A stretch of 64,000 nt of DNA from Streptomyces sp. NBC_00878 (GTDB lineage: Bacteria; Actinomycetota; Actinomycetes; Streptomycetales; Streptomycetaceae), in assembly GCF_026341515.1 (NCBI RefSeq), contig NZ_JAPEOK010000001.1, positions 7,378,001 through 7,442,000 of the forward strand, written 5' to 3'. The notes under the pieces are model-generated. The model was not told the origin of the DNA. It saw only the letters and a program-made list of their open reading frames with translations, and did not search any database. Made by a program: the position numbers and the translations under genes. Of the stretch, positions 1 to 64,000 are shown piece after piece. Each line of letters opens with the position of its first letter. Within the stretch, counting starts at the first letter, position 1.

Positions 1-1595
1 CGGATGCGCGGCTTGCCCGCCTCGGCGGCGGCCTCCAGGGCCTCGATCAGCTGGGGCAGCCGCAGGAACGTGGCGTTGCCCGCCATGACGACCTTGGCGG
101 TGTCCTCCTCCAGGTGCTGCTTGATGACGGTCTGCGACATGCGAAGGGCCGCGAGGACGATGCCGGCGGCCAGGCCGAAGAGGACGCCTTCGAGGAGCGC
201 GGTCGCCACGATGACCAGCGTGGTGAGGGTCATCACCGCGAACTCGCCCCGGTCCTGGCGCCACATCTTCGGGAACTCCTCGGGGGCGAAGAGCTTCCAG
301 CCGCTGTGGACGAGGACGCCCGCGAGGACGGCGATCGGGATCAGGGCGAGGACCTGGGGCAGGAGCAGCGCGAAGGCCAGCAGCCACAGGCCGTGCAGCG
401 TACGGGACAGGCGGGTCTTGGCGCCCGCCTGGACGTTCGCGGAACTGCGGGCCACGACCGCAGTGATGGGCAGCGCGCCGAGGAGGCCCGCCACGGTGTT
501 TCCGGCGCCCTGGGCGATGAGTTCGGGGTTGTAGCGGGTGCGCGGGCCGCTGTGCATACGGTCCACTGCGGCGGCCGTGAACAGGCTCTCCGCCGAGGCG
601 ATCACCGTGAAGGTGAGGATGGCGGTGATGATCCCGACGTCGGCGAGTCCCGCGAACTCGGCCGGGCCGGGGACGTCCACGGACGCGAGCAGATTGCCCA
701 CCTGGAGCGTCTTCACGTCCACGCCCGGCAGCGAGGCGACCGCGATACCGATCCCGACGGCCACGAGCGCGGCCGGGACCTTCTTCACCGGGCCCGGCAT
801 CTTCTTCCACAGGAAGCTGAGCGCGATGGTGGCGATGCCGAGTCCTGCGGCGATCAGCGCCTGGGGGTTGGCGGAGGTGTCGGCGATCAGACCGGGGAGG
901 CCCGCCATGTTCTCGATCGGCGTGCCCGGGGCCTTGGAGTCGGACATCGGGTACAACTGGCTGAACATCAGCGGCAGTCCGATGCCCGCGAGCATGCCCT
1001 GGACGACGGCCAGCGAGATCGCCTGGAAGATCCGGCCGAGGCGGACCAGGCCCAGGACGATCTGCAGGATGCCCGAGCCGAGGACGATCACGCCGAGCAT
1101 GGCGACGCCGTACTCGACGACGGTCTCCGCCACGAGGGCCGCCAACCCGGCCGCCGGACCGCTGACTTGGAGGGTGCTGCCGCGCGCGGCGCCGACCACC
1201 AGGCCGCCGATGACACCGGAGATGATGCCCAACTCGGCGGGGACACCGGAGGCGACGGCCACGCCGATGCACAGGGGGAGCGCGACGAGGAAGACGACGA
1301 GGGAGGCGGTGATCTCGGTCGCGAGGTCGGCCTTCGGCCCCTTGGTGCTCTTGCTGGTTCCGGCGGTCTTGTTCGTCCTTGCGGTCCTTGCGGTCCTGGC
1401 GGTCTTGGTCGGCGGGGTGGCGCCCGTCGAAGTGGCTGCCGATGTGGCTGCCGAAGTGGGGGCCGAAGTGGGGGCCGGCGGGGAGATGTCCGGGGCGTAG
1501 GCGGGTGCGGTCGGGGCGGGGAAGTCCGGGACCGGCGGGGCGTCCGGCATCCTGGCGTGCGCCGGTACGCGTCCGCGTGCGTGCAGCCCGCTCAT
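1..1595 (-). CDS. SulP-family anion transporter (partial, C-terminus outside window)
   Basis: Membrane permease of the SulP family, here probably for bicarbonate or sulfate because it sits in one transcript with a carbonic anhydrase. Reading from the ATG at 1595, the first 85 or so residues are an unusual Ala/Thr/Pro/Lys tail with short repeats (PTSAPTSAATS, TARTARTART). The first membrane segment follows, with the family-typical stretch ASLVVFLVALPLCIGVAVAS. The rest, to base 1, is a string of hydrophobic segments; the C-terminus, where a STAS domain would be expected, lies outside the window. The start overlaps the carbonic anhydrase stop as ATGA, which indicates translational coupling. Substrate is inferred from context only. 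Confidence 0.85.
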   Translation of the reverse strand, partial: MSGLHARGRVPAHARMPDAPPVPDFPAPTAPAYAPDISPPAPTSAPTSAATSAATSTGATPPTKTARTARTARTNKTAGTSKSTKGPKADLATEITASLVVFLVALPLCIGVAVASGVPAELGIISGVIGGLVVGAARGSTLQVSGPAAGLAALVAETVVEYGVAMLGVIVLGSGILQIVLGLVRLGRIFQAISLAVVQGMLAGIGLPLMFSQLYPMSDSKAPGTPIENMAGLPGLIADTSANPQALIAAGLGIATIALSFLWKKMPGPVKKVPAALVAVGIGIAVASLPGVDVKTLQVGNLLASVDVPGPAEFAGLADVGIITAILTFTVIASAESLFTAAAVDRMHSGPRTRYNPELIAQGAGNTVAGLLGALPITAVVARSSANVQAGAKTRLSRTLHGLWLLAFALLLPQVLALIPIAVLAGVLVHSGWKLFAPEEFPKMWRQDRGEFAVMTLTTLVIVATALLEGVLFGLAAGIVLAALRMSQTVIKQHLEEDTAKVVMAGNATFLRLPQLIEALEAAAEAGKPRI

Positions 1596-2197
1596 GCGGC
1601 GTGCACCCGGAAGCTGCCGTCCTCGTCCAACTCGTGGACCTGGCCGGTGTCGACCTCGTAGTACCAGCCGTGCAGCCGCAGCCGTCCCGCGTCGAGCCGT
1701 GGCTTGGTCACCGGGTAACTCCGCAGAGCCGCAAGCTGGTTGACGACGTTGAGCTGGGCCACGGCGGGCATCGACGGGTCCTCGAATGCTCCGTCGAGCA
1801 ACGGCGCGAGCTCCGGGCGGGCCAGGTCCAGCCAGGCGTCCACACCGGGCAGCGCGGACAGGTCGTCGCCGGACTTCAGAGCGCCCATCGCGCCGCAGTG
1901 GGAATGGCCGCACACGACGATGTCCTGAACGCCGAGCACCTCCAGTGCGTACTCGATGGTGGCGGCCTCGCCGGAGGCGCCCTGCCGCCCGTGCGGTGGA
2001 ACGATATTGCCCGCGTTCCGCAGCTCGAATATCTCTCCGGGCCGTGCGCCCGTGATCAGGGCGGGTATGACCCGTGAGTCCGAGCAGGTAATGAACAATG
2101 CCTCCGGATATTGGCCTTCGGCCAGTTTCCGGTATTCGCCGCTCTCGAAATCGACGCGCCTCTTGAACGAGCGGGCGCGGTCCAGCAGTGCCTTCAC
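1592..2197 (-). CDS. Beta-class carbonic anhydrase
   Basis: Cytoplasmic zinc enzyme interconverting CO2 and bicarbonate. The 201-residue protein has the beta-class zinc site: C38 with the D40-R42 dyad (ITCSDSR), and H98 and C101 (VCGHSHCGA). It is the first gene of a two-gene transcript; its TGA overlaps the ATG of the SulP transporter. A transporter next to a carbonic anhydrase is a known bicarbonate-supply arrangement, so the pair probably feeds carboxylation reactions or buffers pH. Length is normal for the bacterial family. Confidence 0.93.
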   Translation of the reverse strand: MKALLDRARSFKRRVDFESGEYRKLAEGQYPEALFITCSDSRVIPALITGARPGEIFELRNAGNIVPPHGRQGASGEAATIEYALEVLGVQDIVVCGHSHCGAMGALKSGDDLSALPGVDAWLDLARPELAPLLDGAFEDPSMPAVAQLNVVNQLAALRSYPVTKPRLDAGRLRLHGWYYEVDTGQVHELDEDGSFRVHAA

Positions 2198-2482
2198 GGT
2201 TCCTCCCGGCAGGGGGTTCGACCAGGGCTTTCCCGTCGTGCTCTCACCGTAGAGGGGCTACTGCCAGGCGAAGGTTAAGAGAACACTAGAGCAGGGCCAG
2301 GGATGGCCCATATTTCGTCCCGGCGGCCTGAATCCTCGTCGCCTACAAGCCATCCAGGGGCGGTTTTGAGCGGCCGGTCACATTGCCTTGGGTATAGGAG
2401 ACGTGCCTATGACTGCTCTTGTAGCGTGTGCCCTCCACGGCACGGAATTCGTGCTGTCCGGATTCATGGGGAGACAGGGCGT

Positions 2483-4636
2483 ATGGGCGTACGAGTGCTG
2501 CTCATCGAGGACGACGAGACGATCGCCGAGCCGCTCGCCGAGGGTCTGGGTCACTTCGGGCTGACGGTCGACCACGTCTCGACCGGGGCCGCCGGGCTGA
2601 GAGGGCCGTACGGCGATGTCGTCCTGCTCGACCTGGGGTTGCCCGACATGGACGGCATCGACGTCTGCCGTGGGATCCGGCAGTACTCCGACGTGCCCGT
2701 CATCATCCTCAGCGCGCGCGGCGAGGAGGCCGACCGCGTCCTGGGTCTGGAACTCGGCGCCGACGACTACCTGGCGAAGCCCTTCAGCCTGCGTGAACTG
2801 GTGGCCCGGATCAGGGCGGTCACGCGCCGTACCCAGCCGGGCCGCGGCCTGCAACAGGGCCTGCAACAGGGCCTGACGGAGGGTGAGTTCATGGCGACGC
2901 CGCCCGGTGGGACACCTGTGGTGGGCCCGTTCGGTGCGGGTCCGCTCGGCACGGGCGCGTTCGGAATGGGTCCGCTCGGATCGGGTCCGATCGGTACGGG
3001 GACCCTCGGCTCGGGTCCGATCGGTACGGGTCCGATCGGCACAGGGACCCTTGGTGCGGGCGTGCGGGTGACCGGCCTGCTCGGTGACGGGTCGACCACC
3101 GCCGGGTCGCTCGGTGCCGGGTCTGCGGATTCCGGCCCTTCGGATTCCGGCCCTTCGGGCGTCGGCTCTTCGGGAGTTGGCCCTTCGGGCGTCGGCTCTT
3201 CGGGCGTCGGCTCTTCGGGCGTCGGGCCTTCGGGTGTGGGGCCTTCGGGTGTGGGGCCTTCGGGTGTCGGGCCTTCGGGTGTCGGCTCGTCCGACTGGCG
3301 GTCTCGTTCCGAGGGGGCGTACGAGTCGGCGTCCTCGCCGAGTGCCGGATCCTCCGCCGCCCGGCTTCGCGCCGCGGAACCGCGGGACGAGAAGCCGTTC
3401 AGGGGCGAGTCGTTCAGCGCCGAGCCGTTCGCGGGTGAGTCGTTCTCCGCGGGGCCGGACACGGCTGGGCGCGACACCGCGCGGCGGGACGCCGCAGGGT
3501 GGGGTGGTTCCGGGCGAGGCGGCTCCGGGCGGGGCAAATCCCGGCGGGGCATTGGCAGTCGGGGCATTGCCGGTTCGGACGAACCGGGGCCGGCTGTCGC
3601 GGGGGCGGATGCCACATCGCCCGCGCGGCCGTCGTACGACCGGTTCGACGGCACCGGCGCACGGTCTTTGTACGACCCGTCCGACGGCATCCGCACGCCG
3701 TCTTCGTACGACCCCACCGACGGCAACGGCACGCCGTCTTCGTACGACCCGTCCGCAGCGACTCGCACGCCGGACCCGTACGACTCCGCCGACTCCGGCG
3801 AGTCCGCCGGGCGCACCCGCGCATCGACCTCGTACGAACTTCCCGGAGACACCCGGGCCGTCGACCCGTACGACCTGTCGTCCGGCGCCGCCCGTTCCTC
3901 CGGCCCGTACGACTCCTACGACCAGCCGTCCGGTGTTGGACCTTCCGGTATGGGGCGGCGCTTCGAGGAGTCCTCGCGTTCCTTCGACGCCGGGCCGGCC
4001 TTCGAGTTCGCGCCGCCGGTCCCGGCCGGGCGGCCGCGGCGGGAGCCGTCGGCGGGGCTTGCCGAGAGCGCACCTGATGCCGAGCCGGGGGCGGAGTCGG
4101 CCGCCGAGGAGCCGTCCGCCCCCGGCCCCCTCGTCGTCGACCGCCGCACCCGGCAGGTCTGGGTGGGTGACGCACCGGTCTCGCTGACGCCGAAGGAGTT
4201 CGAACTGCTCGCGCTGCTCACCGAGGACCCCGGAGCGGTCTACTCGCGGCAGCAGATCCTGGACCGGGTGTGGGACCCGCACTACCAGGGACCGACCAAG
4301 ACGCTGGACGTCCATGTCGCCACGCTGCGAAGGAAGTTGGGGAACTCGGCGTGGATCCAGACCCTGCGCGGGGTCGGATTCAGACTCGCCGTGCAGAACC
4401 GGCCGCCCTCGGCGGGCGGAACCGTGAGTGGGGCGACGGGCGGCTCGTACGGGGAGCAGCCCGGCAGACGGAACGACTCATCCGGCACGCCCGGCACGCC
4501 CGGCACGCCCGGCACGCCCGGCACGCCCGGCTCGTACGGATCGTTCGAGTCGTTCGAGTCGTTCGGGTCGAGTGGCGCGCACGACGACCTTCCGGGCGGC
4601 GGATCCCAAGGAGCCCGGCCGGCGGCCTTCCGGTGA
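2483..4636 (+). CDS. OmpR-family response regulator with a giant repetitive linker
   Basis: DNA-binding response regulator of the two-component system completed by the next gene. Receiver domain at residues 1-118: acidic pocket E9/D10/D11, phospho-acceptor D50 (VVLLDLGLPD), K99 (YLAKPF). Winged-helix domain at about 545-640 (SLTPKEFELLALL, then the recognition segment TLDVHVATLRRKLG). Family members are about 220-240 residues; this one is 717. The extra is a low-complexity linker of about 425 residues with three repeat zones: G-x-G-P-I/L units (2930-3060), pentapeptide SGVGP/S units (3160-3290), and degenerate SYDP-type units (3630-3930). A C-terminal tail adds a PGT tripeptide run (4486-4530). 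Start chosen at ATG 2483 because the receiver fold begins there. Its stop overlaps the kinase start as GTGA. Confidence 0.88.
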   Translation: MGVRVLLIEDDETIAEPLAEGLGHFGLTVDHVSTGAAGLRGPYGDVVLLDLGLPDMDGIDVCRGIRQYSDVPVIILSARGEEADRVLGLELGADDYLAKPFSLRELVARIRAVTRRTQPGRGLQQGLQQGLTEGEFMATPPGGTPVVGPFGAGPLGTGAFGMGPLGSGPIGTGTLGSGPIGTGPIGTGTLGAGVRVTGLLGDGSTTAGSLGAGSADSGPSDSGPSGVGSSGVGPSGVGSSGVGSSGVGPSGVGPSGVGPSGVGPSGVGSSDWRSRSEGAYESASSPSAGSSAARLRAAEPRDEKPFRGESFSAEPFAGESFSAGPDTAGRDTARRDAAGWGGSGRGGSGRGKSRRGIGSRGIAGSDEPGPAVAGADATSPARPSYDRFDGTGARSLYDPSDGIRTPSSYDPTDGNGTPSSYDPSAATRTPDPYDSADSGESAGRTRASTSYELPGDTRAVDPYDLSSGAARSSGPYDSYDQPSGVGPSGMGRRFEESSRSFDAGPAFEFAPPVPAGRPRREPSAGLAESAPDAEPGAESAAEEPSAPGPLVVDRRTRQVWVGDAPVSLTPKEFELLALLTEDPGAVYSRQQILDRVWDPHYQGPTKTLDVHVATLRRKLGNSAWIQTLRGVGFRLAVQNRPPSAGGTVSGATGGSYGEQPGRRNDSSGTPGTPGTPGTPGTPGSYGSFESFESFGSSGAHDDLPGGGSQGARPAAFR

Positions 4637-6105
4637 CGCGTCGGCTCCTGCTCAGTTACCTGAGCCTCGCCGTGTTGCTCCTGCTCTGCCTGGAGATCCC
4701 GTTGGGCTTCGTCTACTCCCGCGGCGAGCGCGAGCGGGTCACCAACCTGGCGAAGGAGGAGGCGGAGTCGGTCTCCGCGTACGCGTCGCTGGCCCTCTCC
4801 ATGGGCGGCCGCGCGGGACGGGACCTGCCCGGCAGGGTGAGCCGCTGCGCGGACCGCATCGACGGCAAGGTGGTGGTCGTCGACCGTTCCGGCGCGTTGG
4901 TCACCAGTTCGCACACCCTGTCGGCGGCGGAGACGCAGGGCCTCGCCACCCGTCCCGGGATCGCGGCGGCGCTGCGGGGAGCGGCCACGCAGGACGTCCG
5001 TACCTCCACCATCGGCGGCGTCCAGTACCTGTCGGTCGCGGCCCCGATCGCGCAGGGCTCGTACGAACAGGGCGCCGTGTGGATCACGTTGCCCACGCGG
5101 ATGGTGCAGGCCCGGGTGCACCATGTCTGGCTGCTGCTGGCGCTCGGCGGGCTCGCGGCCCTCACCGCCGTCGCGGTCATCGGCTTCGCCATCGCCCGCT
5201 GGACCGGCCGCCCCATCCGTGAACTGGAGCGCGCCACGCACGAGTTGGCCGAGGGCGGCCCGTCCACACCGGTGGCGATCACCAAGGGACCGCCGGAGGT
5301 ACGGAGCCTCGCGGCCACCTTCAACCGCACCGCGGCCCGCCTCGAACACCTCCTCGCCTCCCAGCGCGCCTTCGCGGGCGAGGCCTCGCACCAGCTCAAG
5401 ACGCCCCTCGCCGCGCTGCGACTGCGCCTGGAGAACCTGGAGTCCGACATCGCCCTGCACGCCCGGGGCAACCTGACCGCCGCGATGACCGAGACCGACC
5501 GGCTCGCCAGGATGGTCGAGGGGCTGCTGGCGATGGCCCGGCTCGACGAGAGCGCGGCGGTGCGCGAGCCGGTTGACCTGGACCGGGTCTGCGCGGAGCG
5601 GCACCGGGCCTGGGCGCCGATGTTCGAGCAGTACGGCGTACAGCTCGTGCTGCTCGGCGACTACGGCGGACCGGTCCTCGCCCTGCCCGGCGCGGTCGAG
5701 CAGATCCTGGACAACCTGCTGTCCAACGCACTGCGCGTGGCGCCCCGTCACTCCACGGTGTCCATCGACCTGCGCAGGCCCGAGACCCACGAACGCCGCT
5801 TCCACCACCGCCCGGCGGGCCCGGACCGCGTCGAACTGCACGTCACGGACGAGGGCCCCGGCATGACCGAGGAACAGCGCCGCCGCGCCTTCGACCGCTT
5901 CTGGCGCGCTCCCGACGCGCCGAAGGGCGGTACGGGGCTGGGTCTGGCCCTCGTCCAGCGGCTTGCCCATGCGAGCGGAGGTGACGTCCTGCTCCGTGCC
6001 GGTGCCTCCGGCGGTTTGGACGCGGTGGTCCGGCTGGCGCCGGGCGGTGGTGGCTCGGCGGCTTCCCCGAGACCGTTGGAGAGCGCGGCTCAACGGGTGT
6101 TCTGA
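4633..6105 (+). CDS. Sensor histidine kinase
   Basis: Membrane sensor kinase that should phosphorylate the preceding regulator. The 490-residue protein starts at GTG 4633, overlapping the regulator stop. First membrane segment at residues 4-26, extracytoplasmic loop of about 135 residues, second membrane segment near 163-186, then HAMP. Phospho-acceptor H253 lies in the H-box EASHQLKTPLAAL. ATPase boxes: N-box at about 357 (QILDNLLSNAL), G1 at about 405 (DEGPGM), G2 at about 432 (GGTGLGLALV). All catalytic boxes are intact, so a working kinase is expected. The signal sensed is unknown. Confidence 0.92.
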   Translation: MTRRLLLSYLSLAVLLLLCLEIPLGFVYSRGERERVTNLAKEEAESVSAYASLALSMGGRAGRDLPGRVSRCADRIDGKVVVVDRSGALVTSSHTLSAAETQGLATRPGIAAALRGAATQDVRTSTIGGVQYLSVAAPIAQGSYEQGAVWITLPTRMVQARVHHVWLLLALGGLAALTAVAVIGFAIARWTGRPIRELERATHELAEGGPSTPVAITKGPPEVRSLAATFNRTAARLEHLLASQRAFAGEASHQLKTPLAALRLRLENLESDIALHARGNLTAAMTETDRLARMVEGLLAMARLDESAAVREPVDLDRVCAERHRAWAPMFEQYGVQLVLLGDYGGPVLALPGAVEQILDNLLSNALRVAPRHSTVSIDLRRPETHERRFHHRPAGPDRVELHVTDEGPGMTEEQRRRAFDRFWRAPDAPKGGTGLGLALVQRLAHASGGDVLLRAGASGGLDAVVRLAPGGGGSAASPRPLESAAQRVF

Positions 6106-6145
6106 GGCTCGCGCGGTAGGGCATGAAGGCCTGCGGGTTTGTTGT

Positions 6146-6210
6146 GGCTGGTCGCGCCCACGATGGGGGTCCCCCCGCTCGAGCGAAGCCGAGAGTGGGG
6201 GAGGAGCCGC
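6146..6210. repeat. 65-bp dispersed repeat, copy A
   Basis: This 65-bp sequence recurs as its reverse complement at 8686-8750 with one mismatch. It contains an internal imperfect hairpin (CCCCCGCTCGAGCG, with AGAGTGGGGGAG beyond it). Similar motifs (TGGTCGCGCC, GCGGGGAACTG) are familiar intergenic repeats in Streptomyces genomes. The two copies bracket the SDR and MFS genes. Confidence 0.85.
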
Positions 6211-6285
6211 CTATCGACACAGCCCCGCGCCCAGAAAGACGGGGCCGCGCCCCTGCCTTTCGTCGACGTCATCGCGTGTCACCCA

Positions 6286-7053
6286 CTACAGCGACGAACC
6301 CCCGTCGATCACCAGGTCCGTGCCGATCACGGACGCCGCGGCGTCGGAGGCCAGGTACAGAACGGCCTCGGCCACCTCCTCCGTCGACGAGACGCGGCCG
6401 AGCGGCGACTCCTCCTTCATCCGCGCGGCGCGGTCGGCGTCGGTCTCGCCGGGCCGCAGCGACATGGTGGTCGCGGAGGCGCCGGGGCTCACGGCGTTGA
6501 TACGGATGCCGTCGGAGACGTGGTCGAGGGCGGCGCCGGCGGTGAGCGCGGAGACGGCGGCCTTGGAGGCGGCGTACGCGGTGGTGTTGGGCCACTGCAT
6601 GTGCGCGCCCAGGTTGGAGGAGACGTTGACGATCGCCCCGCCGCCCGGCTGGGTCCGCATCTGCAGGACCTCGGCCCGCAGGGCGAGGAGTACACCGGTG
6701 ACGTTGATGTCGAGCAGCGTCCGCCAGTCCTCCTCGGGGAGGTCGGCGATGGGCTGTCCGCCGCGGAAGACGCCCGCGTTGTTCACGGCGACGTCGAGAG
6801 AGCCGAAGCGGTCGACCGCCGTGCGGACGAGCGCCGCCATGTCCGCGGCGCTTGCCACGTCGGCGACCTGCGCGACCGCCGTGCCACCGGCCCGTTCGGC
6901 GAGAGCGACGGTCTCGTCGAGCGTCTCCCGGGTACGGCCCGCCACGACGACGGAGGCGCCCTCGGCGGCGAACGCGAGCGCGACGGCCCGCCCGATCCCG
7001 GTTCCGCCCCCGGTGACGAGGACGGTGCGCTGCGAGAAGCGGATGCGGTTCAT
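6286..7053 (-). CDS. Short-chain dehydrogenase/reductase (SDR)
   Basis: NAD(P)-dependent oxidoreductase of the classical SDR type, 255 residues. Visible motifs are the nucleotide-binding TGGGTGIG near residue 14, NNAG, the active-site Ser in VNVSS and YAASK, and the C-terminal IDGGSSL. It lies 72 bases downstream of the MFS transporter on the same strand and is probably co-transcribed with it under the TetR operator at 8603. The substrate is not apparent. Pairing with an efflux pump suggests modification of a toxic carbonyl or alcohol, which is inference. Confidence 0.92.
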   Translation of the reverse strand: MNRIRFSQRTVLVTGGGTGIGRAVALAFAAEGASVVVAGRTRETLDETVALAERAGGTAVAQVADVASAADMAALVRTAVDRFGSLDVAVNNAGVFRGGQPIADLPEEDWRTLLDINVTGVLLALRAEVLQMRTQPGGGAIVNVSSNLGAHMQWPNTTAYAASKAAVSALTAGAALDHVSDGIRINAVSPGASATTMSLRPGETDADRAARMKEESPLGRVSSTEEVAEAVLYLASDAAASVIGTDLVIDGGSSL

Positions 7054-7125
7054 GAGTAACTCCCTTTCGGAGAAAGCTGGTTGGGGAACCGGACAAGGTG
7101 AGTTGGGGAACGTGGACGTGTGGGA

Positions 7126-8586
7126 TCAGCGACGCGCGAGGCGTAGGGCCAGGGCGGCGGTGCCGAAGAGGACCGCTGTCACCGCGAGACTCGCCGCGTC
7201 GCCGCCGACGGCGAGCAACAGGGCGAAGACGACGGTCGGCCCGGTCTCCATCGCCGTGTTGTGCACACCGCCCGCGAGCCCGGTCCGCTCCGCGGGCACC
7301 CGGTCGGTGGCCAGCACGGCGGCCCCGGCGAAGGAGGCGGCGACCCCGGCGGCCAGCAGGACGAAGCCGGGAAGAAGCCCGTACGCGTACGGGATGTCAC
7401 CACCGAATCCACCGGAACCACCAAATCCACCGGAACCACCAAATCCACCGGAACCACCAAATCCGCTGAATCCGCCGAATCCCGTGAGCGCGAGCAGCGT
7501 GAGGCCCACCGCACCGACGGCCAGCCCGAAGCCGGTGACGACGGCCGCTCCGTACCGCCCGACGAGCCGCCCCGCCACTCGGCCGGACGCGAGGAGCGCC
7601 ACGGCGAACGGTACGAACGCGGCCGACGTCCGCAACGCCGACCAACCGCGGTCGTCCTGCAGATGGAGCGAGAACACTACGAAGACGGTCGAGGTCCCGG
7701 CCGCGGTCAGCGCGGTGGCGGCGAGCCCGAGCGCGCGCCGCCCGTCGAGCAGGAAGCGCGGCGGCAGCAGCGGATCACGCGCCCGCCGCTCGACCTGGAC
7801 GAACACGACCAGCAGGACGACTCCGGCGGCCAGTGGCCCGAGCACCCGGCCCGATGTCCAGGGCCACGCGTCGGTGAGGACGAGCCCGTAGCTGGCGGAG
7901 GCCAGCCCGGCTGTGGCCAAGAGGGCGCCGGGGACGTCGAGTTGGGGGCGGGCGGGGTGCGCGGACCCGCTGTTCCCGGAGTGCGCTCGGGTCGCCTCGG
8001 GCGGCAGCACCCGGGGCGGCAGCACCCGGGGCGCCAGCGCGAGCGCCGCCACCGTCGCGGCGAGCGGTACGGCGAAGGCCCAACGCCAGGACAAAAGCGC
8101 CGAGATGACGCCGGAGAGCAGATTGCCCGCCGTGGCACCGAGGACCGAAAGCCCGCCCCAGGTCGCCATCGCGCCCCGGTACGCGGCGGGGGAGGGGAAC
8201 ACCGTCCGCAGCACCGCCATCGCGGCCGGCGCGATCAGGGCCGCGCCCGCGCCCTGGGCGAACCGGGCCGCGAGCAGCGTGCCGTAACCGGGAGCGAGCG
8301 GGGCGGCGACCGACGCGACCCCGAACACCAGCAGCCCAGCGGTGAGCGTCCGATGCCCGCCGTACCGGTCGGCGAGCCGCCCCCCGAACAGCAACAGCCC
8401 GGCGAACGTCAGCCCGTACGCCGCACTGAGCAGAATCAACTCCTCGCGCCGCACCCCGAATTCGTCCCCGATCCCCGGCAGCGGCACGGCCACGGCGGCC
8501 AACGTGAAGATCAGCATGACCTGCACGCCACCGAGCAGTACGAACGCGGCTCGGCTGGAGCGGGATGTGATCACGGCAACGGCCAC
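7126..8586 (-). CDS. MFS efflux transporter
   Basis: Drug-efflux-type major facilitator with about 14 hydrophobic segments in 486 residues; GRLADRYGGHRT after the second segment is the family A-motif. GTG start at 8586 is preceded by AGGGGGA. A Gly/Phe insert (GFGGSGGFGGSGGF, bases 7396-7480) sits between two membrane segments near the C-terminal third. It is encoded by an 18-bp tandem repeat and is not a usual part of the family. The gene begins 17 bases from a TetR-type operator (8603-8616) and is followed by the SDR. Confidence 0.9.
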   Translation of the reverse strand: MAVAVITSRSSRAAFVLLGGVQVMLIFTLAAVAVPLPGIGDEFGVRREELILLSAAYGLTFAGLLLFGGRLADRYGGHRTLTAGLLVFGVASVAAPLAPGYGTLLAARFAQGAGAALIAPAAMAVLRTVFPSPAAYRGAMATWGGLSVLGATAGNLLSGVISALLSWRWAFAVPLAATVAALALAPRVLPPRVLPPEATRAHSGNSGSAHPARPQLDVPGALLATAGLASASYGLVLTDAWPWTSGRVLGPLAAGVVLLVVFVQVERRARDPLLPPRFLLDGRRALGLAATALTAAGTSTVFVVFSLHLQDDRGWSALRTSAAFVPFAVALLASGRVAGRLVGRYGAAVVTGFGLAVGAVGLTLLALTGFGGFSGFGGSGGFGGSGGFGGSGGFGGDIPYAYGLLPGFVLLAAGVAASFAGAAVLATDRVPAERTGLAGGVHNTAMETGPTVVFALLLAVGGDAASLAVTAVLFGTAALALRLARR

Positions 8587-8602
8587 GAGTTCCCCCTAAC
8601 TA

Positions 8603-8616
8603 GACCGATCGTTTCA
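8603..8616. promoter_or_regulatory. TetR operator, MFS/SDR promoter
   Basis: The motif GACCGATCGTTTCA lies 17 bases upstream of the MFS start. The same 14 bases recur in inverse orientation upstream of the neighbouring TetR gene (9399-9412). Identity at two promoters of one locus supports a shared operator. Confidence 0.75.
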
Positions 8617-8685
8617 AAAAGAGGGCAGCAATTCAGGGGTGCGGGGAACTGTGCAATCTTTTAGGGGCGCGAGGCTCTGGCATGT

Positions 8686-8750
8686 GCGGCTCCTCCCCCA
8701 CTCTCGGCTTCGCTCGAGCGGGGGAACCCCCATCGTGGGCGCGACCAGCC
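8686..8750. repeat. 65-bp dispersed repeat, copy B (inverted)
   Basis: Reverse complement of 6146-6210 with a single base difference. It lies between the MFS promoter and the 3' end of the TetR gene. A related fragment (GGGGTGCGGGGAACTGTG) is just upstream, near 8637. Confidence 0.85.
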
Positions 8751-8792
8751 CCCACCGGCCCGCCGATGGCAACGTGCATGGGGCGGGCGGTG

Positions 8793-9377
8793 TCAGTCGA
8801 GCAAGGTGAGAGCCTGCTCAGCCGCATCCCGAACCCGCCCGGGCTCCGCCGATGCCTTGCCGACCACCCGCAACCCCTGCATCAACACCAGCAACATCCG
8901 AGCCAGCGCCCGAGGATCCCGATCCTCCGCAAGCTCCCCCTGCGCCTGCGCACGCACCAGCGCCGAGTGCATCAGGGTCTCGATGTGGTCCCAGCTGAGC
9001 TCGACCCGCCGGGCCGCCGAAGTGTCGTGAGGCGCCAGCTCGGCCGCCGTGTTGGTGACGAAACAGCCGTTGAGGCGGCAGGACTCGTCCGCCGCCTCGG
9101 CCGCGAACCGCCGTACCAGCGCACGCACGGCGGGCAACGCCGCCCCCGCCTGCGACAGTTCGCGCAACATCAGCGCATCGCTCGACTCCCCGTACCGGTC
9201 CAGTGCCTTCAGGTACAGCTCGTGCTTGTTGCCGAAGGTCGCGTAGATGCTGGCGCGCCCGACGCCGAGGTGCTCGACGAGGTCCGCCATCGACGTCGCC
9301 TCGTAGCCGCGCCGCCAGAACAGCTCGAGGGCCGACTGCAGCGCGGCGTCCGGATCGAACTCCTTGGTCCTGGCCAC
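8793..9377 (-). CDS. TetR-family repressor
   Basis: Transcriptional regulator of 194 residues. The N-terminal helix-turn-helix is clear (TSMADLVEHLGVGRASIYATFGNKHELY, residues 29-56), followed by a helical ligand-binding domain. The GTG start is 22 bases from an operator copy at 9399-9412, which predicts autoregulation. The matching copy upstream of the MFS gene predicts repression of the MFS/SDR operon. Domain order and length are typical. Confidence 0.93.
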   Translation of the reverse strand: MARTKEFDPDAALQSALELFWRRGYEATSMADLVEHLGVGRASIYATFGNKHELYLKALDRYGESSDALMLRELSQAGAALPAVRALVRRFAAEAADESCRLNGCFVTNTAAELAPHDTSAARRVELSWDHIETLMHSALVRAQAQGELAEDRDPRALARMLLVLMQGLRVVGKASAEPGRVRDAAEQALTLLD

Positions 9378-9398
9378 GTACCGCAGCCTAGGCCTTTC

Positions 9399-9412
9399 TG
9401 AAACGATCGGTC
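9399..9412. promoter_or_regulatory. TetR operator, autoregulatory copy
   Basis: TGAAACGATCGGTC, the exact inverse of the site at 8603-8616, 22 bases upstream of the TetR start codon. Confidence 0.75.
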
Positions 9413-9435
9413 AAGATGAGATCCGGTGAGCGTGC

Positions 9436-9795
9436 CTACCGCGCCCGCACCTCGTACGTCGCCACCTTTACCGTCTCGTCGTCCAGGCACTGGCCCGACT
9501 CCAGGTCGAAACGCTGCTTGAGGAGTGGTGAGGCGACGAACGGGCGGCCCTGGTGGGTGCCCGTGAGCCCGCGGGAGAGGACGGCCGCACCGGAGAACGG
9601 GTCGCGGTTGTCGATCGCGTACATCTCGCCCGCGCGGTCCCTGAAGAGCGCGACCTGGCGGCCGTCCGGGAGCAGCGCCGCCACCCCGCGGCCGGGGGTC
9701 AGTACGGAGAGGTCGCAGACCGTGAACCAGCCGTCCGTCAGCTGGAGTTGGACCGTGGTGGTGGTCGTCGTGGTCGTCTCGGGGGCCAGGGTCAT
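9436..9795 (-). CDS. nirD: Nitrite reductase small subunit NirD
   Basis: Small subunit of assimilatory NAD(P)H nitrite reductase, with a Rieske-like fold, 119 residues. The body DLSVLTPGRGVAALL, a DRAGEMYAIDNRDPF segment and the SPLLKQRFDLESGQC tail are typical of NirD. As usual for this subunit, the Rieske cluster ligands are absent. An N-terminal run of Thr (TTTTTTTT) is unusual. ATG at 9795 overlaps the nirB stop as ATGA, so the subunits are made together. Confidence 0.93.
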   Translation of the reverse strand: MTLAPETTTTTTTTVQLQLTDGWFTVCDLSVLTPGRGVAALLPDGRQVALFRDRAGEMYAIDNRDPFSGAAVLSRGLTGTHQGRPFVASPLLKQRFDLESGQCLDDETVKVATYEVRAR

Positions 9796-12416
9796 CGCTG
9801 GGCGCTTCCTTCCAGGGGACGTGTGCCGATGGTCAGCAGCGGCAGGTCGGGCTTGATCTGGTCGCGCTCGGGGACGAAGCCGACAACCGGGTCGGGGGTG
9901 TCCGGCGCGTTCACGAAGGAGACGAAGCGGGACAGCTTCTCCGGGTCGTTGATGGTCTCGGCCCACTCGTCGCGGTAGCCCGCGACATGCGCCGCCATCA
10001 GGGACTCCAGCTCCTCGCAGATGCCCAGCGAGTCCTCCACGACCACCTCGCGGATGTGGTCGAGCCCGCCGGGGATCCGCTCCAGCCAGGTCGAGGTGCG
10101 CTCCAGGCGGTCGGCCGTGCGGATGTAGAACATCAGGAAACGGTCGATCAGGCGGATCAGTTCGGCGTCCGAGAGGTCCTGGGCGAGGAGGTCGGCGTGG
10201 CGCGGGGTGGCGCCGCCGTTGCCGCCGACGTACAGGTTCCAGCCGTTCGCGGTGGCGATGATGCCGAAGTCCTTCGACTGGGCCTCGGCGCACTCGCGGG
10301 CGCACCCGGAGACCGCCGACTTGAGCTTGTGCGGGGAGCGCAGACCCCGGTAGCGCAGCTCCAGGTCGATCGCCATCCGTACCGAGTCCTGGACGCCGTA
10401 CCGGCACCAGGTCTGCCCGACACAGGACTTGACCGTCCGCAGCGACTTTCCGTACGCGTGCCCGGACTCGAAGCCCGCGTCCACCAACCGGGCCCAGATC
10501 AGCGGCAGTTGTTCGACGCGCGCGCCGAACATGTCGATCCGCTGACCGCCGGTGATCTTCGTGTAGAGGCCGAAGTCCCGGGCCACCTCGCCGATCACGA
10601 TGAGCTTCTCGGGGGTGATCTCGCCGCCGGGGATGCGCGGCACGATCGAATAGGAGCCGTTCTTCTGGAGGTTGGCGAGGAAGTGGTCGTTGGTGTCCTG
10701 GAGCGAGGCCTGCTCGCCGTCCAGGACATAGCCGTTGGCGCCGATCGTGGGCGCCAGCGAGGCGATGATCGAGCCGACCGTGGGCTTGCAGATCTCGCAG
10801 CCGTCGCCGCCGCGCGCGTTCTCGCGGCCGTAGCGGTCCAGGAGTTGCCGGTACGAGGTGATGCGCAGGGCGAGGACGATCTCGTACAGCTCCTCGCGGG
10901 TCTGGGCGAAGCAGCCGCACAGGCCCTTGTCGACCTCGATGCCGCTCGCCTCCAGCTCGGAGGTGACCAGCTGGCCGAGAACCTTGACGCAACTCCCGCA
11001 GCCCGTACCGGCCTTGGTGCACTTCTTCACCTCGGGCACCGTCGTGCACTCGTGGTCGGTGACCGCGCCGCGGATCGCGCCCTTGGTGACGTTGTGGCAG
11101 GAGCAGATGATCGCCTCGTCCGGCAGCGCGGACGGACCGAGCTGGACGGACGCGCCGGCGCCGGCCGGGAGGACCAGCTGCTCCGGGGAGACCGGCGGGA
11201 CCGAGCCGGTGAACGCGCGCAGCGTGCCGTACGCCTCCGCGTCGCCGACCAGGATGCCGCCGAGCAGCTCGCCGTTCCGGCCGATGACCAGCTTCTTGTA
11301 CGTACCGGAGCGGGAGTCCGAGTAGACGACGTCGAGGCAGTCCTCGGCCGTGCCGTGCGCGTCGCCGAAGGACGCCACGTCCACGCCGAGCAGCTTCAGC
11401 TTGGTGGACAGGTCGGCGCCGGTGAACGACAACTGCTCGCTCTCGTCGGCGGCGATGGACGTGGTGGCCGAGATGGCCGCGGCGGCCGTCTCGGCCTGCT
11501 CGTAGCCGGGCGCGACCAGGCCGTACACCCGGCCGTCCGACGCGAGCGCGCACTCGCCGATCGCGAACACGTGCGGGTCGTTGACGGTCCGGCACTGCTC
11601 GTCGACCGTGATGCCGCCGCGCTCGCCGACCGTCAGACCGCAGTCGCGGGCGAGCTGGTCGCGGGGGCGGACACCGGCCGAGAACACCACCAGGTCGGTG
11701 GCGAGCTCGGAGCCGTCGGACAGCTTCATGCCGGTCACGGCGCCCGAGGCGTCCGTGACGATCTCCTGCGTACCCACTCCGGTGTGGACGCTCAGGCCCA
11801 TGTCCTCGATGGTGCGCAGCAGGGCCGCGCCACCGCCGTCGTCGACCTGCACCGGCATCAGGCGCGGCGCGAACTCCACGATGTGGGACGTGAGTCCGAG
11901 CCCCTTGAGCGCGCCCGCCGCCTCCAGTCCGAGCAGCCCGCCGCCGACCACGGCACCGGTCGTCGCCTTGGCCTTCGCGTACTCCTCGATCGCGAGCAGG
12001 TCCTCGATCGTGCGGTAGACGAAGCAGCCCTCGGCGTCCTTGTTCGGGACCGGCGGCACGAACGGGTACGAGCCGGTGGCCAGGACGAGCGTGTCGTAGT
12101 CAACTGTCAGGCCGGAGCGGGCCGTTACCCGCTTCGCGGCCCGGTCGACCGTTTCCGCCGGGTCGCCGACGTGCAGCTCGATTCCGTGGTCCTTGATGAA
12201 CTCCATGTCCGTCATGGACAGTTCCTCGGGCGTGGTGCCCGAGAAGTACGAGGTCAGCTGCACGCGGTCGTACGCGGGACGCGGCTCCTCGCACAGCACG
12301 ACCACGCGGTGTGTGGCGGTCAGGCCGCGCTCGGCGAGCGCTTCGAGGAAGCGCTGGCCGACCATGCCGTGGCCGACGAGCACGATCGTGGGGGTGGCCC
12401 CCAGGCTGGCGGTCAT
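9792..12416 (-). CDS. nirB: Nitrite reductase large subunit NirB
   Basis: Catalytic subunit of cytoplasmic NAD(P)H-dependent nitrite reductase, reducing nitrite to ammonium. The 874 residues run FAD/NAD module (first 400 residues, IVLVGHGMVGQRFLEAL), a BFD-like [2Fe-2S] domain near 434 (IICSCHNVTKGAI and later KAGTGCGSC), then siroheme and 4Fe-4S domains with cysteines in SCVGQTWCRYG (about 664) and SGCARECAEAQ (about 704). It starts directly after the upstream flavoprotein stop (TGAATG) and overlaps nirD. Confidence 0.96.
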   Translation of the reverse strand: MTASLGATPTIVLVGHGMVGQRFLEALAERGLTATHRVVVLCEEPRPAYDRVQLTSYFSGTTPEELSMTDMEFIKDHGIELHVGDPAETVDRAAKRVTARSGLTVDYDTLVLATGSYPFVPPVPNKDAEGCFVYRTIEDLLAIEEYAKAKATTGAVVGGGLLGLEAAGALKGLGLTSHIVEFAPRLMPVQVDDGGGAALLRTIEDMGLSVHTGVGTQEIVTDASGAVTGMKLSDGSELATDLVVFSAGVRPRDQLARDCGLTVGERGGITVDEQCRTVNDPHVFAIGECALASDGRVYGLVAPGYEQAETAAAAISATTSIAADESEQLSFTGADLSTKLKLLGVDVASFGDAHGTAEDCLDVVYSDSRSGTYKKLVIGRNGELLGGILVGDAEAYGTLRAFTGSVPPVSPEQLVLPAGAGASVQLGPSALPDEAIICSCHNVTKGAIRGAVTDHECTTVPEVKKCTKAGTGCGSCVKVLGQLVTSELEASGIEVDKGLCGCFAQTREELYEIVLALRITSYRQLLDRYGRENARGGDGCEICKPTVGSIIASLAPTIGANGYVLDGEQASLQDTNDHFLANLQKNGSYSIVPRIPGGEITPEKLIVIGEVARDFGLYTKITGGQRIDMFGARVEQLPLIWARLVDAGFESGHAYGKSLRTVKSCVGQTWCRYGVQDSVRMAIDLELRYRGLRSPHKLKSAVSGCARECAEAQSKDFGIIATANGWNLYVGGNGGATPRHADLLAQDLSDAELIRLIDRFLMFYIRTADRLERTSTWLERIPGGLDHIREVVVEDSLGICEELESLMAAHVAGYRDEWAETINDPEKLSRFVSFVNAPDTPDPVVGFVPERDQIKPDLPLLTIGTRPLEGSAQR

Positions 12417-13715
12417 TCAGGAGCCTCCATCGTTGGTGAGCAGGTGGAGCAGAGGGCCGCCGTCGGAGGGCAGCGGCTCTGCTCCCTCCCAGGCGCGCGC
12501 GAGCGCGCCGACGGTGCCGAGCTCGCCGACGAGCACCCCGCCGACCAGGCGGTCGTCGCGGACGACGACCTTGCGGTACGTGCCGCGGGTGGCGTCGGCG
12601 AGCTGGATGACGTCGTCGCCGGGGCGCGGGGTGTGCTCCCCGAAGGCGGCGAGGTCGAGCGGGGTGCCGGAGGCGAGGGCGGGGCGGGTGAGGGTGAGCC
12701 GGGTGAGGGCTCGGGTGCCGGTGTAGCCCGCGGGAGCCCTGGTCGCATCCGCGTAGGCGTTGCCGTCCGCGTCCGCGACTGCGTCCGCATTCGCGCCCCG
12801 GTTCCCTCCGGCCAGCAACTCGGCCAGGACATCGGCCTGTTCGAGGGCGGGCGCGGCGAGACCGTAGACGTTTCCGTCGTGCTGCGCGCAGTCGCCGATG
12901 GCCCGGATGTGCGGGTCGGAGGTGCGCAGTTGGTCGTCGACGATGACGCCCTTGTGCACGGCGAGGCCCGCGTCCTGGGCGAGGCCCACGCGCGGGTGCA
13001 CCCCGCAGGCCAGGACCACCAGGTCGGCGTCGAGCGTGTACCCGTCGGCCATCGCGACCGAGCGGACCGCGCCGTCGACGCAGCGCACATCGCGCACCCG
13101 GCACTCGGTGTGCACCTCGACGCCGAGGTCCTTGAGGTGCCGGAGCACCAACTTGGATGCGGACGGGTCGAGTTGACGCTCCATCAGCCGTTCGGACTGC
13201 TGGGCCAGCACTACCTGCGCCCCGCGCTCGGCGAGGGCACGGGCCGCCGAGACACCGAGCAGGCCGCCGCCGATGACGACGGCCCGGGAGTCGTGCCGTA
13301 CGGCCTCGGACAGGCCAAGGCAGTCGTCCATCGTGCGGAACGCGTGGACGCCCGCGGGCAGTTCGTGCCGGTCAGGGCCGAACAGGCCGCGCAGGGGCGG
13401 AAGGACCGGGTTCGAACCGGTGGCCAGGACCAGCGTGTCGTATGCGATCACCGATCCGTCGGCGAAGTGCACCTGCCGCTCCGCGCGGTCGATGTGCACC
13501 GCCCGGCCGCGGGTCAGCCGCTCGGGCGTCGGCAGCGCGATGACCTCGGGGGCGTACCGCCCGGCCAGGACCTCCGCGAGCAGGACCCGGTTGTAGGGGG
13601 TGTGCTCCTCGTCACCGACGAGCACGGCGGACACACCGAGCTCTCCGAGCCTGCGGGCGAGCCGTACGCCCGCGAGGCCGGCGCCGATCACCACCACACG
13701 CGTTTTCGAGGTCAT
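12417..13715 (-). CDS. NasB-like FAD/NAD(P) oxidoreductase of nitrate assimilation
   Basis: Flavoprotein of 432 residues related to the N-terminal third of NirB. It has the FAD site VVVIGAGLAGVRLARRL at the N-terminus, the NAD site AVVIGGGLLGVSAARAL near 145, and the FAD-closing IRAIGDCAQHDGNVYGLA. First gene of the transcript with nirB and nirD, with no gap to nirB. It probably passes electrons from NAD(P)H to the nitrate reductase NasA encoded at 47703-49910, which has no reductase domain of its own. A small Ala/Asp repeat (ADAVADADGNAYADA) near residue 305 is encoded by a degenerate repeat. Confidence 0.85.
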   Translation of the reverse strand: MTSKTRVVVIGAGLAGVRLARRLGELGVSAVLVGDEEHTPYNRVLLAEVLAGRYAPEVIALPTPERLTRGRAVHIDRAERQVHFADGSVIAYDTLVLATGSNPVLPPLRGLFGPDRHELPAGVHAFRTMDDCLGLSEAVRHDSRAVVIGGGLLGVSAARALAERGAQVVLAQQSERLMERQLDPSASKLVLRHLKDLGVEVHTECRVRDVRCVDGAVRSVAMADGYTLDADLVVLACGVHPRVGLAQDAGLAVHKGVIVDDQLRTSDPHIRAIGDCAQHDGNVYGLAAPALEQADVLAELLAGGNRGANADAVADADGNAYADATRAPAGYTGTRALTRLTLTRPALASGTPLDLAAFGEHTPRPGDDVIQLADATRGTYRKVVVRDDRLVGGVLVGELGTVGALARAWEGAEPLPSDGGPLLHLLTNDGGS

Positions 13716-13776
13716 GCATCGCAGCGTGCGGTGCCGGTGTTACCCGGTCGCATCACCACTGTTTCCCGCGGGGAAC
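13716..13776 (-). promoter_or_regulatory. Leader of the nitrite operon, shared with nasA
   Basis: On the + strand, CAGCGTGCG (13722-13730) and GTGTTAC (13737-13743) occur at exactly the distances from the start codon seen upstream of nasA (49917 and 49932). Pentamers GTTAC, GCATC, GTTTC and GGAAC follow at 11-base steps (13739, 13750, 13761, 13772). That resembles the GlnR box pattern GTnAC-n6-GAAAC with mismatches. GlnR and NnaR are the known regulators of these genes in Streptomyces; which of them would bind here is not decided. Confidence 0.55.
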
Positions 13777-13963
13777 GCTGCCCTCAGCGGGGGCGGGGCG
13801 GGGATGTGAGGGTTTTCGGCGGGCGGGGAGAGGGCGCTGTGAGTCGGTGGGGCGACTCGGCCAGGGGCCGCCGAGGACCTGGTGAGGGCATGACGGGGGC
13901 ATGACGGGGCCTGGTGGGGGCCTGGCGGGCCGGGCCGGGCCGGGTCGGGTGGGTCCGGCCTGA

Positions 13964-14446
13964 GGTGCGGATGAAGGCAAGTGGGTTCTCGTCGTCGGCG
14001 CCCTGTCCGTGACCACGCTGGGGTTGTGGGTGCTGGCACTGACCGTACGGGGCACGCTCGCACTCGGGTCGGCCCAACGGGCCCTGGCCCGACGGCTGTT
14101 GGGCCTGGAGATCGAAAAACCGCCGACGCCTCCCGCCCAGGGGGTTCTCGGCAGGCGGCGGGCCCTGCTCCTCGGCCGGACCGGATGGCGGGCCGTCGGC
14201 TGCGCGCTGGGCACACCCTTCACGGCCATCCTCGGATACGTGGCGCTGCTGGGCACGTACGCGTACGGAGCCCAACTCGCCCTGCACCCGCTGCTCAAGC
14301 GGTGGTCGGACGCGGCGGCGCGGCGAATCGGCGTGGGCTCCGGGCTCACCGGCCTGCTGACCCGCGTACGGACCGTCGACGGCACGCTCACCTGCGACAG
14401 CCCGCCGGCAGGGCCTACGGTGGTCACGGTCGAACTGCCGTACTGA
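13964..14446 (+). pseudogene. Sensor kinase with internal deletion (kinase domains lost)
   Basis: Reading frame open from 13964; GTG 14009 is the first plausible start. The first 100 residues match the membrane 'sensor' domain of actinobacterial NarL-type kinases: two hydrophobic segments, then ALARRLLGLEIEKPPTP. The last 30 residues (GSGLTGLLTRV then GTLTCDSPPAG) match the end of a kinase ATPase domain, the G2 box and final strand. Everything between, including the phospho-His helix, N-box and G1 box, is missing, yet the frame is preserved. It sits directly before a NarL-type regulator, where such kinases normally lie. The product cannot phosphorylate; it may be a relic or a membrane-only protein. 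Confidence 0.65.
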
Positions 14447-14519
14447 GCCGCCGAAGTCCCATACTGAAGTCCCATACCGAGCCGCCGTACCGAACTGCCT
14501 TACTGATCACGGGGGTCAG

Positions 14520-15179
14520 ATGCGCGTCGTCATCGCCGAGGACTCCGCCCTCCTGCGCGACGGGCTGGCCCAGCTCCTCCAGTTGCGGGGCGTCGAGGTC
14601 GCCGCGGCCGTCGGGGACGCCGACGCGCTGCTCGCCGCCGTGGCCGAGCACCGCCCGGACGCCGCCGTCGTCGACATCCGGCTGCCGCCGACCCAGACGG
14701 ACGAGGGGCTCCGGGCCGCCGTACGCCTGCGCGCGGACCACCCCGGCACGGGCGTGCTGATCTTCTCCCAGTACGTCGAGACGAAGTACGCCGCACAGCT
14801 CCTGGGCACCAACCCGGGCGGCGTCGGCTACCTGCTCAAGGAACGGGTCGTCGACATCGGGGAGTTCGTGGACGCGCTGGAACGGGTCGCCGCCGGCGGC
14901 ACCGCCCTCGACCCCGAGGTCGTCGCACAGCTCTTCGGCGCCGGCCGCCGCGCGACCGCCCTGGACACCCTCACGCCCCGCGAACGCGAGGTGCTCGCCC
15001 TGATGGCCGAGGGCCGTACGAACCACGGCATCGCCACGTCCTTCACCGTCTCCGAGCGAGCCGTCGAGAAGCACATCGCCAACATCTTCACCAAGCTCGG
15101 CCTGATGCCCTCCGACACGGGAAACCGCCGGGTGCTGGCGGTCCTGCGCTACTTGGAAACGGCGAGCCGAACCCCGTAG
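14520..15179 (+). CDS. NarL/LuxR-family response regulator
   Basis: Response regulator of 219 residues. Receiver: E8/D9, phospho-acceptor in AAVVDIRLPP at about residue 52, and the conserved Lys in YLLKERV. C-terminal LuxR-type helix-turn-helix: LTPREREVLALMAEG, then SERAVEKHIANIFTKLGL. Both output and phosphorylation residues look intact, but the partner kinase directly upstream has lost its catalytic core, so the regulator may be an orphan or served by another kinase. Between the two genes, 14428-14510 holds degenerate copies of the upstream gene's 3' end (GAACTGCCGTACTGA and GAACTGCCTTACTGA). Confidence 0.92.
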   Translation: MRVVIAEDSALLRDGLAQLLQLRGVEVAAAVGDADALLAAVAEHRPDAAVVDIRLPPTQTDEGLRAAVRLRADHPGTGVLIFSQYVETKYAAQLLGTNPGGVGYLLKERVVDIGEFVDALERVAAGGTALDPEVVAQLFGAGRRATALDTLTPREREVLALMAEGRTNHGIATSFTVSERAVEKHIANIFTKLGLMPSDTGNRRVLAVLRYLETASRTP

Positions 15180-15263
15180 CCCACTGGCGTGGAACCTCTG
15201 AAGATCCTCAAGGTTCCCAGGATCCGTGGACGGCACATCTACCTCGTCCCTAGGGTCGCGATC

Positions 15264-16049
15264 ATGCCCGACATATCGCTGACCATGGTCGTTGCCCTGT
15301 GCCTGGCCGCTCTCGCGGCGGGCTGGATCGACGCGGTGGTGGGCGGCGGCGGCCTCCTGCTGCTCCCCGTGCTGCTGCTCGGCCTGCCGAACTCGGGATC
15401 GGCCGCCCAGTACGCCCTCGGCACCAACAAGGCCGTGGCGATCGTCGGGACCACGGGCGCGGCGGTGACGTACGCGCGCAAGGCGCCGGTGGACGTCGGC
15501 ACGGCCGTACGGATCGGCCTCGCGGCGCTCGCCGGATCCACGGCCGGCGCGTTCGTCGCCGCCGGGATGAGCACCGATGTGCTGAAGCCGGTGGTCATGG
15601 TCGTCCTGCTCGGCGTCGGCACCTTCGTGATCCTGCGGCCCGCGTTCGGTACGGCGCCCTCGACCGAGCCCGTGTCCCCGCGCCGCGTCCTCGCCGCGAT
15701 CGGGCTCGCGGGCCTCGGCATCGGCTTCTACGACGGACTCATCGGCCCCGGCACGGGAACGTTCCTCGTCCTCGCCCTCACCGCGCTGCTGCACCTCGAC
15801 CTGGTGACCGCCTCCGCCACCGCGAAGATCGTCAACTGCTGCACCAACGCGGGAGCGCTCGCGATGTTCGCCTGGCAGGGCACGGTGTACTGGCAGCTGG
15901 CGGCCCTGATGGCCGTCTTCAACCTGGTCGGCGGGACGGTCGGGGCGCACACCGCGCTCAAGAAGGGCAGCGGTTTCGTCAGGATCGTGCTGCTGACGGT
16001 GGTCTTCGCGCTGGTGGCGAACCTGGCGTACCAGCAGTGGCTGGCATAG
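15264..16049 (+). CDS. TSUP (TauE/SafE) family permease
   Basis: Integral membrane protein of 261 residues with about eight hydrophobic segments arranged as two halves. The first half carries GWIDAVVGGGGLLLLPVLL and ALGTNKAVAIVGT; the second carries GIGFYDGLIGPGTGTFLVLAL and ATAKIVNCCTNAG. These are the family repeats of sulfite/organosulfonate exporters. ATG 15264 was chosen because the first membrane segment begins right after it; a longer frame adds only a charged, non-homologous tail. Substrate unknown. The following 80 bases (16050-16131) are a degenerate GGCCGGTG/GGAGGC-type repeat. Confidence 0.88.
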   Translation: MPDISLTMVVALCLAALAAGWIDAVVGGGGLLLLPVLLLGLPNSGSAAQYALGTNKAVAIVGTTGAAVTYARKAPVDVGTAVRIGLAALAGSTAGAFVAAGMSTDVLKPVVMVVLLGVGTFVILRPAFGTAPSTEPVSPRRVLAAIGLAGLGIGFYDGLIGPGTGTFLVLALTALLHLDLVTASATAKIVNCCTNAGALAMFAWQGTVYWQLAALMAVFNLVGGTVGAHTALKKGSGFVRIVLLTVVFALVANLAYQQWLA

Positions 16050-16131
16050 AGGCCGGTGCGGGGGCCGGTATGGAGGCCTGCGCAGGGGCTGGCACAGCGG
16101 TCGGCGTAGAGGCAGTCATGGCCGTCGGCTT

Positions 16132-16764
16132 CTACCGGCTGCCCGTCAGGTGGGCGAAGACGACCACGTTGCTCTGGTAGCCCGTCACCTCCGAGAAGCT
16201 GCCGCCGCAGGTGATGACGCGCAGCTCCGGGCGGCGCGCGGCCCCGTACACCTTCTCGTCCGGAAAGTCCCGGGCGTCGTACGCCTCGACCGCGTCGACC
16301 GAGAAGAGGGCGACCGTGCCGTCGCGGCGCCCGACCTCGATCGTGCTGCCCTTCTTCAGGGCGCCGAGCCGGTAGAAGACGGCGGGCCCTTCGGCGTTGT
16401 CGACATGGCCGGCGACGATCGCGGTACCCGTCTGGCCCGGCGCGGTACCGGCCTCGTACCAGCCCGCGAGGTTCTTCCGGTCGGCCGGCGGTATGCCGAG
16501 GCTGCCCTGCGGGGTGAGGCCGAGGCCCAGGAGGGGGGCGTCCACCCGGATCGAGGGGATACGGATGCGGTCGGGCGGGACGGGCGGCAGCGCGGGGGCC
16601 GCGGGCCGGTCCGAGTGAGCGTCCACGCGGGCGTCGGCGCGGGCCTGCGCGGCCGAGGGCTGCGGCGGGGCGTGCGTCGCGGCGCCGCTGCGCAGCAGCC
16701 AGGCGCCGGAGAGGAGGGCGACGAGGGTGACGGCGGCTATGGAGAGGGTGGCGAACCGGCGCAC
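16132..16764 (-). CDS. Class F sortase
   Basis: Membrane-anchored transpeptidase of 210 residues that attaches surface proteins to the cell wall. An N-terminal signal anchor (residues 5-25, SIAAVTLVALLSGAWLL) is followed by a Pro/Ala-rich spacer. In the sortase domain the catalytic His is in IVAGHVDN, the Cys in RVITCGG, and the Arg is expected near the C-terminus. Short length and IPSIRVDAPL are class F traits. The gene just upstream on the same strand encodes a probable surface protein, separated by a 14-bp tandem repeat; such pairs are common in Streptomyces. Confidence 0.9.
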   Translation of the reverse strand: MRRFATLSIAAVTLVALLSGAWLLRSGAATHAPPQPSAAQARADARVDAHSDRPAAPALPPVPPDRIRIPSIRVDAPLLGLGLTPQGSLGIPPADRKNLAGWYEAGTAPGQTGTAIVAGHVDNAEGPAVFYRLGALKKGSTIEVGRRDGTVALFSVDAVEAYDARDFPDEKVYGAARRPELRVITCGGSFSEVTGYQSNVVVFAHLTGSR

Positions 16765-16792
16765 GTATGCCTCCTCTCTGGATCCGGGCGTC

Positions 16793-16870
16793 TTTGATCC
16801 GCGGCCTCTGATCCGCGGCCTCTGATCCGCGGTCTCTGATCCGCGGTCTCTGATCCGCGGTCTCTGAGCC
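16793..16870. repeat. 14-bp tandem repeat, five units
   Basis: Unit TCTGATCCGCGGYC repeated five times (starts 16793, 16807, 16821, 16835, 16849) plus a partial sixth. It lies between the surface-protein gene and the sortase gene and could fold or vary in copy number. The period is not a multiple of three, unlike the coding repeats in this window. Confidence 0.9.
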
Positions 16871-16969
16871 TTGGGTCTGGTCCCGCGTCCCCCTCCGGGC
16901 CGCGAGGGGCGTCGGGCCAGGAGGGGGAGGGGACGGCGGTACCGGCGGACGGACAGCGGAGGGTGTCCG

Positions 16970-17572
16970 TCAGATCCCGTCGCCTCTCGCCCGGCGATGC
17001 AGGAGCCAGGTACCGCCCGCGGCGGCGACGGCCAGGGCCGCCACTCCTGCCGCGGTCTGCACGGGATCGGGGCCCAGTCCGCCGCCGACCCCCGTCTTCA
17101 CACTTCCTCGCGGGTGCACCTGCTGCCCGCTCTCGCGGGTGGAGGTGACCGTGACCACCAGGTCGCTCGCCATCCGCGTACCGCTACCGTTCGCACAGCG
17201 CGCGACGATCTCGTACGTGCCTGGCTGGGCGGACGCCGGCACCCGGAAGTGCCCGACCGCGTCGCCCTCGTGCGGGCTGGGCAGCAGCGTGAAGGCACCC
17301 GCGCCGACGGCTCCGGCGTCACCGGACACCGCGTCCACCGCACCGCACGCCGCCGTGTTGACGGTGACCTCGGCGCCCGGGGCGACAGAGGCCGGGTACA
17401 GCTCGATGGATCCTGATCCGATGGACCCCGATCCCATGGACCCCGATCCCATGGACCCCGATCCCATGGACCCCATATCGACATCGACGCCGTACGCGGG
17501 CGCGGCGGCGAGGCCCACCGCGGCGACGGCGACGGCGAGCGCGGTACCGGTCGGCGGACGGGCTGTGCGCAT
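16970..17572 (-). CDS. Secreted surface protein, probable sortase partner
   Basis: Protein of 200 residues with a signal peptide (residues 1-28, cleavage near APAYG). A Gly/Ser/Met repeat (GSMGSGSMGSG) follows, encoded by a 15-bp tandem repeat at 17408-17478. Next is an Ig-like domain with two cysteines (TAACGA and VARCANG), and a C-terminal membrane segment (QTAAGVAALAVAAAGGTWLL) ending in HRRARGDGI. No LPxTG is present; instead the tail begins VKTGVGGGLGPDPVQ. ATG 17572 is preceded by GGAGGAGC. It precedes the class F sortase on the same strand. Function of the extracellular domain is unknown. Confidence 0.75.
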   Translation of the reverse strand: MRTARPPTGTALAVAVAAVGLAAAPAYGVDVDMGSMGSGSMGSGSMGSGSIGSGSIELYPASVAPGAEVTVNTAACGAVDAVSGDAGAVGAGAFTLLPSPHEGDAVGHFRVPASAQPGTYEIVARCANGSGTRMASDLVVTVTSTRESGQQVHPRGSVKTGVGGGLGPDPVQTAAGVAALAVAAAGGTWLLHRRARGDGI

Positions 17573-17858
17573 CGTGCTTGCTCCTCCGAGGGGCACGACC
17601 CGCGGCACCCCCATGTGCCGCTGCGTCGATCACGCCCTGCCCTTCCGAGATAAGTGGCAGTCGGGGACACACGCCTCCTGATGAGGTGTCAGAAAGGATG
17701 TGAACTGATGCCGGGCGGGTGGTTCCGGCGGGCCGTCCGGGCATGTTTCGGCAGGTCACCGGCGTGTCGCCGCCGCATCGGCAAAAGAACCCGAAGAGAA
17801 CGGGCGACGCGTGTGAACGGGTGACCGGCTTTCCCGGGCGACCACCTGCCCGGCCGAC
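17573..17858. other. Intergenic region upstream of the SoxR box
   Basis: Divergent intergenic stretch between the surface-protein start and the FMN reductase promoter. Apart from the ribosome-binding site of the surface protein (near 17580) I see no gene, repeat or clear regulatory site in it. Confidence 0.5.
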
Positions 17859-17886
17859 TTGACCTGAAGTTTGGTTGAGGTATGAG
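17859..17886 (+). promoter_or_regulatory. SoxR-type box and promoter
   Basis: CCTGAAGTTTGGTTGAGG (17863-17880) is an imperfect inverted repeat close to the SoxR consensus CCTCAAG-n4-CTTGAGG. It lies between a -35 TTGACC (17859-17864) and a -10 TATGAG (17881-17886), where MerR-family activators bind. The predicted transcription start falls at about 17893-17897, at or just before the ATG, suggesting a leaderless message. Confidence 0.7.
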
Positions 17887-17896
17887 GCTGGGTCCC

Positions 17897-18520
17897 ATGA
17901 ACTCCACGACAGAGGTTCCTGTCCCCGCTGCCGCGCCCGTCCCCGCCCCGCTCAAGGTGGTGATCATCGTCGGCAGCAATCGGGAGGGCCGTTTCGGTCC
18001 GGTCGTCGCGGACTGGCTGCTGAGCCGGGTCCGCGACCGGGAGGACCTGGCGGTGGATGTCGTCGACGCCGCCGAGGTACGCCTCCCGACGGCGCTCTCC
18101 CACTCCCCGTCCGCCGAGGTGACCGCCGAGCTGGGCAAGGTCAGCCCGCACCTGGCCGGCGCCGACGCCTTCGTCGTCCTCACTCCCGAGTACAACCACT
18201 CCTTCCCCGCGTCCCTCAAGACCCTCATCGACTGGCACTTCCACGAGTGGCGGGCCAAGCCCGTCGCCTTCGTCTCGTACGGAGGCCTCTCGGGCGGCCT
18301 CCGCGCCGTGGAACAACTCCGCCAGGTCTTCGCCGAACTCCACGCCGTCACCGTCCGCGACACGGTGTCCTTCCACAACGCGGGCGCGTCCTTCGACGAC
18401 AAGGGCCACCACAAGGACCCCGCGGCGGCGGACGCGGCGGCGAAGGTGATGCTGGACCAACTGGCGTGGTGGGGGCTGGCGTTGAGGGAGGCCAAGTCGG
18501 TTCGGCCGTACGCGGGTTAG
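17897..18520 (+). CDS. NAD(P)H-dependent FMN reductase, SoxR target
   Basis: Flavodoxin-fold reductase of 207 residues. The FMN phosphate loop is GSNREGRFG near residue 26; PEYNHSFPASLKTLIDW near 96 is the family flavin-binding motif. ATG 17897 was preferred over ATG 17882 because the latter lies within the -10 element. In Streptomyces coelicolor an FMN reductase is among the known SoxR targets, and this gene has a good SoxR box. It probably helps cells meet redox-active compounds. No soxR gene is in the window. Confidence 0.87.
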   Translation: MNSTTEVPVPAAAPVPAPLKVVIIVGSNREGRFGPVVADWLLSRVRDREDLAVDVVDAAEVRLPTALSHSPSAEVTAELGKVSPHLAGADAFVVLTPEYNHSFPASLKTLIDWHFHEWRAKPVAFVSYGGLSGGLRAVEQLRQVFAELHAVTVRDTVSFHNAGASFDDKGHHKDPAAADAAAKVMLDQLAWWGLALREAKSVRPYAG

Positions 18521-18572
18521 GTCGGTAAAGGTACCGGCTGCCGAGGTGATGAGCCGTCGGCGCACACGAAAA

Positions 18573-18600
18573 CCGGGAGGCGCCGCGCGGCGCCTCCCGG
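18573..18600 (+). terminator. Rho-independent-type hairpin after FMN reductase
   Basis: Perfect 12-bp stem CCGGGAGGCGCC with loop GCGC, 50 bases after the reductase stop and preceded by AAAA. There is no T-run, as is usual in Streptomyces terminators. Confidence 0.75.
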
Positions 18601-18698
18601 CCAGAGTCAAGTGGCGAGGAGAGCGAAAGGACTTGAGTCCATTTGCAGTGAATGAGAAGGAAGCCCCGTCATGGCCTCGCCGTGGGCAACGCTAGCAC
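18601..18698. other. Short unassigned stretch before the MITE
   Basis: No gene recognised. By the CTAG insertion model this is the original sequence that followed the TerD-domain gene before the two mobile elements arrived. Confidence 0.4.
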
Positions 18699-18888
18699 CT
18701 AGGCCCTGTCGTTTGGATCATCTCGGCGTCGCGGGGCATGGCACGCGCATCTGCGGCGTTGTCGTCGGTCGCCAACGCTCCGCGTTGACTCCCTCCTCCG
18801 CCTTGCAGCTGCACGCGCCATGCCCCGCTCGGGTCGGCTGAGAAGAACCGCACCTCACGGCCGAGCTGATCCAAACGACAGGGCCTAG
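18699..18888. mobile_element. MITE-like element with perfect terminal inverted repeats
   Basis: A 182-bp core (18703-18884) has perfect 18-bp terminal inverted repeats GCCCTGTCGTTTGGATCA and is flanked by CTAG on both sides (18699-18702, 18885-18888), consistent with a 4-bp target duplication. A second inner pair of related segments (GGGGCATGGCACGCG against GCGCGCATGCCCC-like sequence) lets the whole element fold back. It has no coding capacity. The CTAG duplication resembles IS5-type insertion; the mobilising transposase is not in the window. Confidence 0.8.
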
Positions 18889-19890
18889 ATGAATGAGTCC
18901 GAGGGGTGTCGTTGCGGTCAGTGATCGTAGGCGGTCAGTGATCGCTTGATCGGTTGTCCGGTCTTGTCGTTGTGCCAGATCGCGGCGGTGAGCGCGAGGA
19001 TCCGGCACAGGACGCGGGCCGCTACCCCTGCCGGGCTCTTGCCGCCGTGTCGTTCCAGGTCGAGCTGTCCCTTGAGGGTCTGGTTGATCGATTCGATGAC
19101 CTGCCGCAGGGGCTTGAACAGGTGTGACCCGGCCCGCTCGGCCTCTCCCTTGCGGGCCGGCCGCAGCAGCTGAAGGTGACGCTCGGCAAGATCATGCTCG
19201 AACTCGCGGCCGTAGTAGTTCTTGTCCCCGATGATCGTCTGGCCGGGGCGGGCGGCTGCGGCATCGGGTGCGGTGTCGAGCATGTCGCGCAGCGTCTCGC
19301 GCTCGTCGGCCTTCGCGCCGGTGAGGGCGAACAGGACCGGCAGCCCGCCGAGTGTGCACACCAGGTGCAGCCGCAGCCCCCAGAAGTACCGTGAGTGCGA
19401 CGCGCAGTAACCGTACTCGGCCCAGCCTGCCAGGTCCGAGCGTTTCGCCGTCTCGCGGGAGCAGCCGCAGCCGACCGGGGTGGAGTCGACCAGCCACACA
19501 TCGTCGCTCCACAGCGAGGTGTCCCGGGCCAGGATCCGGATCATGCTGGTGAGCAGCGAGGACGCGGCACGCAGCCGCTTGTTGTAGCCGGACTGCTGGG
19601 GCACGTAGGGGAAGAGGTGGCCGAAGTCCCGCCCGACGCGGCGCAGCCAGCGCCGCTCGGAGGTGTAACCGAGCAGCGCCGACGTGACTGCGAGGGTGAC
19701 CAGTTCGGCGTCACTGAGCGTGGGCGCGATCCCGACGGCGGGCCGGTACGGGGCCAGCCACGGCGAAGCCTTCAACTCGTCGTCGATCCGGGCATAGAGT
19801 GCCGTTGCGAGGGTGTCCAGGTCTGTCTTCACACACTGACCTTGGACGCCCTCGTCTCATGTCCGCAGGCCATCCCTTGGACTCATTCAT
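18889..19890 (-). mobile_element. IS982-family insertion sequence
   Basis: 1002-bp element with 20-bp terminal inverted repeats starting ATGAATGAGTCC (18 of 20 match), flanked by CTAG at 18885-18888 and 19891-19894. It abuts the MITE, sharing the middle CTAG copy. Size and transposase type fit the IS982 family. The transposase is intact, so it may still be active. Confidence 0.88.
18918..19832 (-). CDS. IS982-family transposase
   Basis: DDE transposase of 304 residues filling the element above. The first catalytic Asp is in VWLVDSTPVGCG. The family block EYGYCASHSRYFWGLRLHL and the second Asp region IIGDKNYYG follow. RQVIESINQTLKGQLDLERH carries the probable catalytic Glu. GTG start at 19832. 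The frame is uninterrupted. Confidence 0.92.
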   Translation of the reverse strand: MKTDLDTLATALYARIDDELKASPWLAPYRPAVGIAPTLSDAELVTLAVTSALLGYTSERRWLRRVGRDFGHLFPYVPQQSGYNKRLRAASSLLTSMIRILARDTSLWSDDVWLVDSTPVGCGCSRETAKRSDLAGWAEYGYCASHSRYFWGLRLHLVCTLGGLPVLFALTGAKADERETLRDMLDTAPDAAAARPGQTIIGDKNYYGREFEHDLAERHLQLLRPARKGEAERAGSHLFKPLRQVIESINQTLKGQLDLERHGGKSPAGVAARVLCRILALTAAIWHNDKTGQPIKRSLTAYDH

Positions 19891-22062
19891 CTAGCCAGGG
19901 ATCAAGTCGCGCAGATTTTCGAGGGTGATGATCCGGGAGTCCGGGTGCAGTCCCTCGGGACGTTCGAGACCGATGTACATCACGGGCTCGTCCGGGACCG
20001 GCTCGCCGTCCCACAGATCCACGGCCGTGCTGTCGCCGGACATCAGGTCGATCAAATACCCCACCGTCAACTGCTCGCGCTCCACGAGGGCGCGCACCAC
20101 CTTCGACACCGACACCTGGTTCTCCTCGACCCGGTTGGCCGACGAGATGCCCTTCAGATACAGGTGCAGCCACTTCGCGCGCCACCGGCCGTCGTCCCCG
20201 CGCCGGAACACCAGCGGCAGCGCCACCCGGCCCACCCCGCGCAGCTCCGACTTCATCCGCACCGTGCGGGGCTCGAACGGTCGGCCTTTCTGCTCACCGT
20301 CGCGCAGCATGAAGCCGAAGAACGACTCCTCGACCTCCTCGAAGCTCTCGCCGGAGTAGATGTCGACCTGCGGAACGATGAATGCACTGCGCACCCGGTC
20401 CAGGGACAGGTTGATGAACTCCGAGGCCCCGTCGGGCGCCTCGGTGACATCGCCCGAATGCTCGCCCCCGACACCCGTGAGGGCCGTGTAGGAGAGCCAG
20501 GAGTCGGTGCTGTAGTCGCTGTGGAGAAGCAGCGCCGACAGGTCGTAGTCGGTCCGGTCCTCGGTCTCCTTCCAGTACACGAAGAAGCGGAGCTGTTCGC
20601 CGTCGACCGCCGAGACCGAACCTCGCGGCAGTACGCCGAGCCCGGCCGCGGTCGCCCTGCCGCTGAGCGGGAGCGCCACGTCGAGGACGTCGGGGTCGAG
20701 CAGCAGCCGGCCCGGAGCCGGGAGCCGACGGCGTATCTCGGCGTCGAGGGCGGCGATCAGACGGTCGCGGTCGGCGGCCGGTACCGGCCGCCGAAAGTCG
20801 GGGGTCACCCAGGCGCGGCCCCGGCGGTTGACGAAGATGCGGGGTTCGTCGCTCTCCCGCTCCCGGTTGTGGAAGTGCTCGCGTACCGAGAGCACGACCC
20901 GGCCGGAGACCTCGGGAGCGACCCGCACCGCGGCGGCCACCACCGCGTCCCGTTCCTCCTGGTCGGCGGCGATGCGCAGCAGGAGGTCCAGGGCGCGGAA
21001 CAGCTTGCCGGGAGCGGACCGCAGCAGCTTCACAGCACCGGGGACGTCGGACTCGTCGAGCAGCTTCTCGACCCGGCTGTCGAAGGAGCGCGCCTCTTTC
21101 TCGCCCCGCGCGACGGCGAACACATCGGCGGCGTGCGGCCAGCGCGGGTACTCGTGCGGGTGGAGACGCTCACCGAGCCGCTTGAAGGGCTCGCGGTGTG
21201 CGTGCACGTCGGCGAGCTTGGCGGGGTTCGCCGCGACCACGGCGTCGAGGCCCGCGAGCAGCCCTCGACGCAGCGGCCGCGACAGCGCCCGGAACCGGGT
21301 CGGCTCCTGGAGCGTCACGTCGCCGCCCGACAGTGCGCAGGCCAGCCGCAGCACATCGGTGACGGTGTCGAGGAGAAGGTCCGCCCCGTCGCCGAGGCGG
21401 GCCTCGTTGACGACCGCCCGGTTCTCCCGCACGGGGATCGCCTCCGGCTGGGGGCCCAGCGCGCACCGCCCGGCGAGGGCCTTCAGGTCACGCAGGTCGT
21501 CCTCGCCCAGCGGCGTCGTGCTACCCGCCAATGCCAGGTACAGGTCGGTGAGTTCGTCGTCCAGGTCCCGGCCGAGATGCAGGACGGTGACCCGGTCGCC
21601 CGCCGAGGCGATCAGCTCGTCCTGCGCCGCGAGCATCTCCTCGTAGGTGTGCTGGTAGCGGCCGTACGCGGGGAGGCTGAGCAGGTCCAGCACCCCGTGC
21701 GCCAGCTGCGTCAGCACGTTCTCGCGCGACTTCTCGTCGCCGAGCGCCTTCGCCACGCACCGCATCCAGAACTCTTCGGTATCCGGCACGTTCGCCGGGA
21801 AGTCGATGAAGTACGAGTTGTGCCGGACGTGGTCGCCCACCATCTCGCTCACGGTACGCAGCGTCTGCTTGGCAGTGTGCACGACCGCGGCCTCGGACAG
21901 CCCCGACAGCCGCTCCAGCAGCTCCGCCGAGAGCTTGAAACCCACGGACGTCAGCGCCGCGTCGAACTGCCGCGCGGCGATGGCTCCTTCCCCGGCGGAG
22001 CCCTGGGGGAAAGAAAGGCGGTGGGTGTGCCGGATGACCAGCGATTCGAGACTGTGCGCCAT
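19891..22062 (-). CDS. Large protein with C-terminal TerD-like domain
   Basis: Protein of 723 residues with no membrane segment or signal. The last 250 residues resemble the TerD/TerZ fold of the tellurite-stress proteins (LRFFVYWKETEDRTDYDLSA, then GGEHSGDVTEAPDGASEFI and VDIYSGESFEEV). The first 450 residues are mostly helical and not assigned; the protein resembles large uncharacterised actinobacterial and myxobacterial TerD proteins. Start at ATG 22062; longer readings run into non-coding composition. Its TAG stop lies inside the CTAG target site of the IS982 element, so the native stop seems to have been recreated by the duplication. Function unknown; TerD proteins bind calcium and work in stress responses. 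Confidence 0.75.
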   Translation of the reverse strand: MAHSLESLVIRHTHRLSFPQGSAGEGAIAARQFDAALTSVGFKLSAELLERLSGLSEAAVVHTAKQTLRTVSEMVGDHVRHNSYFIDFPANVPDTEEFWMRCVAKALGDEKSRENVLTQLAHGVLDLLSLPAYGRYQHTYEEMLAAQDELIASAGDRVTVLHLGRDLDDELTDLYLALAGSTTPLGEDDLRDLKALAGRCALGPQPEAIPVRENRAVVNEARLGDGADLLLDTVTDVLRLACALSGGDVTLQEPTRFRALSRPLRRGLLAGLDAVVAANPAKLADVHAHREPFKRLGERLHPHEYPRWPHAADVFAVARGEKEARSFDSRVEKLLDESDVPGAVKLLRSAPGKLFRALDLLLRIAADQEERDAVVAAAVRVAPEVSGRVVLSVREHFHNRERESDEPRIFVNRRGRAWVTPDFRRPVPAADRDRLIAALDAEIRRRLPAPGRLLLDPDVLDVALPLSGRATAAGLGVLPRGSVSAVDGEQLRFFVYWKETEDRTDYDLSALLLHSDYSTDSWLSYTALTGVGGEHSGDVTEAPDGASEFINLSLDRVRSAFIVPQVDIYSGESFEEVEESFFGFMLRDGEQKGRPFEPRTVRMKSELRGVGRVALPLVFRRGDDGRWRAKWLHLYLKGISSANRVEENQVSVSKVVRALVEREQLTVGYLIDLMSGDSTAVDLWDGEPVPDEPVMYIGLERPEGLHPDSRIITLENLRDLIPG

Positions 22063-22276
22063 CCAGGGATGATCGCAGAGGCATACGAGCCAACGCACAG
22101 CAGTTTCCGCACGCGCCCCGACGCCGCGATCACTCCCGCCGCAGCAATCCCATCTCACCCGCGACCGAAAGGAAGGTACGGGACAGCCACAAACGCTGTC
22201 CGCCGTCCCAAAGCGTCCATTCATGCTGGGTGGAAGCAGGCCTGAGGAATTGACGTGCCCAACGTGACCATGAGCG

Positions 22277-22708
22277 CTACGCCGTGTGTTCGTGCGGGTC
22301 GGCCCCCGCCGCGAGCAGAAGCGCGGCAGTTTCCGGATAGGGGCCGCGGATAGCCCAGTTGAGAGGAGTGCGGCCCGTGCCGTGGTCTTCGCGGAGGTTC
22401 GGGTCGGCGCCGTGAGCGAGCAACTCGCGCACGGTGTCGGTATGCCCCCAGCATGCGGCTGCGCACAGGGGTGTGCCTTCCGAGCCGTGTCCACTCTCGG
22501 TGTCGGGCGAGGCCCCGGCTGCGAGGAGCAGGCGGACAACGTCAGCGGCCCCCTGCACGGATGCCGCGTACAAAGGGGTGGTGCCCTCAGCGTTCGCTGC
22601 TTCTGCCTGAGCTCCAGTTCGCAGAAGCGCTGCGACATGCGCGGTGTCCTCCAACATGGCAGCCACGACAAGGTACTTGGAGAGTTTCTTCCGCCGACGC
22701 CGGTTCAC
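22277..22708 (-). CDS. Ankyrin-repeat protein
   Basis: Small cytoplasmic protein of about 143 residues made of ankyrin repeats. Units read GTTPLYAASVQGAADVVRLLLAAG, then GTPLCAAACWGHTDTVRELLAHG and TPLNWAIRGPYPETAALLLAAG. GTG 22708 is preferred; a TTG at 22735 would add nine residues. The basic N-terminus (NRRRRKKL) precedes the repeats. Partner unknown. It follows the phosphotransferase-like gene on the same strand with at most 30 bases between. Confidence 0.8.
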   Translation of the reverse strand: MNRRRRKKLSKYLVVAAMLEDTAHVAALLRTGAQAEAANAEGTTPLYAASVQGAADVVRLLLAAGASPDTESGHGSEGTPLCAAACWGHTDTVRELLAHGADPNLREDHGTGRTPLNWAIRGPYPETAALLLAAGADPHEHTA

Positions 22709-22735
22709 GGGAGTTGAGGTTACCTGGGGGCGCAA

Positions 22736-23647
22736 CTACGCCGCGCAGTCGGCGAGGGCTTCGGCCACCGCGCGATGCCCTACGGCGGCGAGTACGGGAT
22801 TGGTGACCCGGTAATAGTGCTCCGCGACCAGCCCGAAACACAGGGCCCACCCCCGCCCCCGAGCCCAGGTGGCGTCGTCGACGTCGGCCGCGTCGCGGAA
22901 AAGACTGCGGGTCTCGGCATTGAAGACGGCCCAGGCGGCGACTGCGTCGGCCGCCGGGTCCCCGACGCCGAGGCCGCCGAAGTCGATGACCGCACTGAGG
23001 CGGCCTCCCCGGGCGAGCAGGTTGCCCGGCAGGAGGTCGCCGTGGAGCCAGACCGGGTCGCCGTCCCGCTGGGGGAGCCGCAGGGCGTCCTCCCAGGCGG
23101 CGGTCGCGATGTCCTCGTCCAGCGTGCTGACCGCGCCCAGGTCGCGGATCGCGGCACGGACGTCGTCGTCACCGCCGTCGGTGAGGGGTCCGCCACGCCA
23201 GGAGGGCGGCCCACCGGTGGCGTCGACTGTCCGCAGCGCAGCAACGAAACGCCCCAACTCGACGGCAGCGTACGCGAGTTCGGCGTCGCCGCTGAGCGGC
23301 GCGTCATAGACGTTGTCGCCGTCGAGCCAGCGGAACACGCTCCACGGCAGCGCGTACCCCTCGCCGGGCGCCCCCTTGGCGAGCGGCACGGGGACCGCGA
23401 GCGGCAGCTGCGGCGCGAGCCGCGGCAGCCACCGCTGCTCCTTGTCCACCTGCCGGGCCCCGTCGGGCAGCCGCGGCAGCCGTACGACCATGTCGTCGCC
23501 CAGCCGGTACATGGCGTTGTCGGTCCCGGCGGACACGACCTCCTTCACCGGCAGCCCGGCCCACTCGGGGAACTGCTCCGCGACCAGCCGACCGACGAGC
23601 GCCGCGCTGATGTCGAGTTCGTCGGGGTGCATTTTCGGACCGGGCAT
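22736..23647 (-). CDS. Aminoglycoside phosphotransferase-like kinase
   Basis: Cytoplasmic protein kinase-fold enzyme of 303 residues in the APH/choline kinase group. The catalytic loop WLHGDLLPGNLLARGG, the metal site VIDFGGLGVGDPAADA and an N-terminal VSAGTDNAMYRLG nucleotide loop are clear. Many such genes in Streptomyces do not confer antibiotic resistance, so the true substrate (aminoglycoside, sugar or other small molecule) cannot be read from sequence. ATG at 23647. Confidence 0.87.
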   Translation of the reverse strand: MPGPKMHPDELDISAALVGRLVAEQFPEWAGLPVKEVVSAGTDNAMYRLGDDMVVRLPRLPDGARQVDKEQRWLPRLAPQLPLAVPVPLAKGAPGEGYALPWSVFRWLDGDNVYDAPLSGDAELAYAAVELGRFVAALRTVDATGGPPSWRGGPLTDGGDDDVRAAIRDLGAVSTLDEDIATAAWEDALRLPQRDGDPVWLHGDLLPGNLLARGGRLSAVIDFGGLGVGDPAADAVAAWAVFNAETRSLFRDAADVDDATWARGRGWALCFGLVAEHYYRVTNPVLAAVGHRAVAEALADCAA

Positions 23648-23932
23648 GGGCCTCCGTCGGTAGTCGTCGAGCGCTGGAGCGTATCCATGTCGACTCGTCG
23701 GCCTCCACAGCTTTTTGACGGTGTGAACGCGCGCAGCCGTGACACGGTGCGCAAGGGTGTGCAGTAACGATTCGGCAAAGCGTGCTGCCCAGACGTCGGC
23801 ATAGCAGAGCGAACTGGATCTTTTCCGACCTTGTTTTTAGGTGTCCAGTGAATGAAAGTTCCTCCACAAGTTGTGCGCTGAGTGACCAGCGATGTGCACG
23901 GTGTGTAGGGGGCGGGGGAATTGCTGAGTTCT

Positions 23933-26900
23933 GTGTCTGCGCGCGCTCGCGTGCTGATCGTGGCGTTGGTGCTGTCCGTAGTCGCGGGCGGCGGCTGGCT
24001 GATCAGGGTCACGGTCGACGGGTCGGGCGGGTCGAGCGGGTCGACGAGCGAGGCGTACCGGGGTCCCCGACCGGCCGCACAGCAGGAAGCGGTATCGTCC
24101 AAGGAGCGGCGGGAGCAGACCAAGGACCTCGCCAAGGCGACGAAGCCGCACGGTCTGCCCGCGACGCGGACCAAGCCGACCACCGCCGCACAGATCCAGC
24201 TGCATGAGCAGAACCAGCGGCAGTTGAAGGCAGCTGGTCCCAAATCCGAGTCCGCGTCCAAGCCTGACAAGTCCGAGTCCGCGTCCAGGTCCGAGTCCAA
24301 GCCCGAGGGTGTGGCCTCCGGGTCTGGCGGCGGTATCCGTCCGGCCTCCTACGTGAGCGGTGCGGGTGCGGCAGCCGCGGCGTATTCGTCTGGTGCCCTG
24401 TGGCAGGTGACGGCCGATCCGTTCGGAAACACGGCTGCCCAGCAGGGCGGGTTCCTGATGTCGCTGGGCAACCACATCGGTGCCGCGGTCCCCGGGGAAC
24501 CCCTGCAACTGTCCGCCGCGATCTACCAGGCCGGTGGTGCCATTGGTGAAGTGCACCCGGTCAAGGTGCGCTGGCAGCTTGAGGACTACTGCGCCGACGC
24601 ACCGGATCAGTATTTCGATTTTGGCCAGACAGTGCAGGCGCCCACGCTGAACACCGGGGTTGAACTGCCGGTGGTCAACGCGTCGATCACGCTGCCCGCG
24701 ACCAACTGCACGAAGGCGGATCCGAAGTACTTCATCTACGTCTGCACGACGGTGACGGACGATCCCACGGACGTGGAATCCTGCGGCTCGCAGAACTCCT
24801 ACCAGATCGTTCCGGCTCTGCCGGAGGGCGCGGCGTGCGCGGCGGTGTGCGGCGACGCGAGCGGCTCGGTGGGTACCACGGTGATGCGTGCGGACCCTGT
24901 GAGTACGGCGACGGGCGCGTTCACCGAGCCGTTCACCGACGCCCAGGTCGCCGCGCCGGGTGTGCCGTTGACGGTCGGGCGGGTGTACTCCTCGGACAAC
25001 ACGCTGACCGGAGCGCTGGGCAAGGGCTGGCAACTGCCGTGGGAGACGCGGCTGCAGTTCGAGGCGGACGGTGACGCGGTCCTGGTCGGTGAGGGCGGTA
25101 CCCGGCACACCTTCGCCAAGACGTCCGGCGGGACGTTCACCACTCCCGGGGAGTCCCGCTCCAAGCTGGCCGCGGACGGCAGCGGTTTCAAGGTCACGAC
25201 CGCTGATCAATCGACGTACGGGTTCAACGCCTCAGGTCAGTTGACGGCCGTGAAGGATCGTACCGGCCGGGGTCTGACGCTGGCGTACACCGGCGGTCGG
25301 CCCACGGAGATCACGGACGCGGCCGGGCGGAAGGCTTCCCTTGCCTACGTCGGTGACCGGCTGGACAAGGTGACGCTGGCCGACGGCCGGTTCGTCGACT
25401 ACGCCTACACCGGTGACCGGTTGACGGGCGTGACCGCGTTGGACGGCAAGGCGGAGATCTACGGCTACAACGCCTCCGGCTTCCTGGACAAGGTCACGAA
25501 CGCACGGGGCAAGGCTGTCACGTCGAACATCTACGACGCGCAGGGCCGGGTGACGTCCCAGACCGACGCGACCGGCCACACGGCCAGGTTCGCGTACTCG
25601 AAGAACGGAGTGTTCGACCAGGTCGACGTCACCGCTCCGGACCAGGGTGTGTGGACGGACGTCTACTACAAGAACGTCCTGTTCACGCAGCTCGATCCGC
25701 TGAACAACAAGAGCTACTACCGCTACGACAAGTTCTTCAACCGCACGAGCGCGGTCGATGCGGAGATCCGCGAGACCCAGTGGGACTTCGACACGTCCGG
25801 CCGGATGAAGCGCCGGGCCAATGCCGCTTCGGACGAGTACTGGACGTACGACGCCAAGGGCAATGTCGCCACGTACGAGGACGGCGAGTCCAACGACACC
25901 GTCTTCGGCTACAACGCGAACAACCAGCTGATCTCGGTCAAGGACGCGCTGGGCAAGACGACGACGTACGGCTACAACGCCACCACCGGGCTGCTGGAGA
26001 CGTCCACCACGGCGCGCGGCAAGACCACCGCGTACGGCTATGACACCAGCGGCAACCTGGCGTCGGTCACCACGCCGAAGGGCAACAAGACCACCTACAC
26101 CCATGACGCTTCGGGCCGGGTGAAGACGGTCGTCGACCCGCGCGGCAACGTCAGCGGTGCGGATCCGGCAAAGTACACGACGGCGTTCACGTACGACGAC
26201 GCCGACCGCACCACGTCGGTCACCGACGCCCGCGGCAGTACCACCGCCTACGACTACGACGAGGTCGGCAACCTCATCACGCTCACCGACGCCGCCCGGC
26301 GCGTCACCACCTACGCCTACAACGACGCCAGCCAGCTGTACCTGATCACCGATCCGGTCCAGAAGCAGACCAGTCTCGGCTACGACCCGGCGGGCCGCCT
26401 GAACCAGGAGATCAACCGCCGGGGCGCGAAGGTCACGTACCGGTACGACAAGGCCGGCAACCAGATCCAGGTCGTGAGCGCCCGTGGCAACGCCACCGGG
26501 GCCGACGCGTCGCAGTACACGTGGGCGATCGGCTACGACAAGGCCGGCAACCGCAAGACGGTCACCGACCCGCTGGGCAAGACCACGGCGTTCACCTGGG
26601 ACGCGGACAACCAGCCGCTGTCCACCACGGACCCGCTGAACCACACCCGGCGTGTCGTCTATGACGACAACGGCAACGTCACCGAGACCTACGACGGTCT
26701 CAACCGCGGCATGAAGCTGGTCTACGACGACAACGACCGCCTCCTGTCGTCGAAGACCTGGGCCGGCTACCTCACCTCGTACGAGTACGACGACGACGGG
26801 AACCTGACCGCCGAGGTCTCCCCGGAGGCCGAGCGCACCACGCACGGTTATGACGACGACGGCAACCTGGCCGCCACGGTCGACCCGCGCGGCAACGTCA

Positions 26901-29515
26901 CCGGCGTCGACCCGGCGAAATACACCTGGGCCTACGGCTACGACGTGGCGGGCCGTCCCACCTCGGTCACCGACCCGCTGGGCCACCAGACCAGGACCGG
27001 CTACGACGCGGTGGGCAATGTCGCCTCGGTCACCGACGCCCGCAGCAAGCAGACCGTCTACGAGTACGACGAACTGGGCCGCCCCAAGAAGATCACCGCC
27101 CCGGACACCGGAACCACCAGCCTCACCTACGATGCCGCCGGTTTCCTGGACACCAGCACCGACGCCAACACGCACACCACCACCTACGGCTACAACACCG
27201 AGGGCCAGCTGACCTCGGTCAAGAACCCGCTGGCCAAGACCGTCTCCTACGAGTACGACCTCGACGGCAACCGCACCAAGGTCACCAACGCCCGCGCACA
27301 GACCATCACCACCACCGTCGACGCCCGCAACCTGCCCACGCGGATCACCTACTCCGACGGCACACCGACGCAGACGTACATCTACGACGACGCCAGCCGC
27401 ATCACCAATGTCACGGACGCGACCGGTTCCCGCACGCTGACCTACGACAACGACGACAAGATCCAGTCGATCACGTCACCGGGCGCGGCCAAGCCCTTCA
27501 GCTACGTCTGGAACACCGACGACACCCTCAAGTCGCGTACATATCCGGACAACCGGGCCACCAGCTACACGTACGACAAGGCCGGCCGGATCAAGAGCCA
27601 GACCACCAACAGCAAGGCCATCAGCTACGTCTACGACAAGGCGGGCAACGTCACCACGACGACGCTGCCCACCACCACGGCACGCAGCGAGACCCGCACC
27701 TACGACGAGGTCGGCCGCCTGGCCTCGATGACCACGCCGACCGGCAGCAACACCTACACCTACGACGAGAACAACCGCCTCACCCAGGACAAGCCCAGCA
27801 CCGGCAACCCGACCCGCTACGCGTACGACGACGCGGGCCGCATCACCAGATCGTGCACTGACACCTCGGCCACGTCGTGCCTGACCGGCACCACCGGGAA
27901 CACCCACACATACGACAAGGTCGGCAACCTCAAGACCTCGGCCACCTCCGGCACGACCACGACGTACCAGTACGACGCGGGCGACCAACTGTCCACGAGC
28001 ACCGTCGGATCCGCGACCACCAGCTACACCTACGACGCGGACGGCAACCAGACCAAGGACGACGACGGCACCTACGCCTACGACCCGGCCGGCCGGGTCA
28101 AGTCCGCGACCATCGGCAGCGACAGCTTCTCGTTCCTGTACGACGCGGACGGCAACCGCACCGTCGCCAACAAGAACAACGCGCTGATCCGCACCTCGCG
28201 CTGGGACATCACCGGCGACCTCCCACAGATCGCCACCGACACCGACGCCTCCGGCGCGCTGATCGCCGACTACCACTTCGACCCCGACGGCACGGCCCGC
28301 TCCATGGACCGCACCGCCGGCACCTACTACTTCACCCAGGACCGCCAGAACTCCGTCAGTACCGTCTTCGACACGGCGGGCGTCGACAACTACCGCTACA
28401 CGTACGGTCCTTGGGGCACCTCCACCGGTACCGCCACCATCAGCGGCGGCCAGTCCAGCGTCTACGGCTACACCGGCCAGTACAAAGACCAGTACCTGCC
28501 CGACCGCCTCCAACTGCGGGCCCGCTCCTACGACACCACCCAGCAGCGCTTCACCACGCAGGATCCGGTCTCGCCCACCGCGGACAACCCCAACCAGTCG
28601 TCCTACAACTACGCGGACAACGACCCCGCCAACCTCGCCGACCCCTCCGGCAACTGCCCGACATGCATCGGCGCAGGCATCGGAGCCGTCGTCAGCGGCG
28701 GCATCTACGCCTTCCAGCACCAGGACGACTTCGACTGGGGCGACTTCGCCGTCGCCACCGGCAAGGGCGCCCTCATCGGCGCGGGCGCGGGCTTCCTCGC
28801 CCCGGCCGGCATGGGCCTCGCGGGCTCCCTCGGCCTCTCCGGCGGCCGAGCCCTCGGCGTCGCAGCCGTCACCGACGCCGCCATCGGCATGGGCTACACG
28901 TGGGCCATTAACACTGCTCAGTGCCGGCCGACCACGCCTGGGGACCTCCTCTTCGGCGCACTTGGCGGCGCACTCGGTCCCCTGATCGGACCCGCTTGGC
29001 GGTGGGGTAAGGGCCTCTTTGGCAAGGCTTCCCCAACTCCAACTCGTTTTGGGCCTGGTGCCGCGCGTGCGGGTGATCCGGCGCTGCTGCCGAAGGGAGA
29101 GAAGGCCAACCCCTTCCCGCTTCGAGCGGATGCGGAAGCCGCAGCCTTCGACCTGGCGGGGGTGCCCTACGGGACGCTGCCAGACGCCGAATGGATTGTC
29201 ACGGGAAATGTAAAGCTCTCATACATGCCCGGATATCTGTACTCGAGCAACCAGGCTCACTGGGGTCGTTTTAGGCAGTTTGAAACCGCACAAGGGTCGC
29301 GAGTCGTCGTCGAGCATACCTTCGACAGAGCAGGCTCACACTTCCATGCAGGGCAGCCGAAACTCTTCCCCAGCAGGACAGGCGTAAACTTCGGTTGGGA
29401 TAACTCTCCTGGCGTCGGACGACGCTACAAAGACTACGCAAGGTACGGAAAAATGGACAAGCCTGGGGGAGATCATCACTTCTTCTATGTGAATGGCTGG
29501 GGAACGTGGAATTGA
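23933..29515 (+). CDS. RHS-repeat polymorphic toxin
   Basis: Large surface or secreted protein, about 1860 residues. Order: N-terminal membrane segment (residues 6-25), Lys/Ser-rich spacer, an unassigned beta-rich region with paired cysteines (130-300), a DUF6531-type module near 317 (RADPVSTATGAFTEPFTD), then some 30 YD/RHS repeats (423-1500). The RHS core follows (YGYTGQYKDQYLPDRLQLRA, then ADNDPANLADPSGN), a Gly/Ala-rich hydrophobic segment (1585-1660), and a variable C-terminal tip (about 1703-1860). GTG 23933 is preferred over TTG 23921, which is only two bases from the purine run. The cage encloses the toxic tip; delivery is probably at contact. GC drops in the tip. A probable immunity gene follows 31 bases downstream. 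Confidence 0.92.
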   Translation: MSARARVLIVALVLSVVAGGGWLIRVTVDGSGGSSGSTSEAYRGPRPAAQQEAVSSKERREQTKDLAKATKPHGLPATRTKPTTAAQIQLHEQNQRQLKAAGPKSESASKPDKSESASRSESKPEGVASGSGGGIRPASYVSGAGAAAAAYSSGALWQVTADPFGNTAAQQGGFLMSLGNHIGAAVPGEPLQLSAAIYQAGGAIGEVHPVKVRWQLEDYCADAPDQYFDFGQTVQAPTLNTGVELPVVNASITLPATNCTKADPKYFIYVCTTVTDDPTDVESCGSQNSYQIVPALPEGAACAAVCGDASGSVGTTVMRADPVSTATGAFTEPFTDAQVAAPGVPLTVGRVYSSDNTLTGALGKGWQLPWETRLQFEADGDAVLVGEGGTRHTFAKTSGGTFTTPGESRSKLAADGSGFKVTTADQSTYGFNASGQLTAVKDRTGRGLTLAYTGGRPTEITDAAGRKASLAYVGDRLDKVTLADGRFVDYAYTGDRLTGVTALDGKAEIYGYNASGFLDKVTNARGKAVTSNIYDAQGRVTSQTDATGHTARFAYSKNGVFDQVDVTAPDQGVWTDVYYKNVLFTQLDPLNNKSYYRYDKFFNRTSAVDAEIRETQWDFDTSGRMKRRANAASDEYWTYDAKGNVATYEDGESNDTVFGYNANNQLISVKDALGKTTTYGYNATTGLLETSTTARGKTTAYGYDTSGNLASVTTPKGNKTTYTHDASGRVKTVVDPRGNVSGADPAKYTTAFTYDDADRTTSVTDARGSTTAYDYDEVGNLITLTDAARRVTTYAYNDASQLYLITDPVQKQTSLGYDPAGRLNQEINRRGAKVTYRYDKAGNQIQVVSARGNATGADASQYTWAIGYDKAGNRKTVTDPLGKTTAFTWDADNQPLSTTDPLNHTRRVVYDDNGNVTETYDGLNRGMKLVYDDNDRLLSSKTWAGYLTSYEYDDDGNLTAEVSPEAERTTHGYDDDGNLAATVDPRGNVTGVDPAKYTWAYGYDVAGRPTSVTDPLGHQTRTGYDAVGNVASVTDARSKQTVYEYDELGRPKKITAPDTGTTSLTYDAAGFLDTSTDANTHTTTYGYNTEGQLTSVKNPLAKTVSYEYDLDGNRTKVTNARAQTITTTVDARNLPTRITYSDGTPTQTYIYDDASRITNVTDATGSRTLTYDNDDKIQSITSPGAAKPFSYVWNTDDTLKSRTYPDNRATSYTYDKAGRIKSQTTNSKAISYVYDKAGNVTTTTLPTTTARSETRTYDEVGRLASMTTPTGSNTYTYDENNRLTQDKPSTGNPTRYAYDDAGRITRSCTDTSATSCLTGTTGNTHTYDKVGNLKTSATSGTTTTYQYDAGDQLSTSTVGSATTSYTYDADGNQTKDDDGTYAYDPAGRVKSATIGSDSFSFLYDADGNRTVANKNNALIRTSRWDITGDLPQIATDTDASGALIADYHFDPDGTARSMDRTAGTYYFTQDRQNSVSTVFDTAGVDNYRYTYGPWGTSTGTATISGGQSSVYGYTGQYKDQYLPDRLQLRARSYDTTQQRFTTQDPVSPTADNPNQSSYNYADNDPANLADPSGNCPTCIGAGIGAVVSGGIYAFQHQDDFDWGDFAVATGKGALIGAGAGFLAPAGMGLAGSLGLSGGRALGVAAVTDAAIGMGYTWAINTAQCRPTTPGDLLFGALGGALGPLIGPAWRWGKGLFGKASPTPTRFGPGAARAGDPALLPKGEKANPFPLRADAEAAAFDLAGVPYGTLPDAEWIVTGNVKLSYMPGYLYSSNQAHWGRFRQFETAQGSRVVVEHTFDRAGSHFHAGQPKLFPSRTGVNFGWDNSPGVGRRYKDYARYGKMDKPGGDHHFFYVNGWGTWN

Positions 29516-29546
29516 CATAGTCGACGTGGATGGAGGCGACACGGCT

Positions 29547-29987
29547 ATGGGGTCGGTTTCAGGTAAGGTCCGTTCGGTTTTGGCTTCAAGCGGTCTCCAG
29601 CTTTTTGAGGGGCAAATTCCTCCGGTCGAGTTCACTGCGCTGGATGCTCTCGAAATGGTGGAGAGTGCCTATTCGGAGCCGGTATTTTCCGTAAAGAAAG
29701 ACGCCCCCGGCGCCGTGGAGCAACTGGGTAGAGAATGGCACAGTGAGGCAGAGAGGGCACAACTACCAGCAACGGACGGGAAGTTCTACGTGCTGCTGGC
29801 CGGTGACGATATTGACGATATTGGATGGCTGTGCGTGAAAGACTTGGTCGGTGAAAATTTGCCTGGGCGTCTACTTTCACAAAATGGGTCAATTGAATTT
29901 ATCGCCATGTCGGAGAATGGTAGGCGGATCTGTGCTGCAGTGGATGAAGGAGACGAGTACTGGGTGCTTGTTGAAGAGGTTCCGTGA
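29547..29987 (+). CDS. Probable immunity protein for the RHS toxin
   Basis: Acidic soluble protein of 146 residues with no signal peptide, directly downstream of the toxin tip. ATG 29547 follows a GGAGG at the right distance; a longer frame from 29493 would overlap the toxin end. Composition (IDDIGWLCVKDL, AVDEGDEYWVLVEEVP) resembles small SMI1-like or Imm proteins, but I cannot assign a family. It shares the lower GC of the tip, as expected for a swapped toxin-immunity module. Function is inferred from position. Confidence 0.65.
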   Translation: MGSVSGKVRSVLASSGLQLFEGQIPPVEFTALDALEMVESAYSEPVFSVKKDAPGAVEQLGREWHSEAERAQLPATDGKFYVLLAGDDIDDIGWLCVKDLVGENLPGRLLSQNGSIEFIAMSENGRRICAAVDEGDEYWVLVEEVP

Positions 29988-30071
29988 GTTCGGGGTGAAA
30001 AATGAGTACGGTGTCCGAGGATTGCGCTGCGGTTTCTGATGCGGCGTCCACTTCGAAAGAAAGGTAGGGGA

Positions 30072-30410
30072 ATGGCGAACATAAGAAGAGTTGTCACCCT
30101 TGTTCTTGCGGCAGCCGCAATAACGGCGTCGGCGCCCGCGTTTGCGATCAACGCCTCGACTGATGGCGCGTATGCCTACACCTCCGGGTCCGACCACTAC
30201 GCCAACATCAAGGACACCAAGAAGGACGGTCACCCGGTCAAGGCTCAGTACTCACGAAACTTCCCGGACCTCCAGGTGTACACCCTGTGGGAGAAAGCAG
30301 GGTACGGGAATACCGCCACGAGCGGGTATGGCGGGATGATCTATCAGATTCGGGCCTGCGAGTACATCAATAACTGGCCCGATGACTGCAGTGGGTGGGA
30401 TGTCGACTGA
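30072..30410 (+). CDS. Small secreted protein, paralog 1
   Basis: Protein of 112 residues with a clear signal peptide (MANIRRVVTLVLAAAAITAS, cleavage after APAFA). Mature part about 88 residues with a single cysteine pair (RACEY and DDCSG), so one disulfide is likely. It shares the blocks HYANI, DGHPVKAQYS, LWEK-G-G and ACEYINNWPDDCS with the next gene. Start chosen at ATG 30072 after AGGGGA, because the signal peptide begins there. Role unknown; small secreted beta-rich proteins of this kind are common in Streptomyces but uncharacterised. Confidence 0.78.
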   Translation: MANIRRVVTLVLAAAAITASAPAFAINASTDGAYAYTSGSDHYANIKDTKKDGHPVKAQYSRNFPDLQVYTLWEKAGYGNTATSGYGGMIYQIRACEYINNWPDDCSGWDVD

Positions 30411-30497
30411 CGCGGTCAGGGGACGTCTGGCGCATCTGTATCTTTCGTAGAAGTTAAGTTGCGCACTCGAGGAATCGAGTGCAGGGGGAGGAATTCG

Positions 30498-30842
30498 ATG
30501 AGGATAAAGAAGGCGGCGGCGGGCCTGATCGTGGCAGCGGCGCTCACTGCGAGCACGCCGGCGTTCGCTGGGGAGATCACCGCGGCGACCAACGGTGCTT
30601 CCGCCTCGACATCGGGCGGACGGCACTATGCAAACATCGCAGACATGGAGGCCGACGGACACCCTGTAAAGGCTCAGTACAGTTACCCGTATTTCTCCGA
30701 CGACGTCTACAACTTGTGGGAGAAGCGGGGCAGGGGCTACAAGAACAAGAGCGCGTACAAGAGTAACGAAATCTGGCGCATAAAGGCCTGTGAGTACATC
30801 AACAACTGGCCGGATGACTGCAGTGTCTGGGATTCCGACTGA
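30498..30842 (+). CDS. Small secreted protein, paralog 2
   Basis: Protein of 114 residues, signal peptide MRIKKAAAGLIVAAALTAS with cleavage after TPAFA. The mature part aligns along its whole length with paralog 1, including the final ACEYINNWPDDCS block, and has the same two cysteines. ATG 30498 follows GGGGGAGGAATTCG. It lies 88 bases after paralog 1 and 58 before the ABC ATPase, so the four genes may form one transcript. The pair arose by tandem duplication. Confidence 0.78.
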   Translation: MRIKKAAAGLIVAAALTASTPAFAGEITAATNGASASTSGGRHYANIADMEADGHPVKAQYSYPYFSDDVYNLWEKRGRGYKNKSAYKSNEIWRIKACEYINNWPDDCSVWDSD

Positions 30843-30900
30843 TTCTCGGAAGTTTTCTCTTTGTATATCAGTATGCTTGAAGGCGGGGAAAGTGAACGCG

Positions 30901-31599
30901 ATGGACGAGCTTGTGCTGGAGATATCTGATCTCCAGTACAAGGTGGGCGACCGGCTGATATTCGGGGGCGTTGACCTGAGGGTCGGGCCGGGAGAATCTG
31001 TCGCGATATCTGGTCCAAGCGGCAGTGGCAAATCGACCCTCCTCATGTGCGTCATGGGGCTGATCAGACCGGACAGCGGGTCGGTGATACTGCGCGGCAA
31101 GCAGTTGGAGCGGCTGTCCGGCCGTAGCCTGCTCCGGCACCGTCGCGAATCGGTGGGCATGGTCTTCCAGGCGGGCGAGCTTCTGCCCGAACTCGCCCCC
31201 GTGGAGAACGTGGCAATCGCAGGATTGCTCGCCGGCCTGCCACGCGTGGAGGCATTCTCTCGAGCAACTGAACTCCTGGACGAGCTGAACGTCAGGGGCA
31301 CCTCTGCGGATACGGAGTCGCTGTCCGGCGGCGAAAGGCAACGAGTCGCGGTGGCTCGCGCACTGATCAACCGTCCCGCCCTGCTGCTCGCGGACGAGCC
31401 GACCGGTGCCCTGGACTCAGCCAATCGGCAGACCGTCGCCGAGCTGCTGTACAGCCTGCCGGAACGTCGGCAGTGCGGGCTTGTCGTCGTGACACACGAC
31501 AGCTCTGTTGCCGCTCGGGCGCAGAGGCAACTGGTTCTTCATGACGGATCGCTCACGCCGGCCTCCAGTGCAGCCCCGGCTACAGGAGTTTCCGCATGA
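30901..31599 (+). CDS. ABC transporter ATPase (MacB/LolD type)
   Basis: ATPase of 232 residues: Walker A GPSGSGKST near residue 41, Q-loop MVFQAGELLPELAPVENV, signature LSGGERQRVAVARALI, Walker B LLLADEPTGALD and H-loop VVTHD. These match the LolD/MacB/FtsE group, which works with FtsX-type permeases. Its stop overlaps the permease start as ATGA. ATG 30901 is preceded by GGGGAAAG. Probably moves or senses peptides at the membrane rather than importing nutrients. Confidence 0.93.
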   Translation: MDELVLEISDLQYKVGDRLIFGGVDLRVGPGESVAISGPSGSGKSTLLMCVMGLIRPDSGSVILRGKQLERLSGRSLLRHRRESVGMVFQAGELLPELAPVENVAIAGLLAGLPRVEAFSRATELLDELNVRGTSADTESLSGGERQRVAVARALINRPALLLADEPTGALDSANRQTVAELLYSLPERRQCGLVVVTHDSSVAARAQRQLVLHDGSLTPASSAAPATGVSA

Positions 31600-33806
31600 A
31601 GCGCAGGGCTCTTGCCGTTCAGCTGCTGAGTGCGGGGCGCACAACGGCGTTGTCAACCGAAGGTGGGCGTATCCGATTCTGGGGAATCTTCCTGGCCGCA
31701 GGCTTGATGATGCTCGGACTGAGTGGACTCGCCCTGGCGTACGCGACGTACGAGGGCCGGGATATGCGAGGAGCCGCCCGCACTCCGCAAATTCTTCAAC
31801 AGGGCTCGGCCGACAAGGCTGTGGCGCTGTGGGCCTGGGGCAACGATGACGTCGCAGGACGCCAGCACTCTGTCACGTATATCGAACCGCTCGTCCAGAA
31901 TGCTCCGTTGCCGCCTGGCTTGAACAAGTGGCCCGAGCCGGGTGAGGCCGTGCTTTCATCCGCTCTCATCAGAGCGGGTGCGCCTGAGGGAATCGAATCC
32001 CGGTACGGGAAACTTGCGGGCACCATCGGGAAGGAAGGACTGCAGGCTCCAGAAGAACGCTTCGCCTACGTGCGGCCTCGTGCGAACCTGCTCGACAAGC
32101 ACGACATGTACCCGCTCAAGGGATTCGGGGTGCCCGCAGGATCGGCGGCCGGAGTGGGCGAGAGCATGTCGATCCCGGATTTCTCGGTCCTCGCGGCCGG
32201 AGTCGCCGGATTCGTCCTGCTGCCAGCGGGTGCGCTGCTCCTGGTGAGTGCTCGCGCAGGCTCAACGGCTCGCGAGCGCAGACTGGCACTCTTCGAAGCG
32301 CTGGGCGCGAGCCGCGGAGCGAGGGGAATCTTCACCCTCGGGGAAGCCGCAGTTCCCACCATCCTCGGGGCGGTTGTCGCGGCTTGCGTACTGCTCCCTG
32401 CATTCATGCTCGACATCCCATTCCCCCTGGTCGACTTCACGCTCAGTGCGGAAGACGTACGCCGTTGCGCAGCGTGGCTGGTAGCGGCCGCAGCCACCGC
32501 GATTCTTCTCGTACTGGCTGCTGCCGTGCTGCTCCACTCCAAGAGACGGAAGTCGGCCAGGGAAGTGAGGCCAACAGTCGGATCCCAGCGTTTGCGGGCA
32601 TCAGGGCCTTGGATGTTTCCCTTTGCCCTGCTCTTCGCCGTACGCGGACCGGAATTGGCCGGTGACGATTTGCGGCTGCCGGTTTATGCGCTCGGCGTAG
32701 TAGCTGTGCTGGCGACGCTGCCCGTCGTCGTCGGTGCTTTCTGTGGCTGGCTCGGCATTCGGCTTGCCGCTGCGGGCCGACGGTTGGGTCTGCCGGGTCT
32801 GCTGATTGCGGGCCGCAGAATATCTGCCAAGCCTCGTGGTACGGCACGTTTCGTGACCGCGTTGATCGTGATGATCGGGCTGGTCGCGCAAGTACAGCTG
32901 TGGACCGGACTGCTGGGTGAGAACGCGACGCTCGCGAAGCAGACTCAGGAGCGGATCGGGTCAACGCTGCTTTCTGTCTCTCCCTACGCTGACGCAGACC
33001 GAGTACAAGACTTCGCTGCGGCGATGCCGGCCGACACCGAGCTGCTGTTGGTCCGGCAGACCCCGCCGAATGGAGAGTCACCCGGAAAGATCACTCTCAG
33101 CGGGACGTGCGCTGCCCTTCGCGCCTTGGACCTGCCCTGCAAGACTTCCCAGTTCAACGCCGCACGTAGTGGTCTCGATCCCAGAGTCGGGGAACTCGCC
33201 CGATGGAGTCTGGCCGGGGGTGACGGCGTGGTGACCGTTGCCCGGGGACCAGTGGAGGGAGCGAAGGCGCAAGGAGAAGAGTCCCTCTCGCTCGTCGCGG
33301 TCTCCAAGTCCGGGGAGGCTCTGTCTCTGCCCCGCCTTCGGGAGGCGGCGCGAACACACCTGGCAGCGGGCGCCAGTGCCGATCCGCTGGGGCAGAGCTG
33401 GTTGCTCGGCTCCAACGATCTTGCCGCCTTGGCTACTTGGGTCCGACTGCTCGGTTTGATCGGAGCCTTCCTGACCGTGCTGGCCATCGGCATCAGCGCG
33501 CTGGCCGAGTTCCTGCGGTTCAGCCGTGAAATAGCCCCCCTGTCAGTCCTGACAGGGGGCAACGGAGTCAACGGCTCCGTCGTCGCCTGGAGTCTCCTGT
33601 TCCCTGCGCTGCTGGCCTCTGCGCTGGGCAGCACCATTTCGATGTGGCTGACTACGCCCATAACCGTCGATGGCGGGGCCCCGGTGCCAGGGGACATGTA
33701 CGTCCTTCTTGGTGTCGGAGCCGGAGTCTGTGCCGTCGCACTGTGTGCCTGGGGTTGGCGATCCACGAACAGAGCCGCGCTGCGCTGGAGACCGGCTCCG
33801 GACTGA
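31596..33806 (+). CDS. FtsX-type ABC permease
   Basis: Membrane protein of 736 residues: a segment near 28-50, a large extracytoplasmic region (to about 190), three segments to about 310, four more between 335 and 470, a second extracytoplasmic region (about 450-600) and three C-terminal segments. This doubled FtsX layout is that of actinobacterial peptide-export or antimicrobial-peptide-resistance permeases. Coupled to the ATPase by ATGA. Context with two small secreted proteins suggests it exports them, processes them or protects from them; since both carry Sec signals, protection or sensing is as likely as export. Confidence 0.85.
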   Translation: MKRRALAVQLLSAGRTTALSTEGGRIRFWGIFLAAGLMMLGLSGLALAYATYEGRDMRGAARTPQILQQGSADKAVALWAWGNDDVAGRQHSVTYIEPLVQNAPLPPGLNKWPEPGEAVLSSALIRAGAPEGIESRYGKLAGTIGKEGLQAPEERFAYVRPRANLLDKHDMYPLKGFGVPAGSAAGVGESMSIPDFSVLAAGVAGFVLLPAGALLLVSARAGSTARERRLALFEALGASRGARGIFTLGEAAVPTILGAVVAACVLLPAFMLDIPFPLVDFTLSAEDVRRCAAWLVAAAATAILLVLAAAVLLHSKRRKSAREVRPTVGSQRLRASGPWMFPFALLFAVRGPELAGDDLRLPVYALGVVAVLATLPVVVGAFCGWLGIRLAAAGRRLGLPGLLIAGRRISAKPRGTARFVTALIVMIGLVAQVQLWTGLLGENATLAKQTQERIGSTLLSVSPYADADRVQDFAAAMPADTELLLVRQTPPNGESPGKITLSGTCAALRALDLPCKTSQFNAARSGLDPRVGELARWSLAGGDGVVTVARGPVEGAKAQGEESLSLVAVSKSGEALSLPRLREAARTHLAAGASADPLGQSWLLGSNDLAALATWVRLLGLIGAFLTVLAIGISALAEFLRFSREIAPLSVLTGGNGVNGSVVAWSLLFPALLASALGSTISMWLTTPITVDGGAPVPGDMYVLLGVGAGVCAVALCAWGWRSTNRAALRWRPAPD

Positions 33807-33825
33807 GCCGCTCCACCACCGAGGG

Positions 33826-34356
33826 TCAGAGAGTCGGAAGCGGTTCACCCATGGGTGGCTCACGCTTCTCGGTCAGCCAGAACACATAGCCGCGCAGGTA
33901 CTCCTCCAATCCGTCGTCCAGGTATGCGGCGTACGCCCGCAGTGCCTCCGGCTCGTTCTGGTCGTCCGCGAGTTCGGAGGCGATCCATGCGCGGATCGCC
34001 TCGCGCTGGGCCCACCACCTCACCGCGGGCGATCTCCACCATGCCTGCCACCTCACGGGGGTTTGCCGGCTGCCGGTGGACGAACTCGTAGCGCTGATCG
34101 CTGGAGAGCACGTGCTCAGGCAGGTAGTACGGGCCGTTCAGCCCGTCGTCGGTCTCACTCGCGTAGAACGGGCCAGGGACATTGAGCCAACTGCACCCCT
34201 CCCAGCGTCTGTTGCCCATCGACTCCGTGTGCTCGTGGGCCGTGGGGACCGGATCCCAGTACGCCAACTCCTGCCAGCGCCCCTCCGTCGGTACCGCATG
34301 AGCCGGTCGCGGCTGCGCGCGGCGGCCTGCTGAAGCTCGCGCTCGAAAGCAGTCAC
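33826..34356 (-). pseudogene. Frameshifted hypothetical gene
   Basis: Three frame segments together give one protein: VTAFERELQQAAARSRDRLM from GTG 34356, then WQELAYWDPVPTAHEHTESM to about 34035, then VRWWAQREAIRAWIASELAD to the stop at 33826. Frame changes fall near 34290 and near 34030. The middle part (NRRWEGCSWLNVPGPFY, YEFVHRQPANPREVAG) is typical of a Streptomyces family of about 180 residues of unknown function. The GTG overlaps the DUF397 stop (TAGTG). Two shifts make sequencing error less likely, but it cannot be excluded. Confidence 0.6.
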
Positions 34357-34562
34357 TACTGATTCCAGCCGGGCGTGGTGAAGCTGCCGTCTGCGAGGAC
34401 GGTTTGGAAGGCCTCCCATGTGGCGGGCCGGACGCGGAGGGACGGGCCTGTGGGGTGCTTCGAGTCGCGTATGGCGATGGTGGTGGGGATGTTGGTGGCG
34501 ACCTCTACGCACTCGCCCTGCGTGTCGCTGTAGGTGGACTTGCGGAACTGGTGAATGGGCAC
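34356..34562 (-). CDS. DUF397 protein
   Basis: 68-residue protein with the DUF397 signature: FRKSTYSDTQGECVEVA at the N-terminus, IAIRDSKHPTGPSLRV in the middle, then WEAFQTVLADG. Such proteins are encoded next to Scr1-type XRE regulators all over Streptomyces and are thought to act with them, as in the WhiJ and AbaA loci. GTG start lies 3 bases after the XRE stop, so the two are one transcript. Confidence 0.93.
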   Translation of the reverse strand: MPIHQFRKSTYSDTQGECVEVATNIPTTIAIRDSKHPTGPSLRVRPATWEAFQTVLADGSFTTPGWNQ

Positions 34563-34565
34563 GGC

Positions 34566-35474
34566 TCAGAATTCCTTGCTCAGGTTGCGGAGGAACAGCA
34601 GGGAGTCCCGCTCGGAAAGGGAACGTTCGCTGATCGTCTCGAACAACTCGTCATAGGCGGCGGCTCCTTCCCCTCCTTCGACCCATGTCGGAGCGAACGT
34701 GGACTCCGAGTAGACGACGTCCATGGCTCCAGGCTCGGTGAACGAGATGATGTTGAAGGGACCGTTGAGGCCATGGTGCACTCCGCCGCTGAACGGGAAG
34801 ACCTGGAGAGTGACGTTCGGTAGGTCGGCCACCTTGGTCAAGTGCTCGATCTGTCCGAGAGCCGCCTCCGTGCTGCTGGGGAAGTTTCGCAGCACTGCCT
34901 CGTAGAGCACGGCCCGGAGGGTAAGCGGCGGATCGTCGGTGAGCCGCCGCTGCCGTGCGAGTCGTGCAGCGACGAACTCTTCGTCCGGGACCTTGCGCTG
35001 GGCCACCTCTGCGGAAGTTGAAGGCCCGTCCCTGAGCGCTCGTACGTATTCGGGGGATTGAAGTAGGCCGGGGATGAACCCGGGTTGCCAGGCCCTGATG
35101 GTCGTCGCCGCGTTCTCCAGCGTGACGTACTCCTGCATGACGCCGAGCGTCGTGTAGTCGTCCCACCAGCCCTTGGCCTTCCGGCGCTCGCGGTCGATCC
35201 TCGCCAGCTCCAGGAGCCGTCCGACAACGCCGGGGTCATGGACGGCGTACAGCTCGCACAGCGCCCGGATGTCCGGGTCGCGCATGGGCACCCAGCCGCG
35301 CTCCATCTTCGCGACCTTCGTCGTGGATGCGGTGAGCGCCTTGGCCGCGTGGGTCTGTGTCAGGCCCGCCGTGACGCGCAAGTTCAGGAGTTCACCGCCC
35401 AATCGACGTCCCAGCACGGTGGACGTGCTGTTGCCCTGCGTCGACTGGCTCGCGCTCACGTTGGTGCTCCTCAT
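34566..35474 (-). CDS. XRE regulator with Scr1/DUF5753 domain (WhiJ-like)
   Basis: DNA-binding regulator of 302 residues. Helix-turn-helix at about 33-60 (AGLTQTHAAKALTASTTKVAKMERG), then a DUF5753 effector domain (FIPGLLQSPEYVRALRDG, VLYEAVLRNFPSS, VTLQVFPFSGGVHHGLNGPF). WhiJ-family regulators control development and antibiotic production in Streptomyces together with DUF397 and ATPase partners, and both are adjacent here. A perfect palindrome in the divergent promoter (35532-35547) is the likely operator. Confidence 0.93.
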   Translation of the reverse strand: MRSTNVSASQSTQGNSTSTVLGRRLGGELLNLRVTAGLTQTHAAKALTASTTKVAKMERGWVPMRDPDIRALCELYAVHDPGVVGRLLELARIDRERRKAKGWWDDYTTLGVMQEYVTLENAATTIRAWQPGFIPGLLQSPEYVRALRDGPSTSAEVAQRKVPDEEFVAARLARQRRLTDDPPLTLRAVLYEAVLRNFPSSTEAALGQIEHLTKVADLPNVTLQVFPFSGGVHHGLNGPFNIISFTEPGAMDVVYSESTFAPTWVEGGEGAAAYDELFETISERSLSERDSLLFLRNLSKEF

Positions 35475-35531
35475 GGCTGGTTGATGCGCCGCCAGTTTGG
35501 CGCGGTGCGTGGCGGCATCGCAAACCTCGTT

Positions 35532-35547
35532 CGGAGGAATTCCTCCG
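35532..35547. promoter_or_regulatory. Perfect 16-bp palindrome, likely XRE operator
   Basis: CGGAGGAATTCCTCCG lies between the divergent XRE and ATPase genes, 58 bases upstream of the XRE start. It is the only perfect palindrome of this size in that promoter. Confidence 0.6.
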
Positions 35548-35658
35548 CGAGGAACTTGCGGGTTATGGAGCGGCGCCCCTACCGTCGGTGACGAATCGCT
35601 CGCAGAGCGGCGTCAGATGGCCTATGGCGCCGCTCGCCCCTGCCCGGAGGTGAGCCAC

Positions 35659-36282
35659 ATGGTCGCCCCGCAAGAATCAGCAGAGCCCGAAGCCCCGCTC
35701 CGTCACGACCGTCTCGACTACACGCCACTCCCCAAGAGCGTCACCCTCGCCCGCCGCCGGGCCCACCGCCTGCTCACTGAGTGGGGGCATCCCGAACTCG
35801 CCGCCGACACCGCCCTGTTGGTGTCCGAGCTGGGCGGCAACGCCGTACTGCACGGGTGCCTGCGTGATCGGCTCTTCCGGGTGGAACTCACCCTCACCGA
35901 GAGTGTCGTACGCATCTCCGTGTCCGACCCGAAGGGCGAGTTACGGCCGCACCTCCGTGAGGCGACCACTGACGACATGTTCGGGCGTGGGCTGCTGATC
36001 GTCGGACAGGTGGCCGACCGTTGGGGCGTACACGGGCTGACCGTCGGCAAGTCCGTCTGGTGCGAGCTGGACGTCGCACGCCAGGAGGCCGTGGCTGCCC
36101 ACTGCCGTGTCCCCAACACCCTCCTCGACATCCGTGCCGCGCTCCCTGAGGAGCGGCGTGAGGTGGGTGCCGGAGGCCGTGCCCGACCCGGCGGGGCCGT
36201 AGGCCCCGGCCGGGCGGGGCCCGAAGCCCTCGGCCGAATCGGCACGCGACCCGTCAGGGACGAGCGTACGGCCGGGTCATGA
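35659..36282 (+). CDS. ATP-binding regulator, RsbW/anti-sigma type
   Basis: Protein of 207 residues with a GHKL ATPase fold as in anti-sigma kinases: N-box in TALLVSELGGNAVLHG, G1-like SVSDPKGELRPHL, G2-like DDMFGRGLLIVGQVADRWG. No histidine kinase dimerisation domain. GGAGGTG before ATG 35659 fixes the start. The C-terminal 40 residues are a Gly/Arg-rich tail. Together with the divergent XRE and DUF397 genes it forms the common Streptomyces developmental trio. Target unknown. The 3' end overlaps the convergent VOC gene by 29 bases. Confidence 0.88.
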   Translation: MVAPQESAEPEAPLRHDRLDYTPLPKSVTLARRRAHRLLTEWGHPELAADTALLVSELGGNAVLHGCLRDRLFRVELTLTESVVRISVSDPKGELRPHLREATTDDMFGRGLLIVGQVADRWGVHGLTVGKSVWCELDVARQEAVAAHCRVPNTLLDIRAALPEERREVGAGGRARPGGAVGPGRAGPEALGRIGTRPVRDERTAGS

Positions 36283-36685
36283 TCTCCATGTTGTGGCCGT
36301 CCGGGTCCGCGAAGTAGGCGCCTTTGCCGCCGAACAGGTCGTTGGTCCGGCCGGGTTCGGTGTGGCGGGGGTCCGCGTAGTACGTGACCCCGAGCGCCTC
36401 CAGGCGGGCGATCATGGCGTCGAACCGGGTCTCGGGCACGAGGAACGCGTAGTGCTGGGACTGGATCGGCTCGCTCCTGAACTCGTAGTAGTCGAGGGTC
36501 ACGCCGTTGCCGAGGTCGACGGGGATGAAGGGCCCGAAGGGGGCGCCGACCTTCAACTCCAGGACCGCCGCGATGAACTCCGCCGACAGGTGCCGGTCCG
36601 TCGCGTAGACGGCGGTGTGGTTCAACTGGGCTGTGGTCGTGGGCAGTTCGGATGCGGGGGTGGGGTGCTGCTGGTCATGGGTCAT
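36254..36685 (-). CDS. VOC-family (glyoxalase-like) protein
   Basis: Vicinal-oxygen-chelate fold protein of 143 residues: a first beta-alpha unit (LNHTAVYATDRHLSAEFIAAVL) and a second unit ending in KGAYFADPDGHNMEIMTRPY, where the HNMEI Glu is a usual metal ligand. The His in LNHTAVY is the other. Substrate cannot be predicted; enzymes of this group include glyoxalases, dioxygenases and antibiotic-binding proteins. ATG 36685 with upstream GGAGACC. Confidence 0.85.
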   Translation of the reverse strand: MTHDQQHPTPASELPTTTAQLNHTAVYATDRHLSAEFIAAVLELKVGAPFGPFIPVDLGNGVTLDYYEFRSEPIQSQHYAFLVPETRFDAMIARLEALGVTYYADPRHTEPGRTNDLFGGKGAYFADPDGHNMEIMTRPYARP

Positions 36686-37014
36686 CAGTGAGGGGTCTCC
36701 GTGGCTCTTGGGCTTGGGCGGATGCCTGCTGCAAAGACACGGAGAAAGGGCGGGGCTCTCGCCCGCCTCGCGCTCACGGCGAGGCCGGGAACCCCACTCG
36801 TGCATGGCCCATGGCCGACCCGGCAGTCACCCGACCGACCCTAAGTGCCGCGTACGGGCCGGGGCAACGTCATTTCACGGCCGTACGAGTGCGGCCGTGC
36901 GTGCGGGCGGTGCGACCGCAGTTGTGCTCGCCCCGCCCCGCCATGCCACGCCCCGTCGCGAAGGCGCAGGGGACGGGATCCCCAACACCCCGGTCCGCCC
37001 CCATCACCCGCTTG
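36686..37014. other. Intergenic region without recognised gene
   Basis: Separates the VOC gene start from the M4 protease stop. Composition is ordinary and I see no RNA gene, repeat or convincing terminator; the VOC promoter must lie in its first part. Confidence 0.5.
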
Positions 37015-38658
37015 TCAGTTCACCGACACCGCCGACCAAGCACCCCCCACCGCCCGGTACTCCGCACTCCCCGCCCCGTACAGATCCCTCGCCGCGTTCA
37101 ACGTGGCGACCCGCGCACCCGCGTACTTCGTCGACGACGTCATGTACACCGTCAGCGCCCGGTACCAGATCGCGCCGAGCTTGGCCCTGCCGATGCCCGT
37201 CACCGTCGTGCCGTTGCAGGTCGTGCCGTTGTGGGCGACGCCGCCGATGGTCTTCCGGCCGCTGCCCTCCGCGAGCAGGTACGCGAAGTGGTTGGCGACG
37301 CCCGAGGAGTAGTGGACGTCGAGGTTGCCGACCGTCGAGGTCCAGCAGTCCGCGGAGTTGCCGTCCTTGGAGGGCTGGTCCATGTAGCGCAGGGCGGAGC
37401 GGCCGAAGCCGGACTTCACGATCTTCTCGCCGATCAGCCAGTCCCCGGGGTCGGAGGGGTTCTTCGCGTAGAACTCCACCAGCGTGCCGAAGATGTCCGA
37501 CGTGGCCTCGTTGAGACCGCCGGGCTCGCCCGAGTACGTCAGCGCCGCCGTCTTGGACGTCACGCCGTGGGACATCTCGTGCCCGGCCACGTCCAGGGAG
37601 ACCAGCGGCCCGAAGGTCGTCCCGTCACCGTCCCCGTACGTCATGCAGAAGCAACTGTCGTCCCAGAAGGCGTTGTTGTACGCGCTGCCGTAGTGCACCC
37701 GGTTGTACGAGCCCTTGCCGTCCCCCGCGATACCGCTGCGCCCATGGACGTTCTTGTAGTAGTCCCAGGTGGTGTCGGTGCCGTACTGCGCGTCCACCGC
37801 CGCCGAGGCCCGGCTCGAAGTCGACCCGGTTCCCCAGTGGTTGTCGGCATCGGTGAGGACGGGCGCGGGGGCACGCTGGTAGCAGATGATGAGGATGCAG
37901 GAGTCCGTCTTGTTCTTGGTGTCGCCCGTGTACGTGTTTCCCCTTGTGGGGTCGGTCAGTTGGTACGTCGAACCGGAGCGCGTCGTCTCCAGCGGGACCG
38001 TGCCGCTGTAGAGGGAACGGCCGTCCCCGGTCGCCGTCTCGATGCTGTCCCACGCGTCGATCTGCCTGCCGGTCGCGGCGTCGGTGAGGACCACGCGCGC
38101 GACCGGGTTGCCCAGTGAGTCCTTGCCCCCGGCCTCGGTGCGCCAGGCCAGCTTGGGAGTGCCGTGCAGGGCGTCAACGACCAGTTGGGGCTTGGCCGTT
38201 ATCTTGCGGAGCGTCTCTCCGACGTTCGCGAGGCGCAGCGCCGCGGCGGCCAGGTCGGCGGCCTTCGGGGCGGAGACCGACGGCGTGATGCTCGCGAGGG
38301 AGAGCGGACGAGTGGTGGCCCGGTCGGCAGCGCGGTAGGCGCCGGCCGCCGTCAGGTGGACCACGAAGTCGCCGCCCAGCACGGGGAGTTGGCGGTACGT
38401 CCGGTCGTAGCGCACATGCTGTGTGCCGTCCGCGTCGACGATCACGTCACGGGCCTCGGTGCCCTGCGCGGAGGTGAGACCCAGCCGGGCGGCCTGGTCG
38501 GCGAGCACCGCCGTCGCGTTGCCGAGGACGGTGTCCCGGGTCGGCCCGTCGGCCGTCATCGCGCTCGGGGCCAGCGCCCCCGCCAGCAGACTGGTGGCCG
38601 CCGCCGATATACCGACGGTGGCGAGGCGCGAGCCTCGGATGTGCCGTGTCCGACTCAT
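37015..38658 (-). CDS. Secreted M4 (thermolysin-type) metalloprotease
   Basis: Extracellular zinc protease of 547 residues made as a preproenzyme. Signal peptide residues 1-36, then an FTP/PepSY propeptide (to about 215). In the catalytic domain the zinc site is H360-E361 and H364 (GHEMSHG), third ligand E384 (GLNEATSD), and the catalytic His in GNLDVHYSSGVANH. ATG 38658 is preceded by AGGAG. Cys pairs (CILIICY, SCFCM, DCW, TCNG) suggest disulfides. Streptomyces secrete such enzymes during growth on protein; an inverted repeat upstream may regulate it. Confidence 0.94.
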   Translation of the reverse strand: MSRTRHIRGSRLATVGISAAATSLLAGALAPSAMTADGPTRDTVLGNATAVLADQAARLGLTSAQGTEARDVIVDADGTQHVRYDRTYRQLPVLGGDFVVHLTAAGAYRAADRATTRPLSLASITPSVSAPKAADLAAAALRLANVGETLRKITAKPQLVVDALHGTPKLAWRTEAGGKDSLGNPVARVVLTDAATGRQIDAWDSIETATGDGRSLYSGTVPLETTRSGSTYQLTDPTRGNTYTGDTKNKTDSCILIICYQRAPAPVLTDADNHWGTGSTSSRASAAVDAQYGTDTTWDYYKNVHGRSGIAGDGKGSYNRVHYGSAYNNAFWDDSCFCMTYGDGDGTTFGPLVSLDVAGHEMSHGVTSKTAALTYSGEPGGLNEATSDIFGTLVEFYAKNPSDPGDWLIGEKIVKSGFGRSALRYMDQPSKDGNSADCWTSTVGNLDVHYSSGVANHFAYLLAEGSGRKTIGGVAHNGTTCNGTTVTGIGRAKLGAIWYRALTVYMTSSTKYAGARVATLNAARDLYGAGSAEYRAVGGAWSAVSVN

Positions 38659-38754
38659 CGAACTCCTCAAGAAGGCACGCGAAACGCGTGGTGGTGGGGG
38701 AATGGGGAGCGGGAGAAGGTTGGGTGGGGGTGTTCGCACAGTTCTAGGCGGCCC

Positions 38755-38769
38755 GGACATGGCATGTCC
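38755..38769. promoter_or_regulatory. Inverted repeat upstream of the M4 protease
   Basis: GGACATGGCATGTCC has 7-bp arms around one central base, in the 200-base gap between the divergent protease and cyclotransferase-like genes. Possible operator; no regulator gene is adjacent. Confidence 0.4.
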
Positions 38770-38860
38770 ATAGCCGACTGCTGGGGGATGTGTGAGGGGT
38801 AAGAATCGTTTCTGCAAAGGTCAGGGCACCGGCGGAAGCCGGGGAGAGGAGACCGCCGGG

Positions 38861-39277
38861 ATGAGCAGCCGACTGCCCTTCTTCGTCTACGGGACCCTGC
38901 GCCCCGGCGAGCACAACCACGACCTCTTCCTGCGCGGCCGTACGCGCTCGGAGGTGCCGGGACGACTCGCCGACGCGGTGCTCTACGACGGGCCGGGCTA
39001 TCCGTACGCCGTCGAGGAACCAGGTGGCGTGGTGTGCGGGGACCTGGTCACCGCCGCATCGGACCAGTACGGCCAACTCCTCGGCACCCTCGACCAGTTG
39101 GAGGAGTACGCCCCGGGCGACCCCGCCAACCTCTACGAGCGCGTGGCCAGGGAGGTGACCCGCGAGGAGGACGGCATGAGCGTACGGGCCTGGGTGTACG
39201 TGGCCGCGCCCGCGGTCGCGGCCACGCTGCGGGCACGGGGCAGGCTCATCGAGGGCGGCGACTGGCGGGCGCGCTGA
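38861..39277 (+). CDS. Gamma-glutamylcyclotransferase-like protein
   Basis: 138 residues with the GGCT/AIG2 fold: the substrate loop FVYGTLRPGEHNH at residues 7-19, YDGPGYPYAVEE in the middle, and the usual acidic residue in QLLGTLDQLEEYAPG. Enzymes of the fold act on gamma-glutamyl peptides, though many bacterial members are unassigned. ATG 38861 was chosen since the fold starts there. Confidence 0.85.
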   Translation: MSSRLPFFVYGTLRPGEHNHDLFLRGRTRSEVPGRLADAVLYDGPGYPYAVEEPGGVVCGDLVTAASDQYGQLLGTLDQLEEYAPGDPANLYERVAREVTREEDGMSVRAWVYVAAPAVAATLRARGRLIEGGDWRAR

Positions 39278-39422
39278 GACGCGGGATCACGCGATGCGAG
39301 GAGGCCGGGCCCCGGTACGTACGCAGGGCGTACGCAGAAGCCAGATTCCGGAACGTACGCAAAACCCGCACCCCGCACCCCGCACCCCAGAGATGCTGCT
39401 GGCGAATCCCGCCGGATGAGGG

Positions 39423-39490
39423 CAAGTGGGTTCTGCGTCCCAGCGACACGCCGTGCATGCGGCGTGTCGCTGGGACGCAGAACCCACTTG
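39423..39490. terminator. Perfect 31-bp hairpin between convergent genes
   Basis: 31-bp perfect inverted repeat with 6-base loop TGCATG, beginning CAAGTGGGTTCTGCG and ending with its complement. It lies between the convergent cyclotransferase-like and phosphatase genes, where a bidirectional terminator would be expected. The stem is far longer than needed for termination. A near copy of the outer arm (18 of 19 bases, GATGARGGCAAGTGGGTTC) occurs at 13970-13988, so this may be a dispersed palindromic repeat that terminates transcription. Confidence 0.75.
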
Positions 39491-39537
39491 ACTCGCTCGC
39501 GTGAACTCGCGGGCAGCGTTCCCGGGCTCCGCGGAAC

Positions 39538-41340
39538 CTACGGGTGGAGCCGTGCCGCCATGACCGCCACGTCGTCCTCCGCCGTGCCGCCCGGGACCAA
39601 GCCGGCCAGGAGAACGGCCAGTTGGTCCTCCAGGGAACCGTTGCTGGGGAGGCGCTGCCGGGTGAGGCGGCTCAGCCACTCGTCGACGTCCTGTTCCCGG
39701 CGCTCCACCAGGCCGTCGGTGTAGAGGAGCAGAGTCCGGTCGGGGCCGCAGCAGCCGGTCACCGTCTCGTAGCCGCCGAACCCGGTGCCCAGCGGCGCGC
39801 CCACGGGAACGGGGAACAGGTTGACGCTGCCGTCGGCGTCCAGGACCGCGGGCGGCAGATGGCCGGCGCAGGCGAACAGGCACCTGTTGTTAGGCGCATC
39901 GACCAGGGCGAGCAGGCACGTGGCGGGACGGTCGGTGCCGGCGCGGGTGATCAGCGCGTCCAGGCGTTCCAGTACGGCGTGCGGTGGCAGGTCCTCGGTG
40001 GCCACGACGCGGAGCATCGCCCGGTAGTGGCTCATGTCCACCGCCGCCTCGACGCCGTGCCCCATCACGTCGCCCATGACCAGCAGCGTGCGCCGGCGGG
40101 TCAGCGGCATGATGTCGTACCAGTCGCCGCCGACCAACGCGCTGTCCCCGGCGGGCAGATAGCGCGTGGCCACGTCGATCCCGGGGTGGGGGCAGGGCCC
40201 TTCGGCCAGCAGTGCGCGCTGGAGTTCCACCGCGATGCCGTGCTCGCGGGCGTACCGGCGGGCGTTGTCGAAGGCGATCGCGGCGCGCCCCACCAGGTCC
40301 TGGGCCATCACCACGTCCTGCTGCTCGAAGGGCGGCGAGTCCCCGACCCTGACGAGGACGACCACGCCCATCAGATTGCCGCGGGCGGTCAGCGGCACGA
40401 CCAGGTCGGAGTGGACACCGACCGCGCGATGGGCGGGGAAATGCTCCATGTCGGGTATGGAACGGCTCAGTTCCTCGGCGCTGAGCTGGTTCTCGACCAT
40501 GGGCCGACCGGTGTCCAGACAGCGCTGCACGCTCGACCCGTGCCGGTACAGCAGCTGCTCGCCCACGGACGCGCTGATGTCCACGAGATAGTCCTGGAGA
40601 TGCGGCACGGCCGAGACCCCCGCCATCCGCAGCCGAACCGGACCGGGCCGCTCGGCCGATGAACGGTGCTCGGCCGATGAGCGGTGTTCGGACGGCGAAC
40701 GGTGCTCGGACGGCGAACGGTGTCCGGACGGCGAATGGTGTTCGGCCGGTGGACGGTGTTCGGGTGGCGGACGATGTTCCGCCAGGTGCTCCGAGCCGCC
40801 GTGCGGGGTCGGGGGGTACATCATCACCGCGGCCATGTCGGCGAGCTCGGAGGAGAGGAACTCGGCCAGCTCGGCGCAGGTGTCGTCGATGCGGAGCGTG
40901 GTGCCGATCCGGGTGGCCGCGCGGTCCAGCAGAGCCAGCCGTTTCCGGACCCGTTCCAGCTCCCTGTGCTGATGCCGCACCCCGTTGATCACCATGATGA
41001 CCACGGCCACGCCCACGACATCCCCGTCCGCCTCCAGCCGGTGGTACGCGCCGCGCCAGCTGTGGTGTTCCAGGCCCGTCCCGGAGAGCGTCACTCCGTC
41101 GTTGATGCCCTCGCGGGACCGCCCGTCGGCGAGTACCTCGCGCAGTACGCCCTTGCCGCGACCGGTGAACGGCAACACCTCGTCGACGGCCCGGCCCAGG
41201 TGCTCGTGGGCCGGTTTCCCGCTGAGCCGGGCCAGCGCCGGGTTGACGTACAGATAGCGGAGTTCGGGATCGAGGATGCCGACACAGGCCGGGGTCGCGT
41301 CCAGCACCCCCAGCAACAGTCCGTCACCGAGGCCGTCCAT
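39538..41340 (-). CDS. SpoIIE-type PP2C phosphatase with PAS and GAF
   Basis: Regulatory Ser/Thr phosphatase of 600 residues. PAS domain at about 8-110 (DATPACVGILDPELRYLYVNPALARLSG), GAF-like domain 135-380, PP2C domain to the C-terminus with metal residues in GGDWYDIMPL, MGDVMGHGVEAA and TEDDVAVMA. Such proteins reverse anti-sigma kinase phosphorylation, which fits the RsbW-type ATPase at 35659, though they are separate genes. A Ser/Glu/His/Arg repeat (EHRSPSEHRSPSEHRSS, bases 40655-40790) is inserted in the GAF region. ATG 41340 with GGAG upstream. Confidence 0.92.
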   Translation of the reverse strand: MDGLGDGLLLGVLDATPACVGILDPELRYLYVNPALARLSGKPAHEHLGRAVDEVLPFTGRGKGVLREVLADGRSREGINDGVTLSGTGLEHHSWRGAYHRLEADGDVVGVAVVIMVINGVRHQHRELERVRKRLALLDRAATRIGTTLRIDDTCAELAEFLSSELADMAAVMMYPPTPHGGSEHLAEHRPPPEHRPPAEHHSPSGHRSPSEHRSPSEHRSSAEHRSSAERPGPVRLRMAGVSAVPHLQDYLVDISASVGEQLLYRHGSSVQRCLDTGRPMVENQLSAEELSRSIPDMEHFPAHRAVGVHSDLVVPLTARGNLMGVVVLVRVGDSPPFEQQDVVMAQDLVGRAAIAFDNARRYAREHGIAVELQRALLAEGPCPHPGIDVATRYLPAGDSALVGGDWYDIMPLTRRRTLLVMGDVMGHGVEAAVDMSHYRAMLRVVATEDLPPHAVLERLDALITRAGTDRPATCLLALVDAPNNRCLFACAGHLPPAVLDADGSVNLFPVPVGAPLGTGFGGYETVTGCCGPDRTLLLYTDGLVERREQDVDEWLSRLTRQRLPSNGSLEDQLAVLLAGLVPGGTAEDDVAVMAARLHP

Positions 41341-41444
41341 GGCTCCATCCTGAACCGAGGCGCGCACCCGCGCATGTCGGGGATACCCCGGGGTGGCATG
41401 ACCGTGAATTCTGTGCGTGGGCACACCGTTACGAAGAGTGCTCG

Positions 41445-41520
41445 GCGACCACACCTCGGCGACCACTCCTCAGCGACCACTCCTCAGCGATCACTCCTCG
41501 TCGATCATCTCTCGGTGATC
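41445..41520. repeat. 15-bp degenerate tandem repeat
   Basis: Units like CTCCTCAGCGACCACT recur about five times with drift between the phosphatase promoter and the 3' end of the GH36 gene, whose last codons it enters. Confidence 0.7.
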
Positions 41521-43691
41521 AGCCTCACCAGCAGCACCCCCGGCTCGCCGGGCATCACCACCCGCACCGCCTCCCCGTCCCACTCCACCGCCCCCGCGCT
41601 CGCGCGCGCCGCCGCAGGGTGCAGTACCTCCACCCGTACGTCCTTCCGCCCCGCCAAATGCCGTACGGGCAACACCTGTTCGGAGCCGCCGCCCCGACGC
41701 CACACCGACAGATACGTGGCCCCCGAGACCGCCCCCATCCCTGTGACCGGCGCCCGCATCCCCAGCGCGAGCCACTCGTCCGACCAGCCCGGCAGCCCGA
41801 GCGGCCAGAACGGCAGCGCGGTGCGCAGATCGCCCCGGATCGCCTTGTAGACGGTCAAGGCGCCCCGCACCAACGACAATTGACTCTCCGTCATCTTGTC
41901 CAGATGCCCGGAGAGATGGATCCGGCCGAGCAGCGCCGAGCCGAGGGTGAAGCCGATCTCCGCGTCGGTGAAGGCCGGTTGGGGGTACGCCCACACGGCC
42001 CCCTGCTCGGGCGGTACGGCGGTGGGCGCGGCAGCCGCGATGGGCGGATAGCGCAGCGGGTCCTGCTGGTCGGAGGTGGACTGGAGCTGCGTGACGGCCA
42101 GGGACGCGCCGTCCATGCGCATGCCGCCCGACGCGCAGTTCTCGATCACGAGCGCGGGATAGCGGTCCAGGACGGACCCCAGCCAGGCCAGCCAGGCCCG
42201 GGAGTGGTCCAGCAGCCCCGGTACGGACGTGGTGATGTTGTAGTCGAGCTTGAGATAGCCCACGCCCCACTCGCCGACGATCCGGTCGACCGTCCGGTCG
42301 AGGTGGTCGCGGGCCGCCGGATGGGTCAGGTCCAACTGGTGGCGGCCCTGTTCGGTGACCCGGACCCCGCCCTCGTGGCGTAGGAACGCCTCGTCCGGCA
42401 GTTCGCGCGCCACGGGGCTGCGGACGCCGACCACCTCGGCCTCCAGCCACAGCCCGGGCACCATCCCGCGGTCCCGGATACGGTCCAGCACCGCGCGCAG
42501 TCCGCCGCCGGGGAACCGCCGCTCGGACGGCAGCCAGGCGCCGACGCTGTCCCACCAGCCCCCGGCCTCGTCGTCGTACCAGCCGGCATCGACACAGAAG
42601 TACTCCGCGCCCGCCCGGGCCGCCGCGTCGATCAGTGGCAGCAGCTTCTCGGCGGTCGGGTCGCCCAACAGCGTGTTCATGTAGTCGTTGAAGATGACGG
42701 GCAGCTGTTCGTGGTCGGGGTGCGGACGTCGGACGAGACGGCGGTACGACGTCAGCGCGGCCAGTGCCCCGTCGAACCCCTCGCCCAGGGCCAGCGCCGC
42801 CCACTCACCGGTGAACTCCTCCCCAGGACCGAGGACTTGGCGCCACTGATGCTCGTCCGCACCCGGCCCGCTCAGCGTCAGACACGTACGTCGGCCCGCC
42901 TCGCCCGCCTCCCACTGCCAGCTCGCGGCGGACTCGATCTGCCACAACCAGCCGCGCCCGTCCGCCTCGTGGGTGAACGCGCCCATCGCCAGGTGCCCGT
43001 CTGTGGGCCAACTGCCGCGCCCGGCGAGCCGTACCGCGGCCCTGCTGTCGTGCCCGTACAGTTCCCGGCCGATGTCGGGGACCGTGGCACGCAACGGCTC
43101 GTCGTACCAACGGCATTCGGCGACCCAGTCGTTGCGCGCCCGGAAGACGCGCAGGTCGTCGGGTGAGGGCAGCCCGCCGAGCAGCAGGCTGCTGACCGAG
43201 CGCACGGTGACGGGAGCGGGGCCGTCGTTGCGCAGCCGGACCCGGGAGCGCAGCACGGACACCGCGTCCGGCGAGGCGTACTCGGCGAAGACGGTCAACC
43301 CGCTTGCCGGGTCGGCGAGTTCGACGGTCAGGCGATGCCACCCGTCGCCGAACGTGGCGTGGTGCGCGCGGTAGCGCAGGCGCTGCCCGAGCGCCGTGCC
43401 CCCGAAGCGCGGCCCGGACCAGCCGGTACCGTCGCCGAACAGGGTCAGCTCGACGAGCGGCAGCGCGGCGTCCGCGGCGGCCCGCGAGGTCTCGGGTTCG
43501 GGTTCGGGTTCGGTCTCGGGGTCACCGGGCCGCGCCACCCGCACCAGCCGAGGCGTATCCCCGTCCTGGTCGGTCCGGGCCCCGGCCCCGGCCTCGGCCC
43601 CGACCCCTGCCTCGAACCCGTCTGCTGCCCCGAAGTCGAAGTCGACGGCCAGTTCGGAGTGGCCCCAGCGATAGCTGTGGTCCCGTGTCAT
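41505..43691 (-). CDS. GH36 alpha-galactosidase
   Basis: Cytoplasmic glycosidase of 728 residues. Nucleophile Asp in GYLKLDYNITT, acid/base Asp in ENCASGGMRMDG, and the substrate loop VDAGWYDDEAGGWWDSVG are GH36 hallmarks. N-terminal beta domain precedes the barrel, and a C-terminal beta domain ends it. No signal peptide. An Ala/Asp/Glu-rich stretch near residues 28-70 (DPETEPEPEPETS) is encoded by short repeats (43490-43630). It follows the LacI gene on the same strand by 31 bases, so both are probably one transcript under the operator at 44884. Confidence 0.93.
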   Translation of the reverse strand: MTRDHSYRWGHSELAVDFDFGAADGFEAGVGAEAGAGARTDQDGDTPRLVRVARPGDPETEPEPEPETSRAAADAALPLVELTLFGDGTGWSGPRFGGTALGQRLRYRAHHATFGDGWHRLTVELADPASGLTVFAEYASPDAVSVLRSRVRLRNDGPAPVTVRSVSSLLLGGLPSPDDLRVFRARNDWVAECRWYDEPLRATVPDIGRELYGHDSRAAVRLAGRGSWPTDGHLAMGAFTHEADGRGWLWQIESAASWQWEAGEAGRRTCLTLSGPGADEHQWRQVLGPGEEFTGEWAALALGEGFDGALAALTSYRRLVRRPHPDHEQLPVIFNDYMNTLLGDPTAEKLLPLIDAAARAGAEYFCVDAGWYDDEAGGWWDSVGAWLPSERRFPGGGLRAVLDRIRDRGMVPGLWLEAEVVGVRSPVARELPDEAFLRHEGGVRVTEQGRHQLDLTHPAARDHLDRTVDRIVGEWGVGYLKLDYNITTSVPGLLDHSRAWLAWLGSVLDRYPALVIENCASGGMRMDGASLAVTQLQSTSDQQDPLRYPPIAAAAPTAVPPEQGAVWAYPQPAFTDAEIGFTLGSALLGRIHLSGHLDKMTESQLSLVRGALTVYKAIRGDLRTALPFWPLGLPGWSDEWLALGMRAPVTGMGAVSGATYLSVWRRGGGSEQVLPVRHLAGRKDVRVEVLHPAAARASAGAVEWDGEAVRVVMPGEPGVLLVRLITER

Positions 43692-43722
43692 GAAGTCCTT
43701 CCGGTCATGCGGCCTCCCCAGC

Positions 43723-44898
43723 TCAAACGATCCCTCCAGCCGATCCGGGACCCGATCCGCGTCCCGGCCCGCGACCCGATCCGCGTCCCGGCCCGGGTCC
43801 CGGCCCGGGTCCCGGCCCGGGCCCCGGCCCTAGACCCGGGACACGACCCGTTCCACGCCCCGTGTCCCGCCACGGCCCCGAGCTCTCTCGTACGATCAAC
43901 TCCGGTTCCGCACAAGGACCCTGGGTCCCGGCCGACGGATCGAGCAGCCGGTGCAGCAGCCCGAACGCCGTACGCCCGAGCCCCTCGAAGTCCAGCCGTA
44001 CGGTCGTCAGCGCCGGAGCCAGATACGCCGACGTCGGCATGTCGTCGAAGCCCACGACGCTCAGGTCCCGGGGCACCGACCGGCCCGTCTCCCGTGCCGC
44101 GCGCAGCACCCCGATCGCCAGATCGTCGTTGCCGCAGAGCACGGCGGTGACGTCCGCGCGCTCCAGCAGTGAGCGCGCCGCCAGATGGCCCGAGCGCGGC
44201 GTCCAGCCGCCCACCACCGGCTCCGGTTCCTCGACCCCCGCCTCGCGCAGGGCGTCCAGCCAGCCCTCGGTGCGCTGCGCGGTCCGCGCGGTGGACGACG
44301 GCAGGGCCAGGTAGTGGACGGTCCGGTGGCCGAGGCCCAGCAGATGGCGGGTCGCGCGGGCCGCCGCGAGCCGGTCGTCGAGCCACACGTGCCGCGGGCC
44401 GGGGTCCACGCCGGGCGGCCGCTCGACCAACGCGGCCACCGGCGCCTCCGCGGGCAGCAGTTCCAGCGCCCGGACGCCCGCCGCGTCGAAGGCGATCACG
44501 ATCACCGGATCGCCCGGCCGCACCAGCCGCGCCCGCAACTCGTCCGCGTCCGGGGCCGCGTGCCGCGCGAGCACGCTGATCGAGACCGCGAACCCGGCCG
44601 TGCGCGCCGCCTCCTCGATACCGCGCAGCGCCGACGCGTTGCCGTAGAGGGAGGTGTCGGAGGTGAGCACGGTGAGCGAGCGCACGGTCTTGCCCGCGAG
44701 CTCGCGGGCGGCCTGGTTGGGCCGGTAGCCGAGCGTGTCGATCGCGGTCAGTACGCGTCGGCGCGTGCTGTCGGCGACGCGTTCGTTGCCGTTGATGACG
44801 CGCGAGACGGTCTGGTAGGAGACGCCGGCCGCGCGTGCGACGTCCCGGATGGTCACGGGGGAGACCCCGGCACCGTCCGGAACTGCGTGAACGGTCAC
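43723..44898 (-). CDS. LacI-family regulator
   Basis: Sugar-responsive repressor of 391 residues. Helix-turn-helix and hinge are at residues 14-65 (VTIRDVARAAGVSYQTVSRVINGNERV), then a periplasmic-binding-like effector domain. GTG 44898 lies inside an operator-like repeat, which fits autoregulation. The last 40 residues are a GPGPGPGP/GRGSG tail encoded by a short repeat (43740-43840), not part of the family fold. It should control the GH36 gene downstream and the divergent GH39-like gene. Confidence 0.93.
   Translation of the reverse strand: MTVHAVPDGAGVSPVTIRDVARAAGVSYQTVSRVINGNERVADSTRRRVLTAIDTLGYRPNQAARELAGKTVRSLTVLTSDTSLYGNASALRGIEEAARTAGFAVSISVLARHAAPDADELRARLVRPGDPVIVIAFDAAGVRALELLPAEAPVAALVERPPGVDPGPRHVWLDDRLAAARATRHLLGLGHRTVHYLALPSSTARTAQRTEGWLDALREAGVEEPEPVVGGWTPRSGHLAARSLLERADVTAVLCGNDDLAIGVLRAARETGRSVPRDLSVVGFDDMPTSAYLAPALTTVRLDFEGLGRTAFGLLHRLLDPSAGTQGPCAEPELIVRESSGPWRDTGRGTGRVPGLGPGPGPGPGPGPGPGRGSGRGPGRGSGPGSAGGIV
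44884..44898. promoter_or_regulatory. LacI operator, copy 1
   Basis: TGCGTGAACGGTCAC, identical in inverse orientation to the site at 45023-45037, with a GTGA/TCAC dyad. It covers the GTG start of the lacI gene. Confidence 0.7.
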
Positions 44899-45022
44899 GC
44901 GAACCTCCCCAATACCCCAGGTGACCGCGGATATCTCTGCGGATGCGCCTGCCATACGCCTGCTACCGGTGCTGCCACGGGTCTTGACATGTCCGACGCC
45001 GACGGGAGAATCATGCGCTGAT

Positions 45023-45037
45023 GTGACCGTTCACGCA
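45023..45037. promoter_or_regulatory. LacI operator, copy 2
   Basis: GTGACCGTTCACGCA, the exact inverse of copy 1, 39 bases upstream of the GH39-like start and in its promoter. The sites are 139 bases apart, which would allow looping. Confidence 0.7.
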
Positions 45038-45075
45038 AGAGTCGTTCATCCACCCTCGCGCTCTCCGGAGGAGCC

Positions 45076-47634
45076 ATGTCCGTGACCGCCGAGGCGCAGC
45101 CGGATCCCGCATCCGCATCCGCATCCGCATCCGTATCCGCATCCGCATCCGTATCCGCGTCTGCATCCGCCGCCGTCCGCCTCACCGTTGACCTCGACGC
45201 CTCCGAGGGCGCCGTCATGCGTGGCGCGAACGGCGCGCTGTACGGGCTGAGCGACGACGGTGTGCCCAGCGACGCCGCCCTCGCGCCCCTCAAGGTGACG
45301 AGCGTCTCGCAGAAGCCGGAGGGCGGCCTCCAGCACCCCAACGGCGACGCCGTCACCGTCTCGAAGTCCTTCCTCCGCAACGGCGGCGGCGACGTCCTCG
45401 TGCTCATGCAGGACATGTACCAGAAGTGGCCGTACGAGGACCTCGGTATCGAGGACTACCTCACCAAGGTCGACCGGATCACCAAGGATCTCGCCGAGGC
45501 CCCGGACAGCGAGCACTTCGTCCACGTGCCGTTCAACGAGCCCGACCAGATCTGGTACAACCTCGGCGTCGCCGACCAGGCCGCCTACGAGAAGAACCGT
45601 GACCGGTTCCTCAGGGACTGGAAGACCGTCGTCGACCGCATCCGCGCGATCGACCCGGACGCCAGGATCGCGGGCCCGAACGAATCCGGTTACCACACAC
45701 GGCTGTTGACGGACTTCCTCGCCTTCGCGAAGCGCGAGAACGTCCTGCCGTACCTCACCACCTGGCACGAACTCGGCCCGGACTCCCTGCGCGACTTCCA
45801 GGCCCACTACGACGACTACCGCGCCATCGAGAAGACGCTCGGCATCGATCCCCTCCCCATCAACATCGACGAGTACGCCAACCGCCGCGACCTCTCCGTG
45901 CCGGGCCAACTCGCCCAGTGGGTCTCGATGTTCGAGCGCAACAAGGTGTACGCGAACCAGGCCTACTGGGACGCCGCGGGCAACCTCTCCGGCAATGTCG
46001 TCCGCACCAACATCCCCAACGGCGGCTGGTGGTTCTTCCGTTGGTACGCGGGACTGACCGGCGACACGGTGAGGGTGACCCCGCCCTCGCCGAACACCGT
46101 CGACTCACTCCAGGGCCTCGCCTCGTACGACACCGGGCGACGCCAGGCGCAGGTGCTGCTCGGCGGCGCGGCAGGCGACGCGGACGTCGTCGTCCGGCAC
46201 GTCGACCCGAAGGTCTTCGGCCGGACCGTCACCGCGACGGTGGCGGAGGCGACCTGGTCCGGATACGAGGGCGCGCACCCGGCACCACAGGTCCTCAAGC
46301 GAGTCAAGGCGCGGGTCGCCGCGGACGGCACGGTCACCGTGCCCCTCACCGGCCTCCACCAGATGTCGGCCTACCGCGTCGTCCTCACCCCGGCCGGCTC
46401 CGGCACCCCCGCCGCCGCGCACGTCCCCTGGTCGGCGTCGTACGAGGCCGAGGAGGCGACCATCACCGACGGCCGCGTCGACACCCAGGGCACGGTCTCG
46501 AACGCCAACGGCTATGCCACGTCCGGCACCAAGGACGTCGGCTCGCTCAACTCGCCGACCAGCAAGGTGGAGTTCGCGGTCTCCGTCCCGCGCACGGACA
46601 CGTACGGCCTCTCGATCCTGTACGGCAACCAGAGCGGCACCCCGTCCACCCAACTGCTGTCCGTGGACGGCGAAACGGTCACGACGGTGACGTACCCCTC
46701 GACGGAGAACTGGACCTACCGAGGCCGCAGGACCGTCCCCGTCACGCTCACCGAGGGGAGCCACACCCTGACCCTCGCCAAGGGAGACACCGGCGAGGCG
46801 ACCCTCGACCGCGTGGATCTCACGGCCCGCACTACCCCCACGACCTCCTACGAGGCCACACTCGCCGACATCTCCGGCAGCCCGGCGTACGACTACCGCG
46901 ACGCCTCCGGCACCGGTACGGGCGCCCTGCGACTCGGCCACGGCGACAAGGCCGTCTTCGACGTGTACGCCCCGCGCGACGGCTACTTCACGCTGACCCC
47001 GCGCGCCTCAGACACGGTCCGGCTGTCACTGCACGGAGAGACGGTGACCGCCCGTCCGGACAAGGCGCTGCGGCTCTACCTCGTGGCGGGCAACAACCGT
47101 GTGACGGCGACGAGTTCGGGACGGGCGGGAGGCTTGGAAGGCTGGGGAGGTTCGGGAGCCTCGGAGGTCTCACTGCGCTCACTCGACGTCACCGGCTCCG
47201 GCTCGACCCGCGGCACCCTCACCTACGAGGGCGCGGCGGCCACGCTGGCCGGGGGAGCGGAACTGGTGGACTCACCCTTCGCGTCGGCGGGCTCGTACAT
47301 CGGCCGGCTCGGCAACTCGGCAGCCAGCACAGCCCAGTTCAGGGTCGAAGCCCCCGAGCCGGGCCGCTACGTCCTCGTCGTCTCCTACGCCAACAACGAC
47401 CGCCGCGACAACGGCCACGCATACAACACGGACATCGTGTCCCGCACGGCCACGGTCACGGTGGGTTCGAAGTCCCAGTCAGTGACGTTCAAGAACACGT
47501 GGAGCTGGGACGACTACTGGACGATCGGCGTCCCTGTGACCTTGGCAAAGGGCACGAACACGATCACTTTCGCCAACGCATCGGCATGGGCCCCGAACAT
47601 GGACAAGGTGGAACTCGCTCCCGTACGTGGCTGA
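45076..47634 (+). CDS. GH39-like glycosidase with CBM-type modules
   Basis: 852-residue protein. A TIM-barrel region (about 40-440) has the acid/base Glu in HVPFNEPDQIWY and the nucleophile Glu in NIDEYANRRD, as in GH39-like xylosidases. Two carbohydrate-binding-like modules follow, the first at about 450-590 (YEAEEATITDGRVDTQGTVS), the second at 700-850 (LTYEGAAATLAGGAEL, then KNTWSWDDYWTIGVPVTLAKG). GGAGGAGCC before ATG 45076 fixes the start. No classical signal peptide is seen; residues 10-40 are an Ala/Ser/Val repeat (SASASASVSASAS) encoded by a 6-bp repeat, where related proteins have a signal peptide. Possibly secreted by another route or a decayed signal. Confidence 0.78.
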   Translation: MSVTAEAQPDPASASASASVSASASVSASASAAVRLTVDLDASEGAVMRGANGALYGLSDDGVPSDAALAPLKVTSVSQKPEGGLQHPNGDAVTVSKSFLRNGGGDVLVLMQDMYQKWPYEDLGIEDYLTKVDRITKDLAEAPDSEHFVHVPFNEPDQIWYNLGVADQAAYEKNRDRFLRDWKTVVDRIRAIDPDARIAGPNESGYHTRLLTDFLAFAKRENVLPYLTTWHELGPDSLRDFQAHYDDYRAIEKTLGIDPLPINIDEYANRRDLSVPGQLAQWVSMFERNKVYANQAYWDAAGNLSGNVVRTNIPNGGWWFFRWYAGLTGDTVRVTPPSPNTVDSLQGLASYDTGRRQAQVLLGGAAGDADVVVRHVDPKVFGRTVTATVAEATWSGYEGAHPAPQVLKRVKARVAADGTVTVPLTGLHQMSAYRVVLTPAGSGTPAAAHVPWSASYEAEEATITDGRVDTQGTVSNANGYATSGTKDVGSLNSPTSKVEFAVSVPRTDTYGLSILYGNQSGTPSTQLLSVDGETVTTVTYPSTENWTYRGRRTVPVTLTEGSHTLTLAKGDTGEATLDRVDLTARTTPTTSYEATLADISGSPAYDYRDASGTGTGALRLGHGDKAVFDVYAPRDGYFTLTPRASDTVRLSLHGETVTARPDKALRLYLVAGNNRVTATSSGRAGGLEGWGGSGASEVSLRSLDVTGSGSTRGTLTYEGAAATLAGGAELVDSPFASAGSYIGRLGNSAASTAQFRVEAPEPGRYVLVVSYANNDRRDNGHAYNTDIVSRTATVTVGSKSQSVTFKNTWSWDDYWTIGVPVTLAKGTNTITFANASAWAPNMDKVELAPVRG

Positions 47635-47642
47635 GGGGACGT

Positions 47643-47690
47643 CTATAGGGGCGCGGGGAACTGCGCGACAAGCCACAACCGACGGGCACC
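47643..47690. repeat. Dispersed Streptomyces intergenic repeat
   Basis: GGGGCGCGGGGAACTGCGCGA recurs with variation at 8637-8676 and 52460-52495. It separates the convergent GH39-like and nasA genes and may terminate transcription. Confidence 0.6.
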
Positions 47691-47702
47691 CGAACGACGA
47701 GC

Positions 47703-49910
47703 TCAGCCCACCCGCTCAACCCGAACCGCACAAGCCTTGAATTCCGGCATCCGCGAGGTCGGATCGAGGGCCGGGTTGGTCAACGTGTTGGCCCGCCCCT
47801 CGCCCGGCCAGTGAAACGGCATGAACACGGTGTCGGGCCGAATGGAACTGGTGATCCGCGCGGGCGCCACCGCGCGCCCGCGCCGGGACACCACGGCCAG
47901 CGGTTCCCCCTCCACGGCCCCGACCCGCTCGGCGAGCCGGGGATGCAGCTCCACGAAGGAACTGGGCGCGGCGGCGTTCAGCTCGTCGACCCGGCGGGTC
48001 TGCGCACCGGACTGGTACTGCGAGACCACCCGCCCGGTGGTCAGCAGCACCGGATACTCCTCGTCCGGCTCCTCCGCCAACGGCCGATGGTTGACGGCGA
48101 CGAACCGCGCCCGCCCGTCGGGCGTGGCGAACCGTTCGAGGAAGAGACGCGGGGTACCGGGATGGGCTCCAGCTTCCTGGCCGCCGCCCTCCCGCTCTCC
48201 GGCGGAGCCACTCGTGGAGCCACCCGCGGAGCGATCCGCCGGGCGGCCCGGCGGGCGGCCCGCCGGGCCGCCCGCCGAGTCGCCCGTCGAACCGCCCGCC
48301 GGGCATGGCCAAAACACCCCGTTCTCCTCCGCCAGGCGGCGATACGTGATGCCCGAATAGTCGGCGGGCCCGCCCGCGCTGGCCCGGCGCAGTTCCTCGA
48401 AGACCTCCTCCGGGTCCGTGGGGAAACCCTTCTCCACGCCCAGCCGGTCGGCCAGTTCGTGCATCACGTGCAGATCGCTGTGGACGCCCTCCGGGGGAGT
48501 GATCGCCTGCTTGCGCAGCAGGACCCGCCCCTCCAGATTGGTCGTCGTGCCGCTCTCCTCGGCCCACTGGGTGACGGGCAGGACGACGTCCGCGAGCGCG
48601 GCCGTCTCGGACAGCACCACGTCGGCGACCGCGAGGAAGTCGAGGGACTTGAGCCGCTCCTCGATGTGGGCGGCCCGAGGCGCCGACACCACCGGGTTGG
48701 AGGCCATCAGCAACAGCGCGCGGATGTCCGTACCCATGGCGTCCAGCAGCTCGTACGCGCTGCGGCCGGGCCCCGGCAGCGAGTCGGGGTCGACGCCCCA
48801 GACCTCCGCCACATGACGGCGGGCGGCGGGATCGTCGAGCTTGCGGTAGCCGGGCAACTGGTCGGCCTTCTGGCCGTGTTCACGCCCGCCCTGCCCGTTG
48901 CCCTGCCCGGTGAGACAACCGTATCCGGAGAAGGGGCGCCCCGGACGCCCGGTCGCCAGGCAGAGGTTGATCCACGCGCCGACGGTGTCCGTACCCTTGG
49001 AGTGCTGCTCGGGCCCGCGCGCGGTGAGCACCATCGCGGACTCCGGCTCGCAGAACATCCGCACCGTCTCCCGGAGTTGGGGGACGGACACGCCCGTGAT
49101 CCGCTCCACGTACTCCGGCCAGTGCGCCATCGCGGCGGCCCGAGCCTCCTCCCAGCCGGTCGTACGCTCCTGGATGTACGCCTCGTCCGTAAGCCCCTCC
49201 GCCACCACCAGGTGCAACAGCCCGAGGGCCAGGGCGAGATCCGTCCCCGGGCGGGGCGCGAGATGCAGGTCCGCCTGTTCGGCGGTCCGGGTGCGGCGCG
49301 GGTCGATGACGACCAACGTGCCGCCGTTCTCCTTGAGTTCGGTGAGATAGCGGAGTGCCGGCGGCATGGTCTCGGCGAGGTTGGAACCGACCAGGATGAC
49401 GCACCCCGTCTTCGGGATGTCCTCCAGGGGGAAGGGCAGTCCCCGGTCCAGGCCGAATGCCTTGATGCCACCGGCCGCCGCCGAGGACATGCAGAAGCGG
49501 CCGTTGTAGTCGATCTGCGAGGTGCCGAGCACGACCCGGGCGAACTTCCCGAGCGTGTACGCCTTCTCGTTGGTCAGCCCGCCCCCGCCGAACACCCCGC
49601 ACGCGTCCGGGCCATGCTCCGTACGCGTGCGGGACAACTCCTCCGCGATCCGGTCGAGCGCCTCGTCCCAGTCGGCCGGTTCCAGCACTCCCGCCCTGCG
49701 GATCAAGGGCGAGGCCAGCCGTACCCCGGGGGAGAGCAGGGCGGGCGCCGTACGGCCCTTGCCGCACAGCGCGCCCCGGTTCACCGGAAAGTCCGTCCGT
49801 TCCGTCACATCGACCGTCACGGCGCCGCTGTCACCCGTCACGGGCGTCAGGTTCATTCCGCATTGCAGCGCGCAGTAGGGACAGTGGGTGGGCGTCGCGG
49901 AGGTCTGCAT
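47703..49910 (-). CDS. nasA: Assimilatory nitrate reductase catalytic subunit
   Basis: Cytoplasmic molybdopterin enzyme of 735 residues reducing nitrate to nitrite. N-terminal 4Fe-4S site is CPYCALQC with the last Cys in ALCGKG. The bis-MGD domain follows, with the molybdenum Cys in the NGRFCMSSAAAGG region (residue about 142), and a C-terminal molydopterin-dinucleotide domain (DEEYPVLLTTGRV, FMPFHWPGEGRANTLT). A Gly/Ser/Arg/Pro-rich insert at about 533-577 (bases 48180-48310) is repeat-encoded and not typical. Electrons probably come from the NasB-like protein (12417-13715). Leader matches that of the nitrite operon. Confidence 0.94.
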   Translation of the reverse strand: MQTSATPTHCPYCALQCGMNLTPVTGDSGAVTVDVTERTDFPVNRGALCGKGRTAPALLSPGVRLASPLIRRAGVLEPADWDEALDRIAEELSRTRTEHGPDACGVFGGGGLTNEKAYTLGKFARVVLGTSQIDYNGRFCMSSAAAGGIKAFGLDRGLPFPLEDIPKTGCVILVGSNLAETMPPALRYLTELKENGGTLVVIDPRRTRTAEQADLHLAPRPGTDLALALGLLHLVVAEGLTDEAYIQERTTGWEEARAAAMAHWPEYVERITGVSVPQLRETVRMFCEPESAMVLTARGPEQHSKGTDTVGAWINLCLATGRPGRPFSGYGCLTGQGNGQGGREHGQKADQLPGYRKLDDPAARRHVAEVWGVDPDSLPGPGRSAYELLDAMGTDIRALLLMASNPVVSAPRAAHIEERLKSLDFLAVADVVLSETAALADVVLPVTQWAEESGTTTNLEGRVLLRKQAITPPEGVHSDLHVMHELADRLGVEKGFPTDPEEVFEELRRASAGGPADYSGITYRRLAEENGVFWPCPAGGSTGDSAGGPAGRPPGRPADRSAGGSTSGSAGEREGGGQEAGAHPGTPRLFLERFATPDGRARFVAVNHRPLAEEPDEEYPVLLTTGRVVSQYQSGAQTRRVDELNAAAPSSFVELHPRLAERVGAVEGEPLAVVSRRGRAVAPARITSSIRPDTVFMPFHWPGEGRANTLTNPALDPTSRMPEFKACAVRVERVG

Positions 49911-49971
49911 ACCACTCAGCGTGCGTCGGACGTGTTACGCGGCGGGACGCTCCCCGTTACACGGCAGGCAC
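49911..49971 (-). promoter_or_regulatory. nasA leader shared with the nitrite operon
   Basis: CAGCGTGCG (49917-49925) and GTGTTAC (49932-49938) lie at the same distances from the nasA start as in the nitrite operon. A second GTTAC follows 22 bases on (49956-49960), so two perfect GTnAC a-sites sit two helical turns apart, as in GlnR boxes; the b-sites are weak. Probable nitrogen-control region. Confidence 0.55.
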
Positions 49972-49980
49972 GGGGACCTC

Positions 49981-49998
49981 CCCGCCGGAACCGGCGGG
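49981..49998 (-). terminator. Hairpin after the Cys-rich secreted gene
   Basis: 8-bp arms CCCGCCGG around AA, 80 bases beyond the stop of the secreted protein at 50078. A second related G/C block follows to 50030. Terminator role is inferred from position. Confidence 0.5.
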
Positions 49999-50077
49999 AC
50001 GTGAGGCAGTCCCGCCGGCCCCGCTCAGGAGCAGCGCCCACTCAGCCGTCGGGTCAGCCGTCGGTTCAGTGGCCGGC

Positions 50078-50377
50078 TCAGCACTCGTACGCGTAGTACG
50101 GGACGTCACCCGGCTCCAGCCCGATGCGTCCGATCCCGCCGGGGCCGATCTGAATACAGCTCGGGTCGAACCCGTCGACTTCGACAGAGGCGGAGATCGT
50201 GTAGCCGCACACGTTGTGGATGTCGGCCCAACCGTCGCCGGAGGCGCCGAGCTTGGCGCACCTCGGCTCCTTCGCCGGCGCCTCGTCGTCCGCCACGGCG
50301 GTCGTCATGGCGGCCGGAGCCGAGAAGAGTGCGGCCGCCATGGCGGCTACGAAGGCGGTGCGAAGAGCAGTCATCAT
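50078..50377 (-). CDS. Small secreted Cys-rich protein
   Basis: 99 residues with a signal peptide (MMTALRTAFVAAMAAALFSA, cleavage near AVA-DD). The mature part of about 70 residues has four cysteines (PRCAKLG, HNVCGYT, PSCIQIG and the C-terminal YEC), so two disulfides are likely. AGGAGAAAGGACAC precedes two adjacent ATG codons; 50377 or 50374 could be the start. Promoter carries a perfect dyad at 50430. Function unknown; nothing links it to nitrate metabolism besides location. Confidence 0.75.
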   Translation of the reverse strand: MMTALRTAFVAAMAAALFSAPAAMTTAVADDEAPAKEPRCAKLGASGDGWADIHNVCGYTISASVEVDGFDPSCIQIGPGGIGRIGLEPGDVPYYAYEC

Positions 50378-50429
50378 GTGTCCTTTCTCCTGAGCCCGGT
50401 TCGGATCCGGGCTCCCGAAGTAGACACTA

Positions 50430-50451
50430 TCCGTAGTCAGTTGACTACGGA
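50430..50451. promoter_or_regulatory. Perfect 10-bp-arm dyad in the secreted-protein promoter
   Basis: Arms TCCGTAGTCA and its exact complement are separated by GT, 53-74 bases upstream of the start, overlapping a possible -10 (TAGTGT on the minus strand). Looks like an operator for a dimeric regulator that is not encoded nearby. Confidence 0.65.
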
Positions 50452-50531
50452 ACGCCATGGAACCGCTTTCACGCGGCAGGGTGAGCAGCTCTCGCCAAAC
50501 CCGCCGACCCGCGTGATCTGCGTCTCGTCGA

Positions 50532-51239
50532 CTATCGGCCGGCCGCCGCCAACGCCCGTTCCACGCCCGGCTCTTCGGGCCCGAGGAACCGCGGATCCGG
50601 CTCGAACGCCGCGTCCAGGACCGCCTTCCCCGCCGCGAACACCTCCCGGGCGCCCCCGTAGTACCAGGTCGCGTCGTGCACGGCGGCCACCCCGACCCCG
50701 TACGACTCGACGCCCGCCTCCTGGCAGAGCGCGACCGCCCGCCGGATGTGGAAGCCCTGGCTGATCAGTACGGCCTTGTCGACACCGAAGATCTTCTTGG
50801 CGCGTACGCAGGAGTCCCAGGTGTCGAAGCCCGCGTAGTCGCTGACGATCCGCGCGTCGGGCACGCCCCGCTCCGTGAGGTACGCGCGCATGGCGTCCGG
50901 TTCGTCATAGTCCTCGCGGCTGTTGTCGCCGGTGACCAGAACCACCTCGACGCGCCCGTCCCGGTAGAGCTCGGCCGCCGCGTCCAGCCGGTGCGCGAGG
51001 TACGGCGACGGCTCGCCGCGCCACAGCCCCGCCCCGAAGACGACCACCACGTCGGTGCGCGGCACGTCCGCCGCCGTCCGCAGCCGGTCGCCCGTGACCA
51101 CGTACATCCACGTCGACGGAAGCAGTGCGAGGACACACCCGGCCATCACGACCTGCACGGCCCGCCGCTGCCCGGTACGGGTGCGCGGCAGACGCGGTCG
51201 CGGCAGGCGTGGTCGCGGCGGCAGCTTCGGACGGCGCAT
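50532..51239 (-). CDS. SanA/YdcF-like membrane protein (DUF218)
   Basis: 235 residues with one N-terminal membrane segment (about 28-48) after a Pro/Arg-rich cytoplasmic tail, then an extracytoplasmic DUF218 domain: VVVFGAGLWRGEPSPYLAHRL, VLVTGDNSREDYDEPDAM, TWDSCVRAKKIFG, LISQGFHIRRAVALC. SanA homologs affect envelope permeability and vancomycin tolerance in enterobacteria; the enzymatic role is not settled. GGAGGG before ATG 51239. Confidence 0.87.
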   Translation of the reverse strand: MRRPKLPPRPRLPRPRLPRTRTGQRRAVQVVMAGCVLALLPSTWMYVVTGDRLRTAADVPRTDVVVVFGAGLWRGEPSPYLAHRLDAAAELYRDGRVEVVLVTGDNSREDYDEPDAMRAYLTERGVPDARIVSDYAGFDTWDSCVRAKKIFGVDKAVLISQGFHIRRAVALCQEAGVESYGVGVAAVHDATWYYGGAREVFAAGKAVLDAAFEPDPRFLGPEEPGVERALAAAGR

Positions 51240-51450
51240 TGGACGGTCCCTCCCAAGGTGGCCTTGACCCTGGAGGACGCCGAACACGGTGATCCGGTTC
51301 GCCCGGCGCGCAGTGACCAGCTTCACTCCGGGAGCCGTAACCGCAGGTCACGACACCTCACACACCCCCTGCACCCCACCGTGAACGCCCGGAAAAACCC
51401 CGTCATTGCCGCGCAACGGGAAGGCAACCTCTTCCCGGCATCATCGGTGC

Positions 51451-52347
51451 ATGACGGCGTCGAATCCTTCTCGCGAGTCCACGCCCCGCTCCGGCGGCCA
51501 GCCGCTCCATGGCGCCCACCTCGACAGTACGGGGCAACTCTTGAACCGGATCACCAGCCAGCTCGGCAGTCAGCTCAGCCGCGTGTCCCTCGACGGCACC
51601 CGGCGTCCCGTCCCGCCGACGCTCGTCCTCGTGGGCCACGGCAGCCGTGACCCACGCGCCCTGAGCACCATCCGGACCCTCCTGGACCGGATCCGTGACC
51701 TGCGCCCCGGCCTGCCCGTGCGCCTGGGACACATCGAGCTGAACGAGCCCCTGCTCCCCGACACGCTCGCGGAGCTCGGCACCGGTGACGCCGTCCTCGT
51801 ACCGCTGCTGCTCAGCCGCGGCTACCACGTCAAGCAGGACATCCCCGAGGCCGCGGCCGCCTCGCGGGCACGCACCCGGATCGCCGCGCCGCTCGGCCCG
51901 CACCCGCTGCTCGTGGAGACGCTCTACGAGCGCCTCGTGGAGGCCGGCTGGCGGGCGCCCCTGGACCACGCGGAGCGCCGGGCGAGCGGGGTCGTGCTCG
52001 CCGCTGCCGGATCCCGCGACCCGGACGCGGCCGTCGACACCCGCCGTACCGCGGCCCTCCTGGCCGAGCGGCTCGGCGTCCCCGTCGTCCCCGCGTACGC
52101 GTCCGCCGCCGCCCCCACCGTGCCGGCCGCGGTACGCGCCCTCGCCGCCCGCGGCCGCCACCGCGTCGCCGTCGCCTCCTACTTCACCGCCCCCGGCCGC
52201 TTCTCCACCGAGTGCGCGGCGGCGGCCCCCTGGATTGCAGCGTCCCCCCTGGGCGCCCACCCGGCAATGGCCCGCCTGGTCCTGCACCGCTACGACCGGA
52301 CGCTGGCAACCCCGGCCACACCGGAACGGACACTGGCCTCGGCGTAA
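51451..52347 (+). CDS. Sirohydrochlorin chelatase (CbiX/SirB-like)
   Basis: 298 residues in two related halves. First half: [17 protein letters not shown] and [15 protein letters not shown], with the metal-inserting His residues. Second half is degenerate ([19 protein letters not shown]). It inserts iron or cobalt into sirohydrochlorin; iron would give siroheme, the cofactor of NirB encoded at 9792. Many Streptomyces have such a gene beside nitrate or sulfite reductase genes. ATG 51451 begins a 60-residue tail before the fold. Confidence 0.85.
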
Positions 52348-52387
52348 GCGCTCCGCTGGGCCTGGTGCGTCGGCTGCGGGTGCGTCG

Positions 52388-52500
52388 TGGCTGGTCGCGC
52401 CCCGCGGCGGAGCCGCATATGTCAGCGCCCCGCGCCCCTTCGGGGCACGGCCGGCGCCGATGCTTCTGGGGGCGCGGGGAACTGTGCGACCAGCCCGACT
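52388..52500. repeat. Dispersed intergenic repeat with paired ends
   Basis: TGGCTGGTCGCGCCCCG at one end and GGGGAACTGTGCGACCAGCC at the other form inverted ends. They match the repeat family seen at 6146, 8686 and 47643. The middle holds CCCCGCGCCCCTTCGGGG hairpins; it follows the chelatase gene. Confidence 0.65.
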
Positions 52501-52592
52501 CAACCCGCACCCGCAAACGAACAGTCCCCGGCAGACGCGCAGGCGAGAACACTCACGCCCCAATTGTCGGCGGCTCCGCTTACTGTCAAAGC

Positions 52593-53945
52593 ATGGAAGG
52601 CACCAGTACCAGCACCGACACCGCCCAACAGGCACACAAGAACAACACCCCACCCCCCGCCTACGACCCCACGTCAGTGGCCCGCTGGGCCGTGGAACCC
52701 GACAAACGCCCAGGCCGCACCGCCTTCCAGCGCGACCGCGCCCGCGTACTGCACTCCTCGGCCCTGCGCCGCCTCGCAGGCAAGACGCAGGTCGTCACGC
52801 CCGGCACACGGAGCCAGGTCTGGGACGCGAGCCCCCGCACCCGCCTGACCCACTCCCTGGAGTGCGCCCAGGTCGGCCGCGAGCTCGGTGCCGCCCTCGG
52901 CTGCGACCCCGACCTCGTCGAGGCGGCCTGCCTCTCCCACGACCTGGGCCACCCGCCCTTCGGGCACAACGGAGAGCAGGCACTGAACGAGTTCGCGGAG
53001 GACTGCGGCGGCTTCGAGGGCAACGCGCAGTCGCTCAGACTGCTCACCCGCATCGAGCCGAAGCGCTTCGTGCACAGCGACGCCGTGGCCTCGGCCGCCG
53101 CCGCGGCGGGCGACGAACTCGTCAGCGTCGGCCTCAACCTCACCCGTGCCGCCCTCGACGCCGCCACCAAGTACCCCTGGTCGCGCGGCGCCCACCCGAC
53201 CGACCCGAAGTCCGGGAAATTCGGGGTCTACGACGACGACCGTCCCGTCTTCGACTGGATCCGCGAGGGCGCCCCCGGCACCCGCACCACCTTCGAGGCC
53301 CAGGTCATGGACTGGTCCGACGACGTGGCGTACTCCGTGCACGACGTCGAGGACGGCCTCCACGCGGGCCACATCGACCCCAACTGCCTGCACGCCGAGC
53401 CCGAGCGGCAGGAGATCTTCCAGGTCGCCATCGGGCGGTACGTCCCCGTGGACACCGACCCCGCCGAGCTGGCCGGGGCTCTCGACCGCCTCCTGGACCA
53501 GGAGTGGTGGCCGCACGGCTACGACGGCTCCGCGGTCGCGCAGGCCAGGCTGAAGGACGCCACCAGCCAGCTCATCGGCCGGTTCTGCCTCGCGGCGGAG
53601 GGCGCCACGCGCGCGGCGTACGGGACGGGCCGGCTCACGCGGTACGCCGCCGAGCTGGTCGTCCCGCGCGCGGCCCGCCTGGAGTGCGCGGTCCTCAAGG
53701 CCGTCGCCGACCGGTACGTGATGCAGCGCGCCGAGCAGGAGCGGCTCCGCGCCGACCAGCGGATCGTCGTCGCCGAGCTGGCGGAGGCGCTCACCGCCCG
53801 CGCGCCGGACGGCCTGGACCCGCAGTTTCGAGCGCTGTTCGACCGGGCGTCGGACGACCGCGCCCGCAAGCGGGTGATCGTTGACCAGATCGCGTCCCTC
53901 ACGGACGCCTCCGCGCGATCACTACATGTGAGTCTCAGGGGGTAG
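52593..53945 (+). CDS. dgt: Deoxyguanosinetriphosphate triphosphohydrolase-like protein
   Basis: HD-domain nucleotidase of 450 residues. Metal site: H in [16 protein letters not shown] in [16 protein letters not shown], and Asp in [16 protein letters not shown]. The dGTPase-like deoxynucleotide triphosphohydrolases lower dNTP levels. ATG 52593 begins a short unstructured tail ([14 protein letters not shown]) before the fold; longer readings upstream enter the repeat. dgt next to dnaG is conserved in actinobacteria. Confidence 0.93.
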
Positions 53946-54066
53946 CTGTGGCGTCGGGCCACTGAAAGCGTGACCCTGCGTGGCCTGATCGGGCCACACC
54001 CCCTTCCCCCATCACGCTCCGTGCGGGACGCTCGCAGGTGGCGACATCCTTACGAGGAGGCATCAA

Positions 54067-55332
54067 GTGGTCGACGCAGATCAGACATTCGTCATCGTCG
54101 GAGGCGGGCTGGCCGGCGCGAAGGCGGCCGAGACGCTCCGGGCGGAGGGTTTCAAGGGCCGCGTGATACTGATCTGCGACGAGCGCGACCACCCGTACGA
54201 ACGACCTCCGCTGTCCAAGGGCTATCTGCTCGGCAAGGAGGAGCGCGACAGCGTCTTCGTGCACGAGCCCGCCTGGTACGCGCGCAACGACATCGAGCTG
54301 CATCTCGGCCAGACCGTCGACGCCATCGACCGGACCGCGAAGACCGTCCGCTTCGGTGACGACGGCACGCTCGTCCACTACGACAAGCTGCTGCTCGTGA
54401 CCGGCGCCGAACCGCGCCGCCTCGACATCCCCGGCACCGACCTCGCGGGCGTCCACCACCTGCGGCGCCTCGCCCACGCGGAGCGCCTCAAGCACGTACT
54501 GACCGCCCTCGGCCGGGACAACGGCCACCTCGTCATCGCGGGCGCGGGCTGGATCGGCCTGGAAGTCGCCGCGGCCGCCCGTGAGTACGGCGCCGAGGTC
54601 ACCGTCGTCGAGCACGGGCCGACCCCGCTGCACTCGGTCCTCGGCCCCGAGCTGGGCCAGCTCTTCGCCGAGCTGCACCGCGAGCACGGCGTCCGCTTCC
54701 ACTTCGGCACGCGGCTCACGGAGATCACCGGCCAGGACGGCATGGTCCTGGCGGCCCGCACGGACGACGGCCAGGAGCACCCCGCGCACGACGTCCTGGC
54801 CGCCATCGGCGCCGCCCCGCGCACCGGCCTCGCCGAGGCCGCGGGCCTCACGATGGCCGACCGCGCGCACGGCGGCGGCATCGCGGTCGACGAGCGGTTG
54901 CGCACCTCCGACCCCGACATCTACGCGGCCGGTGACGTGGCCGCCTTCCCCCACGCGCTGTTCGACACCCGCATGCGCGTCGAGCACTGGGCGAACGCGC
55001 TGAACGGCGGCCCGGCGGCGGCCCGCGCGATGCTGGGCCGCGAGCTGACGTACGACAGGGTGCCCTATTTCTTCTCCGACCAGTACGACGTAGGGCTCGA
55101 GTACTCGGGCTGGGCGCCCCCGGGCACGTACGACCAAGTGGTGATCCGGGGAGACGCGGGCAAGCGGGAGTTCATCGCCTTCTGGACGAAGGACGGGCGG
55201 GTGCTGGCCGGGATGAACGTGAATGTGTGGGACGTCACGGACCCGATCCAGCAGCTGATCCGGACCCGGACCCGGGTGGACTCCGAGGCGCTCGCGGACC
55301 CGCACGTTCCGCTGGACAGTCTGGTCCCATGA
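54067..55332 (+). CDS. FAD-dependent ferredoxin-reductase-like protein
   Basis: 421-residue flavoprotein: FAD site FVIVGGGLAGAKAAETL near the start, second Rossmann IAGAGWIGLEVAAAA near 158, and IYAAGDVAAFPHALFDTRMRVEHW for the flavin end. It matches the reductases of Rieske or P450 electron chains. GTG 54067 follows GAGGAGGCATCAA. Partner ferredoxin is not local. It lies between dgt and dnaG on the same strand. Confidence 0.9.
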   Translation: MVDADQTFVIVGGGLAGAKAAETLRAEGFKGRVILICDERDHPYERPPLSKGYLLGKEERDSVFVHEPAWYARNDIELHLGQTVDAIDRTAKTVRFGDDGTLVHYDKLLLVTGAEPRRLDIPGTDLAGVHHLRRLAHAERLKHVLTALGRDNGHLVIAGAGWIGLEVAAAAREYGAEVTVVEHGPTPLHSVLGPELGQLFAELHREHGVRFHFGTRLTEITGQDGMVLAARTDDGQEHPAHDVLAAIGAAPRTGLAEAAGLTMADRAHGGGIAVDERLRTSDPDIYAAGDVAAFPHALFDTRMRVEHWANALNGGPAAARAMLGRELTYDRVPYFFSDQYDVGLEYSGWAPPGTYDQVVIRGDAGKREFIAFWTKDGRVLAGMNVNVWDVTDPIQQLIRTRTRVDSEALADPHVPLDSLVP

Positions 55333-55378
55333 CCGACGGCGGCGCTCGACTGTCACACCCTCCCCGTAGAATCCACGC

Positions 55379-57271
55379 GTGGCTGGAAGGATCAACGACG
55401 AGGACGTGAAGGCTGTTCGGGACGCGGTCCCGATCGACGCCGTGGTCTCGGAGTACCTCCAGCTGCGCAACGCGGGCGGCGGAAACCTCAAGGGTCTCTG
55501 CCCCTTCCACGACGAGAAGTCACCGTCCTTCCAGGTCAGCCCGAGCAAGGGGCTCTTCCACTGCTTCGGCTGCCAGGAGGGCGGCGACACCATCACGTTC
55601 GTGATGAAGGTCGACCACCTCACCTTCTCGGAGTCGGTCGAGCGCCTCGCCGGCCAGGCGGGCATCACGCTGCGCTACGAGGAGGGCGGGTACAACCCCT
55701 CCCACCAGCGCGGTGAGCGCATCCGCCTGGTCGAGGCCCACAAGATCGCCGCCCAGTTCTACATCGAGCAGCTCGACACCAGCTCGGAGGCCGACACCGG
55801 CCGCAAGTTCCTCGCCGAGCGAGGTTTCGACCAGGCCGCGGCCACCCACTTCGGCGTCGGCTACAGCCCCCAGGGCTGGGACCACCTCACGCGCTACCTC
55901 CGCGGCAAGGGATTCACCGACAAGGAGATCCTCCTCTCCGGCCTCTCCCAGGAGGGCCGCCGCGGCCCCATCGACCGCTTCCGCGGCCGCCTGATGTGGC
56001 CGATCCGCGACATCGGCGGCGAGGTCGTCGGCTTCGGCGCGCGCAAGCTGTACGAGTCGGACAACGGCCCGAAATACCTCAACACACCCGACACACCGAT
56101 CTACCGCAAGTCCCAGGTCCTGTACGGCATCGACCTCGCCAAGAAGGACATCGCCAAGAGCAGCCGGGCGGTCGTGGTCGAGGGCTACACGGACGTGATG
56201 GCCTGCCACCTGGCGGGTGTGACGACGGCGATCGCGACCTGCGGTACGGCTTTTGGCGGCGATCACATCAAGATCCTTCGCCGCCTATTGATGGACAATG
56301 GCACGGCGCGTGTCATCTTCACCTTCGACGGTGACTCAGCGGGTCAGAAGGCGGCGCTGCGGGCGTTCGAGGATGATCAGAAATTCGCTGCCTCGACGTA
56401 CATTGCGATCGCTCCGGACGGCATGGACCCGTGCGAACTGCGCCTGGCGAAGGGCGACGGGGCCGTTGCGGAATTGGTTCAGCCGCACACGCCGCTGTTT
56501 AAGTTCGCACTGCAACAGATCGTGCGGCGCTACGACTTGGAGACTCCAGGAGGTCGAGCGGCGGCTCTAGACGAGGCGGCACCCGTGGCTGCCCGGATCA
56601 AGGAGCGCACCGCGCGGCGTGAGATGGCTGTGGAACTCGCTGGCCTGGTCGGCATCCTGGACCAGGAGTTCGTGGTGGATCGTGTCGGCTACCTCAACCG
56701 GCGTAGTGGTGGTCAGGGCCCCGTGCCCACGCCTGCACGTTCCTCTCAGACCGAGACAGCTCCATCGAGGGCATTCGGGGGCCCCCCTTTGAACTTGCGT
56801 AATCCTGCGCATAAGACGGAGCGCGAACTCCTCAAACTGGCGCTCCAACGCCCGGAACTAGTCTCTCCGGCTTTCGACGCATTCGAGGCTGACGAATTCA
56901 CTGCGCCGCCCTACGCTGCCGTACGCGAGGTCATCGTAGAGGCGGGTGGTGCCGAGTACGGCGTCCAGGATCCTCAGGATTACCTAGTTAAGGCCCGCGA
57001 GGCCGCCCCGGACGACGCGGTCCGCGCCATGGTCACGGAGCTGGCCGTCGAGGCGATCATGCGCAAGACCGTCGACGAGCACTACGCGGGCGAGCAGCTC
57101 GTGACCGTCCGCCGCCGAGCCGTCGAGCGCCGCGTACGGGACGTCCAGGGCACCCTCGCCCGAGCCAGCGCCCAGGGCGACCCGGCCCAGCTGGCCGCCG
57201 TACAGAACGAGTTGTGGGTACTCCAGCAGTACGACCAGGCTTTGCGGGAGAAGGGCGCGGGCGCGCTCTGA
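55379..57271 (+). CDS. dnaG: DNA primase
   Basis: Replication primase of 630 residues. Zinc site C41, H44, C62, C65 (CPFHDEKSPSF, HCFGCQEGG). Toprim domain: VVEGYTDVMA with its Glu and FTFDGDSAGQ with the Asp pair. A C-terminal DnaB-interacting region completes it. GTG start at 55379. Between about 56230 and 56990 codon third positions are much less G/C-rich than on either side (CTA, TTG, TTT and GTT codons appear together), although the protein stays normal, so the gene looks mosaic. Confidence 0.96.
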   Translation: MAGRINDEDVKAVRDAVPIDAVVSEYLQLRNAGGGNLKGLCPFHDEKSPSFQVSPSKGLFHCFGCQEGGDTITFVMKVDHLTFSESVERLAGQAGITLRYEEGGYNPSHQRGERIRLVEAHKIAAQFYIEQLDTSSEADTGRKFLAERGFDQAAATHFGVGYSPQGWDHLTRYLRGKGFTDKEILLSGLSQEGRRGPIDRFRGRLMWPIRDIGGEVVGFGARKLYESDNGPKYLNTPDTPIYRKSQVLYGIDLAKKDIAKSSRAVVVEGYTDVMACHLAGVTTAIATCGTAFGGDHIKILRRLLMDNGTARVIFTFDGDSAGQKAALRAFEDDQKFAASTYIAIAPDGMDPCELRLAKGDGAVAELVQPHTPLFKFALQQIVRRYDLETPGGRAAALDEAAPVAARIKERTARREMAVELAGLVGILDQEFVVDRVGYLNRRSGGQGPVPTPARSSQTETAPSRAFGGPPLNLRNPAHKTERELLKLALQRPELVSPAFDAFEADEFTAPPYAAVREVIVEAGGAEYGVQDPQDYLVKAREAAPDDAVRAMVTELAVEAIMRKTVDEHYAGEQLVTVRRRAVERRVRDVQGTLARASAQGDPAQLAAVQNELWVLQQYDQALREKGAGAL

Positions 57272-57398
57272 GGCGGGGCGGGGCCCGGCCCGGGTACGCG
57301 ATCCGATCGGGGGGGGTGCCTCTATGTTCTTCGTCAAGCGTGTGGGCAGCTTCGGCTTGGGGTCCGTTCTTCTTCGTGGGGCATGAGACTGTCTGGTC

Positions 57399-57815
57399 GT
57401 GCCAGAGATGATGAGTGGGTTGGAGGCGGCCTTGGCTGAGGCGTCGTCTCCTTCGTGGACGCAACGTGTTCGTGCCGGGCGCGACCTTGCTTCCTTCGCT
57501 GATGTTTCTGAGGCTGCGGAAGCGCTGGTGGGGCTGCTGCTGGACGTCGAGGACACGGCGGTGATCCGACAGACGGCAGAGGCCCTGGCCCGGGTGGGGA
57601 CGGTGGCCGCCGTAAGGCTCATCGCTCTCGCGGTTGCCGAGGCTGACGACAACCAGGCTGACTGGCTGCAGACCGGGGTGCATGACGCGCTCGTGGGACC
57701 GGACGGTGTGCCGGACGTCGCAGCGGCCTGCGCGAACCTCGCCCGGGACCAGGAGGACGCTGTCCGACGGGCTGCCGCAGATATCTCGGCGTGGACAGAC
57801 GACACAAGGCGTTGA
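57399..57815 (+). CDS. HEAT-like repeat protein
   Basis: 138-residue helical protein with repeat-like units (VSEAAEALVGLLLDVEDTAVIRQTAEALARVG, then VAAVRLIALAVAEADDN), ending in ANLARDQEDAVRRAAADIS. No signal or membrane segment. GTG 57399, or ATG 57408, is the start. GC3 is lower than in flanking genes. Small HEAT proteins often act as scaffolds or toxin immunity factors; no partner is visible. It sits between dnaG and the IS110 element in a spot that is conserved core elsewhere. Confidence 0.7.
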   Translation: MPEMMSGLEAALAEASSPSWTQRVRAGRDLASFADVSEAAEALVGLLLDVEDTAVIRQTAEALARVGTVAAVRLIALAVAEADDNQADWLQTGVHDALVGPDGVPDVAAACANLARDQEDAVRRAAADISAWTDDTRR

Positions 57816-57842
57816 CCTGAATCGACCTGCCTGTGGGCTGGT

Positions 57843-59054
57843 TCATGCAGCTGTCGCTTGGGGAAGGCGGGGTTCGTAGAAGGTGCCGTCGCGGAGCATG
57901 GCGAACAGAACGCTGATGCGTTGGCGGGCGAGGCGGAGGATGGCCTGGGTGTGGGTCTTTCCGCGGGCCCGGCACTTGTCGTAGTAGGTGCGGGAGGCGG
58001 GATCGGCGTTCATGCAGGCAAAGGCGGACAGGAACATGGCGCGTTTGAGCTGGCGGTTGCCGCCTCGGGGTGCGTGTTCGCCATGGATCGAGGTGCCCGA
58101 CGACTTCGTGGTCGGGGCGAGTCCGGCGTAGGAGGCCAGGTGGGCGGCGCTCGGGAAGCTGGTGCCGTCGCCGACGGTGACCAGCAGGACGGCGGCGGTC
58201 CTGACGCCGACGCCGGGCATCGACGTCAGGACCGGGGAAAGAGGGTGGGCCTCCAGCAGGGCGTTGATCTGGGCTTCCAGGGCCCGGCGCTGTTCGTGGA
58301 CAGCGGCGAGAGAGCGGGCCAGGGAGGGCACGACGATGTCGAGGGTGCCGGTGCCCGGGACCACGACGGTCTGCTCGTCCAACGCCTCGAAGACATCGTC
58401 GATCAGCCGCTGGGCCATGCGCGGGGCCTTGGGCCGGATGAGCTCGACGAGCCTGCGGCGGCCGGCTTTGCGCAGTGCGGCCGGGGAGCCGTAGCGCTCC
58501 AGCAGCCAGGTGACGGCCTGGTGGTCGAGGCGGGGGCCCAGAACGCGTTCCAGCGACGGGTGGAACTGGGTGAGCAGGCCGCGTATCCGGTTGGACGTGC
58601 GGGTGGCCTCAGCGGCGAGGTCCTGGTCGAAGCCCACGAGGACCGTGAGTTCGGCGGTGATCTCGTCGGTGAGCTCCAGCGAGCGCAGGGTGTGCGGCAT
58701 GGTGCGGGCCGCATCCGCGATCACCGCGGCGTCCTTCGCGTCGGTCTTGGCCTCACCCGGGTACAGGTCGGCGATCCGCCGCATGGCCAGGCCGGGCAGG
58801 TAGGCGACCTCGCAGCCGGCGTCCCGGGCCACGGTCAGGGGGAGAGCCCCGATCGAGGCGGGCTGGTCCACGATCACCAGCACGGTGCCGAACTTCGCGG
58901 TCAGCTTGTCGAAGACGGCCCGTAGTTTCGGCTCGCTGTTGGGCAGCTGCTTGTCGAGGACCTTCTTCCCGGCTGGCGTGAGCCCATGGCCGTGATGGGC
59001 GCTCTTGCCGACGTCCAGGCCGAGGAATACGCCCACGTCTTGGGTGTCGAACAT
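57843..59054 (-). CDS. IS110-family transposase (DEDD/bridge-RNA guided)
   Basis: Recombinase of 403 residues. N-terminal RuvC-like domain: FLGLDVGKSAHHGHG and VLVIVDQPASIG, then AKTDAKDAAVIADAAR. C-terminal domain: TSMPGVGVRTAAVLLVTVG, YAGLAPTTKSSGTSI and GGNRQLKRAMFLSAF, containing the catalytic Ser. IS110 enzymes insert via a bridge RNA made from the element's non-coding end. ATG 59054 was chosen where the fold starts. Frame intact. Confidence 0.92.
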   Translation of the reverse strand: MFDTQDVGVFLGLDVGKSAHHGHGLTPAGKKVLDKQLPNSEPKLRAVFDKLTAKFGTVLVIVDQPASIGALPLTVARDAGCEVAYLPGLAMRRIADLYPGEAKTDAKDAAVIADAARTMPHTLRSLELTDEITAELTVLVGFDQDLAAEATRTSNRIRGLLTQFHPSLERVLGPRLDHQAVTWLLERYGSPAALRKAGRRRLVELIRPKAPRMAQRLIDDVFEALDEQTVVVPGTGTLDIVVPSLARSLAAVHEQRRALEAQINALLEAHPLSPVLTSMPGVGVRTAAVLLVTVGDGTSFPSAAHLASYAGLAPTTKSSGTSIHGEHAPRGGNRQLKRAMFLSAFACMNADPASRTYYDKCRARGKTHTQAILRLARQRISVLFAMLRDGTFYEPRLPQATAA

Positions 59055-59320
59055 CGCGCCCTTCCAGGGAAGTTGAACGTGCCGGCCTCGGCAGTGGTGT
59101 CGTACGCGCGCATCCACGTTATGCAGACCTGCCGCCCGCGAACTGCCCGGCATTGCGCCGGACCGGGCGGTGGCCGGACCTCTCATCAGCGTCTCCGACG
59201 GCACCTCCCGGGCCCGGTGACACCACCCCCCAGGTCATCCGTTCGACAGGGGGACACAGTCATGCCGGGCCCGGAGGCCAGCGGCCCTCTTGCAGGACCG
59301 CGGAAAACATAACGGGGGCG
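59055..59320 (-). ncRNA. Candidate bridge RNA region of the IS110 element
   Basis: Long non-coding stretch upstream of the transposase, the place where IS110-group elements encode the RNA that pairs with target and donor DNA. It is G/C-rich with several self-complementary segments (CCGGGCCCGG, CGGCCTCGGC). No loop assignment is made; position is the only strong argument. Confidence 0.35.
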
Positions 59321-59414
59321 GCGTATAACGGCGTACTACGGCGTTATACGGCGTACTTCGGGGAACCCGTCACCGTGACCATCGGCCGAGCGTCAACGTG
59401 ACCATCGGCCGAGC
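59321..59414. repeat. Direct repeats upstream of hrdA
   Basis: Four 10-bp units GCGTAYWWCG-like at 59321-59360, then two copies of CGTGACCATCGGCCGAGC (59374-59391 and 59397-59414). They lie between the IS110 end and hrdA. Confidence 0.85.
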
Positions 59415-59783
59415 ACCGACTGCGAAGGCATCGGGCCGCGGGCGGGCACGATGTGCGTTCGTTCCGTAAGGGAACCGCACACTCGGGGATCGTGCCAGAT
59501 CAGGGTACGAACGGGCACACGAGTTTTCCGCCAGGGTAACCACGCGGTCACGGACCGGACTCAAAAAGTCACCGCACGCCCCTCGTGGCGACGATGTGTC
59601 GTACTCCACACTGGGTTCCGGTGCCTGAGTCCTCGGAGCGCGGCCGACCCGAACGCGACGGGTCCTATGTCCCCGCGGTTCCGCTCAACGTGTTCGGGAC
59701 GGACAGCGGCAAGGCCGTCGGCTCCGCCCCTCGACGTACCGCTGCCGCACGCCTCAGCAGCGACATTCCTGGAGGTCGCCCCC
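59415..59783 (+). other. hrdA upstream region
   Basis: About 370 bases with no gene I can support. It should hold the hrdA promoter; a GGAGGT (59771-59776) is the ribosome-binding site. I do not see a clear -35/-10 pair. Confidence 0.5.
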
Positions 59784-60923
59784 GTGCAGACCCAGACCCT
59801 CTCCCAGACCGACAACGCCACCGACACGGACACGGATTCCGATTCCGACGTCATAGCGGCCGTACCGCCGCAGAGCCGTGTCGCGCACCACCCCGAGACG
59901 GCGGCGGAGCCTCAGGGCCCGTCGGCCGAGCCCGACGAGCCGCCCGTCACCCTCGTGGAGACCGAGACGCCGGAGCCGGTGGAAGTCCCCCGCGGGCGTA
60001 CGGACACCGGTGGGCCCTCGTCCGACCTGTTCCGCCAGTACCTGCGGGAGATCGGCCGGATCCCGCTGCTCACCGCGGCGGAGGAGGTGGAGCTGGCGCG
60101 CCGGGTCGAGGCCGGCCTCTTCGCGGAGGAAAGGCTGCGGCTGGCTCCCGACCTGGACAGCCAACTCGCCCTGGACCTCGACAAGTTGGTGGTCATGGGC
60201 CGGATGGCCAAACGCCGTCTGATCGAGGCGAACCTCCGGCTCGTCGTCTCCGTCGCCAAGCGGTACGTGGGGCGCGGGCTGACCATGCTCGATCTGGTCC
60301 AGGAGGGAAACCTTGGCCTGATCAGGGCGGTCGAGAAGTTCGACTACGCCCGCGGGTACAAGTTCTCGACGTACGCGACCTGGTGGATCCGCCAGGCCAT
60401 GTCCCGGGCCCTCGCCGACCAGGCCCGGACGATACGGGTGCCCGTCCATGTGGTCGAGCTGATCAACAGGGTGGTGCGGGTGCAGCGCCGCATGCTGCAG
60501 GAACGGGGGTACGAGCCGACGCCGGAGGAGGTCGCGGCGCACCTGGACCTGCCCAGCGAACGGGTCAGCGAGGTCCTGCGGCTGGCCCAGGAGCCGGTGT
60601 CCCTCCACGCGCCTGTGGGCGAGGAGGACGATGTGGCGCTCGGGGACCTGATCGAGGACGGGGATGCGACGAGTCCTGTGGAGTCGGCGGCGTTCCTGCT
60701 CCTGAGGGAGCACCTGGAAGCGGTCCTGTCGACCCTCGGCGAGCGTGAGCGCAAGGTCGTCCAACTCCGCTACGGCCTGGCCGACGGCCGCCCCCGCACG
60801 CTGGAGGAGATAGGCCGCATCTTCGGCGTCACCCGCGAACGGATCCGCCAGATCGAGTCCAAGACGCTGAACAAACTCCGCGACCACGCGTTCGCGGACC
60901 AACTGCGGGGCTACTTGGACTGA
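59784..60923 (+). CDS. hrdA: HrdA-like RNA polymerase sigma factor
   Basis: Group 2 sigma-70 of 379 residues. Region 1.2 ([31 protein letters not shown]), region 2 with the -10 element ([24 protein letters not shown], then [19 protein letters not shown]), region 3, and region 4.2 ([29 protein letters not shown]). Lacks the long N-terminal region of principal HrdB. GTG 59784 after GGAGGT. Position by dnaG and an ABC exporter matches hrdA of Streptomyces; the name rests on that. Confidence 0.88.
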
Positions 60924-60936
60924 CCTGGGGTTTTCT

Positions 60937-61049
60937 CGCCCCCGCCGCCCAGGCCCCCGCTGAAATTCAGCCCCTCCGGCGTTTGAGGAGCGGGGGTTCG
61001 GGGGCGGAGCCCCCGAAAGGGACGGGAATGGGTAGGGGCGGCGGGGGCG
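60937..61049. terminator. Nested bidirectional terminator between hrdA and ABC genes
   Basis: Outer arms CGCCCCCGCCGCCC (60937-60950) and its complement (near 61036-61049), with TTTTCT on the left and AAAAA on the right, so it works from both sides. Inside is a second hairpin TTCGGGGGC-GGA-GCCCCCGAA (60997-61017). The CTCCGGCGTTTGAGGAGCGG motif inside is a frequent terminator-linked repeat in Streptomyces. Confidence 0.7.
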
Positions 61050-61059
61050 AAAAATGCCC

Positions 61060-62988
61060 TCAGTCCACCTCCACCACCGCCTGCGCGAACTGGGCCTGGT
61101 ACAGGCGCGCGTACGCTCCCTCCGCCGCCAGCAGGTCCGTATGCGCGCCCTGCTCCACGATCGAACCGTTCTCCATCACGAGGATCGTGTCCGCGTCCCG
61201 GATCGTCGACAAGCGATGCGCGATCACGAACGACGTCCGACCGTGCGCGAGCTTCGCCATCGCCTTCTGGATGAGCACCTCCGTACGCGTGTCCACCGAA
61301 CTCGTCGCCTCGTCCAGCACCAGAATCACCGGATCGGACAGGAACGCCCGAGCGATCGTGATGAGCTGCTTCTCGCCCGCGCTCACCCCCGACCCCTCGT
61401 CGTCGATGACGGTGTCGTACCCGTCGGGCAACGTACGGACGAAGCGGTCCGCGTGCGCCGCCCGGGCCGCCTCCTCGATCTCCCCACGCGTGACCTCACG
61501 CGAAGCCCCGTACGCGATGTTCTCCGCGATCGTCCCGCCGAACAGCCAGGTGTCCTGCAGCACCATGCCGATCCCGGCCCGCAGTTCGTCCCGGGACATC
61601 TTCGCGACGTCGACCCCGTCGAGGGTGATACGCCCGCCCGTCACTTCGTAGAACCGCATCAGCAGGTTCACGAGCGTCGTCTTGCCGGCGCCCGTCGGGC
61701 CGACGATCGCGACCGTGTGCCCCGGCTCCACCTTCAGCGACAGGTCCTCGATGAGCGGCTTCTCCGGGTCGTACCGGAAGGAGACCCCCTCCAGCGCCAC
61801 CCGGCCCCGGAGTTCCTCCGGACGCGCGCCCGTCACCGGGTCCGCCTCCTGCTCCTCCGCGTCCAGCAGTTCGAAGATCCGCTCCGCCGAAGCGACCCCG
61901 GACTGCACGAGGTTCGCCATGGACGCGACCTGGGTGAGCGGCATGGAGAACTGCCGGGAGTACTGGATGAAGGCCTGGACGTCACCGATCGAGAGGGCGC
62001 CCGAGGCGACACGCAGTCCGCCGACCACGGCCACCAGCACATAGTTCAGGTTCGACACGAACATCATCAGCGGCTGCATGACCCCGCTGTTGAACTGCGC
62101 CCGGAACCCGGCCTCGTACAGCTTCTCGTTCTCCTCGGCGAACTGTGCCGCCGACTCGTCCTGCCGTCCGAAGACCTTCACGAGGTTGTGGCCGGTGTAC
62201 ATCTCCTCGATGTGCGCGTTGAGCTTGCCGGTGGTCCGCCACTGCTGCACGAAGTGCGGCTGCGACCGCTTCCCGACGAGCACGGCCACGTAGAACGACA
62301 GCGGCACGGTGACCAGCGCGACGAGCGCGAGCAGCCACGACACCCAGAACATCATCGCCAGCACACCGACGATGGTCAGCAGCGAGTTGACGAGCTGGCC
62401 CAGGGACTGCTGGAGGGTCTGCCCGATGTTGTCGATGTCGTTCGTGGCGCGGCTGAGCACCTCACCGCGCTGACGCTTGTCGAAGTACGACAGCGGCAGC
62501 CGCGACAGCTTCGTCTGCACGTCCTCGCGCATGTTGTACATCGTCTTGTTGACGGCCCGGTTCACCAGCCGCGTCGCCACGGCCATCAGCAGACCTGCCA
62601 CCAGGAACGCCGCGAGCGCGAGCCCCAGCACCTCGCCGACCGTGCCGAAGTCGATGCCCTTGCCCGGGGTGAAGTCCGTCCCGGAGAGCATGTCGGCCGT
62701 ACCGCCGTCGCCGCGCTCCCGCATCGCCGCGAGGACCTCGGCCTTCGTCCGGCCCGCGGGCATCTCCCGCCCGACGACCCCGGCGAAGACGAGGTCGGTG
62801 GCCCGGCCCAGGATCTTCGGCCCGAGGACCGAGAGGCCGACGCTGACCACCACGGCGACGAGCATTCCGTACAAGGTCGCGCGTTCCGGTCGGAACTGTT
62901 TCAGGAGCCGCTTTCCGGACCCCCTGAAGTCCATCGAGTGCTGGTCGGGACCGCCCCCGGCCATCATCCGCCCCATGGGCCCGGCCAT
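61060..62988 (-). CDS. ABC exporter subunit B (consensus ATPase residues)
   Basis: Half-exporter of 642 residues with six membrane segments (to about 370) and an ATPase domain. Walker A GPTGAGKTTL, Walker B ILVLDEATSSVD with catalytic Glu, and H-loop FVIAHRLSTI are canonical, but the signature reads VSAGEKQ instead of LSGGQ. ATG 62988 overlaps the partner stop by one base (TGATG). With the partner it should form a heterodimer with one weak ATP site. Substrate unknown. Confidence 0.93.
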   Translation of the reverse strand: MAGPMGRMMAGGGPDQHSMDFRGSGKRLLKQFRPERATLYGMLVAVVVSVGLSVLGPKILGRATDLVFAGVVGREMPAGRTKAEVLAAMRERGDGGTADMLSGTDFTPGKGIDFGTVGEVLGLALAAFLVAGLLMAVATRLVNRAVNKTMYNMREDVQTKLSRLPLSYFDKRQRGEVLSRATNDIDNIGQTLQQSLGQLVNSLLTIVGVLAMMFWVSWLLALVALVTVPLSFYVAVLVGKRSQPHFVQQWRTTGKLNAHIEEMYTGHNLVKVFGRQDESAAQFAEENEKLYEAGFRAQFNSGVMQPLMMFVSNLNYVLVAVVGGLRVASGALSIGDVQAFIQYSRQFSMPLTQVASMANLVQSGVASAERIFELLDAEEQEADPVTGARPEELRGRVALEGVSFRYDPEKPLIEDLSLKVEPGHTVAIVGPTGAGKTTLVNLLMRFYEVTGGRITLDGVDVAKMSRDELRAGIGMVLQDTWLFGGTIAENIAYGASREVTRGEIEEAARAAHADRFVRTLPDGYDTVIDDEGSGVSAGEKQLITIARAFLSDPVILVLDEATSSVDTRTEVLIQKAMAKLAHGRTSFVIAHRLSTIRDADTILVMENGSIVEQGAHTDLLAAEGAYARLYQAQFAQAVVEVD

Positions 62989-64000
62989 CAGGCTGCCTCC
63001 GCTTCCGTCAGCTGGGAGAGCACGATCTCCCGGTATGTCTCGTTCTCCGCCATCAGTTCGTGGTGGCGGCCGGCGCCGACGACCCGGCCCTCGTCGAGGA
63101 CCACGATCCGGTCGGCGTCCCGGATGGTCGACACCCGCTGGGCGACGATCACGACGGTCGCCTCGGCGGTCTCCTCGCCGAGGGCCCGGCGCAGCGCCGC
63201 GTCCGTCGCGTAGTCGAGCGCCGAGAAGGAGTCGTCGAAGAGGTAGATCTCGGGCCGCTGCACGAGGGTCCGGGCGATGGCGAGCCGCTGCCGCTGACCG
63301 CCCGACACATTCGTCCCGCCCTGCGCGATCGGCGCGTCCAGACCGTTCTCAAGACCCTCCACGAAGCCCTTGGCCTGCGCCACCTCCAGCGCGTGCCACA
63401 GCTCCTCGTCGGTCGCGTCCGGATTCCCGTACCGGAGATTGGTCGCCACCGTGCCCGCGAAGAGGTACGGCTTCTGCGGTACGAGGCCGACCGTGCGCGC
63501 GAGCAGCCGCGGCTCGACCGTGCGTACGTCGACGCCGTCCACCAGCACCTCGCCGTCGGTGGCGTCGAACAGCCGGGGGACGAGGCCGAGGAGCGTGGAC
63601 TTGCCGCTGCCGGTCGAGCCGATCACGGCGGTGGTCTCGCCCGGCCGGGCCACCAGGTCGATGGTCCTGAGCACCGGTTCCTCGGCACCCGGGTAGCGGA
63701 ACCCGGCGCCCCGGATCTCCAGATGCCCGTGCCGCCGCAGCTCCAGGACGGGCGCCTTCGGCGGGACCACGCTGCTGGAGGTGTCCAGAACCTCCTGGAT
63801 GCGCTCGGCGCACACCTCCGCGCGCGGCACCATCATGAACATGAAGGTGGCCATCATCACGGACATGACGATCTGCATGAGGTAGGCGAGGAAGGCGGTC
63901 AGCGCGCCGATCTCCATCCCGCCGCTGTCGATCCGGTGGGCACCGAACCACACCACCGCGATCGAGGACACGTTCACGACCGTCATGACGATCGGGAACA
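62988..64000 (-). CDS. ABC exporter subunit A (partial, N-terminus outside window)
   Basis: C-terminal part of the partner exporter: last membrane segments and the ATPase domain. Walker A IGSTGSGKST and signature NVSGGQRQRL are normal, but Walker B is followed by Ser (YLFDDSFSALD) and the H-loop is AQRVSTI. These are the degenerate residues of one subunit in heterodimeric exporters. Reading continues past base 64000. Confidence 0.9.
   Translation of the reverse strand, partial: FPIVMTVVNVSSIAVVWFGAHRIDSGGMEIGALTAFLAYLMQIVMSVMMATFMFMMVPRAEVCAERIQEVLDTSSSVVPPKAPVLELRRHGHLEIRGAGFRYPGAEEPVLRTIDLVARPGETTAVIGSTGSGKSTLLGLVPRLFDATDGEVLVDGVDVRTVEPRLLARTVGLVPQKPYLFAGTVATNLRYGNPDATDEELWHALEVAQAKGFVEGLENGLDAPIAQGGTNVSGGQRQRLAIARTLVQRPEIYLFDDSFSALDYATDAALRRALGEETAEATVVIVAQRVSTIRDADRIVVLDEGRVVGAGRHHELMAENETYREIVLSQLTEAEAA

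Follow-up and report, generated by a model that had tools for sequence, protein, structure and literature searches.

A Streptomyces OmpR-type response regulator with a long, predicted disordered linker that varies widely in length among close relatives

Models of OmpR/PhoB response regulators mostly rest on short linkers and on contacts between the receiver and the DNA-binding domain, and proteins of this family usually bind tandem direct repeats with an 11-bp period and dimerise on phosphorylation through the alpha4-beta5-alpha5 face of the receiver. Two studies give linkers of 5-21 residues (PMC8329863) and 5-20 residues (PMC4773095). For example, VanR of Streptomyces coelicolor is, like the protein reported here, an OmpR-type Streptomyces regulator; however, its linker has 11 residues and is well ordered, and it is discussed as letting the DNA-binding domains rearrange (PMC8329863). 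Long proteins with a receiver and a Trans_reg_C domain are known from the cyanobacterial RcaC type, but in many of those among the matches listed by our database search extra Pfam domains (HPt, GGDEF and others) explain the length, as read from the listing itself. With 120 of 898 matches listed, long disordered linkers may also occur in other families. Compositionally biased bacterial segments like the present one also occur among the low-complexity regions of prokaryotic proteins (PMC6821194), and the main text of that article contains neither the term response regulator nor two-component. Linkers of such length were not described in the open-access titles and abstract openings that our literature search covered, subscription papers lying mostly beyond its scope.

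The regulator described here is encoded in a stretch of 64,000 nucleotides from Streptomyces sp. NBC_00878 (NZ_JAPEOK010000001.1, positions 7,378,001 to 7,442,000), hereafter the window, and the features of the locus are collected in Table 1. It resembles OmpR/PhoB regulators in its catalytic receiver (Pfam score 77.8 bits against a cut-off of 30.2), which has the acidic pocket, the phospho-acceptor Asp, the Ser/Thr and the Lys of the class, in its Trans_reg_C winged helix (84.6 bits against 26.2), in the overlapping downstream HAMP-HisKA-HATPase gene, whose product is taken as the cognate kinase from gene order, and in a candidate tandem site with an 11-bp period. It is unlike them in its linker, which has 430 residues against a published 5-21, and in a long low-complexity tail (PMC8329863, PMC4773095). 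The best NCBIfam matches were CreB and CseB, at 190.1 and 184.5 bits against equivalog cut-offs of 273 and 350, scores that the linker insertion may lower; the best matches among solved sequences were RegX3 (2oqr) and BaeR (4b09). SCO2165/SCO2166 was considered as the S. coelicolor counterpart and dropped, as a search gave this no support. The start was placed at the ATG at 2483, in agreement with homologs that share the N-terminal MGVRV, and a longer open reading frame from 2303 is disfavoured against it.

Table 1. Features of the regulator locus, with positions counted in the window
Feature	Position	Strand	Basis
Divergent beta-carbonic anhydrase (Pro_CA), syntenic with the regulator	1592..2197	-	profile match
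Candidate tandem operator GAAGGTTA-n3-GAACACTA, 11-bp period	2270..2288	+	conservation upstream
Response regulator CDS, 717 aa: receiver, disordered linker, winged helix, disordered tail	2483..4636	+	profile matches, homolog starts
Receiver domain and landmarks, residues 1-118; Pfam Response_reg 5-111	2483..2836	+	
Low-complexity, predicted disordered linker, residues 119-548, 430 aa	2837..4126	+	between conserved landmarks
Repeat class 1, 15-bp units, GPxGT/S type	2923..3042	+	TRF
Repeat class 2, 15-bp units, PSGVG/SSGVG	3133..3286	+	TRF
Conserved island, ~residues 297-324, PFRGESF..EPFAGESF, kept in several shorter-linker orthologs	3371..3454	+	
Repeat class 3, 36-bp units, SYDPxDG type	3632..3772	+	TRF
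Winged-helix DNA-binding domain, residues 549-645; Pfam Trans_reg_C 565-635	4127..4417	+	
C-terminal low-complexity tail, 72 aa, 9-bp repeat array at 4482-4531	4418..4633	+	
Sensor histidine kinase (HAMP, HisKA, HATPase_c)	4633..6105	+	GTG start overlaps regulator TGA stop (GTGA)

The original prediction, made from the letters of the window and their open reading frames, had placed a disordered linker of about 425 residues at 2930-4118, close to the 2837-4126 and 430 residues measured here, and had divided it into three repeat classes, which the TRF arrays reproduce; of the 717-residue architecture it had described the long repeat linker and had missed the disordered C-terminal tail and the carbonic anhydrase neighbour. 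Among 426 linker residues counted, Gly (90), Ser (67), Ala (47) and Pro (46) prevail. As for disorder, an AlphaFold2 model built with 29 similar rows predicts no secondary structure in the linker, with block pLDDT of 32-42 over residues 121-530 and of 65-92 over the winged helix (residues 541-640), in line with that prediction; low pLDDT alone is weak evidence for disorder, because the receiver was also modelled poorly (41-60) in that run. A folded extra domain within the linker was rejected for lack of any Pfam match and of predicted secondary structure. The linker also stands apart within its own genome. All 76 Trans_reg_C and all 122 receiver matches were paired into 43 same-strand neighbours, one of which was left out because its two matches are out of frame (739.7 codons apart) and hence not one protein. 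Among the 42 in-frame pairs the gap between Pfam edges is 452 residues in the window regulator, the next-largest is 70 and the median is 35.

Relatives were found with the kinase as bait in the named genomes and in 52 of 392 further genomes of the genus that matched at E <= 1e-150; regulators were taken from the open frames upstream of the kinase, and a receiver identity of at least 80% was required. The 87 loci gave 74 distinct proteins, or 75 with that of the window. Broken loci (L035, L058, L147), short contigs (L042, L043, L135) and loci with receiver identity below 80% (including L069, L149, L155 and L156) were dropped before lengths were counted, and L058 was kept in the composition and aromatic-spacing rows. 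Since a few second copies from one genome (L020, L150, L151) are included, the 75 comprise orthologs and close paralogs. Their linkers range from 13 to 430 residues with a median of 60; 13 have at least 100 residues, nine at least 200, and only three have 21 or fewer (72 are longer). Identity to the window protein is 82-100% in the receivers and 73-99% in the DNA-binding domains. The window regulator is the extreme of one Streptomyces group. Measured alike, 27 regulators of non-Streptomyces loci (among L072-L106) have linkers of 10-19 residues. Furthermore, a database search with the receiver gave, among the matches listed (120 of 898), at least 29 long proteins (receiver identity 86-100%), some of them identical to proteins of the kinase-bait loci; 28 of the 29 have a DNA-binding domain, and their linkers span 76-378 residues. 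At least four records whose source assigns them to S. scabiei, again among the matches listed, carry linkers of 217, 220, 252 and 243 residues. A trade-off between linker and tail is contradicted by the positive correlation of their lengths (rho +0.38, n=75).

The linker changes quickly beside domains that hardly change. In ten pairs whose receivers are at least 99% and whose DNA-binding domains are at least 98% identical, linkers differ by 2 to 82 residues. The 118-residue receivers of the window, of L028 (S. phaeochromogenes) and of L108 are 100% identical, with linkers of 430, 396 and 352 residues, and each pair of these three shows 10-13 gap events in the linkers and none in the domains. 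In six long pairs (the three just named, L045/L046, L048/L049 and window/L029) dN/dS was 0.36-0.63 in the linker and 0-0.13 in the domains; in four short-linker pairs it was 0.51-0.87 and 0-0.20, respectively. Such ratios on repeat alignments are rough: linker dS lies above both domain values in nine of the ten pairs, an excess which may reflect misaligned repeats. The statements that the gene is not decaying and that receiver and effector keep their catalytic residues agree with the low domain ratios of the six long-linker pairs and with a 29-row alignment in which E9, D10, D11, D50 and K99 of the receiver are invariant and S77 nearly so. Such conservation of receiver and winged helix is not in itself proof of an active regulator. 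Linker changes fall mostly at third codon positions in all five pairs counted. Between units of the two 15-bp window arrays pN/pS was 0.32 and 0.44, the differences being mainly synonymous, and between units of the 36-bp array it was 0.90, which indicates little constraint. The domains are under strong selection and the linker is under weak selection on composition. Of 157 tandem arrays within the coding sequences of the 75 proteins, 156 have a period that is a multiple of three; outside the regulator gene, where much of the DNA is coding as well, 150 of 181 do. On a 39-row tree from which S. scabiei-type proteins were left out, parsimony gave five changes between long and short linkers (cut at 100 residues), at least three of them forced by starred branches. 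As controls we took two other regulators: L161 changed in length by -6 to +8 residues in 33 genomes, and L158, which has a Gly/Ser-rich linker of its own, by -21 to +10 in 13 genomes. For these controls, length means the span of the alignment and not a measured linker, and 33 of 41 and 13 of 14 rows were kept, rows of 56-62% identity being dropped and five of the 33 containing stops. At the level of sequence, then, the linker is hypervariable in frame and weakly constrained between conserved domains, beside a conserved neighbour and a conserved upstream element.

That neighbour is a carbonic anhydrase gene, relatives of which occur in 39 of the 43 named-genome loci; of the other four, L042 and L043 end before the anhydrase position and L068 and L069 have no match. 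In each of the 37 loci where the distance was measured, the gene is divergent, with its start 206-429 bp upstream of the regulator. Between the two genes, GAAGGTTA-n3-GAACACTA is present as the single exact copy in the 11.1-Mb assembly, with two more copies at two mismatches. Exact GAAGGTTA was found in 62 of the 75 distinct upstream regions, at linkers of 14-430 residues, and was missing from 13, two of which are off by one base. Of the 62, 53 have a looser second half site (rAAnnMYA) 11 bp further along (linkers 14-430) and nine lack it, and the strict form GAAnnCTA is present in 25 (linkers 38-430). A further box of the intergenic region (2198-2482), TCTTGTAGCGTG, occurs in 53 of the 75. 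An 11-bp period is what the tandem sites of OmpR/PhoB proteins usually show, and from position and conservation we infer that the regulator binds this element, which could equally serve a promoter. The probable targets of the regulator are its own operon and the divergent carbonic anhydrase gene. The anhydrase gene and the conserved intergenic boxes suggest a two-component system linked with this enzyme, for which one narrow search of the open-access literature found no paper.

The reading we prefer, with a probability of roughly 55%, is a working regulator whose disordered tether grows in frame and whose length is tolerated and not tuned, with probable control of the anhydrase gene and of its own operon. 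The tether would lengthen and shorten through in-frame tandem duplication of short units; phosphorylation would dimerise the receivers, after which the tethered winged helices would sit head to tail on the 11-bp tandem site. The composition of the tether would be preserved, as would a few islands, and the exact length would not be tuned. A simple chain estimate gives an effective concentration of 0.07-0.3 mM for 430 residues and of about 28-44 mM for 15. A long tether may be tolerated, since it still keeps the local concentration high, so that receiver dimerisation could still bring two winged helices to the tandem site, which would explain why the length can drift. It would also make it unlikely that the protein needs autoinhibition through a tight interface between receiver and winged helix. 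What is new is the length of the linker, its rapid in-frame drift and the near-constancy of its surroundings: within one group of relatives it varies about thirty-fold, and the domains, the neighbour gene and the candidate operator change little. This natural length series offers a direct test of the degree of interdomain coupling that a response regulator requires, and the system also lets the contribution of a disordered chain to the function of a bacterial transcription factor be tested.

The acidic and aromatic bias and the conserved islands suggest that the linker is more than a passive spacer. It might be multivalent, its [DE][SP][FY] and [FY][DE]P motifs clustering the regulator into condensates, as the phase separation raised in the original prediction would have it, or recruiting RNA polymerase or a partner, with repeat number as valency; we regard this as not very likely. 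Linkers of at least 200 residues are 4.4-9.4% aromatic, free of cysteine and, in all but P0031, net acidic, and the linkers are more aromatic and acidic than a low-complexity background (7.5% against 4.0% aromatic), although that background is rough, including some wrong-frame segments and one member of this regulator family. [DE][SP][FY] occurs 63 times in the 13 linkers of at least 100 residues, against a shuffled mean of 7.7 and maximum of 15 (500 shuffles), but motif counts and spacing tests are inflated because repeat units are not independent. Similar motifs occur in expanded C-terminal tails. The island PFRGESFGGEPFAGESF is conserved in several relatives, and four islands (~residues 131-150, 181-200, 297-324 and 490-516) have pN below the rest of the linker in six of six pairs; pS is also lower there in five of six, and the low pN is partly circular because the islands were picked from the alignment for their conservation. 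On the other hand, acidic-aromatic motifs are missing from 23 of 74 relatives, including nine of the 11 linkers below 40 residues, and are therefore not essential to basic function. Prion-like sticker-and-spacer domains have evenly spaced aromatics; in the window linker 979 of 1000 random placements were at least as even, and such an architecture was rejected for it, though in 14 of 53 other rows, where about three were expected by chance, spacing was more even than random at 0.05, and some relatives thus do show it. It also seems rather unlikely that the linker is an activation-domain-like acidic-aromatic region in which repeat number sets multivalent contacts that cluster the protein on DNA or bring in the transcription machinery, and in which signalling gain would evolve by expansion with the domains and the operator near-frozen.

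The original prediction had also raised the possibilities that the repeats vary in length between strains, which the 13-430 residues of the 75 proteins and the S. scabiei-labelled records (217-252) support at the level of relatives, and that the linker tunes the distance between the domains, which has lost ground: drift by tens of residues accompanies identical receivers, and the 11-bp candidate period is kept in the 53 of 62 upstream regions noted above. Linker length tuned adaptively between strains in a contingency-type manner, for domain distance or for DNA-binding gain, is quite improbable. It would fit the very fast length change beside identical receivers, the different lengths among the S. 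scabiei-labelled matches listed and the 9-bp array of the tail, whose units match at 100% (TRF) as if freshly slipping. However, the linker arrays of the window have few identical units (2 of 10, 1 of 9 and 0 of 4 repeat another unit's letters), unlike freshly slipping arrays, the upstream tandem element keeps its period at linkers from 14 to 430 residues in most relatives, and by the chain estimate the effective concentration shifts only slowly beyond ~200 residues.

Long disordered chains are protease-prone, and the linker might be processed or dispensable, the protein being cut or its receiver and DNA-binding domain acting apart. In L035 the frame breaks within the linker, leaving the two domains in separate frames, and P0018 (Streptomyces sp. 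MB09-02B) keeps receiver and linker followed by no recognisable DNA-binding domain. Nevertheless, this is very unlikely: 87 of 90 loci that cover the gene (receiver identity at least 80%, or broken) keep both domains in one open frame, and, because dN/dS is below 1 in most comparisons of units and of orthologs, the linker appears to be translated and kept. In the three exceptions, L035:3399-4501, L058:3612-6080 and L147:3114-3569, the frame is broken in the linker, in the DNA-binding domain and before the linker, respectively, by breaks that may be real or sequencing errors. A sequencing or assembly artefact or a decaying gene is hardly credible, for although repeats are prone to misassembly, the units of the three linker arrays match one another imperfectly (71-87% by TRF), the domains are under strong purifying selection, and comparable linkers of 396 and 352 residues are found in other assemblies of close relatives and one of 378 in another protein record.

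Returning to the in-frame growth of the tether, repeat content within the regulator gene tracks linker length (rho 0.76) and tandem-repeat density in the flanks does not (rho -0.04, n=39), which points to a gene-specific cause and not to slippage-prone genomes. Genome-wide slippage was rejected as the cause on this ground, yet an MFS transporter neighbour and the tail of another regulator also have repeats. The transporter (window 7126-8586, minus strand) has an FGGSGG repeat loop with an array at 7399-7482, and over the aligned part L028 has about 29 residues fewer, which means that repeat growth reaches this neighbour too. The other regulator, an OmpR-type protein of the same genome (L160:122-1000, plus strand), carries a repeat tail of TPSEL units behind its winged helix. 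Two 14-bp tandem arrays elsewhere in the window, at 16775-16867 (6.5 copies) and 41441-41504 (4.6 copies), have a period that is not divisible by three.
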